Below are positions 1 to 64,000 of a DNA stretch of 64,000 nt, piece by piece; the stretch's first letter is position 1; every line of letters starts with the position of its first letter. A model generated the notes under the pieces. It did no database searches and had not been told where the DNA came from. It was given only the letters and a program-made list of their open reading frames with translations. The DNA is from Bolinopsis microptera (taxonomy: Eukaryota > Ctenophora > Tentaculata > Lobata > Bolinopsidae). The position numbers were made by a program, and so were the translations under genes. The stretch is from positions 8,597,726 to 8,661,725 of the forward strand of contig NC_087074.1 in assembly GCF_026151205.1 (NCBI RefSeq). The letters are read 5' to 3'.

Positions 1-3000
1 CTTCTGAAGGGGTTTTTGGAGAAGTGCAGCTGCTCGTCCCCAAATACCTGGTCAAACAAAATGTTTACTAACATAATTTTATTTTGGATCTATCTTAGTT
101 AACTGGCAAAGTAAATTTTGAATAGTGTAGGCCACAAATTCTTGTATTAAGTCCTAAAACAGTTATCCCACCATCATAATAGCTTTCGGTTTCTGTCTGA
201 CTTCAAATCTGTAATTTTCATTGGCATCCCAATCCTCGTGGAGAAAAAGAGGTCTATCTGTATCCATTAGGGGTCGATCTGATACTGGAATAATATATCC
301 CGTTTGAGGTGACGTCCCGATGAAGTTTATAGAAAATAGCATGGTAAAATAGATTTTAAACAATCAAACTGAAGTCAATTATTCATTCTCAAGTTCACAA
401 AAATGTAACATTAAACATACTAGAGGATTGAAAGAATTTAGCGCAGAGGAAAAAGTCCTTATCAGTCCCAGGAAGATTAAGTTTGCTGTGAACAGTGACC
501 AGGAGTTCTCTAGCAGTGGTATCTGGTGAGATCAGGAAACCTTTGTAACCCTCGACACCTCCGTCTATCTGATCCGCCCAGATACGGATCAGATTCTGTT
601 CACCTGATCTGTAGGGGAGGGTTTTAGAGATACTTCACTACAAAGATATACAGAACAAATACAAATTTCTAGCAACTCCCAGTAAATTAAGGTCTAAGCA
701 AAGTTAAATAAAATGTAGAACAACTAACGGCAGGCCTCTCTTTGGGGAAGTATTGACAGATCCCGGAGACAGGGGCGGTTCTTTAGTAGGACTAGATTTC
801 TTGGAGGCAGCTGGTGATGTGGGCAGGGAGTGGGAAGGACTAGCTGATCCTTTCTTGGTTCCCTAGAGGTACGAGTTAATTCACCAGCTATGTAACGAAA
901 TGTGCCTGTTGACAGACCCACCGTCCCGTGAACAGTAGAGAGAGTGATTTAATTGCACAGGTTATTAATTTCATTGAACTATGCTATGATTCGAGCTATT
1001 TTGTTACTTTGAAATTGAGATGTTGCATTCAGGTTACAACTTTATCGCTTATAAATTTGGTTATATCGATGCATTGACAGTTGAAGTTACAGTGCTTGAG
1101 TGCTTGTTACTTGCCTTAGCCTTTTTGATCATCTTCATGAAGCTGTTTCCTTTTGCAGATCGTACCAACCCAGGTTTTGTGTCCTGTCTAAGAAACAAGA
1201 ATGTCAGCCAAAACGTGAAGGTGAATATTTAAGGAAGCTAAATTGGTGGATTTGGATCAGGTATCTATTTCAAATGTTAAACTACGGACAAATGGCAACG
1301 ACAAAATTGCGCCTGGAAATTTACTTGGTGGGAGAGGGAGATCTGGTATTGATGGGGGGAGACCTTGCAGACATAGAGCGAGCTAGTTTAGCTGGGGGCT
1401 CCGGAGAAAAGGATATCTTGTTCTTTGAAGAGTTCTTTGAAGACGGCATACGGAGAGGGTTAAACGTGTAACCTGGTTCAACCTGTGAAGCAGTGAAGTG
1501 ATTATGTTAATTGGGAACCAGATGATAACCATAGTCACATAATAATCAACTCATCTTGGAGCTGTAAATAAACATGAACTTGTAACCTTGTAAAAGGAAG
1601 AACCGAGAACGAACAAATAACGATCGAGATGCTAAACAAAAATCAGTCTAAATCATACACTCACATCTGGTATTTCCAACTCGGGCAAGCAATCGGGGGT
1701 AGACCGGGTTTTTAAAATGCCCCGCCTGTTACCACGATCAATCATGGTGAGAGCAGAAGAAAGGTAGCTTCATCAAGACACAACGTAACACCAGTAACAC
1801 GACACTCAACAGTGATGTTTACAATTCAAATTTACTTATTACCAGACGGATACAGCAAGGGAGAGAGAGTGAGAGATCGGGCCCTCGTCCTAGCAACACA
1901 CGGATTACGTAAAACGCTTCAGAGGTATGTTATGTATTTCAGTATGGTTGGAATGTATCAAAGCCATCAATCGAAAATTGACCCAAAGTGCCACTTAAGT
2001 TTCGGGCAAGACTTTATTTAATTTGGAGTTTCGGGTAACAAGCGGGTTGTTAGTGACGAGTAAAGGTTCATAAGTTAAATATCCTATCTTTCATTCGAAT
2101 GCAGTGATATTGGTTGCTATGGAAACGTGAACTCGAATGGATTTCGGAGATTAGTAAAGCAATCTGAGGGTAGTGACAAATTAGCAAGATACCACGAATT
2201 TCAAGGAACAAAGGAGAGAGCATGATAAATTTCACTTAAATGACATATTTCTATTAACAAACTAACACATAGCACGCTTACAGCAAATATTTTCAGAACA
2301 GAGGAACATGGAGGTCTGGAATTTCACATTACAAGCATTTTAGTAATTATGGAGTTTACACAAAGATCAGACGGAACATTCGTAATCCTAGATATGTAAA
2401 AACCGTACGTTCCGACACAAAAGATTCCCACATTCACAAACGAGGAGAGGGAGGAGAAAAGGGGTTGGAATTTGGATCGACAGGAGAGGGAGGAGAAGAG
2501 GGAGGAGAAGAGGGGCTGGATCGACAGGGGAGGTGATGTACAAGCCACTTACCTGGAACTCAATCTCTATTTCATCAGGTTGAATGTTGGGGTCCACTAT
2601 CAGTGAGGGTGCTGAGAGATGGTTAGGAATGCAGGATGGGGAATTGGGTCGAGATCTGTCTGTCGCTACGTCTGAAAACGGAAGAGAATTATGTTTCTTA
2701 GATCCAACATTGGATCGGAGCATAGCAACTGTTTAGAAAAGCATGTGGCCGTTTTCGGGAGGCGATACTTAACAGAAAGTTGAACCATCGCTCTAGACTC
2801 TAGAGCCGGTCTAGACCTGCAGTCAATAACCGTCCAGAGCCGGCTAATACCAATTCTACGACGCAACCGTTCTACACCACTTAAGAGCCAGCAGCGAATC
2901 TATATTTTCAAACCGGCAACTAACCGGCTAGTTATATTAACTCCTACCTTTTAAACTCAAGGACCTAAAATGATAGTGCGGCATCGACTCAACATTCATC

Positions 3001-6000
3001 AGATTCTCATACTACACTCAAACTATTTAGAGTTTATTATCATGTAGCGATCGGAAGCTTGCAACAAAAACAGACGAAAGGTTTATCTAAGGTCATTGAA
3101 ATAGAGTACAAAAACTTTTAGCAAGTTAAATGTACGTTCGTAAACTTGCAACTCGAGGAACGCATTGTTTTACGACAAAAGAGAGGTTTCCTAGTAAAGT
3201 CATGACTACATACTCGCTTTATTGTTCCTTTGGATGCAGCCATTTTGTAGGCAGCACAATAGCAAGCACTGCTAAGTGGAGAGAAATTAATTAATCTCCA
3301 ACTCGTGATATAGTCCCGTAAAGCACAAAGATAAGGGACCTATTAAATACAAGAATGCGCATTGCTATTCGCTCGTAATATTTGATGCTTAATAAATGTT
3401 AAAAGGGACAAATTACCTGGCACAGTAAGAGTCATATTATCAGGACAAGTTCCTCTGTTGGTCCCACTGTTTGGTCTGGAGGCTATTGGTTTAAAACATG
3501 TCACTCTTGTCGGAGACCCGCTTATTTCCACCGGAGGGGGTTGGGGCACCTCAGAGCACGTAACCACAGTTTGAACACTTGAGGAAGTTAAGGGCGTGTC
3601 CCTCTGGTCTGTAATACTGGTAGTTTGAGAGGTCACATCACTACAATCACCAGGGAATGATGCCATCTCGTTAAGATCAGCAGGTAGTGACGTCATACCA
3701 GATGTCACGGGGGATGATGACGTCATGCAATATTGAGGCGAGGGACCGTCTGTAGGGGAGATGGGGTAACGCTGTTTGGGGACAGTCTGGTATGTGTCCG
3801 GGGTTTTTTGGGATTTGGCTGATTTTGATCCTTGACTACCTGGATATTTATCAGTGATATGTCATGAATACATTTATTCAATGGATGAAAATAGCGTAAT
3901 TTCAGAATTTAATATTACCACTCCCTCATTTTCATCCTTAGTCGTAACCTTACACCTAGCAATAACCGTAACTCTAACTCTATCCCCAACTTTAGCCGAC
4001 CATTGCCATAACGGTAACCCGTTATAACCCTAACACCTTATTCAAGGAATCTAGTGGTAAAATCTCGAAGTTTAAAATAACATTCCAGACCCTTCCACGA
4101 CGTAAAACACTGTGTGTGTATATACAAAACAATGGTTGTACTCAGTACTGTGATTGAATGATGAAATTGCATTAAGTATGAAATTATCAGAAACTAACAC
4201 AATTTCAAAATTCGTTTTCCCAACTTCTGATTTAACTCACTCCTAGAAGCCCACACAGCCCCGAATCCTTCTTTTTTCTTGGGCTGTGCTTTTCTCTTGC
4301 TCCCCGTAGACGAGTTATTTGAGTTTCTTGAGGAGTCTAACCTCTCTAAGAACAGTGGGGACCCTGCATCTAGATCTTGTACTGACTTGTCAGTCGAACC
4401 CTGAAGGAGTTGAAGATGAGACTCAACATCCGTGCCACTGTTTATAAGCTTTCTATTATGAGTTTCAGTTTTTTACCCGCGCCTCACTAATGACAGTTTT
4501 ACGGAATTAGAAACCAGACGATTAGTGTAAAAACTTTCCCAGCTTGTTAAGTACCTACCTTATAGACCTACTTCTCTCCTCAAGTGTGAAAATGCACACC
4601 AGAACTACAGAATAGTACTAATCGTTCCAGAGAGAGCGAGCATGGTTTTATTGTTTAATTTCATTAATTCATTACAACCCTGCTCACTTGACCAGCGAGT
4701 AGGAACTCGTGTGATAAAACTGGTTTACCAAGTGTTTGTTAAGTTCCCATCTTTTAATGCCACTACTTTACACAATGCCCGGCACGTGGACCGACTCCAT
4801 GCACACCCTGCCATCATCCCTGAAACCAACCCTTCAGACAAAAGCTGAGAATATCGAGCATGTGTGTAAAATTCAGCTGCTAAGACCGGACCAGATAAGT
4901 TCAGAGCTCTTCGAGACCATCACGTGACTCCGGAAACTCACCGGAGTGGAGGATGTTCCAACAATCTCGCCTTTATTGGAGGTCTAGTTTTATGTGAGCT
5001 CATTTCTGAGCATTTCTATCGAATAATTGCCACAATTCACATAGTAGTCACGATACTGGAGCCTGGACGAGTAACTATCACAGTGTCAATATATTCGTCA
5101 CTACACCTCCAACAAATAGAGGGTGCCAACTAAATTTGTTTGTTTGCTCTGGACGTAGTAATTTGTAGTAGGTTGGTGAGAGAATAATAGCCTCTAAATC
5201 ATGCACTTCATGATTTAGTGAGTACTTGCGAGAAACCTGGAGTTTTCAAAACATAATGTCGATAGTGCTAAGTATGACTATGTGTGCCGGAGTAGAGTGC
5301 ATATCTATCTATGATTAGGATCTACATAATATGTTAATGTACTTTTGTATGCAAAAATCAATGAAAATTGCTGTGATGAAGACAAGAATGTGGAGGTTTA
5401 TAAATTATTTTCAAATAATCTTCCTCGTGCTTCAGAAAACTGCCACGGAAAATTAGCGATTTTGGTGCATGATATTTTTACATAAAAACCGGAACTCATG
5501 GTTGAATAAATATTGCTCAATTTCAGGTGGATAAAGATGGATAAATTTTCAGTAGCCTGTTGCCAGAACTCGAAGATATTGCTTACCGTTATTAATACTC
5601 TAAGAAATGGTAACTTATTTCCTGTACGATTTTAAACACTCCCAACGCCACGAAGCCATTTATAGAATATAATAAATTCAGGAATCATGTTGGTACTATC
5701 CGCCCTTCAGATGTTTATTAACAATCCGAAAAGTGCAGAGTAACTTGAATGAAGCAGTATTGTATTGGATCTCCACGAGGCGAGGCACTGTAATGAAGAT
5801 AGATAATGACTAGATAATGACTGGATAATTAGTACCTCATATTGAAGCAGCATGATGGGGGTCCCTCTGTCCAGGATGTCCAGTGATGCAGCACTGGTCT
5901 CCGAGAGTACACAAGAGTTGTCCAGCTCATCACAAGAGGGTCGGGTCTGGCGGAGACTACGTCGGGGGTACTGGGAGGGGATGTAGGGCTGGTGAGAGGG

Positions 6001-6338
6001 TTGGTGGCTTCGGTTTAGCCCTGCCTGGAGAGGGAGTTGAAGGAGGGTTCAGTTAAAAGTTTCTACTTCAATAATTCCTGAATACAATTACATGTAAAGA
6101 AGAGCCTGATAAAAATGACACACCATTGCTATTTGCCGAGCTGAATTTGTAACCACATACTGTAGATATCAAAACTGGACATTGATACTGAAGAATCTAA
6201 TATCCGAAAAGAACTCAAATGGGAAAAGTCTATCTTAATCCCTAGTCTATCTTAATCGCTAGTTTATCTTAATCGCTAGTTTATCTTAATCTGTAGTTAT
6301 AGAAATTTCACCTTGGCAGAGGTCTTGTCATGGCTCAT
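1..6338 (-). CDS. Ser/Pro-rich protein with Ras-association (RA) domain, 3' end cut by window
   Basis: Eleven exons can be joined in consistent phase: 6312-6338 (start, MSHDKTSAK), 5836-6024, 4241-4400, 3417-3839, 2553-2671, 1325-1482, a 22-nt microexon 1166-1187, 729-862, 421-608, 172-284 and 1-47. All have AG/GT borders, giving about 526 residues before the window edge. Residues 1-410 are low-complexity and rich in Ser, Pro, Thr and Lys. About 413-510 read as an RA domain: a core like LIRIWADQ, then LISPDTTARELL and later DRPLFLHEDWDANENYRFEV, the usual Ras/Rap effector pattern. It is therefore probably a small-GTPase effector or adaptor. The domain following RA is lost off the left edge, so the family (Radil/Rasip, afadin-like or other) is not decided. 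The 172-284 donor (ATG|GTGGGA) is weak; reading through it gives an early stop. RA domain good; exon details fair. Confidence 0.65.
6229..6296. repeat. 17-bp tandem repeat, about 4 copies
   Basis: The motif TATCTTAATC recurs with a 17-bp period at 6231, 6248, 6265 and 6282. It lies in the first intron of the RA-domain gene. Confidence 0.75.
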
Positions 6339-7187
6339 CCTTCCTCATGATCAAACATTCCATCCAACTATCGCATTGTAGCCGCGGATAAAACGATACG
6401 AAATGTAAAGTATAACAAAGTTAGTGGGCCAGCCATCAGGTGGCATGACTCGTGTACATCCTCCGGACACTGCCTCCATGGCAACGACTAACTTTTTCCC
6501 ATAGTCCCCCTCAAATCAGAATATTTACTGTCTGAAATGTGGCGGTCTTGTTATCCGTGTAATCATCGTCCTCTTTTTTCATTTTCTAGCCCATTTTAAT
6601 GGACAACTAAGAGATGACCATCATAGGATTATGAAATTATGACTATGAGCAGGAGTGTGTTATTGGACTTGGAGGGTTTCCAATTCTTCAAGTGATAATC
6701 AATCAAATTTGTCATCCTCTCCGTGATTAGCGGCGCTTGGAGTTGGTTTCGGATTCCGAATTCAAGTCAAGGCTTCTGTACATAAATGGACAAAATTAGA
6801 TCAGTTTGAAAATCTGAGAATGTAACACTATTCGCGAGTAGGTATTTGCATACATTATAATATTGAAGATGCGGCAATAAACCAAAATCTAACAGCCTGA
6901 TGGATGTGGCAGGGCAAGGGGTGATGAAAAGTGAGCAAGGCATTGAACAGCTTCACAACAAGAAGCTGAGATGCACTGATACCGCTTCTCCGACAACTAC
7001 CGGACATGTCCAACTCCGTGGAGCTCCACCGCAGTCAACTGAGTCACGTGATCTGACAGCAGGTTCTTCATTGGTCAACTCCCTGTCAAGTGCTCAACTC
7101 CGATATAGAATTGTGGTACACCGGGCTGCGCTGAAAGCTGAATGTCATCGAGAAATTTTCTAAGCGGCTCGTTAGACAGCTGCACTA
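6339..7187. other. Divergent intergenic region between RA-domain gene and actin
   Basis: No coding sequence is supported. The open frame at 6900-7163 has no homology I recognise and lies directly upstream of the actin control elements. The region must hold the 5' parts of two divergently transcribed genes. Confidence 0.5.
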
Positions 7188-7197
7188 CCAAATATGG
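7188..7197 (+). promoter_or_regulatory. CArG box (SRF site) of the actin promoter
   Basis: CCAAATATGG is a perfect CC(A/T)6GG serum-response-factor site, 78 bp upstream of the TATA box. CArG boxes are the classic control element of animal actin genes, so position and match together make this convincing. A reverse CCAAT box (ATTGG, 7243-7247) lies between it and the TATA box. Confidence 0.75.
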
Positions 7198-7274
7198 TCA
7201 TTTAATCTGCAATCCCGAGAATTGGGAGCAAAGTCAGCGCTGATTGGTCCGTGGAAACCTGTTGATGCAAGTGC

Positions 7275-7280
7275 TATAAA
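7275..7280 (+). promoter_or_regulatory. TATA box of actin
   Basis: TATAAA lies 85 bp upstream of the actin ATG. Transcription would start near 7305, leaving a 5' UTR of about 60 nt. Confidence 0.75.
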
Positions 7281-7364
7281 ACATTTTACAGGCCAGTACT
7301 CGAAATCAAATCTCTTGTTAACCTTAGTTGTGTGTTGTATTATCTTGATTAAACAGCTCTAAAC

Positions 7365-10384
<3,020 letters not shown>

Positions 10385-10892
10385 GAAGGACATTATAGAA
10401 GACCTAAGGATTCTAACACCTTGCCCGCCAGGCTGATTATAATACCAGGGCAACTTTGCTTGCAAAGTCGACTTAGGCCAACGGAACACCAACGGTAGTT
10501 TTAGGAGGAAACACGAAGAATTGTATATTATATTTTTTTAGATGTAATATTTATATTGTACAAAGTTTCATCAAATTACGTTTCTGATTTTGTCATTACA
10601 CTAAATGAAACTCGAATTTTCCAATAAGCGAATTTAATGAATATGCTTTATAAAATTGAAATAAGGAATTAAAACAAAATGCTTTCGTATCAAAAATCAA
10701 CTAATTGTCCTCTGCAACTTATTCTGATTCCCAACGGAATAACGGCTAAATTTCTCACAGTCTTGATCCCAAACAGAAGCAATAAATCCAGCTTATCTAC
10801 TCTGTCGAACGAATAATTTTCTTCCTCACGTTTTCGAGCAAATTGTGTGTAAGCACAGCTTTATTTCACATCAAAACAACTTCTGAATTTCT
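10385..10892. other. Convergent 3' region between actin and T
   Basis: No coding sequence seen. An AATAAA at 10791 could serve the actin transcript (+). On the minus strand AATAAA occurs at 10860-10865, only 28 nt after the Brachyury stop codon. Confidence 0.45.
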
Positions 10893-22009
<11,117 letters not shown>

Positions 22010-22075
22010 CGTGGGGAAAGATGGCGAAACAAGTAGCAAGTGTCTGAAATAGTTGAACTGAGAGGACTGGGTCCG

Positions 22076-22217
22076 TATATAGTGGGCAGATCTACTGCGC
22101 GCTCTCTCGCTCTCCTGATTGGTGGACTGTAGAGTGCGTTATTAAGTAGCAGTCACGTGAGGAGCTCTGTAGCCAATCACGACCGGGGAAAGGGGCAGGT
22201 GGTCTGCGCTGGCCAAT
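22076..22217 (-). promoter_or_regulatory. Brachyury promoter: TATA, CCAAT boxes and E-box
   Basis: TATATA at 22076-22081 lies about 67 bp before the T start codon, with an initiator-like TCAGTTC near 22045. Further upstream are CCAAT elements at 22118-22122 (ATTGG), 22173-22177 and 22213-22217, and an E-box CACGTG at 22154-22159. Motifs are seen directly; function is inferred from position. Confidence 0.55.
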
Positions 22218-24545
22218 CAGCGAGCAGGCGAGTGAACTGAAATATAGAGATTGTTAGTAAACGTAGGAAGAAGACCAGAAGCTCTGAATTCACATAAAAA
22301 GCAGTTCTTGGGCTAAGATCATTGTAATGCACCCAGTGGAGCTCAGAATGCAATAACCAAGTACTGATCCCCCTAATTACTAATTAGCGTAATTAATGAG
22401 CCCATAATTGCATTGGTGAGAGCAGATTGGTTATTATTTCAGCTCGGAGGCACGCCATGAAGGAGTGTTTATAAATGGCGTCAATTTAAAATTTAGCAGC
22501 TATTTGGGCCCATGATCTAAACGAGCTTGAGCATGCGCGGGACACATGAATGGTGAATACTTCTATACTTGAATAGGTAATAAAGAATTATTTCTGGTTT
22601 GAATGATAGCCAAGCATTTAACAAGTAGCACATTCTCTGTGAATTGTTTTGGTTCTCACATTTTCACATATTACAATATGCAACATATGATTACATAGTC
22701 CAGGGAGAAAGCAAGCTGCTTGGTAATCTGATTTAGGCACGTTTCACAACCTCGTGGTAATTGAGTTAACATGGGGTTACCAATTAGTAAAAGTAGGTGT
22801 AGCATGGCCATTCAACCCGCCTTAGGACAAGTATTCTTTCCAACAATAGCTTCAGTTCCTTTGCTTCTAGTTACAAAGTTGTGAGGGTAGTTTTTTGAGA
22901 TCTGAGGCTTTAGTTTCACCGAACAGCAGCAGACTTTGTGCCCATAGTTTCGGGAAACTACCATCGTATTTCCAGACTTCGCCTTGCAAAGTTCTAGAAC
23001 ATGCGGAAAAAACCTTGTAATATTCTCTTTTATGAGCAAGCCAAACGTGGATGCTTGTGGCTCATTAAATTTTAAAGTTCGATTCCACAAGTATCTGGTA
23101 GAAATCCGGCAGTGTCCTAGAGATTTATTTTCAATTTTGCGCTCTGTGGAGCAGTAAGTGGTCGGATATTAAGTGCTGCCTGAGTGGGGGGAAGGAAAAG
23201 TAAGGCAGCACACAGGGCTCATATGTGTAGTTGCCCTGTAGTTGTTAAAACGGCTTCTAACGTCCAGGGCACATTTCAAATTTTGACACGGCCTGGAGGG
23301 CATACATATGCAAAATATGCCAACTCAAATCATTTGAACGTGCAACTTTTGGCGAGTTTAGACGGTTTAATCCTGCAAGCTGGCCTAAATCAAAGCAGGA
23401 ACGATTTGATTTACGGGGAATATCTCAGAAGGTTGCTATGTTATGACGATTGTTGGAGGTGAGGGGCGAGAAATTGCCACTACAGCAACCCTGCTAGGGC
23501 TCGTGTCAGTGGCGAAGTTTGCGAGCCTTGCCAAGCATCGTGTTACTGTGTCAAGTATTACAGGTCTGCAATTTGAGTTATGAAATTTGGATCAAATTCG
23601 TGAAGCATTGTGAGTCAAGGGTCACGGGTTATGAGATTAAAGTACGCGTTATATTGCGACGTGTACACTCATCAGGCATTTCCCGAGTAATCGGCGAAAC
23701 TTTCTTTTTTTAGTGTTTTTTTACAGTTCGCTGTAGAATTATGACTGCAATGAAAAGTCGTGATTATGAATCCTAACACCTAGAGAACTCCCTAAAAGAC
23801 AAAATGTGATCTTACTTAAGTTCTAACTTCTAGTCCAACTTGGTAGATTTTAGATTAATAATTATAAATTAATTATATTGACTCCTGTGATCTGACCCTG
23901 CTTAAAATCATATTTCTTAGTCAACTATCTTATTCAACATTCGTCATACTAAAATTCTTGCTAATGTATTTCTTATCACTTCACAATCTAAACAATAGCT
24001 TTGATGTCGGGGGCTCCACCCAAGACCCCGTACGAAGTTTAACAAAGATCAAAGTTAAAGTTTGCGCAAAACTTTCGCGCGCTTTATAACCAATTTGGAG
24101 GATTACGAAATCCTGCTTATCGACTATCGTGGGAAAAACTGCTCAATAATTGCATAAAGTATAATTTATAAATATAACTATTTAAGTTAAATGAAATTCA
24201 AAAACTCCAGATCACTTGAAGAAGCAACACGAGGAGAGTCGCAGAGCAAACAGTGCAACACGAGATTACTGATTACAATAGCTGTATAACTATAAGAAAA
24301 CAAGGATTTAAATTAACATTACATTAACAAGGTTGAGGTTTGGCAATGACATGAAAAAGATGACACTTACCTGTTAGTGCTGTATTACCAATAGAGTGCT
24401 ACACGCAAGCATAAGTGGGCAGTCAGCTGTGAAGTGTGAACACGGCACGAAAAGGGGCGTCGCGCGTCGGCAGCCGAAAAAACAAATACTTCCGGGACCG
24501 GTGCTACGGAATAGTTACCATGACAACGTCACGTGACCCCTGGGT
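22218..24545. other. Region upstream of Brachyury, no supported gene
   Basis: Open frames at 22812-23090 (-) and 23184-23462 (+) have no recognisable homology. A GC-richer patch at 22800-23700 may be repeat-derived. From about 24370 to 24545 lies a short GC-rich stretch with an ETS-like CTTCCGG and CACGTGAC. On the minus strand a donor-like CAG|GTAAGTG near 24372 suggests a noncoding first exon pointing left. Confidence 0.35.
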
Positions 24546-24593
24546 ATGGAGGTGGTTGAGGTGCGAACTGCTCGAAAGGTAAACACTCTTTGA
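24546..24593 (+). CDS. Short upstream ORF abutting a start codon
   Basis: ATG at 24546 reads 15 codons and stops at TGA 24591-24593, immediately followed by the ATG at 24594 (TGAATG). The arrangement resembles a regulatory uORF with reinitiation, if the downstream exon is genuine. Confidence 0.3.
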   Translation: MEVVEVRTARKVNTL

Positions 24594-24736
24594 ATGGGCA
24601 ATTCATCGTCTGGGAGGCTGGCGGTTCGGTTGTTTGCAGCATTTAAAGTGATCCTCGCTTCACTCAATGTTACCGGCTTGGAAACGCTCTACAAAGAGGT
24701 GCTCCAAAGGCCAGGAAGGAGCTTTGAGTCTTATCG
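24594..24736 (+). CDS. Putative first coding exon, N-myristoylation-like start
   Basis: The frame opens MGNSSSGRLAVRLFAAFK and ends at a good donor (TATCG|GTGAAC) in phase 2 after 47 codons. MGNSSS is a consensus N-myristoylation start, so the product may be membrane-anchored. It sits just downstream of a GC-rich, ETS-containing promoter-like stretch. I could not find the next exon and do not recognise the protein; it could be chance. Confidence 0.35.
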
Positions 24737-24892
24737 GTGAACAACTTCATGGTCACATACTACACATAGTACATTGTTTAATGTTGTAAATATCACGATG
24801 AGTTCACTCTACGGTTAACAGTGACTGAGTTCTGTACAGAAGTTATTCAGAATTGTTCAAGAATTCAGGTGAAGCCAGAATTTCCAAATATT

Positions 24893-25669
24893 TCAGTGGT
24901 CTAGCTTTCGCTGCATCCTGACATCCTCCTCGGTGTGGTCAAGCATGACCTGATCATCCAAAACTCCAAACAGGACCTGAAATGGACAACTTGAATTTTA
25001 GAATGTACTGAATTATTTTAGAATATTTAACGTTTTTGAAGTTAAAGGAATTTAGAATGTACTTTGAATGATGAAGATTACGACATTGCTTTGCTGATGC
25101 TATTTAAAAACACGCCGGTGATTATTATGATCCGTGACGTAATGATAGTTTCGGAACAGTTGTTGCAAGTCCAACTTGGCATGACGGAAAGTCAAATCAC
25201 TCTGAAAGACACTCTTCATTCGTCAAATTGAAGACTTCAACTTTTAATCACCAATTATCTGTGATTTGCACTGATTACCAGACAGGGGTACTCGCTGACG
25301 AAGCAGGCGGACTGGAATGTGACAGTTAGGTGTCACATCCTCCTTACTGTCACAACTGCTGACGTAGCACGGACTGTAATGAATTGAGAGCGTTTTAACA
25401 CATTTGTAACGAGATAAGTGATGTCTTCAGGGCCGCTCCAACTTGTTTGGAGACAGGTGAATAATGGGGACATTGTACAGAACCATTGATACACCGTCGC
25501 AACTTTTGTAGTTTTTTGAAATATTTCGCAGTAAAAATAGACAATTTACCTGAAAACAGTAGAGCGTGAGACTCCATGATGTCTCGTGGTTGTTTTTTCC
25601 TTCTAATCTTGTTAGCACACTGATTTGGTGAGAGACCAGGTTCAGTCCATCTGTTGACAAATTCACTTC
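24893..25669 (-). CDS. Unknown protein, two C-terminal exons
   Basis: Exon 25550-25669 (40 codons, ending SLTLYCFQ) joins in phase 0 to exon 24893-24976, which reads VLFGVLDDQVMLDHTEEDV and ends RKLDH and a stop. The last exon has a clear pyrimidine-rich acceptor (CCATTTCAG). The upstream acceptor (TTAAG) is weak and no start codon was found. Family not recognised. It overlaps, in antisense, the region downstream of the putative exon at 24594. Confidence 0.4.
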
Positions 25670-26732
25670 CTTAACCAAAATTAACGTTTTGATTAATTAC
25701 TCGTTGGATTAAATTAAGCGTTAATGGACCAGAATTTTGTCAATATCCTAGAGATGTCCCCTCCGTTGCGTCTCTAGAGGTGTTAACGGCAGCCAAGTAA
25801 CCTGCTCACTTCCCCTACTACAGCTCGCAGTCTCAACAATACCACACCACACACGATCTTTAACCTCTGTAGACTTTTTACAGATTGTGGGGAGAAATAA
25901 GATGCACTGTTTAATCTGAATGGAGCCTCATATATGTGGGGGATAATTTAAAGACGTTAAATAATAACACTCTATAGCCTAATATTTATATACTGACTAA
26001 CTTTACATTCAAACAGGACTAGGAGCAACAGATGTGGTGTTTTATTTTTCAAATTGTTTCCTTTGAAATCCTATACACTTATTAGCACCTATATAGAGTA
26101 AAGCAAGACACAGAGTCAACATTATTTAGTCTATGTTAGAATATCCGATGGACAAAAGGGTGGCAAATTGTTAGCTCTCACTTTTTGAAGAAAAAAAAAT
26201 GGTATGAAAAAAACAAGTGAAGGTGTGATTTCAAATGTGAAAACTTAGATCGTGAATTATGCGATCAGTGACTGTGGAATGTGGATACTGATAGTGGACC
26301 GCATAACAAAGTATATTCCATACAATGGTCCTGTCGTTGTGAAGCCGAAACCACAAAACAGTAAATCAGACTGAATTTTCATTTCCCACAGATGCAGTCA
26401 AATTTCAATGCAATTTGTCTAGACTCTAGTTGATAATTGATTGAATGATTTCGTTAGCTTATTGTTGTCTAGTAGTGTAGCTAAAGCTGATTAAAGCAGA
26501 TAACTTATTTCTCTAATACCTGTCAGTAAGATCAAATTTTCAATCACAGATCTATAAATGGAAATACATTCAGCAATTTACTGTATGAACCAATTAATTT
26601 TCAATTCAATCCTTGGAACCTGAGGCGTATGAACCCAACCCCATGCTCGCTGACTCTGAGTACTTTCTACGATTAATAGATATTTTCTACTGAAGTCATG
26701 TCTGTGCGACAAAACATTGCCATGTGGTATCT

Positions 26733-26794
26733 AGATCTGGTCTGTTAGCTAAATTCCTTGATGAGATCTGGTATGTTAGCTAAATTCCTTGATG
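26733..26794. repeat. 31-bp tandem duplication
   Basis: Two adjacent units, AGATCTGGTCTGTTAGCTAA and so on at 26733, then 26764, differ by a single base (C/A) in the part compared. Confidence 0.85.
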
Positions 26795-27309
26795 AGGTGA
26801 CGTAACATGAATGTCATGCGCTAATTGGCATGTTTTCTTTTATCCAATTAAATTCGAAGAGTAATGTTTCTGTCTTATAAGCTACAATGTAATGAGTTCC
26901 TTAGCATTGCCAGATTTATATAAATGATTAGATAAAATCATGTTTTATTAATGGGTAAAGGAATGTAGGTGTGGTGAGCCTCTCCATACTTCTAAACTGT
27001 GCGCTATTTACCTTTCCAAACATTCTTCAGGCATCTGAAAATGAAACTTCAAACATGCCCACTTTTTACAATACACTTCCAAAAAGCTACCTTCCCTCTA
27101 AAAACTTTCAACTTTCTGATAACTCCAAGAATATATTAGCTTGTGCTGCCTGGTATTGCACCTGGATCTACAAGAGAACTATTATAACCCAAACACTCCT
27201 AACTTATATTCTTTATCGTTAATGTTTGTGGGGATGATCGGTATACTTGGACACACGACTACAGCTAGAGTCTCTTGACGGGGAGCTGCTAAAAGTAACA
27301 CCTCAATCT

Positions 27310-27386
27310 CAGCCTCGAGAGAGAGGGAGAGAGAGATCTCTAGCTCAACCTCTCTCTCTCACACTCTCTCTCTCTCTCTCTCTCCA
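27310..27386. repeat. GA/CT microsatellite
   Basis: A run of GAGAGA on the left and CTCTCT repeats on the right, centred on AGATCTCTAGCT. The two halves are complementary and could form a hairpin. Confidence 0.85.
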
Positions 27387-30300
27387 GACCTCAGATCTCC
27401 ATTTGAGGCTTAATCATCACCAGCACCAGACCCCAGCTCAGCAACCATCACAGGGTTTATAATTGTATTGCACTCTGTGAGCTACTGAGTCGTGTAAATC
27501 AGGGGATGGTTGGTGGGATTAAGCGGGATACAGTCAGTTCTGGTTTAACATCAGTTCAAAAGAGCTAGGAGTAAAGCATCTATAATTGGGTAATTTGATC
27601 GCTATGTTAGGTCTGTATAATCTTATAATGACGAAGATAAAAAGATTGAAACTGTTGTGGATATAGTTATTAGGTTGCATGTGCAGTAATTAATAGTTAT
27701 TGGTTACAACCAGCATGGCAATTAGGTTTACTGGATAATGGGTGGCAGGTCAAAAGTTATTTACTTCCAGGGAGCTTTCGAAGCGGGAATTATCTCATGA
27801 TTTTACAATTTTAAATGATCAGTTGCGGATGCAGCAACAGAAAAATAAGGATCAAGTCCTTGAACCATGATTTTCCAGATGAGTGATTTACTGATAGATC
27901 TAAAATCAGACAGATAGTCTATAATCATGCACGTGCTCCGTGGCTTTAAACGATTCTGATTTAACTACTGATGAGACTGAGAGATACTTTAACTTAGATT
28001 TTCCAATTGATCTGATCAAATGGCTGATTATGCGGCAGTTGAAGCAGACATAGTGCGATTTAAAATGGTCACCTTCTCAAACCATCTGGTTGGATCAGCA
28101 ACGTGAGAAAATTAGAAACTGAACGATTATAAGAAGTTTTAACGGTGCCAGGGTACCCTAAAAATACTTAAATTTAGCTTCGATAGGCCATGTACGTGGC
28201 GACTGCAAGACCTGAACCTAACACTGCACGGACACCAACTGACTGTAACCTTTAAGAAATTATTATCCCATGATCACGAGGTTTATTCTATCCTTATTAA
28301 AAATCTAGACAATGTTGCGTACCTAGCACCGACATCTCCGACAGTAGACACAAGGAGTAAAAGTAGTGAGGTGAAATGTCGTGAGATGAAATGTCGTGAG
28401 GTGAAACATCGTTGGGTTGAACATCCAACATCGAGGGTTAAGAGTAATTTAGCCCGCTTTAACAGTTGTATTTATACAACAGACAACTTGAACTTTATAT
28501 TATTATGAACTAAATCATGTGACGAAGGAGGCAAAATGTAACTTATTATTTTTCGTTTTCAACCAGAGTTTTGGAATCTAAAATGGAAAGTCGAAAACGT
28601 TGCCTCAAACATTCTTTCTATAAATGTACAAGCTTCAGCATGCTTAGAATAATTAGTATACTTTGAAACAGCATTCAGAATTTCGCGGTTAGCGAATCCA
28701 ACCAACTTGTAGACAGTAAATTACTCCCCCGACCATTAAAGCATATTCTTGAGATCTAGTCGCACTTGGTGCTTGGTTGTGGTTAATCCTACAGTTCCGG
28801 GTGAAAAGGCGGGCCGCAGAACACCACAACTCTTCAAGTTCCAGGCAACAACTAAGCTAGATAAAATCTTTGGAAATATTGACCGCCGAAAAATGGCGTT
28901 GACAGTCTTTCTTGTCCATGAATATTGGATACTGTGTATGGTGAAGAGAATTACCATTCTACAGTTTAACATGACCGACGATGAATAGATAAGATCATGT
29001 TCATCATATTAGATCGTACTCATGATTTTGTAACTATCATCGCCAAAAACAAATACAAACCAAACAATTTGGTGTCGATTTAAGCATTATAAGATTATAA
29101 GGAAAGAACCATAAAAAAGCAGACCAACATAAGCTAAGACTAAGAAACACCACAAAACGTGTAGTGACACCCAGCTGGTGTGTTAACTACCAGGTCCAGT
29201 TCCCAGTATCACCCCAGGTAGATGACATACACCTCACAAAACACACTACAGTGCTACAACCTGGGCGGCGGCGGCTGCTGCAGACTAGGCTGCAGGCTGC
29301 TAGCTGTTGCTTAACCCAAACACAGGACAAGACACTGCTCAAACCTAGTCCAAAGACGGGTCGGTAGATACGGCTGTGGGTGTGTAACCATTATCGCTGT
29401 TCCTCTAAAAGTTGAGCCGAGATGTTACTTGAGGCACCTGCATCAAGCTACCTCCATCCTCTTAGCTGCTACATGTTAATGCTATCAAATATTATATCGG
29501 TGTAGACATGTTTGAAGTGTTACATTTTGTACTTCAGAGGTAAGTTCGGGAGATGTGGACCGCTTAGTGCTGTGTTGCTAATTAGCTGGCAACTAGGACT
29601 CAGGAACATTGTCGTTATGACGCGGGTGCTAAGGGTCACGGGGAGGATCATATCACTGTGCAAGGTGGGGGATCTCATCTCATTCAGTGCATAGCTTCTG
29701 ATATTACAGCATACCCACACATATGTACTCTTTTTAGCGAGATATTGTGTCCCGCATTACGTGTGAAACTTATGTGCGAAAAATGAGAGGAAACAAGTGC
29801 CCCTTATTCACTTTAGTGAATAAGTTTTTCTTTATACCCTCTTAAAAGCAGGTCTAACACCCTCTTTACACCCTCTTTATACTCTCCTAAAAGCAGCATA
29901 TTTGGGCTCCACACGAGTAATCACAAATATACGACCGCTCTTCAGCGCTCTTGCAATATTTGTAGAAAAAGTCACTTATGCGTCGTATTTATGTAATGTA
30001 TACATAGCTTCTTTCTGTAGAATATGACTTAAAATACTTTTCTGTAACTGTAAAAATATTTCAATTTAGGCTTGATCAGTGATATGTAGATATAATAGGC
30101 ACTATCAATAACATCTGCGCTAATGTATTGTTCATGTCTTCTTGCAGCAATAGAGACGATCAACAGAGAAGAGACATAATTCTGGATAATAATGCTGGCT
30201 TCACCTCGCAAATTCATCAGAGAATAACAAAGATAATGCATTAAGCCCAACGCGAAGATACTCCTAATGGATGTTATGCGTGCCATGATCATTTGAAGTA

Positions 30301-32397
30301 GTGTGGTATGACGTTTTAATGGCATTTAATAAAGCATTATAATCCATTTGCTAGGTAAATCGATATTTTGATAAGTTGATAAAGTCGGATGTCCTTCAAT
30401 TCATTAACAATTTCTGTTTCACGAATAATAGAGTCGTAGAGAAGTTAAAGTAACATAGTTTGTATCAGGTAACATTTCTTCCCAGTACTCTTTTAATATT
30501 AATCTTCGGCCTTTTCTGAAACTTGAATTGCTGCGAAGCGGAAGTCTACATCTTAGATTTAATTTTAAAGATTTAAGTTTTGATTCACATTTTTAATTTG
30601 ATTTTCAAAACAGCACGATCAAATATAGTTCCGAATATAAGGATGTCTGCTCTTATCATGTAAATTGCGAAATGTCCACTGATTTTAATGGCAATTAAAG
30701 CACCCAGATTATTCATCTTGGTCATCATGATCTAAGATTCTAAGGAATCATTTTAGAGATATACAACAAGTGAGAATTTAGGTCGAGGCTTTCAGTTTTT
30801 AAGCCTAGTTTAAAATCAGAACTATCGTATGCATAAAATAGTAACATTATGGGAATAAAATTACAATGGAGCTTCTCAATCTCAGAGTTCCTGGTTTTAT
30901 TTTAAAATGTACCATAATTGAAAGGCTAAATTTAAGTTCTGCGTGTTACGTGGATACTCGTGAACATGTTTGATATGTAGGTTTTAATTAAGGAGCAGAT
31001 GATAGTTATTTACGGTTTGGTCACGGCGTATAAAAAGAGTTAATGAGAAATCAGAATCCCAGCCATGTTTTGATCAGTTGCAACTTGTGCATAGGTTTGC
31101 TTCTGTCAGTGAGGCAAACTGTTAAGCGATTTTCCAATTAAAGAGTATTTGTTAAGTGATATGTCTCACAAAGACAATCTCAACACTGCAAATGGGGTAA
31201 TCTTCCATAACAGTAACTGGTTAATGGTGTTACTGTTATGGACGTGGCTTTTTCCGCGATCGTGCGCGTACGTAAAAGTAATTCTCGCTTTATTTAACCT
31301 CGTAGTCGTACTTGTGAAGCGATTGATGCACTGAAGATAAATATATACTATATAGGTGTACATTTTTACAATGTCAGATAGGGCCAATTCGATTGGAATT
31401 CCCGGTGCCATATTCTTTTTCGAATTATTTGTGATCATATTGTTATCTATCTCCTGGTTTCAACTATCCAGCCAAAGTTATAAAGTAAGTTAGAGAGTAA
31501 GTGTTCTACTCTGCGAAATCATCCTAGCTATACCGAAATTTGCAAATTGCATGACACAGCATTTCTTTGATCTTTCTCTCCGGAGTGGCTCGGTATCTAT
31601 TCTACTGAAACAGGTATACGAGGGGTGGATTCACTCGAAAAGTTCATTCCTCTATACTATGACAAAACAGCTAACACTGGAACCTAAAAAAGTGACGTGA
31701 CAGAGATAATTTTATCAAAAAAATTTGGTATTTTAGACCTCAGCTTAGATAAGTCGTTCCTCCAATCGGTTGACACAAAGCACTTCACTTTGGATACTGA
31801 GGAGTTGTTTAAACAGTAGCGAACAATTAAACTGTAAGTACTTGAAGATAGATTATAATTAATTATTGTTTAAAAGTGGTTGTCTGATACTGCAAGTCCT
31901 GATCAGTTATCATTGTTAACTGTTAACTACTTCTACTCTACGTCAAGTGCTCAATAGTTAGACTACTTCTAGTGACCGACAATGAACATAACATATTTCT
32001 CGGTGTTTAGTAATGCTTTTTGAATATTTTGTGATTTTTGAATTTGTAATTATATTTGTTCAGGACGTTACGGAAGGAATTGGTTTAATGTATTCCGAGG
32101 AGTCCTGATCCTCCTCGCGTCCTGATATGGCGTTTCTCTTGTCTTATACATATATGATAACGCCTTCAATTTCATGTGAAGCTTCTATCACAAAACATCT
32201 GACGCAAAGATGTTCCGTAAGAACACTATCTTCAAGCAAAACAAATTATCCTAATTTGTGCAAACTTGATCATCTACCTTAGGACAGTAAGAGCTTCTGT
32301 TTTCGAGCATCTAACATTTGCCGACGACGCTAAATGTTTTATTGTTTCACACTTTTAATTGTCTGTTTTCGCTTTTCCGAGTTGTTCGATCATAATG

Positions 32398-32550
32398 TGA
32401 TAAAGTAGACGAATGAGAGACGAGAGTATCCACCGAAAATATATCAGATTTTGTCGACGTTCTAGGTATGACAAAGGCATGTAGCCGAAAGCTAGACAAA
32501 ATCTGATGTATTTTCAGCTGAATGAGGTCTCTCATTCGTCTACCTTATCA
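32398..32550. repeat. Long near-perfect inverted repeat (hairpin)
   Basis: The arms 32398-32455 and 32495-32550 are inverted copies (TGATAARGTAGACGAATGAG at the tip, GAAAATAYATCAGATTTTGT inward) separated by about 40 nt. They pair over about 55 bp with few mismatches. This could be a foldback MITE or a hairpin-RNA source. Confidence 0.8.
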
Positions 32551-34122
32551 AATTATTTCATTCTGTTCTAGTGTAGATCGTAGCAACAGTCTAATTTTCC
32601 AATACAATTTAATTATAATACTTTTTTTGTTGATCCTCGTGATCTTGTTAAAGTTTACAAGTACACCTGTGCAAATTACATTTGCATACCTAGGTCCTAG
32701 ATGTGACCTGAAAAATCATCATCCCACTCCCAGAAGCAACAGATTCAGGGGTTCGACCGGACATATGTTCGACATCAAACATTAGTAAATAACATAGCAC
32801 AGTTTGTGTATAATCCACTACAACTGTATGATAGCACCAGAAAACATATCATTATCCGCACCCACAGCACCGGACTTGGAATAAAGATGTGATAATCAGC
32901 TCCAATTACAAGTGCCACGTTTTGGAGGGTGGTTGAGTATACTTAGCACCTTCTGCAGCAGGCCCGACTGGGTGAACTCCAATTGGCAACACTGATAATA
33001 ATACTGTGGCAGTAGTTTGTAAGGCACGGTTTATTAAATTAGATTGGGGATACCAAATTTAAAATGTCCGGTACATTCCGATGAAGTCTGGTTAGTAGTA
33101 GTAGGTGAGTATGCTGTTGCCATGACGATATACATAAAATATTAAAATCGTGAATTAATGGCACGGTGACGTTGCGTGCCCTGGGAAGTGAGAGATCTGG
33201 AAGCGTTTCTAACTTTCTGCGATAAAAATACTTCCTGAGTTTAATTTTCTTATCAGTTTATCAGCTCAGTAAACAACTTGCATGTATTTGAAACTTGAAA
33301 CTGGTATACAATATTTCAACATGGCGTTCGGTTGGTTATTATAGCATTCAGTCATTTCACAAGTTTTACGTATTAGGTCACATTAGTTGTAGCTCCCGTT
33401 GCCATGCGATACAAATTGCTGTAATGTGTCTTCCAATCTATTTCAGTATCTAATACTCTAATAGTGAGGAGAATAGCCTTGCAACATCTTTACTTTGAAT
33501 AAACTTGATCCGTTTCCATGGTATCTGATTGTTTTCACGCTCACCTAGCACCGGTAATAATTGTCCATGATTGATAAGAGTAATGATTTTTGAGTTACCA
33601 TAGTTAGATAGATAGATTGCTGGTAAGAAGCCAGGATAATGGGATGTTTGCTAGTTTGGTTTCAATTTGTCGCTTATTCACTGTTTATATTTATATTTCG
33701 ATTAAACTTAAACGAGTAGTATTAGTAACATTGATTGATTGTAGTATCTTGAAAGTTTACCTGGCAGAGTGACAAATTAACAGATCATCAGTAACTCCTT
33801 GTTTTCCATTATCTCAGTCCTTCAGCAGTACGTATTGTTCGTTGTAAGCACACTCCACTTTTACCCTTCAATCAGTCACATATTTATATTCCTATTGAAA
33901 TTTGGTATGTTAAGTAAAGTGCGAATCAATACGAATGAGTTGTGACTTGTGTTGTCAAAATGATGTTGGAAATACAGAATTGAATCGATTAACATTTCAA
34001 TAATCAGTCTTATTCATGATAATCATTTTTAGTTTAACATCATGAAATTCATGATTATCACAAAGAAACACACCATTTAAACTCAATTTTCTGACCTATA
34101 CCATATAGCAGGAGATCAGAAT

Positions 34123-37100
34123 ATGTACACTCCAGAATTTAATCTGGATCAGGCGACGGCTAGGAAGAGATACTACAACACCACATATAACAGCAGACAC
34201 GGAAAGAGGAGGAATTTCAATGCTCACAGTTACATTAAACAGCTGGAGGACGCTGCTAGACAGAGGGAGAAGGTAGGGTCGCCCCCATATCCAAAAAATT
34301 TTTAATTTCCTACATTCTCAATTTTTTCGTTTTCTGTGGCCCACTCGCTTCGCTCGCATAAAAAGTCTTTGTATTCGCGCGGTTCAAAGATTTTTCATGG
34401 CGGATTCCAGATTCTCAATTTTACTTTTTTAGGGCCCGGAATGCTTTTTAATAGATAATCCTAGGTTACTTTTGGGGGCCAAGCCCCCGAAAATTTTGGA
34501 AATTTAAACTAGATTTGGCCTCCTGGAACGAATCTGACAATGGAGAACGATTTTAGCATACTATTTTCTGATTTCAATTTTTATTGGGATAAATTGTCTG
34601 GATTCTAGAATCCCTAAACACTTGGCTTAACTAAAGCACGAAATAGGAGACAGCATGAAGTATCAAGAGTTTATAATTTTGGCAAAAATGTTTTCTCATC
34701 TACTACCATCACTTTCTGCTTTCAAGCTATAAACTAATACAGGGTTAAGGGAATTTGGAGAAGGAAGCAAGTATGAGACCAAATATTCAAGAAACAAGGA
34801 ATTTAAATTTTCCAAAAATATAATAATGACTATTAGTATTTACTATTTAAATAAGATAGGAAACGCAACAAAGAATGCTTATGCATTATGCATGTTTAGA
34901 CGTATTACATCAACTCATAATACTATATAATGTTCTTTGAACTCCTGACATAAAGTTATTACAATTGCATTGATGACCGTTCACAACATTACATGATTGA
35001 TAATGCTATTATCAAAACTGGAATGGTAGTCTATATTGGGATTTGCAGAAGTTTTCTATAGCCGCCCCCATCCCCCCATGGGTGGTTTTTAGAAAAGAGT
35101 GGTTTCTTGCCATTCTCGTAGCAACCTGTTGAACAAGCTTTTCACCCTCAGCAGACTGGATCAGTGGATCCCTGACTGAGGACATTTAAATAACGGTCCA
35201 GCAACTTTTAGTCTGCTCTTTCACTTAAATTCCTACTGAAATATTATCGAAAATTCTCAGAGTTGGCTCTCGAATTTCCTACTTTTTGTCAAAAATTTCC
35301 TACTTTTAAAAATTTCCTACATTCTTAGAATGCGAGAATGCGGGTTTTTGGATATGGGGGGTCGCCAGCAGGCAGCTAGGCTTCTTTAGTTATCTTACTG
35401 CCATTTATATTGATACATTTTATTTTAAACTATACCAAACCAGGCACTATTCCAGACTCCAGTGCCAAACGCTTAACAGTTTATGCAATATTGTCACGTT
35501 GTTAAGTGTAACGTAATTCGTAAGCTTCACTTCCCATCATGTAATATCACATGGCCCTGTGACCGTGCCAGAACTCAATAACTGTACTTCAGACATTTTC
35601 TATAGACTCTTTATATCCTGTATTGTTTAAAAAAAATTTTTTTGTTAATAAAAGCTAGCTTGCTATTTGTTTGAAACGCATGCGAACTATTGATTGTTCC
35701 CCATAATTGCATCGACTTTCGCCTATGTTCGTACGATTGTGCTTGCAAACGAAACTTATTTCTGATTTTACTCCGTGCTAAATTCAGCGATAGTTCATTT
35801 TCGTTAGTTAGAACTCCTTTTAAACTTTCCAACAAGACCATCTAACATGCTGCTTGAAGTTGAACGGGTATAAAACTTAAATTTTTTGGAAAATTCACGC
35901 GGTTGCCTTTGAAGAAAATAATTGAGTGTCGTGTATTGATATTTCCATTCGTCTGATTCTAGTCTGCCAACTTTATCTTGTCTTCGTTTACAACTTGTTA
36001 TTTGAATCGCCCATGACAACTACTGGTCAAATTAAATCACAATTTAATCGAAAACTTAAGGCTTAGCGGGTAATGAATATAATTATTATATGCAAAATTT
36101 GTGAGAAATGCAAAACCCTGTGGCTTGAGGCAAACAAAAATTATATTTTTAACAAGGTTAATTAGACGGACTGAGCATAATACAGTATAACTACAAATTC
36201 TTTCAGATCTAACCAAAGTTTTGATTAACCTACACTCAGCCTACTTCAGTTACATCCTTTAATTCTCACCTTGCCTCTTTTTCAGGACATAGAGAACCGA
36301 ATCCTAGCTTACGAAGCAGACGCCAGGATGATAAGTGAGCGGGCACTAGAACGTACCGTGATGGATGAGAGTTCGGGAAATGTCCAGTTTAAAACCCAGA
36401 AGAACATGGCGAATCAGAGGGAGTTTATTGAGCTGGCTGGCAGGCAAACTACTGCTTTCAGACATTCTATTAGGTGGGTACTGGAGGAATTTAGAATTAA
36501 AATTATTCCTAGCATCTACAGAGCGTCAAAATAAGTTTGGTGAATCGTCGTATTTTTCAGAAATCCTCTTTAAAATAAATGTTGTCAAGAATCTCCTATC
36601 CATAGCGATTAAAGCACATGTTTAAAGATAACTCTGTAGTATGAAGTATTCTGACTGTACGAAATATATAGATCAATGCGCTGTTTGAACAACGCAATAG
36701 CTACGATGAGGAGTCGAGTAGACACCACACGAAGAGTAAAAGATAGACAAGACTCCGAGAAGTCACCCCCTCGTGCTGGCTCACTGGCCACCACCTCCAG
36801 CCGGAGTACACTAGACGGCATACCTAACTGGAGGCGGAATAGCAAACACAAAAACAGAGTGCCGGTCAGTTCAAGAGCGGGTATTTTATATCGTTCATCA
36901 GGATCATTTGAATTGCACTGAGTTTGAAATTCCTAACCATTTTATCATCAGTAACATGAAGCCCGATTAGCTAAATTGATTGAAAGGAATTTATCATCTA
37001 TAATTTCAGCCGATGCCGCCGACGCAATCACAAGACACTCCACGAAAGAGAACAAACATTCTGACAAAGTTCCCCAACATTCCAGTCAACTTCAGATGTT

Positions 37101-37410
37101 TGGAACAGACTGGGGACCGAACCAGACCAATCAGTTACTCCGACTTCCTTCTTACCAACACCTCTGTAAGTAAAACTTGATTCTGAAAGAAAAGACCCTT
37201 TTTATACTTTAGAGCAGCAGAATGTATCAAATTTGATGAACAAAGCCATGAGTATGAAAACAACTTTATGAGCAGGTGCAGCACAGAAACGGTCCTACAC
37301 CGAGCAAGTCGGCGCCAGCGGGAGTGAGGGAGATCATAAGGTACGAATCTGTTCAGGAGAGAACTCGGCGAGTGAGGAGAATCATGGGCAACAGTGCCCA
37401 TTACGGGTGA
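34123..37410 (+). CDS. Unknown basic protein, five exons, 260 aa
   Basis: Exons 34123-34272, 36286-36473, 36711-36864, 37010-37165 and 37276-37410 join in phase to 783 nt. The start is MYTPEFNLDQATARKRYYN, preceded by an acceptor-like site (TATAGCAG), so an upstream noncoding exon is likely. Residues 38-110 are charged and helix-like (IKQLEDAARQREKDIENRI), consistent with a short coiled coil. The rest is basic and Ser/Pro/Arg-rich, ending RRIMGNSAHYG. I do not recognise the family. The exon 3 acceptor (GATGAG|GAG) was chosen because it keeps phase; the stronger-looking AATAG 10 nt earlier gives a stop. Neighbour of the CatSper gene, tail to tail. Intron 1 holds a MITE 11 bp after the donor. 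Confidence 0.55.
34284..35358. mobile_element. 1,075-bp MITE with 8-bp TSD next to a splice donor
   Basis: Termini are CCCATATCCAAAAA and its inverse (TTTTTGGATATGGG). They are flanked by the 8-bp direct repeat GGGTCGCC (34276-34283 and 35359-35366). There is no coding capacity. It contains the palindromic motif CTCGCTTCGCTCGC and repeated AAATTTCCTAC blocks. The related element at 13236-13812 has similar ends. The left end lies 11 bp inside intron 1 of the 34123 gene. Confidence 0.85.
35611..36019 (-). pseudogene. Possible decayed open frame, unknown
   Basis: Two open frames (36019-35804 and 35841-35611) overlap with a one-base offset and together read about 130 codons of lysine/serine-rich sequence. 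This could be a frameshifted remnant of an intronless sequence inside intron 1 of the 34123 gene, or coincidence. No family recognised. Confidence 0.25.
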
Positions 37411-38057
37411 AAAATATATATTTTGTATCTTTCTATCAGAACACATAACTTCGGATTAGATTAGATAAACTGACGTATAGCAGCGGGGAAATATGCTATT
37501 TGAAATACTACGAGCAAAGAAACTACAACAATCTCAGCATCATTTGGTCATCAGACTGTGAAAATTTTCTGCAAAAGCATCCTTACGACTACGTTCAAGA
37601 ACTTGTTTATGTAATTTTTTATTGCTTAAACATTTTACAAAACTACATAGCAGCAATCAACTTGTAAACTTTGAAGTATGAATGATAATTTCAGATGTAG
37701 ATACTAGATAACAATAAAGGTTGTAAACGTAAAATGTTCTGTTCAATATTTTAACTACAAGAAGCCAAAACGTTTACTTCTTGTTAGCAATAAATTCACA
37801 AAAATCACACTTTCTAGACTTTTCTTTATCAAATAATGCTAGTCTGACTCATATTGCAACTTAACTACAACAATCCGATAATCGTCATATTAACAGAATT
37901 TTTGATCCAAAAATGTGTTGGAGAACTTGACGAAATTATGGTGGTGGATGGATGAGATGATGCAGTATGAAATGAAGGGCAACTGGTTCATAAAACGATT
38001 TTTTCTGAAATCTGACCTTTGGGTAGAAGAACTAGAAGTATACCAACAAAAACCAGT
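37411..38057. other. Convergent 3' region
   Basis: Lies between the stop codons of the 34123 (+) gene and the CatSper-type gene (-). No coding sequence seen. An AATAAA-like signal (AACAATAAAGG) at about 37708 could end the plus-strand transcript. Confidence 0.4.
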
Positions 38058-41000
38058 TCATTTCTGAGAGATATGGCTGCGTGAGCTGCGACTCCTAGCC
38101 ACACTTGACCTCATACTGGGAGCTAGAGAGTTACGGTTGTCTCCAGATGAGATAGAACCTCCTTGCATCATCCGGATCTGATTAACGATGCTTTGTCGCT
38201 TGTCACCTGAAAAATGTGCTTGTCATTTTCAGAAATAATAATGTGACATCGTATTAATTGCTGAAGAGTTAGCTACAATGCTCGAGCATGTCGAGAATTT
38301 AGCGGAAGAAAATTACCGGGATGATAAGGCCGGAGGGTGCTGGCACGCTGACGTTCTCTCACTTGACGTTCTTTGACAAACATCTCGTACTCCTCATCAA
38401 CGTCTTCTTCCGGCTTTTTTATTTTTATTTCTTCCTGCAAGTGACCTCCTTTTATTACTACATGCTATTAGCCGGTTAATTGTAAATGATATTATAATGA
38501 TCGAATATCGACGTTGTAACTGTAAATCATGTAATTAGTAATGAATTATGGAAGTTGGAGATAATTTGAGAGTTATCATGATAGTGGTATGGGATAATTT
38601 ACAGAAATGGTTTACAGAAATGATTTACCAGCAGAGTTCGCCAACTGTGTTTCTTGATAAACAACGTGAACAGAGTCCCAATGAAAAATACCATTATAAC
38701 ACTGAAGGTTGCAATACTCTGCCAGATGGACAGCGGAAGTCCGTGAACACATATCGTCAACTCCTCCTGTCGCAAATAAAGGGTTGTTAAGCTTGAAAAA
38801 GTTAAATTAAAGAAAATACCCGATCGCAGGCATTGAATCGATGAAAAATTAAAATAGTAGTGACCCCAGTCCCTCCATCGTCTTTTGTTCAACTAACGAG
38901 AATTAAAGAAATATAATTGTCATCGCAATAAAATATTAAAGTTTCTGTTTTACCTCGAATATACAGTAAGATTCGCTATCCGTGAACTCTAAGTTGCTGA
39001 ACTTAATCTTAAAACAGAAATTTGGAACACCCTCTGATGTTTTTGGGTATACGTTTGCGCATGGACTTCTTTCACGGCAAAGCCATTTAATCTGCAAAAA
39101 AACATATTATCGTTGAGTACAAGTGTTTTTCATTTTATATAGTGATATTAATCTGGATACAATGGGATTATTTTGGAACAACCTTGAAGTAGTATACAAT
39201 ATGGCCCCGCTGTATCACCTAAAAGTTAGGCACCATTTACCCAATTTCCTTATATGGTAATGTCACATAATCAATAATAATTTGTCGGCCGGGTGGTGTA
39301 GTGGTAACACAATTGCCTCCCAAGCAGAAGATCCAGGTTCGAATCCGGTCGAGAGCCAGTCGATCAGTTACCAAGCTATGATTTGGTATAGCTTCGGCTG
39401 GTTATATTCACTCTGTGACTGGTAGGACTAGCCCCCCCCCCCTACTGCTAGTATAGCGCTTACACACAGTGACTTAGGGTTACCGTAGGGGAGATTTTTA
39501 TCAGTGTAACGGTGAAATTATTATATTATTTAGATATCATAAATAAACTTTATGAGAAATAAGACAAACCGTTTGAAACTTAAAAAATCATACACATTTA
39601 AAAATACAATGTCAATCGTCAGCAATTTTCAGTACTTAAGACTTTGTACGATCATGTCACATTTCTTAACGACTGATTTCAATAAGGGAATATTCTCATT
39701 TATAAGTTTACAAAGGATAGAGTGACTTAGGGTGGGGGAGATTTTTATCAGTGTAATGATGAAATTAAATGAAATCAGCTGGCTACCATCAATCTAACCA
39801 GATTCAACTAATTAACTCAGCCTAAAACAATAGATGCAGCAATATTCCTCTATGCAACAAGATATTATTACATAACTGCAAATGGTTATGACAGTTACAA
39901 GAGTGTACAGTAGGTGAAAACATAACTGTGCAATGTACACGTCATAATTGTTATTAGGAAAGGCACCAAATTCATTGGTAACATGATACACCATAATAAC
40001 ATTGCAATATATGTTTGTAAATATCACTGTAATTGAATCAATTTGGGCCCCTCTGTGGCGTACACCTGTAATTATCAGACAGTTAATCGGAACATCCAGT
40101 GTTCAAATCTGTGTCAAGCTACTCTTACAAAACTCAAAAAAAAAGCAATCAAAATTTACTGTGATAAGGCTGATGTTGACGGCTCGGTTAGAGAGATCTT
40201 AGTCTATCTCCAGTGCCATGAGTCAGCTATATCGCAGTTCGGGGTTGACTCCCGTGAAAAACCGGAATTAGGAGAGCGTTCTCTCCATCCAAATGTATGT
40301 GGGAACTCCCACTAAATTGAGAAATGTAAGATGTAGTAGGCAGTGATCAATATAAAGATATAGGCGAATTCGAACCCGGCTTACAATCTAATAGCCTTGC
40401 ACTGCAGTATGACCATTAATCTAACTGAGTAATGTAAGATGCATGTAGTTTGAACTAGTACCAAGTCAATTGCAAATGTTAAGCACTGTCAGTAATTGAG
40501 CGAGCTTTTTTTAATAATTTGTTTATAGGATAATTATTGTTCGTCAATTGCATACATTTTGTTATAGTACAAAATTCTGATTCAAGTACAAAATCCTGAT
40601 TTACACTTGACACTTTCAGTAATAGTAGATTTTTCTAAAGTGGGCTATATAAGGGGAGTGAGACCTTCGTAAGCTCATTACTCAAACTGCACTTTTCGTT
40701 ACGTTTGATTTTACATGCTCTCCCTGCGATTTTGATGTGATCAAGTACAAAATCCTGATTTACACTTGATCTTTTCAGTAATAGTTGATTTTTCTGAAGT
40801 CGGCTATATAAGGGGAGTGAGACCTTCATCAGCTCATTTCTCAAACTGCACTTTTCGTTACGTTTGATTTTACCTGCTCTCTTTGCTGTTTTTGAACCGG
40901 TCAAGGACAAAATCCTGATTTACACTTGATCTTTTCAGTAATAGTTGATTTTTCTGAAGTCGGCTATATAAGGGGAGTGAGACCTTCATCAGCTCATTTC

Positions 41001-44000
41001 TCAAACTGCACTTTTCGTTACGTTTGATTTTACCTGCTCTCTTTGCTGTTTTTGAACTGGTCAAGGACAAAATCCTGATTTACACTTGATCTTTTCAGTA
41101 ATAGTTGATTTTTCTGCAATCGGCTATATAAGGGGAGTGAGACCTTCATCAGCTCATTTCTCAAACTGCATTTTTCGTTACGTTTGATTTTCTGTGCTCT
41201 CGACAGAAATGAAGAGAAGATTTTCAGCAAAAAGCCAACATGGCAAACATCAAGTTGAAGAGTGTCCGGTATGTTTCAAGAGGATGAGGGCTGATAATCT
41301 AAAACATCATCTTCCGACACACAACAGCAAAGAAACCTGCAACAGCTGTAAAAAGTTGTTTCGCTCGGACAAATTAGCAAGGCATGAGCTTCTGTGTCGC
41401 TCTCAGATCGATGAATCTTTATGCAATCGCTTCTCTGGGATTCATGAACATCTGGACAATGATGAGCACTGTAGTTCAGTTTCGGGGTACTTTAAGTCCT
41501 TTGATCTCAGCATTGCGAAAAGTTCAGATTATGATACAATTCTTTTGGAGTCATGCTCTGCAGCTAAGCAAAAGATTATCCAAATTTTACAGTCACATCC
41601 TGTTAAAGCACAGCTAGTCATTTCCCTATCATTCCACAAGCATGTCAATGGAGAAGAGGGACAATCTGAAAAGGTTTTCAGGTCAATTTGTGAACCCTTG
41701 CTACTAGGAGACAATGTTGATGACTTTCTGTCACGTGCTAAGAGCTATATTCGGCATGGAATTGACACCTACGAACGATTGGGAAGTGGTTGGATTTTTG
41801 ACGAATTGCAATGGGCACATATCGAAATTGCAAAATACTCTCCACTTTCTGCTTCAGGCAACGTTTCCATTCCGGAGAAGCTAAGTAAAATGAGATCAGT
41901 TCTAAACATTAAGTCCTCAGACAATAAATGCTTCTTGTATTGCCTTTTGGCAAAGCTCTATCCTGCAACAGGCTCCAATATTGATAGACACACAAAGTAT
42001 CTGTCTCACATCGGGAAGATAAATATGGGTACGGTTCAATTCCCAGTAAAGATCAAAGATATAGCAAAAGTTGAGGAGTTGAATAAGGTCTCAATTTCTG
42101 TTTTCCAGTGGTGTGTTGAGGAAGAATGTGTTTTGCCGTTAAAACATGGCAGTGAAATTGGCGAACCAGTTGACCTACTCTACTTGGAAAATGAAGGATT
42201 TGCTCATTATTTACTGATCAAAGATTTTAACGCATTCATGAGACATCGCACTAAGCATCATCACACGATGTTTTACTGCCGAAAATGTATGCATGGTTTT
42301 GTATCTTCACAGAACCATGAGACTCACTACCAAAACTGTAAACAAGGAATTAATCAGTTAGTCAAGATGCCGGATCCAGGAGTCATTGAGTTTAAGGCAT
42401 TACATAAGCAAGACAAAAAACTGTTTACAGTTTACTTTGATTTTGAATGTCTAACTGTACCTTACAGTACCTGCAGTAAAAAAGATACCTCGAGTTACAC
42501 AGAGAAGTATCAAAAACATGTACCTTGCAGCTTTTGCATCGTTACTGTGTCAGAGTTTTCGGAATATAACTCGGAAGTGGTCACTTTTAGCCACGAAAAT
42601 CCAAATGTTGTGACTGAAGAATTCATATCACAGCTTTCTAACATACATGATAAAATGATGAAATGCTATGAAAAGAACCAACATCAATAGATATGACGCC
42701 CGAGGATGAAAAGAAGTTTAAGAGTGCAACAATCTGTCACATTTGTAACAGAAAATTGAACTGGGAATCTGAAAAAAATTACCCAGTTCGAGATCATGAC
42801 CACTTGCAGAAAAAGAATAACTTCAGAGGTGCAGCATGCAATTCCTGCAACATAAACTATTTCAACAGAACTAAAAAAGTTCCAGCATTTGCACATAACC
42901 TAAAAGGATATGATCTCAACCTCTTCCTACTAGATTTGACAAAACGAGTCGAGAGATTGGATGTAATCCCTGAGACACTTGAAAAGTTCAAAGCTGTTTT
43001 TACTGACAACTTTATTTTCTTGGACAGCTTTGCATTTCTTTCTACTTCCCTTGATAGATTGGCATCAAATATGAAAAAGTCAGGTGTCGAAAAGTTCAAG
43101 CAATTAAAAGAAGAGTTCCCAGAAAACTACGAACTTTTGTCAGAAAAAGGCGTATATTTCTATGACTATGCTTCATCTTTCTCAGTTTTCTCGGAGAAGA
43201 ACCTACCACCCAAGCAAGCGTTTTACAGTAAACTGAGGGAAGAAGACATCTCAGATGCTGACTACACTCGAGCTCAAGATGTCTACAAAACCATGAACTG
43301 TCAATCTTTGCTCGATTACATGGAGATTTATGTAAAAACAGATGCTCTCATATTATGTGATGTATTTGAGAGTTTTAGAAAACTTTGCTTGGACTACTAT
43401 GGCCTAGACTGTTGTCACTATATGAGTTTGCCAGGATTTTCTTGGGATGCGATGCTGAAGATGACAAATGTGAATATCGAGTACATGACTGACATTGACA
43501 TGTACACCTTCATTGAGAAGAATCTGCGAGGAGGAGTCACTACGGTTAACCATCGTCATTTCAAAGCCAACAACCCTTATTTGGACGACCATGACACAAC
43601 AAAGCCTACATCATTCATCCATTATGTGGATGCAAATAACCTTTATGGAAAGTCAATGTCGTACAAGTTGCCATATAAGAATTTTAGATGGCTAGACAGG
43701 GATGAAATAGATCTACTTGACACTTCCAAGATAGACCCAGAAGGGGAAACATGCTATATTTTGGAAATTGATCTGCACTATCCAGCGTTTCTTCATGACT
43801 ACCACAATGATTACCCCCTCGCTGTGGAGAGCAAAATGATTGAAGAACATCAATTATCACCCTTCAACAAAAAGTTTCTGGAACTACACAGTGAAAAGTT
43901 TAAGGCCTCACGCAAACTTGTTCCTGATTTGAAAGATAAGAAACATTTCGTATGCTCCCTGAAAACCCTCCAGTTATGCGTCAACAAAGGGCTTGAAGTT

Positions 44001-47000
44001 GAAAAGATTCATCGGGTTTTAGCCGCAGACCAAACAGATTTTGTGACTCCGTACATTGAATTCAACTCCACAAAAAGACAAAATGCACAATCGGATTTTG
44101 AGAAAGACTTCTTTAAGCTTGCCAATAACTCCATTTACGGAAAGTTTATTGAAAGTCTCAGAAATCGCACAAATGTTGAGATAGTGAAAGATCAAAAATC
44201 TGCAAAACGTCTTACTTCTAAACCACAGTTCATTGGTTTTCACATGCTGGATGACCAAACAACTGTTGTACAATCAGTAAAACGCAATTTAGTCCTGAAC
44301 AAACCCATAGCTTGTGGATTTATTGTATTGGAAAATGCGAAAAACATCATGGGGGAGTTCTGGTATGATGTTCTCAAACCAAAATATGGAAACGACATCA
44401 AACTTATCCTTAGTGATACCGACAGCTTCATCTATGGTGTTTTCACCAGGGATGGATATGAAGATTTGTACAGAATGCGGAACCTAATGGATTTGTCTGG
44501 CTATCTAAACGGTACACCGCTGGCAAGATTTCATGACCCTGCAAACAAAAAGGTTCCAGGGAAGTTCTCTGATGAAAAGCCGACTGAAATAATCAGCGAA
44601 GTTATTGCATTAAAGCCTAAAATGTACTCGGTCGTAACCAAAAAGCTGTTGTTCAAGTGTGAAAAAGCTCATGATTGCACATCATCTTGTTCCATCGGTC
44701 ATTCGGTGACTGCAAAAGGGATCGCTAAAACAGCCCAAAGAAAGATCCGCCACGAAGACTATAGAAGAGTTTTGAACACTCAATGCACTACAATAACAAA
44801 GTCTCAAACAATTCGCACTTTTGGCAATAAAATTTATAGTATTGTTGTGCAAAAGCGTGGACTATCAGGATTCGACGACAAAAAGTTTATATTAGACGAT
44901 GGAATCAGTACATTAAGTTATGGACATAAACAACTATTTAAAAATTGATTTTCTGATTTAGAACATTTGATTTGATTTGTTTTTTCATGTCTGATTACGG
45001 AAAAATGTAATGATTAATTCAAATATTTTTGATACTGACTTTTTGAATCTTGATAACATTACCAATTGTTGTAACAAATTTTCATTTGTCACATTTTTGA
45101 ATTTATGTGTCTTGATTGTATTCCAAATTACTTATAATCGCCTAATCAAATCAGTAGAACCATAAAAATCATGAATAAATTACAATAGAATTTGTAATAA
45201 TAAATTTTTTTTTAAATTTCAAAAACGATATGATACATAATGATATAAAAACTAAATAATGATGCCTTAAATGATATGCAATGATATCTGAAATGATACA
45301 TGATGATACATAATGATACATAATGATACATAATGATACATAATGATACATAATGATACATAATGATACATAATGATACATAATGATACATAATGATACA
45401 TAATGATACATAATGATACATAATGATACATAATGATACATAATGATACATAATTTTACACAATGATATCTAAAATGATACATAATGATACATAATGATA
45501 CATAATGATATCTAAAATGATACATAATGTAACATAATGATATCTAAAATGATACATAATGATTAATGATACATAATTATATCTAAAAATGATATCTTTA
45601 AAATGATATCTAAAATGATACACAATGATACATAATGATATCTAAAATGATACATAATGATACATAATGATACATAATGTTACATAATGATACATAATGA
45701 TACATAATGATATCTAAAATGATAATGATACATAATGATATCTAAAATGATACCCAATAATACTTAATGATATCTAAAATGATACCCAATAATACTTAAT
45801 GATATCTAAAATGATACATAATGATACATAATGTTATCTAAAATGGTACCCAATGTTATCTAAAATGATACCCAATGATATCTAAAATGATACATAATGA
45901 TACATAATGATATCTAAAATGATACATAATGATACATAATGATACATAATGATATCTAAAATGATACACAATGATACATAATGATATCTAAAATGATACA
46001 CAATGATACATAATGATATCTAAAATGATACATAATGATACACAATGATATCTAAAATGATACAAAATGATACAAAAATTATACATAATGATACATAATG
46101 ATATCTAAAATGATACATAATGATACATAATGATACATAATGATATCTAAAATGATATCTAAAATGATACATAATGATACATAATGATACATAATGATAT
46201 CTGAAATGATACATAATGATACATAATGATATCTAAAATGATATCTAAAATGATATCTAAAATGATATCTAAAATGATATCTAAAATGATACACAATGAT
46301 ACATAATGATATCTAAAATGATATAATGATAGCTGAAATGATATAATGATAACTAAAATGATACATATGATATATAATGATACTCTCCGTCTGACTAGTT
46401 GATGTAGAATTTGACTTTATTCCCCTTCTCCTGTCTGGTGCGTTCCCCACTGGGAAGTATTCCTACATGATGCAGCGTCAGCTGTATATTGCTTCATTAT
46501 ATGATTGCAAAAAGTTACATCTAAAAATTGAAATTTCCAAAATTGTGTATAAATACAATAGAATCAGCATCATTTCCACTTTGTGCCCCTAGCATACGCA
46601 TCAATTTTGCTGCTCTGACACTTTAATTGGAATCATCATGAGCAATTTCTGTGAATTATGCGATAAAACATTTGCTAGTTCACGCAGTCTAGCCAGTCAT
46701 CGATATAGCTTCCATCGTAAGAATGACATCTATGAGAATAAAAATGTGTCTGATGATGAGACCATTACAACAAACAACTCTGGAAACAAGAATGATCAGA
46801 AACACGAGATGAACTCCTTATCGAAGACAGGTAATTTAATTCAATAGATTCGAAGTTTTAAAAACAACATGAAAATCTGAAAATAATGTTACACTGTCAA
46901 GCTGTTTAATATTGTTTTTTACACCCTATGCAATCTTGCAATACAAAATTCAGGTGATAGTATGGACGATGAATATCCTACCGACACTGATGATAGCATG

Positions 47001-50000
47001 GATGAAGATAAAGATGATGATTCTACAAAGGATTACTCAAGTGACAATGAATCAATAAATGAAGACAATGACCTCAATGAAAGTACAGACGATGAAAGTT
47101 CCTCATATAGTAGCAATGATCATCCACGTGTAAAGCGCAGACGAAAATGACAAGACTTAAAGCTGGCTCTAATATGCTAACCAAGACTCTGCGGTCAATT
47201 GAGAAACATTTAAAGAACCAAGCCTGCCAAGAGGATGACTGCTTTGATCTTTTTTCAAGTTATGAATTGAAGACTGATTTTTTCGTGATGCTAGATAATT
47301 ACTTTCAAACACGTGGATTACAGTTGGATTCTATATTATCAAACAAAGAACAATTAATTTTCAATCTTGTACTAAAAACTGATAATCTCTTAATCCTTTG
47401 TAAACTTATAAATGAGAATATTCCCTTATTGAAATCAGTCGTTAAGAAATGTGACATGATCGTACAAAGTCTTAAGTACTGAAAATTGCTGACGATTGAC
47501 ATTGTATTTTTAAATGTGTATGATTTTTTAAGTTTCAAACGGTTTGTCTTATTTCTCATAAAGTTTATTTATGATATCTAAATAATATAATAATTTCACC
47601 GTTACACTGATAAAAATCTCCCCTACGGTAACCCTAAGTCACTGTGTGTAAGCGCTATACTAGCAGTAGGGGGGGGGGGGCTAGTCCTACCAGTCACAGA
47701 GTGAATATAACCAGCCGAAGCTATACCAAATCATAGCTTGGTAACTGATCGACTGGCTCTCGACCGGATTCGAACCTGGATCTTCTGCTTGGGAGGCAAT
47801 TGTGTTACCACTACACCACCCGGCCGACAAATTATTATTGATTATGTGACATTACCATATAAGGAAATTGGGTAAATGGTGCCTAACTTTTAGGTGATAC
47901 AGCGGGGCCATATTGTATACTACTCCTTGAAGCTGAAATAAATCTATTAAACCTGTTTAAATGAATCTTTCCATGTCCAAACGCTAGTCGCACCTCCATT
48001 CTTATTGAACTTTTCCAACTCTCCTTCACTGATGGAATCAATTATCATCATTATTGCATCTTAGCATCTTCAGAGACCGGCTTTAATTATATGCAAGTCT
48101 ACCATGAAGATAGAAATATAACATGAATATTAGGAAAAAGTGTTAACTTACTCCCACATTTCGATCTGTTCGACAGTGGTACCTGACCCCAAGATCGTCA
48201 GAGTATAGTTCCCCAAGTATGGGATATCACCACCGGAAACTAAATCATGAATACTGAATTTAGGATGAAAGTCCTGGTCATATTGTAGCCGTATAATCTC
48301 ACTCGTTGTACTGACAAGGAGGTTTGGTGTGTCCACTTGGCTCAAGGAAACTTTCTGATCTAGAAAAGGGTGGTTGACGTTGAAATGTTTAAAAATAATT
48401 AAATTAGATTCAAGGGTAATTATTTTTAGACAAAAAATATGAAATGAACTGAAGCGTAGACTCACATGGTTTACAACCGAGCATTATATGGAACGGAGCC
48501 AACGTACAGGCCTGACTGGGAAACACCGCTATACTCACAGGCACTATCTTTTCACCTGCATTCCGAATAGTTTCAAATTGTTATTTTAAAATAAAAATTT
48601 GGACATATAATCTGTTCTTTATCGTACCATATGCCTTCGTATAAATCATGCGAATATTCATTTCAACTTGGACAGACCACAAGTAAATTGTAAAATATAG
48701 GTTGGGCCAGGATTGACCGCGCAACGTAAGCACAGCAAAGCATGACAAAGCAACTCCATACACTACAACCGTTTTGAAGAATACAATATGCCAGCGTTAC
48801 TCCTGAGTCCTGCAGAATGCAGGCGGCAGGCCCAATATTGAGAATAAATTCGCTGTCAAACCTGGCTCGGCTCTATTAGCTTTCCCAATATCCGTGATAT
48901 GAATGGTATACAAGACTTTCAAGGTACGATAATCAACTTCCTTGTCGGAGCTGATTTCCAGAAAGGTTCCATTCCAGACATTCAAGCTAACGTGCGACTC
49001 TGCAATCAAATAGTCTGAAACAAATATCTTGATTTTACTCAAAGTGATAGCCATTTAAAATTCTAAAAAACTGTAAATCAAAATCATGATGAAAGTTATT
49101 CTAATTATGAATCACCAATTGTCAGATGATTAAACTCATAAAGTTGTTTTAAACAGACTCAAATATCGGAGCTCTACCTAAATCAGAGATGTTTGGAGAT
49201 GACAAGGAAAATGTGAACTCCAAGTTGTAAGATTCGCCATTCTGAAGGTAGACCTTTTCAGGGATCATGTTATGAACCAGCACCTCCTGAAAAAGCAATA
49301 ATATGTAATATTGTACGTCTTATAATCATAATGTTTTAGATACGGCGATGGATAAATTGTTGAAGCTTTCCACGTCATGTGAATGGAATTATACCAAAAC
49401 TTTACATGGAGATTAGAGCTATTTATATATCATGATTATAATAATTTGTAGTACATTTGAAACGTATATCAATAATAATTGTAAGCCCTAGCATAGTATT
49501 AGTCATTGGCGAAAATGGACGTGGTCCCTGAACAGAGAACACCTGGTACGCGTACAATGTACCCGGTGGCCGGTACGTACGGGAGGCGAGAGTGTCGTTC
49601 AGTGACCAATGACCAAAATGGACGTTTTCGGGAACATTTTAGGACACGTGGTCCTAAATGGTGATCGTTTTTCTCAAAAAATTAAAAATGAGTGTTACTG
49701 CAGTAGCATTAGATGGCAGTTCACTATGTCAGCAGCTCCTAAAAATTAAAGGTCCAAGCGATAACACTGTATCAGGCACGTAGCCAGGATTTTTCTTTGG
49801 GTGGGGCTGTCGGCGAGCGAAGCGAGCAAGCTGTGGCAGGGGTCTGACGGCTGCAGGGGTCTGGCATTAAAGAAATTTGTAGGACAGCAATAAACTGGGA
49901 TTGAAAAGAATCAAGTACTCACGTAAATTTGGTAACTTCACAACAGCAATCTGCATTCTCCAATCAGACTTTAAGACTTACTCAAGCCTCATCGTCTTAA

Positions 50001-51689
50001 GATTTTGACATTTCCTACGGTCTAGGGGACACTATTGACTATTTACAGAAGTCTTCTAGAATGTTCGTTTGGATGTTATGACAGATATTTACTAATCCAC
50101 AGTTCAAATCTTTGACTGACTGCAGTCATAAACACAGCCCAGTTACCAGGCGACCATGGGGATTATTTTTTTTCTGGGGTTCAATTTTTTCTGCAGCCCC
50201 CCTAGCCCCCCCCCCCTGGCTACGTGCCTGCACTGTATTTTCAGATGGCAGTTCACTATGCAGTTTCACTATGCAGTTTCACTACCGTGAAATTGACTAC
50301 GAAAGTCGTGAAAAGATCAAGACTAAGGATAAACAGACTCTGTCTGGCTGGATTGTGGATGCAGTGGACCTTGTTCGTCGGCAGAATAGTCAGATGTATC
50401 TCTTGAAGGAGATCATCGAGTGCTTCAAGACGGAAGCACTAGCAGACAAAGAAAAGGTGATCAGACTGCAGGGCCAGCTGCTGATGCAGAAGGACGAACA
50501 ACTACAGTTGCTTAAGACGTCTGTTGAGGAGACAGTCCAAACAACGGTGGAGTCAGGGATTCAGAACTATAGTGCAGCTGTTCAACAGAACAGTGCAAGT
50601 GGTACGGTCTGCAACAGTAAAATCCTGAAGAAGGTGATGAAGAGTGTGGCTGCAGAGGAGGACAGGAGCAAGAACCTGATCGTGTTTGGGCTGAAAGAAG
50701 AGGAGGAAGAACAGCTTCCAGCGCTAGTTACCGCAGTTTTGGAGGAGATCGGGGAGAAACCTCACTTCGAAGCGACTAGAGTCGGTTGGAAGAGGCCAGG
50801 TAGTACGGCTATCCGACCAGTCAAGATCACCGTCCCAAGCTCAACAGCGGTTCATCAGATTCTGATGAAAACAGGGAGACTGAGGGAGAAGCACAAAGAT
50901 GTATGGATATGTCCAGACAGATCCAGCGAAGAACGAGCAACAAGGAAGCATCTGGTCACTGACCTGAAGAAGAAGAGGGCGGAACAGACTCATCTCGACC
51001 ACTACATCCGGTACGGGAAGGTATGTAGCCGTGATAAGAAGTCATCATGAGTTACACTCTCGGACACTGATCAGTATATATGAAGGAGTGATGATTATTT
51101 TAAGAATTTTCAGACGTTATCTGTATTTAAGAGACAACTATATATTTTGAATATTTTATTATTTGATTGTTTCACACTTTTCATATCTCATAATTTTATT
51201 ACTAGGTGGAGGTGATGTTATTGAGACTTTGGGCGGCCATAAAACTCCTGTTTTGAAAGTTGTCCTCTGTACTTGTTTCACTGACCCACGCTTTATAGCA
51301 TTTATACATTTCGGCCCATTTTATATGTTTGTTCGACTTGCTGTACATTTGTATATTTGCTATTTTGTAAAAGTTTCAAATCAAATCAAATCATGTCAGC
51401 AGCTCCTAAAAATTAAAGGTCCAAGCGATAACACTGTATTTTAAGTCGAGTATATAAATGTCCTCATAGCGGTTATTTTTCAGTTTGCACCAATCCACAA
51501 GTTTCTGATACATAAACATAAATATACCTGGTGCTGGGTAGGCTGACTGTAGATCTTTATTTTCTGTCTCGTGAAAGAGGCGCTAAGATTGGCGTTAACC
51601 GTTACTTCTACATTCTTTTGAAACGTTCCTGAATTATTTGAAACGTGTTTAGAAATCTCAAATCTCAATTTGAACAATGTAAAACTCAT
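38058..51689 (-). CDS. CatSper auxiliary subunit (beta/gamma/delta/epsilon family), C-terminal part
   Basis: Ten exons in order: 51528-51689, 49178-49286, 48862-49014, 48466-48555, 48152-48359, 47953-48028, 38954-39091, 38629-38766, 38317-38434 and 38058-38206. They join in phase to 446 residues. The conserved extracellular C-terminal domain is visible: a GCKP segment, FSIHDLVSGGDIPYLGNYTL, then WTWKDSFKQIKWLCRERSPC. The hallmark HGLPLS follows, with one transmembrane helix (IATFSVIMVFFIGTLFTLFI) and a basic, Ser/Arg-rich cytoplasmic tail. In animals these subunits form the canopy of the sperm Ca2+ channel CatSper. Family members are usually over 800 residues, so N-terminal exons are probably missing or beyond my recognition. 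The ATG at 51689 follows an in-frame stop and may or may not be the start. Subtype undecided. Two introns carry large insertions. Confidence 0.72.
39188..39718 (+). repeat. Left TIR of the Polinton-like element, 531 bp
   Basis: This is an inverted copy of 47393-47924. The only difference I saw is the length of a homopolymer (11 C versus 12 G). It includes the tRNA-like block and, on the minus strand, a copy of the 3' end of the 111-codon ORF found at the right end. A shorter diverged copy of part of the TIR (GTGACTTAGGG ... ATTTTTATCAGTGTAA) follows at 39720-39767. Confidence 0.95.
39287..39357 (+). ncRNA. tRNA-Gly(CCC)-like sequence in left TIR
   Basis: 71 nt with a perfect Pol III A box (TGGTGTAGTGG) and B box (GGTTCGAATCC), and an anticodon loop CTCCCAA giving CCC. 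The anticodon and T stems mostly pair. The acceptor stem does not (about three of seven pairs), so it is a tRNA-derived promoter-like or SINE-like sequence rather than a functional tRNA gene. Confidence 0.7.
39719..40581. other. Noncoding left arm of the element
   Basis: Between the TIR and the promoter repeats no gene is supported. The stretch holds a partial TIR copy (39720-39767) and tRNA-like fragments. The open frame at 40043-40315 has no recognisable family. Confidence 0.45.
40361..40429 (-). ncRNA. Second tRNA-like sequence inside the element
   Basis: On the minus strand a B-box-like GGTTCGAATTC lies about 45 nt after an A-box-like TTAGATTAATGG. It differs in sequence from the TIR copies. 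Another B-box-like patch (GTGTTCAAATC) occurs near 40100. Probably SINE debris or further Pol III promoters. Confidence 0.35.
40582..41208 (+). promoter_or_regulatory. Four tandem promoter-like repeats, about 160 bp each, upstream of polB
   Basis: Units start at 40582, 40741, 40901 and 41061. Each contains GGCTATATAAGGGGAGTGAG. The TATA boxes (TATATAA) are at 40646, 40805, 40965 and 41125, spaced 159, 160 and 160 bp. Only the last unit is followed by the polymerase ATG (41209, 84 bp after its TATA). Units 3 and 4 are nearly identical and unit 1 the most diverged. The layout resembles the monomer-type tandem promoters of mouse L1, as an analogy only. Minus-strand open frames of 66-91 codons here are repeat shadows. 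Confidence 0.8.
41209..42690 (+). CDS. Protein-primed DNA polymerase B, N-terminal part (zinc fingers, possible protease-like domain, Exo I)
   Basis: The reading frame starts at ATG 41209 (493 residues; a GTG at 41194 is not a likely start). Residues 19-38 and 44-63 are C2H2/C2HC fingers, and a third Cys/His cluster is at 357-377. Between them, C241 (DNKCFLYCLLAKLYPA) and H333 (HYLLIKDF) are spaced like a papain/OTU-type cysteine protease, which is only a hypothesis. FDFE at 410-413 is the Exo I motif of the 3'-5' proofreading exonuclease. The frame stops at 42690. The rest of the exonuclease and the polymerase continue in another frame from 42693, so the gene is split by a one-base offset near an A-run at 42671-42674. 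It may be a frameshift mutation, a sequencing error or recoding. Confidence 0.85.
   Translation: MKRRFSAKSQHGKHQVEECPVCFKRMRADNLKHHLPTHNSKETCNSCKKLFRSDKLARHELLCRSQIDESLCNRFSGIHEHLDNDEHCSSVSGYFKSFDLSIAKSSDYDTILLESCSAAKQKIIQILQSHPVKAQLVISLSFHKHVNGEEGQSEKVFRSICEPLLLGDNVDDFLSRAKSYIRHGIDTYERLGSGWIFDELQWAHIEIAKYSPLSASGNVSIPEKLSKMRSVLNIKSSDNKCFLYCLLAKLYPATGSNIDRHTKYLSHIGKINMGTVQFPVKIKDIAKVEELNKVSISVFQWCVEEECVLPLKHGSEIGEPVDLLYLENEGFAHYLLIKDFNAFMRHRTKHHHTMFYCRKCMHGFVSSQNHETHYQNCKQGINQLVKMPDPGVIEFKALHKQDKKLFTVYFDFECLTVPYSTCSKKDTSSYTEKYQKHVPCSFCIVTVSEFSEYNSEVVTFSHENPNVVTEEFISQLSNIHDKMMKCYEKNQHQ
42693..44948 (+). CDS. Protein-primed DNA polymerase B, C-terminal part (HNH-like insert, Exo II/III, polymerase)
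   Basis: 751 residues from ATG 42693, in a different frame from the preceding part. Residues 15-53 form an endonuclease VII/HNH-like zinc site (CHIC, then RDHDH, then CNSCN). Exo II is FAHNLKGYD (66-74) and Exo III YVKTD (213-217). Polymerase motif A is YVDANNLYG (311-319), motif B KLANNSIYGK (475-484), motif C SDTDS (574-578), and KMYS near 643 is the KxY motif. All catalytic aspartates are present. The family (DNA_pol_B_2) copies linear DNA primed by a terminal protein. AATAAA at 45174-45179 is a likely poly(A) signal, 226 bp after the stop. Confidence 0.93.
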   Translation: MTPEDEKKFKSATICHICNRKLNWESEKNYPVRDHDHLQKKNNFRGAACNSCNINYFNRTKKVPAFAHNLKGYDLNLFLLDLTKRVERLDVIPETLEKFKAVFTDNFIFLDSFAFLSTSLDRLASNMKKSGVEKFKQLKEEFPENYELLSEKGVYFYDYASSFSVFSEKNLPPKQAFYSKLREEDISDADYTRAQDVYKTMNCQSLLDYMEIYVKTDALILCDVFESFRKLCLDYYGLDCCHYMSLPGFSWDAMLKMTNVNIEYMTDIDMYTFIEKNLRGGVTTVNHRHFKANNPYLDDHDTTKPTSFIHYVDANNLYGKSMSYKLPYKNFRWLDRDEIDLLDTSKIDPEGETCYILEIDLHYPAFLHDYHNDYPLAVESKMIEEHQLSPFNKKFLELHSEKFKASRKLVPDLKDKKHFVCSLKTLQLCVNKGLEVEKIHRVLAADQTDFVTPYIEFNSTKRQNAQSDFEKDFFKLANNSIYGKFIESLRNRTNVEIVKDQKSAKRLTSKPQFIGFHMLDDQTTVVQSVKRNLVLNKPIACGFIVLENAKNIMGEFWYDVLKPKYGNDIKLILSDTDSFIYGVFTRDGYEDLYRMRNLMDLSGYLNGTPLARFHDPANKKVPGKFSDEKPTEIISEVIALKPKMYSVVTKKLLFKCEKAHDCTSSCSIGHSVTAKGIAKTAQRKIRHEDYRRVLNTQCTTITKSQTIRTFGNKIYSIVVQKRGLSGFDDKKFILDDGISTLSYGHKQLFKN
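45226..46382. repeat. ATGATACATA / ATGATATCTAAA satellite, about 1.16 kb
   Basis: A perfect 10-bp repeat (TGATACATAA) runs about 15 times from roughly 45296 to 45450. The rest mixes 10-bp and 12-bp units (TGATATCTAAAA), with variants such as TACCCAA. Because 10-bp units open frames artificially, minus-strand frames reading repeated MYHYVSLCII are not genes. It lies between the polymerase and the zinc-finger gene. Confidence 0.95.
46548..46555 (+). promoter_or_regulatory. TATA box of the zinc-finger gene
   Basis: TATAAATA lies 90 bp before the ATG at 46638. It is followed by an AATCAGCATC start-like region. Confidence 0.5.
46638..47150 (+). CDS. Zinc-finger/acidic protein of the element, two exons, 129 aa
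   Basis: Exon 1 46638-46830 encodes a single C2H2 finger (CELCDKTFASSRSLASHRYS, with H5H spacing). An intron 46831-46953 (GTAATT...TTCAG, phase 1) leads to exon 2 46954-47150. Exon 2 is almost entirely Asp, Glu, Ser and Asn and ends in a basic patch RVKRRRK. Finger plus acidic stretch plus nuclear-localisation-like end suggests a DNA-binding regulator or replication accessory factor. No family recognised. The stop codon overlaps the next start (ATGA). Confidence 0.7.
47147..47482 (+). CDS. Small ORF running into the right TIR, 111 aa
   Basis: It begins at the ATG overlapping the previous stop by 4 nt and reads MTRLKAGSNMLTKTLRSIEK to KCDMIVQSLKY. The protein is Leu/Lys/Asn-rich and likely helical. 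About the last 30 codons lie inside the TIR, so the left TIR carries a reversed copy of that end. ATGA overlap suggests reinitiation or a viral-style overlap. Function unknown. Confidence 0.5.
   Translation: MTRLKAGSNMLTKTLRSIEKHLKNQACQEDDCFDLFSSYELKTDFFVMLDNYFQTRGLQLDSILSNKEQLIFNLVLKTDNLLILCKLINENIPLLKSVVKKCDMIVQSLKY
47393..47924 (-). repeat. Right TIR of the Polinton-like element, 532 bp
   Basis: Inverse of 39188-39718. The inner 90 bp codes for the C-terminus of the small ORF ending at 47482. Confidence 0.95.
47755..47825 (-). ncRNA. tRNA-Gly(CCC)-like sequence in right TIR
   Basis: Inverse copy of 39287-39357, with identical A and B boxes. Transcription from either copy would run inwards through the element. 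Confidence 0.7.
49773..50230. mobile_element. 458-bp hAT-type MITE
   Basis: Perfect 16-bp inverted ends CAGGCACGTAGCCAGG, flanked by the 8-bp direct repeat CACTGTAT (49765-49772 and 50231-50238). There is no transposase. Internal GGCGAGCGAAGCGAGC and homopolymer C/G runs are typical of such elements. It landed inside the left target duplication of the ORF1 retroposon and is therefore younger. Confidence 0.92.
50242..51392 (+). mobile_element. ORF1-only LINE-like retroposon with 50-bp TSD
   Basis: 1,151 bp ending in a CAAAT microsatellite-like tail (TTTCAAATCAAATCAAATC). It is flanked by a 50-bp direct repeat starting ATGTCAGCAGCTCCTAAAAA. The right copy is 51393-51442. The left copy is 49726-49764 plus 50231-50241, interrupted by the hAT MITE. 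It carries one ORF (50271-51050) and no reverse transcriptase, so it is a non-autonomous 'half-LINE'. It is antisense in a CatSper intron. Confidence 0.8.
50271..51050 (+). CDS. LINE ORF1-like RNA-binding protein, 259 aa
   Basis: The start is ATG 50271 (MQFHYREIDYESREK). An upstream in-frame extension from 50112 is MITE sequence and not part of the protein. Residues about 40-100 are a Leu/Gln-rich coiled coil (LQGQLLMQKDEQLQLL). About 130-205 match the RRM-like core of ORF1 proteins (EEDRSKNLIVFGLKE ... AIRPVKITVPSS), and a basic C-terminal domain (DRSSEERATRKHLV) follows. ORF1 proteins coat the retroposon RNA and act as nucleic-acid chaperones. The frame is intact. Confidence 0.82.
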   Translation: MQFHYREIDYESREKIKTKDKQTLSGWIVDAVDLVRRQNSQMYLLKEIIECFKTEALADKEKVIRLQGQLLMQKDEQLQLLKTSVEETVQTTVESGIQNYSAAVQQNSASGTVCNSKILKKVMKSVAAEEDRSKNLIVFGLKEEEEEQLPALVTAVLEEIGEKPHFEATRVGWKRPGSTAIRPVKITVPSSTAVHQILMKTGRLREKHKDVWICPDRSSEERATRKHLVTDLKKKRAEQTHLDHYIRYGKVCSRDKKSS

Positions 51690-53446
51690 CCCAACTTATT
51701 TATATTGCTGTAATATAACATGTTTTTGGTTACAAAATACACAATTGCGGTTTCTCAGCACAGAAATTATGGGATTATGACTCGCTGCGCCTGCGCGTCT
51801 TAGTAATAGGTGGTAGCCAGGTAATACCACAGAAGAAACATTTCATGAACCGCATATCTTTGATCATATGAACCACGTTAACGTTTAGAAATTGTTGACA
51901 TCATAACTCGGAATTGGTAGGAAATGGCAAACAATTTCGCCAATGGAAACACGGCAGAATGACGGTCTTTCAGCTAGTACAGTAAAATCTGATCAGCGCT
52001 AATTAATAATAATTCATCAGTTATGGTGTTAATATCCTTTGTCTCTTCGTTTGACGTCATGTTTGAATTGCTGCCGGACGGCCCCAGCTATTTTACATAT
52101 CTAGACAATTAACAAGCAGACAAATTAAAGCTAAGTGAAGGTAGAACTACAAGTATCCATTTGATACCAGAATTTGTTCTTCTTGTCAGGTATAAGGAAA
52201 AAGACGGGCATGTTGGAACTAATGCTTTTAGTATTTACAATCTTATCATTTGTTGTTTGCTTTGGATTTAACAAGTTGGTTTTTATCGGTGTGGTAAATA
52301 ACGATAATCCCCAGTAATGGGAGTATCGCAGTATTCCGTAGTGGATCTATGTGAGTGAACTTTAACTCCCAATATCTGTAAAGAGATAATGTTTGTTTAC
52401 CCGCTCTCCTGTTCATATCCTCCTCCACAAATCACTAACTCCTTTGTCATAAATGCAAATTCTCCGCCACCAATAGCCCACCAATAGCCCGCAGATAATG
52501 GTAACGGGATAGGAGGAACAATTAGAACATCTCTTGTGTCTGTTTGAGAACATAAGCCCAACCATGAGGCGACTCTCCTTTTGTGACGTTTACAATAGAT
52601 AAGGGGAAGAGAAAGAGCATGAGATGTATTTAGATTTAATGTTGGCGATAAAGACTAGTTCTGACGAGGTTTTGTTCGTGTTATAATTTAGATTGTTTCT
52701 CTCCATTTCTTAGTTCCTACTGTTTTACTTCTATCGTATAGAATCTTCCGTAGCCAGGTGTGCAATCCGTATCCGTACTTGATTATTATTTATTGGTGCT
52801 TTTCATTCATGCTAACTAAATTATGATATCTTTCCATAACTGACAGTAATTGTTCTTGTTGTGTAATTATTCTCCTTGTCTTCTTCTCCACTTACAAAGT
52901 CATGTGCGGTACATTTTTTGTAGTTTGTCCTTCTTTCGTTGTAGTTTGTCCTTCTTTCGTTCGAATACATAAATTAAAAATCACATTTACAGGATCACAG
53001 CTATATTAAACTAGATGGCCTTATTACAACTAGTAGTTAAAAGTAAGGTATAATTATCAGCTCGACGCTCGCGCTCTTACTAGTATAAATAGTGTACGCG
53101 ATGCGAAGCTTAATGCGTAGTGGTTCCATAGCTGATGTAGCCATTATATCATTATACGATTATCGTTGTCAGCTTATTTTCGTTTTAGCAGTAACTAAGC
53201 GCCCAGCTAGACGGTACACACTCCAGGACGTTATACAATGACTAACACACATTACATTGCTAGTTGTGACCTAGTCTACGCTATCTAATATATAATATGT
53301 GACATGTGTAACGTATGTTACGTATGTTACATATGTTACACATGTGACACATTACACATGTCCTCTACAGTCTATATAATATAGCACAAAGACGGTGTCA
53401 CTTGATTGATCATGTGTTGTGTTACCTACCATATATATATATATTA
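51690..53446. other. Upstream of CatSper exons, no supported gene
   Basis: The missing N-terminal CatSper exons could lie here or beyond. A minus-strand open frame at 52246-52428 has an acceptor-like CTCTTTACAG but no donor, so it is not called. 53290-53360 contains a small imperfect palindromic GTAACATATG repeat. An (AT)n run precedes the next transposon. Confidence 0.4.
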
Positions 53447-54619
53447 GTCTGGTCAGTTATGGATATTTACCTGCATTTCATAGTAGAGGGCTGAAAATTT
53501 TTTTGGGGGCTCTCAAAGGTCTTAAGAACCGAAAAAACTTCGGAGCCCTAAAATTCAGACTGGGAGATTCGCCCATTTGGCCACGCCCATTTTTGGTACC
53601 AAAATGTCCAGGCGCAATCTGAGTGAAATATATATAATGTCATTCCTAACATGTTAGGGGTCTAAATCTATGTATTTTTGCACGACGTGGTGCAAAAATA
53701 AAAAAACACTACATTTTTCCGTGTTTCAATTGATATCGATCATTTTGAGCCAATAAAAAATTTTCAATTGTTTTGGTAATAAGCTAATTGGTAATTATCC
53801 AATTGGCTGATTGTCCAACGTAAAAAGTTTTCTAACAAAGGTTTTTCTCCTTGATGATATAAACATCCTCGATTAATTTGCAACCTTCTACGACGTTCAC
53901 AACTAAAGATATTTGGCAAACCAGAAAGGTGGTAAGAACTAAGAAGGTGGTAAAAAGTGGTAAAAGGTGGTGTTGCCGTGAGATAAAAATTGGGGACAAG
54001 TCTAAATATATTCGTAGGGGTCCTAACTACCACATTCCGTTGCTAAATCCTTATTGCCTTTCAAATCCAACGGATTTCACCCTATTCAATTTTTAACATT
54101 TTTGAACCAATTCTGATTTCAAAATTGGGACAAATAAAACACGATTTCTTCATTTTTCCACTAAATAGAAGTGTTTTAGGGCTTGAATTTTCTTCCCAAT
54201 CAACTCGTCGTGCAAAATGCATGGGTTTAGACACCTAACATGTCAGGAAATCGATTTTGAACGATTTTTATCATTCGTGACTGAAAAATTTGGCGCGTAA
54301 AATACTATTTATTCAGTTTTTTGCAAAAAATAAGTGTTTTAGAGCTTTAAGAACCTTGCCAATCGATTCGTCGTGCAAAAATACATAGATTTAGACCCCT
54401 AACATGTTAGGAATGACATTATATATATTTCACTCAGATTGCGCCTGGACATTTTGGTACCAAAAATGGGCGTGGCCAAATGGGCAATTTTCCCAGTCTG
54501 AATTTTAGGGCTCCGAAGTTTTTTCGGTTCTAAAGAACTTTGAGAACCCCCAAAAAAATTTTCAGCCCTCTACTATGAAATGCAGATTTTGATCTGATTT
54601 TGTCCATAACTGACCAGAC
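53447..54619. mobile_element. 1,173-bp foldback transposon with about 245-bp TIRs, TA TSD
   Basis: Left TIR 53447-53687 and right TIR 54369-54619 are about 95% alike, beginning GTCTGGTCAGTTATGGA. TA dinucleotides flank both ends (53445-53446 and 54620-54621), in an AT repeat. The centre holds two diverged internal repeats with CCTAACATGTTAGG and GTCGTGCAAAA motifs. There is no transposase. A TA duplication suggests Tc1/mariner-type mobilisation, though inside an AT repeat this is weak evidence. Confidence 0.85.
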
Positions 54620-55427
54620 TATATATAATATGATATTAAAGTTAGGTAGCTGCGCGTACTTTCAGAGATTCTGACACCGGTAGAAATATAACTGAAGTAA
54701 GTAGTAACTTGTATCCGTTATAAATAAACATAAGTTAACGATACCAGTAAAAGGCACCTGTTAGTGCTGGGATTAATACATAATAAGAGATAAGTCCTGG
54801 CCTCGTCTGCTATTGACTTATTAATGCCTCACTGAGGACTGTGCAGGAGGCTGGTATTTATATGTATATTGTCTAGTCATGCTTATGACTGCAATGTCCT
54901 AGTGTTTAGGTCTAGTCATACCTACGGTTCTGCCTACTGAAGATTGCATTGTTGAAAGTTTGTACAGGTCTAGTATAGGTTTCACTGCCCAATGGTTTCT
55001 CTAACCAGTTCTCGGCTTTGTTTGACTCTTCAAATTTTGCCAACAAGTCCCATCTGGCCACAGTGCAAGATTTAATGAACCATGACTGTGATGCAATTCA
55101 AATTCGTTTAATTGTAATCATACCTTTATAATTAACGGATTTAATCTGAGCTCTATAAAATGTACATGTTTCCTTATACTCCTTATAATAAACAAAAGAA
55201 TCACACCCTGTCCGTCGATAGTAGTTACTATGATGTTCCTCGTACAGTAAGCAGTTATACATTAACAGTAAAGGACCTGTCGATCGTCTTTAGCCTGGAT
55301 ATAGTAAACTTTAAAGCATCTAGCTGTGTACATCTGTTCTGTAGCCTTGCCACTCTTTGCGAACGGCCGAATTATTATCTTCTATGCGCGATATCAGATA
55401 TTTTGTTACAATTTAACTAAAAAACAG
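54620..55427. other. Intergenic, nothing supported
   Basis: No coding sequence or repeat structure recognised. The open frame at 55160-55420 has no family resemblance. Confidence 0.35.
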
Positions 55428-56738
55428 TTACACTATTGCATCAGATGGGCAGGTAAATTTCGACTGAAATTTTTTATTACTATTATTATAAAACAGGATC
55501 TTACCAACAAAAATGATTCTTAAAAATACCTTAATGCGGTAAACTGTACCCTTGAAAAAGATTTTCCCAACATCTGTTGCATGCAGTGCAGCTATATCTC
55601 TAATTTCGTTCAATTCATGCAAGTTGTCCATTTGCAAATTTCTACTACTTAAATCACTTCTTAAAACCGATAACAAGTTCATTCTAGGTCTCCCCAATCT
55701 ACCAATGAATAAATTATCTGATCCAATTGCAAAAGAGAGAGCCGTTTGGGCTGGGGTGTTCTCCATACTCCTGAGAATGTGTCCAAACATCTTCCACCGC
55801 TGGTGTTCAATACGCTTGGATAACTTTTCAACTTTGCACCGTTCATACAATGCTTTGTTGCTTATCATACCTTTAGGCCATTTGATGTTTAAAATGGACC
55901 TGAGGTGTCTACGATGGAGTGTGTCCATTTTCTCCATGGTTGCTTTCTTAGGACTCCAACTATTTGGGGGGGGGGCCAACCATATTAAAGTATATTAAAA
56001 TGTAGGATTTTTCCCGATTTTGACCCGGGGATATACTTTAATATACTTTAATATACCTACAATATACTTTAATATATCCTTATCCTTGGAGGCCTACATC
56101 GAAAATTGTTACCCAAAATAAGCTTGAAATGCAATTCTTAATCGATTCCAAAAAGTTCTTGAAAAAATATTGAAAACTGATGGAGTTATTTCAATTTTAA
56201 TGATGACATTTTGGCTAGTATTCCGAACAGAGATATTATGTGAAATTTTCCCAATTTTGTTCATGGAGGTCTTTTTATTTAGTATCCACTATATTCAACA
56301 AACACTGAGTTATATCTTTCACATAGAGTTAGTCTCATTAAAAAATATTGAAATTTTATCGAATTTGGGCAAAAGCGAATTTGGGCAAAAGCGTATGCCC
56401 AAATATGGGCATATTTTTTAAAGCTCATAGCTCAGCCAATTTTTGACCAATCTGGATGGAAATTCATGTACTAGTCCTAAAACAGGCTTATCTTGCGAAT
56501 CTGAGTGAAAAATATAGTTCATCATGTAAATCTTAACGAAGAATATAAATCTTCTAATTGTAGGTATATTAAAGTATATTAAAATGTAGGATTTTTTCCG
56601 ATTTTGACCCGGGGATATACTTTAATATACTTTAATATGGTTGGCCCCCCCCCCCCCCCCCCTATTTGAGTTGTAAATCAATACAGATACAACTTGAGCA
56701 TCATATAACCTCAGCTTTCTTTCAAGGGAACAACTTTC
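55428..56738 (-). pseudogene. LINE reverse-transcriptase C-terminal remnant, split by a MITE
   Basis: The minus strand reads the C-terminal region of a non-LTR retrotransposon polyprotein. From 56738 it runs LRLYDAQVVSVLIYNS, then across the insertion KMDTLHRRHLRSILNIKW, IEHQRWKMFGHILRS and RLGRPRMNLL. This is the typical region after the RT palm in RTE/endonuclease-RT elements. The frame is continuous if 55967-56661 is removed. It is 5'-truncated (stop at 56739-56741), so inactive. Confidence 0.75.
55967..56661. mobile_element. 695-bp palindromic MITE inside the LINE remnant
   Basis: Flanked by the direct repeat CTATTTG (55960-55966 and 56662-56668). Ends are G-run then CCAACCATATTAAAG, and the inverse. 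A block with TATTAAAGTATATTAAAATG and GATTTTGACCCGGGGATATA recurs near both ends in the same orientation, and each block is itself palindromic. There is no coding capacity. Confidence 0.8.
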
Positions 56739-56843
56739 TTACTGAAATTTTTTGATAAACTAAAATTTTGTGAATATATCAAATTTGTTAACGATCGATT
56801 ATTAAATAAAATCCCTTCTTTTTTTTCGGCAGTAACTACGATA

Positions 56844-56851
56844 TGACGTCA
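56844..56851. promoter_or_regulatory. CRE (TGACGTCA) before the GPCR
   Basis: A perfect palindromic cAMP-response element lies 31 bp upstream of the GPCR start. It may sit in the 5' UTR. An ATG at 56851 opens a short frame that overlaps the GPCR start in another phase. Confidence 0.35.
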
Positions 56852-56882
56852 TGAACATGAATCACCAACACTTCCAAAAGAG

Positions 56883-58107
56883 ATGCCCATGTTTAACGAA
56901 TCTGACAGAGATTTATACGCTGTTAAAACTGATGCAGAACACTACATCTGGTTAACATGGATCTTCCTAGTACTTCTATCTTCTGTTCTGGGTAATACAG
57001 TTACACTCGTATCTTCAATCAAATATAATGCTTTCGAACTTCACAAAGCTATCCTCGCCTTGATTCAGCACATTGCAGTATGTGATCTTCTTTTGGTATT
57101 TTCGCTTACTTTTCCTCAAACTGTCTCTTTTATCGCTAAAAACTGGATCATGGGAAAAGCTTTCTACTACATCAACACATACGGTACTCGTTACTGTTAC
57201 CCAGTCAGTATGTTATTAGTTGCTGCTTTAACATCTACTAAGTTATTTCTGATCCAATGTCCTCTGGCAGGAGCCTCATTCACCAGAAAACGGGCTCATA
57301 TTCTATGTGCGGGTATCTGGATCATATCTTCTTATTATCCTGGATCTTTGCTAATTGTTGATAAGGACGACACCTACTTTGACTTCAGACTTTACGCTGG
57401 GATGTACGCTTTCTCAGCTCCAATATGGAAGCTGCTGGTACCTATTGTATTTGGAATCATGGGAATTCTACCGAACCTTGTGATTGTTATAACATCTATT
57501 CTGTTGATCAAACACTTGGTCAATGCGAGAAGAGTGGCGCGTCAAAGTGGTGGCAAAATCAGGTGGCAAGGAATTGCTACTGTACTACTCACTGCAGTAG
57601 TTTTCGTGGTATCCTCAATACCCCTCACTGTATACAACTACTGTGCAATGTATGTCAGAAAAGAACATGTATTCTTCCATATTTACTACTTCAGGGTAGC
57701 GTACAGTTTGCTCTACTTTAACGTTATCTCCAATGTTTTCATTTACGGTGCTACTGTTCCGAGTTTCAAGAAATTTCTCAAGATTAAAGCTACAGAGATC
57801 ATGGTTCTTCTGAATCTTACTGCTGCTAAATCAGGTGAAATATGAGCGAATTCATTGAGTATTGTTACGGTAAAGCAGATTAATATGATGCTGGTACGAA
57901 TTTCACCCTCAATTTACATCAACCCAACCCCAACCCTAACACAAAACGGCAAGGTGTAAGGGTCGAAGATTGAAATGCCCGTTTGTATTTGTTATGTGCT
58001 TAATTTCTTTTCACAAATCCAATTCTATTCCAGAAGCAGCAGATAGAGACGAGATTACGACGCGAACGGAGGCAATGGTTATTCCTAATTCTAAAACAAG
58101 CCTGTGA
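56883..58107 (+). CDS. Rhodopsin-like GPCR, two exons, 341 aa, PDZ-ligand tail
   Basis: Exon 1 56883-57834 encodes seven hydrophobic helices. TM1 carries the GN signature (37-38), TM2 IAVCDLLL (64-71), TM6 SSIPLTVY, and TM7 ends FNVISNVFIYG in place of NPxxY. The DRY motif after TM3 is absent (TSTKLFLIQCPL instead). The unspliced frame stops at 57843-57845. A good donor at 57835 and acceptor TATTCCAG at 58031-58033 join in phase to exon 2 58034-58107, giving a tail that ends PNSKTSL. TSL is a class I PDZ-binding terminus. N-glycosylation motif NES is at residues 5-7. Ligand unknown; likely one of the lineage-expanded cnidarian receptors. Confidence 0.85.
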
Positions 58108-59810
58108 TTCGTGTTTTGTCAGTTGAGAATTAGAAGGAAATCATGGTTCATTGTTATATGGTTATGGTTAACTGATTGGACATTTTAATTTGAGTCATTT
58201 ATTAAATTATTTTAAGAGCAAAGTGCAAACCTATCTCACCGACACAAGGTTTTCTAATTCATGAAAGGGTTAACTTTAAGACTGAAGATCTGCATTTACG
58301 TCAAATCAATCTAAAGAATTCGCTATTTAAGAATAAGTTTAAAATGTTAAGTAATATAAAGGGATGATCAAAGTTTTCATATGAGTAACACATTGAATTT
58401 TGATAGAAAATGCTTAGTTGGAGAGAAATGAACTAGGCAGTTGAGAACTTATCATATATTAAAGTTAACTGAAGGATCCATACTGAATATCTGCATATAT
58501 ACGACAAATCAATCTAAAGAATTCACTATTTAAGTTTAAAATTTAAGTTTAAAATTTTAAGCTAAGGAATGTTTAGATCAAAGTATGTTCAGATCATATG
58601 AGAAACACATCTAGCATTTTTATAGAAAGTGCAATATCGGAGAGATGAACCAGACTGTTGAGAGTTTATTGTATATTTCATAGAAGGTTGACGCCCGTAG
58701 AGTGTGAGTTACGAACATAGGGTATTGGTTGGAGGTTACTATTCAATGGTATCACCCAACACTTGATGGTTTCTTGCTCTGCAAAATTTGCTATTTTTAA
58801 CAAAACCAGTATTTACTTTACTTTAAATATGAACCTGGAATAATCACTCCTTTTCCGTGAGCATCATACTCGAAATTTGTGAGCTAAATCATTGCACGTT
58901 TCAGTTGATTCGAGGATTAAATTTTATTTGGGAACATCAAGCCTAAAAAGTGGAAAAATATGTGATTCCTTTCATTTCTAGGGCATATCTCTATTATCAG
59001 GCTTTTTATTGAAATATGCGCAGTAAATTTTTAACCTTTGAATAATTCCTGTATAGTGTGGTATAGAAATAGTTTAATATGATTACGATTTTTGTTTGTT
59101 TAAAATTGGTTTTATATATTCAAGACAAAGCAGATTGGTGCTCATTAATAGTTTTATCTTGGGCACATGTTTGATAGGCCTCAGTGCTAGGATGAGGCCT
59201 TCCAAATAAGTCTATACTACTTAGTACCATCTCACGGGTATAGGACACCCCTGTGTCCTTCGCCCTCGGGTTCCAGAGATGTCCAAACTGCGGTGTACTG
59301 TGTCAGTGTACATGATGGAAATTTGGTTGTGTAACTGATGAATATGAATTGATTTCTTAATATCACTCTGCATTGAACAACTAATTTATCGTTAACAGCT
59401 GTATTTGTTGATCTGGCGGCCAATACCTCAAAAACCGCGGTCTGGGTCAAAATTTCGTGGCGGCGGTCTAGCCGTCTGGGTCAAAACTTCGCTGAAGTGG
59501 GGCGAATCGCGGTGGTGCACGTCTCTGTCGTGTTCAACCTTTTAGGAAACTTCCGCCCTTGGGTCCTTCGCCCTTCCGCCCTCGTGACCGGTTCCCGATA
59601 GATATCATTTCCCTTTATTAAAAACAAAGTTTTAAAAACAATATCGAGAGAAATTTCATGAAGACCCGGCCCCTTAAGGTAGAGTACAGACGTCCGTAAG
59701 ATTTGAAAAGCCACTGCTGCGATGTTATCTTCTTCCAACCCAAAGTAAAAATATGTAGAGACATTCTTTAAACCTTTTTAAAGTAGAACAGATGAGATGT
59801 ACTGCGGGTT
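58108..59810. other. 3' region of GPCR and intergenic
   Basis: No gene supported. It contains the tandem duplication described next, and at 59200-59600 a GC-rich patch with repeated CTTCGCCCT/CTTCCGCCCT motifs, probably repeat-derived. Minus-strand open frames at 59232-59450 and 59481-59738 are unrecognised. Confidence 0.4.
58280..58680. repeat. Diverged about 200-bp tandem duplication
   Basis: Two units share CAAATCAATCTAAAGAATTC, then ACTATTTAAG, GATCAAAGT, CATATGAG and GAGAGATGAAC-type blocks, about 200 bp apart. Confidence 0.7.
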
Positions 59811-60154
59811 ATGAATTTTGCTCTGACTAGAATCAGGAACAATGTAGTCCTTGGGGCGCGTCCGACTCTCCAACACTTGTTGACAAGCTCCAAGGCAAGT
59901 AAGTGAAAGCTGGCTAAGGTACCAAACGCGTTTAACTGAAGATGAATGCTTCTCTGAGTCTTTGTTCTATAGGATATAGAGTTTTGCAAAAGTATGTCTC
60001 TTCTCTGTACTACAGGATGGAAAAGATTCAAACAATACATTTGACCTACACGGAAGGTCAAACTAACAGACGCTACCGTGCTAGCTGGATCAACCTTCTA
60101 CTAGTTCAGTGTATAATACGTGCTCTACAGTCTAGTTTGTTCCACACCAAGTAG
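59811..60154 (+). CDS. Possible small mitochondrial-type protein, two exons, 89 aa
   Basis: Exon 1 59811-59898 starts MNFALTRIRNNVVLGARPTL, which has the Arg-rich, acid-free amphipathic look of a mitochondrial presequence. A donor GTAAGT (phase 1) joins exon 2 59973-60154, which has acceptor TTGTTCTATAG and ends SSLFHTK. Phase is consistent. The protein is basic, with a moderately hydrophobic C-terminal stretch (INLLLVQCIIRAL). No family recognised. It could be a chance model. Confidence 0.4.
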
Positions 60155-63100
60155 TCACAAGTAGTCACACGTAGTCTGCACTAGGGTTATTTACCCCGGC
60201 CCTGGTCCCCTGACTCTCCGAACTTAACTTGGTCAATGGTCAAGCCAATGTTTGATCAAAGTCGAGGAATTCATTTATCCAAATAAAATATTCTCTATTG
60301 AATTCGATGAGTCCCTTTGTATTACTCTGCGTTTAAGTACTTAAGTTAATAAAATAACAATAGCACACGTTTCGTGAGATGTATTGGAGCTAGGTACTAA
60401 CATTTGACACCTGTTACGAGGATAGAATTTCAGCACATGATTTGATGAAACAATGAGTATAAATTAGAGGAGGAGACCCAAACTAAACACGGTACAATGT
60501 ACATACTAGACGTGTACAAATTTTGTTTTTGACAGTGGTTTCTGTGGTTTATGTGGATATTATCGTGTACGTGTTTTTGTCCCGTTTCTAATACTTTATT
60601 TCGCAACGTTTTCTATTTTGTATATTATAGAATGTAGAAAATCTTCATGAATAATAGTTCAATATGGAGAGTCGATTTATTTAGTTGCACTTTATCAATA
60701 AATGATTAGAAATTAGCCCACAGCTGCATTATTATAGGGCACCACTGTAAATAAGTACCTTTTCAGGCCACCTCCTTACCTTAAAATTTCAAAGCCAGGT
60801 TAAATTTTGAAAAAAGTTAAGTAAAAAGATTTTTTTTTAATGTCAGCTTACGTTAAGATGCCACTTTTTGAACTTATTTTCACCTATGGCTTCAATTAGG
60901 TAACAATCAGTCAAGTTATACAGATGAAAAGCCTAGCAATAACCTGTAGGTATAGTACTGCACTAGTCCTGCGCTTATTGAGTCTTGGTGGATCACATTC
61001 AATTATAGTGTTACAGTTTGAGTTATACACAGATTTAATGACGTATCACAAATACCCCGTCATGAAGATTGAGTTAGTAAACTTAATTGCATTTAAATCA
61101 CTTCTTATTATGTTATGCTAGGGGTTACTTATAATATGGTAACATTTTATTGGCTAAACTGCAGCAGACTGATTACACTTAAAGTAATATAAAATAAGTA
61201 AGACTGCCATTGCATCAGCACCACACAATATTTCCAGGGGACATGTCCCCTAACATAATCATTTGTCTACGCCATAGTCTGTGCCAGGGTGCAGGTCTAC
61301 CATAGTCTCATCAATCAATACTCAATACTCATGACTCGTGTTATGGAGACAAATATATTACGTGGCTAATAGAAATCATCAACCTAATAATCATAACAAT
61401 CCCACCTCGCAGCCACAATCACAATATTCGACAGATAGAAGCAGTTAGCGCAACCTGTTAGTCTTTGTCTGCGAATAATAAGAGTATCCTTATTCCATAT
61501 ATTTATATTTAAATTTAGTTATGGTTATTCAAAAACTTCCGTGAACTAATTCGCTCATTGGGATTAGAGTATTCACGAGCATTAATTGTATTATTACACT
61601 TTGTCTTTACTCATTAAACCTTGATCTGATTAGCAGGGTGCTGTCGGTTATTAGCTTATCTGTAACAATACCAATATCAGAACCCACGTGATCGTGTGAA
61701 TAGCCGAATCACCAATGTGATTAAAGGTTCTGGGCACCAATCACATCAAAGTCTTAGAGGAGGCCACTTATTTCGTCAGAAGACAATTGTTGCCAAGGTT
61801 ACTGAAACCTTAGATATGTTATGCATGCAGCAGATTAGCCATTCGAACCACTTTTTCAGATTCGAGTCTACCATTTTTTAATGCTTTACTTATGACTACA
61901 ACTCTGAACGGTCAACATTTTATAGATGATAATTTAATACTATTTCTTTCACAGTATCAGTGTAAACTGTCTTTAGTTTTCTTGAGTCGCTCAACTCTAT
62001 TTTGTTTTGCGTATCAGACCGCTGGTTTTGGGAATACGAGCGTATTTGTGGACTCAGCATGGTCAAACGTTTGTAAGAAGTAGGACAGTGCGTGAGTTGT
62101 GAGTACGAAGGCAATTTACGGAATTTACCTTTTAAAAAGAGTGAACAGTGCAGAATTAGTAAATGCCAAACCTCACTTATGTATTATTATCCTGGCTCTA
62201 GCTGCATGATTACAGATACTATAAGTATAAAACTATATATTAGAATCCCTAGAAAAGTGGACTCAGTCAATTATTTTCTAACAACGTTCTTCGTAAAAGT
62301 CAGATTATACTTTGGTTTGAATTGGAGCATGGATTCGCTGTTTAAATCTTCATGGCAGCTGAACTTCAAAGTCTCTGTTTTTTCGAAATATCTAACTTTG
62401 GACCACCTGGACCTCATTATATACCGACTTTGCTAATCAATTTCCTTGATTCTGATGGCGAATTGTCTTTTATTTGCTCTGAAGATTTCTGTTTTACTAT
62501 TAATGCACGAAATGTCTATTGTTTCGTCGTATTTACATTGTCGGAGAAGTGTATGGGGGTCGTCAGATTGCGGTTCAATATTAGCAGATGAAAAACCTGT
62601 CATATATTAATATACGCTATATGATTGAAGCAGGTGGCTGTTTCTGGAAGTTTTCTTGTTGGACTACTGGCTTTCATTTCTTATAGAACTTATGTTACGA
62701 TTATACTATTACTGGTTGATTATACTGGTTGAAACATGATGATAATTCATAACATAACACTTGTGTTCAACATTACGTTTTGGATTTCAATTTATTTCTC
62801 TTGAACAGAAGCTGTTGTCTCGACCTAATCTCTGTTTAATGGCTGTGTGCGATACATAAAATATCCATTTTCTAAACTTTAATCAGCTTGTTGCTCAGGA
62901 TTGTGCGATCTGTAAGTTTCCGGTCAAATTCCCTCTAATTTCATAACATAAACCTAGCAAATGAAGATGGCAAAATTATCGGCTGTCATTCTCTCAAAAA
63001 GGCCACGCCAGACTGACGAATGCCACCGTCGACAAAATTAATTTATCACTATGCGTCAGCTATAAATATTAGAGCAAAAACTTAAATCTTAATCTTATAA

Positions 63101-64000
63101 CCTATTTGGCGCAGCAGGCGCGTTGAAAGAGCGGTGCTTTTAAAAGAAACTGGACAGTTTCCACTCCTTTCAATGAGTCGCCCTGTCAAGGTCTGTTCAT
63201 TAGTGTTTATAAGCACAGTGTTGAGGGCGACTGCTGGACACTTCCACATCTTTTCTCATAAGAAAAAGCAGCGAACTATCCCTCATATTCGCTTTTAAAA
63301 CACAGAGTACCGTTTGCATCAAAGGTCGTCCCTCAATTTGTTGTCAAGTGCATAGTGCAAGTGTCGTTACTAAACCCTATAAATTCACATTATAATTATA
63401 AAACTGCTTCTGATCCAGTTTTAAGACAAAGCTCAACTTCTATAGAATAACTCGATTAATACTTCACCGCAGTTATTTTGTACGGCCTATATTAGGTACA
63501 CCGTATTTCATATTTTCAGCGTCAATACTTTTGCATTCGATGGCAACTACTGAAAAAGGACAACAAATTTCTTGTAGAGTTTGCACCTCCTGGCTTGCCT
63601 TGATAATCTGAGATTTTGTAACATTATCTGCCAGCTGCCTACTTCGACGTTTTGATTAAAATTAACCACACTTACTCAAAACACAGATAGTGTATGATGA
63701 TATCCAGCCAGCTGGTTGATAAATTGTCAACAATGTATTTTGTACATTCCCTGTCCCCGATGTGGCCTTAGCTCCATTCCTTCAGATATATCCTTGACTG
63801 TTTCATGTTGGCTATTGATATCTCGCACAACTTAAGTCTGCATATTAGGTTTGGTTTTCATTAATTAAATTTAATCTAAACCTAGTCAACCAGGAGCTCC
63901 AAGCTCACCGATACATTGCTATAAAGTTAATTGAATTATGTAAGTCAATTGTAAAATTGGGACAAATTATAGAAAGATACAAATTTAATTATAGATACAC
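60155..64000. other. Right end, no supported gene
   Basis: AT-rich sequence with short open frames only. A 79-codon ATG frame at 62352-62591 (MAAELQSLCFFEISNFGP...) is the most protein-like, but it lacks splice or family support. No tRNA, repeat array or transposon end was recognised. Confidence 0.4.

Follow-up and report, generated by a model that had tools for sequence, protein, structure and literature searches.

A two-gene Polinton-type element family in the ctenophore Bolinopsis microptera and its palindromic sister elements

AG...CT tips and a 6-bp target-site duplication are hallmarks of Polintons. An element with such ends in Bolinopsis microptera had been predicted, from its letters alone, to carry a protein-primed DNA polymerase (PolB) and no integrase, packaging ATPase, protease or capsid, which raises the question of whether it is a damaged copy peculiar to one locus or a member of a mobile family that replicates itself and depends on an integrase from elsewhere. 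The element lies in a 64,000-nucleotide stretch of contig NC_087074.1 (assembly GCF_026151205.1, positions 8,597,726 to 8,661,725, forward strand), referred to below as the window; positions without a contig label are window positions. The assembly searched comprises 264.65 Mb in 232 contigs, labelled C1, C2 and so on.

The window element and family A

The original prediction placed the element at 39182..47930. The site is correct, but these figures include both copies of the target-site duplication, and the element itself spans 39188-47924 (8,737 bp, with AG...CT tips). Its features, given with strand where one applies, are as follows:

39182..39187: target-site duplication CCTTGA, left copy
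39188..39718, + strand: left terminal inverted repeat (TIR), 531 bp, tip AGTAGTATACAATATGGCCCC
39281..39495, + strand: dispersed repeat within the left TIR, found by genome search with the TIR
40122..40336, + strand: block with about 80% identity to one in the palindromic family B (below); also a short conserved frame
40571..41209, + strand: tandem array of four 160-bp units, each containing CTATATAAG followed by a conserved block
41209..42690, + strand: PolB N-terminal part, with a weak C2HC zinc-finger match, a putative terminal-protein region and FDFE at 42436; frame broken near its end
42693..44948, + strand: PolB C-terminal part, with an endonuclease VII-like HNH (42789-42851) and exonuclease and palm motifs (43329, 43623, 44115, 44412)
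45225..46366: tandem repeat with a unit of about 10 bp (about 1.1 kb), variable among copies
46638..46830, + strand: gene Z, predicted exon 1, C2H2-type motif MSNFCELCDKTFASSRSLASHRYSFH
46831-46953, + strand: gene Z, predicted GT-AG intron, 123 nt
46954..47482, + strand: gene Z, predicted exon 2, first half acidic; frame broken in the window copy
47393..47924, - strand: right TIR, 532 bp, with the same dispersed repeat (about 47616-47831)
47925..47930: target-site duplication CCTTGA, right copy

The tips read AGTAG...CTACT, at 39188 and 47924, with CCTTGA directly outside each; 6-mer pairs drawn at random from the window agree with a frequency of 0.00035. The TIRs (531 versus 532 bp) differ by a single gap and 0 mismatches, and the element ends have the tip form AGTAGTAT. 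The predicted assignment to the Polinton type, based on these ends, the CCTTGA duplication, the TIRs and a protein-primed PolB, was confirmed. Elsewhere in the window lies a further inverted repeat, at 53471-53687 / 54369-54585 (217 nt, 97%, 681 nt between the arms).

The window PolB frame has one break, leaving parts of 498 and 751 aa, and contains FDFE, YVKTD, DANNLYG, KLANNSIYGK, SDTDS and KMY, which we take to be PolB motifs. The key residues are kept in all 13 aligned relatives, a 1,253-aa PolB frame is open in three of the five family-A copies described below, and PolB is, as judged from sequence, under constraint. The Pfam family PF03175 was above cut-off in two other family-A copies, in family B and in family C, and was not listed by hmmscan for the window PolB halves even at E 1. 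A fold model of the 751-aa half has a mean pLDDT of 86 and a pTM of 0.80. Among the best 120 of 3,066 protein-database matches, Mnemiopsis leidyi supplies the closest PolB from a named organism (63%), and the highest identity of any record is 92%. A genome search with the window PolB half gave at least 69 matches (60 of 203 candidates scored).

A second gene, Z, which has a zinc finger, lies 3' of PolB, so the description of the element as polymerase-only does not hold. Z follows PolB both in family A and in a more distant relative, family C, whose PolB is 58% identical to that of family A and which has the same two-gene content. The exon-2 frame of Z is open in the other four family-A copies; the window copy, with both genes broken, is a decayed one. 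Upstream of PolB, the family-A array consists of four 160-bp units with TATATAAG, and a palindromic element of family B on C7 carries nine TATAAA units about 147 bp apart (C7:6700013-6701201); both arrays have a common downstream block, GCTCATT...CTCAAACT. We infer that the 160-bp repeats are tandem core promoters, and the order of the element would then be TIR, tandem promoters, PolB, Z, TIR.

Searching the genome with the TIR recovered four more full-length copies, bringing family A to five (8.2-9.4 kb):

C7:1.34 Mb: 8,993 bp, duplication ATATTA
C1:15.2 Mb: 9,416 bp, duplication CTCTGA
C3:11.7 Mb: 8,174 bp, duplication GACACG
C9:2.28 Mb: 8,611 bp, duplication GTAGAC

Each of the five has its own 6-bp duplication, and the flanks of the window copy match none of the flanks of the other four. 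A same-ended family of about 8.7-kb copies, which the original prediction had foreseen as a possibility, thus exists, and with five such copies the window element is not a deletion derivative unique to its locus, a candidate explanation that we rule out. The estimate of about half the usual size also stood: Polintons are described as typically 15-25 kb long (PMC6431247), against 8.2-9.4 kb for the five monomers. A family-A fragment lies at C4:0.996 Mb. Families A and B are mobile, and all 12 of their elements are flanked by exact 6-bp duplications, no two alike. Across families A, B and C together, TIRs, AG...CT tips and a 6-bp duplication are found in 12 of 13 elements; the family-C copy has the TIRs and tips without a clean duplication.

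The near-identical TIRs had been read as a sign of recent mobility, an argument that we find weak, because the arms have been copied onto each other and two genes are broken in the window copy. In four family-A copies the dispersed repeat occurs in each TIR, the exception being the C9 copy, where most of one TIR is deleted; this indicates that one TIR was copied onto the other, and TIR identity (96.8-99.8% within four copies; 100% over 162 nt in the C9 copy) is therefore no clock. The same repeat is present at 29 further scored places with 80-83% identity (40 of 210 candidates scored); judged by eye, it resembles a tRNA-derived SINE.

Integrase, packaging and capsid genes

Of 394 genome candidates for integrase (rve) matches, 150 were scored, and none of these fell inside the 13 elements; nor does any open frame in the 13 suit an integrase. 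Beyond PolB, Z, short conserved frames of about 140 aa and simple-repeat frames, the elements have no open frame of a fitting size. Inspection of the open frames of the 13 elements revealed none of a size fitting a capsid beyond PolB, Z and repeat-derived frames, and none for a parvovirus-type capsid or an SF3 helicase in the elements read. Four window ORFs scanned against Pfam gave no match of ATPase type, and the other 12 elements were judged by their open frames. A genome-wide Pox_A32 search gave 0 hits, a result that is uninformative because the same search also missed the ATPase-like frame of a resident Polinton described below. The prediction of no integrase, packaging ATPase or capsid is in keeping with the window element, where no such frame was seen.

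The original prediction had suggested that a helper might be recognised as a larger, integrase-bearing copy with the same ends. A 35-nt tip pattern, with up to three mismatches allowed, had 25 matches in the genome, all exact, and the reversed pattern had 0. Nine are ends of the five family-A copies (one end of the C1 copy departs from the pattern) and 14 are ends of the seven family-B elements, so that 23 of the 25 belong to integrase-free elements; the other two are the C4 fragment and a single end at C9:9.07 Mb. A helper with the same ends was not borne out.

An rve match and a PolB do lie 6 kb apart at C1:345-355 kb (C1:345501-355500). One open frame at this locus combines an integrase core (5.8e-13) with a chromodomain (1.1e-11), an ATPase-like frame matches Adeno_IVa2 at 0.0017, below the cut-off, and the PolB is in pieces, with an endonuclease VII-like domain. 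A zinc-finger-bearing frame next to the integrase has 98 protein-database relatives at E <= 0.001. No capsid was identified at the locus, and its left end was not recognised within 4.2 kb beyond it. These features suggest a resident classical Polinton, its state uncertain, whose integrase frame makes insertion in trans plausible; its integrase may use the tips of the elements described here.

We considered whether the elements form a non-autonomous family that arose from an ordinary Polinton by internal deletion, with PolB and Z as leftovers and an integrase- and capsid-bearing parent with the same ends that was lost or is missing from the assembly. This explanation, which would accommodate the Polinton-type PolB, ends and duplication, the zinc-finger ORF that also adjoins the integrase of the resident Polinton, and the lone tip at C9:9.07 Mb, seems to us unlikely. 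Families A and C both have two genes although their PolB proteins are only 58% identical, and family B has both genes, on separate elements; the keeping of the same two genes across families disfavours repeated chance deletion. PolB is also constrained, and, the single C9 end aside, there is no larger integrase-bearing relative among the 25 tip matches.

It is less probable still, and in our view a poor prospect, that PolB does the integration itself, its endonuclease VII-like HNH nicking the target so that no helper integrase is needed. All 13 aligned relatives have the HNH residues D, H, H and N unchanged, and the window copy retains an intact motif, as this idea would lead one to expect. 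The classical Polinton, however, has this domain in its PolB piece too, alongside an integrase frame, which makes a different function likely, such as the resolution of branched or hairpin DNA. In addition, RVE integrases are the enzymes to which the 6-bp duplications of Polintons are usually ascribed.

The account that we favour, and think probable, is that of a two-gene, self-replicating, integrase-dependent Polinton derivative with a sister lineage made bipartite through fold-back replication. PolB would start at the AGTAG tips and copy a linear extrachromosomal form, its N-terminal 400-500 residues probably containing the protein primer; for Polintons and bidnaviruses, too, the primer has been proposed to lie at the PolB N-terminus (PMC4061559). 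Z, as a zinc-finger protein, may help at the DNA as a DNA-binding partner, and an RVE integrase supplied in trans, most likely that of the resident classical Polinton, would insert the linear form with a 6-bp duplication.

Palindromic sister elements

Matches to the window PolB half at 84-85% identity came as back-to-back pairs, and self-comparison revealed inverted duplications. This sister family B, with a PolB 80% identical to that of family A and related tips, consists of seven inverted duplications of 7.7-15.3 kb, one of them cut back on one arm. Four contain PolB and three contain Z; none contains both, and no mixed PolB-Z palindrome occurs among the seven:

C7:6690411-6705670: PolB palindrome, self-inverted over its whole 15,260 bp (99.5%)
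C9:662254-674315: PolB palindrome, arms 5.9 kb, unpaired centre 303 bp
C9:6594451-6608817: PolB palindrome, arms 7.05 kb, unpaired centre 259 bp
C13:13624197-13632401: PolB element, second arm reduced to about 2.3 kb
C5:18059736-18070047 (18.06 Mb): Z palindrome, one arm with about 2.9 kb of additional sequence
C11:6783760-6791428 (6.78 Mb): Z palindrome
C12:15.10 Mb: Z palindrome, one Z arm broken

The arms of the C13 element are 99.6% identical over 2,088 bp and about 90% over the outermost 166 bp. The three Z palindromes have a Z frame of 308-316 aa, stop to stop, in both arms and no PolB; Z has no significant match in the C7 palindrome, to which the other PolB elements align. At the outer tips of all seven elements are 6-bp duplications (TACTTG, GACGTC, CTTGTT, TCTTAG, ATTATA, GACAAC and CTGACC), and beside the C13 element an inverted paralogous copy of its flanks lacks the element and has TCTTAG once, representing an empty site. 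Each palindrome was inserted as a unit.

At their outer tips the PolB and Z palindromes have 47 to about 200 bp in common, and farther in they share 1.4-2.4 kb of sequence toward the same axis, about which the C7 and C12 palindromes are symmetric. Z stands behind the tandem repeats, at PolB's place, in the C11 element, and the Z cassette is reversed in C5 and C12. The PolB arms within one element differ at 1, 3 and 1 positions per 3783 nt, compared with 3-38 between elements, which indicates that the likeness of the arms is produced or maintained by copying. Four palindromes (the two on C9, C11 and C5) have unpaired centres of 259-303 bp at differing positions. A distant PolB lineage at C8:6279874-6285893 also has inverted arms, with its genes pointing inward and 784 of 784 aligned nt identical (800 compared).

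Since the C7 and C12 elements are self-inverted through the centre without a spacer, as a mirrored read would give, the palindromes could be assembly or library artefacts and family B truly monomeric. We regard this as very improbable: differing 6-bp duplications lie exactly at both outer tips in seven of seven cases, the arms differ at some bases, the central junctions vary among elements, this assembly has all five full-length copies of family A as monomers, and the distant C8 lineage has inverted arms too.

Under fold-back replication, a replicating strand of family B would fold back on itself, or a lost end would be healed by self-copying, duplicating each arm. The resulting palindromes would have an origin at both outer ends and a single gene, PolB or Z, in each arm, and would be inserted as units. 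By another route, a crossover of two hypothetical PolB-Z molecules through a common inner inverted repeat would yield exactly PolB-PolB and Z-Z. More tentatively, and with less than even confidence, we suggest that family B is a bipartite palindromic transposon, a Polinton-derived replicon that lost integrase and capsid and whose two remaining genes are split onto PolB-PolB and Z-Z elements that replicate and insert independently, complement each other in trans, and are kept together by common ends, inner sequence and arm homogenisation.

Relation to known systems

The elements are like Polintons/Mavericks in their protein-primed PolB, TIRs, AG...CT tips and 6-bp target duplication, and the PolB piece of the resident Polinton has the same endonuclease VII-like domain; they differ in that no RVE integrase, ATPase, protease or capsid was found in them. 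Integrase is called universal for Mavericks and PLV BS_13 (PMC10328495), and Polintons, described with major and minor capsid proteins (PMC4028283), are viewed as self-synthesising elements with a capsid. Elements that retain only a polymerase and a single partner gene, yet insert with exact 6-bp duplications in two families within one genome, point to self-synthesising transposons of eukaryotes standing in a satellite or helper relation to one another. Fold-back replication by a protein-primed polymerase seems to have left a natural record in family B, which may be a segmented transposon. Among the titles and abstract openings of the open-licence papers listed, we recognised no report of an integrase-free ctenophore Polinton, a palindromic Polinton or a two-segment Polinton.

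The bidnaviruses (Bidnaviridae), such as Bombyx mori bidensovirus, have a Polinton-derived PolB with an N-terminal extension, TIRs and two segments with a conserved terminal structure (PMC4061559). Family B resembles them in having PolB on one of two kinds of element with conserved termini, which may act as segments of one system, but bidnavirus segments are free and the viruses have genes for a capsid and a helicase, whereas the elements here are integrated and palindromic, with no capsid gene found. AAV snap-back subgenomes form two mirror-image classes, each with a different half of the gene set (PMC8235507); those occur as defective particles of AAV, whereas the palindromes here sit in chromosomes, carry insertion marks of their own and have one common inner sequence and axis. 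Polinton-like viruses of Oxyrrhis marina bear PolB, and RVE integrase was not detected in them (PMC12721341); they differ in having a tyrosine recombinase, GIY-YIG, MCP and ATPase, with no target duplications detected in that account. The viral contig IMGVR_UViG_3300007522_001028 has a broadly similar PolB (34% identity) and no integrase among the 6 of its 12 ORFs scanned, and differs from the elements described here in its phospholipase A2 domain, a weak AAA-type P-loop protein and several further ORFs.
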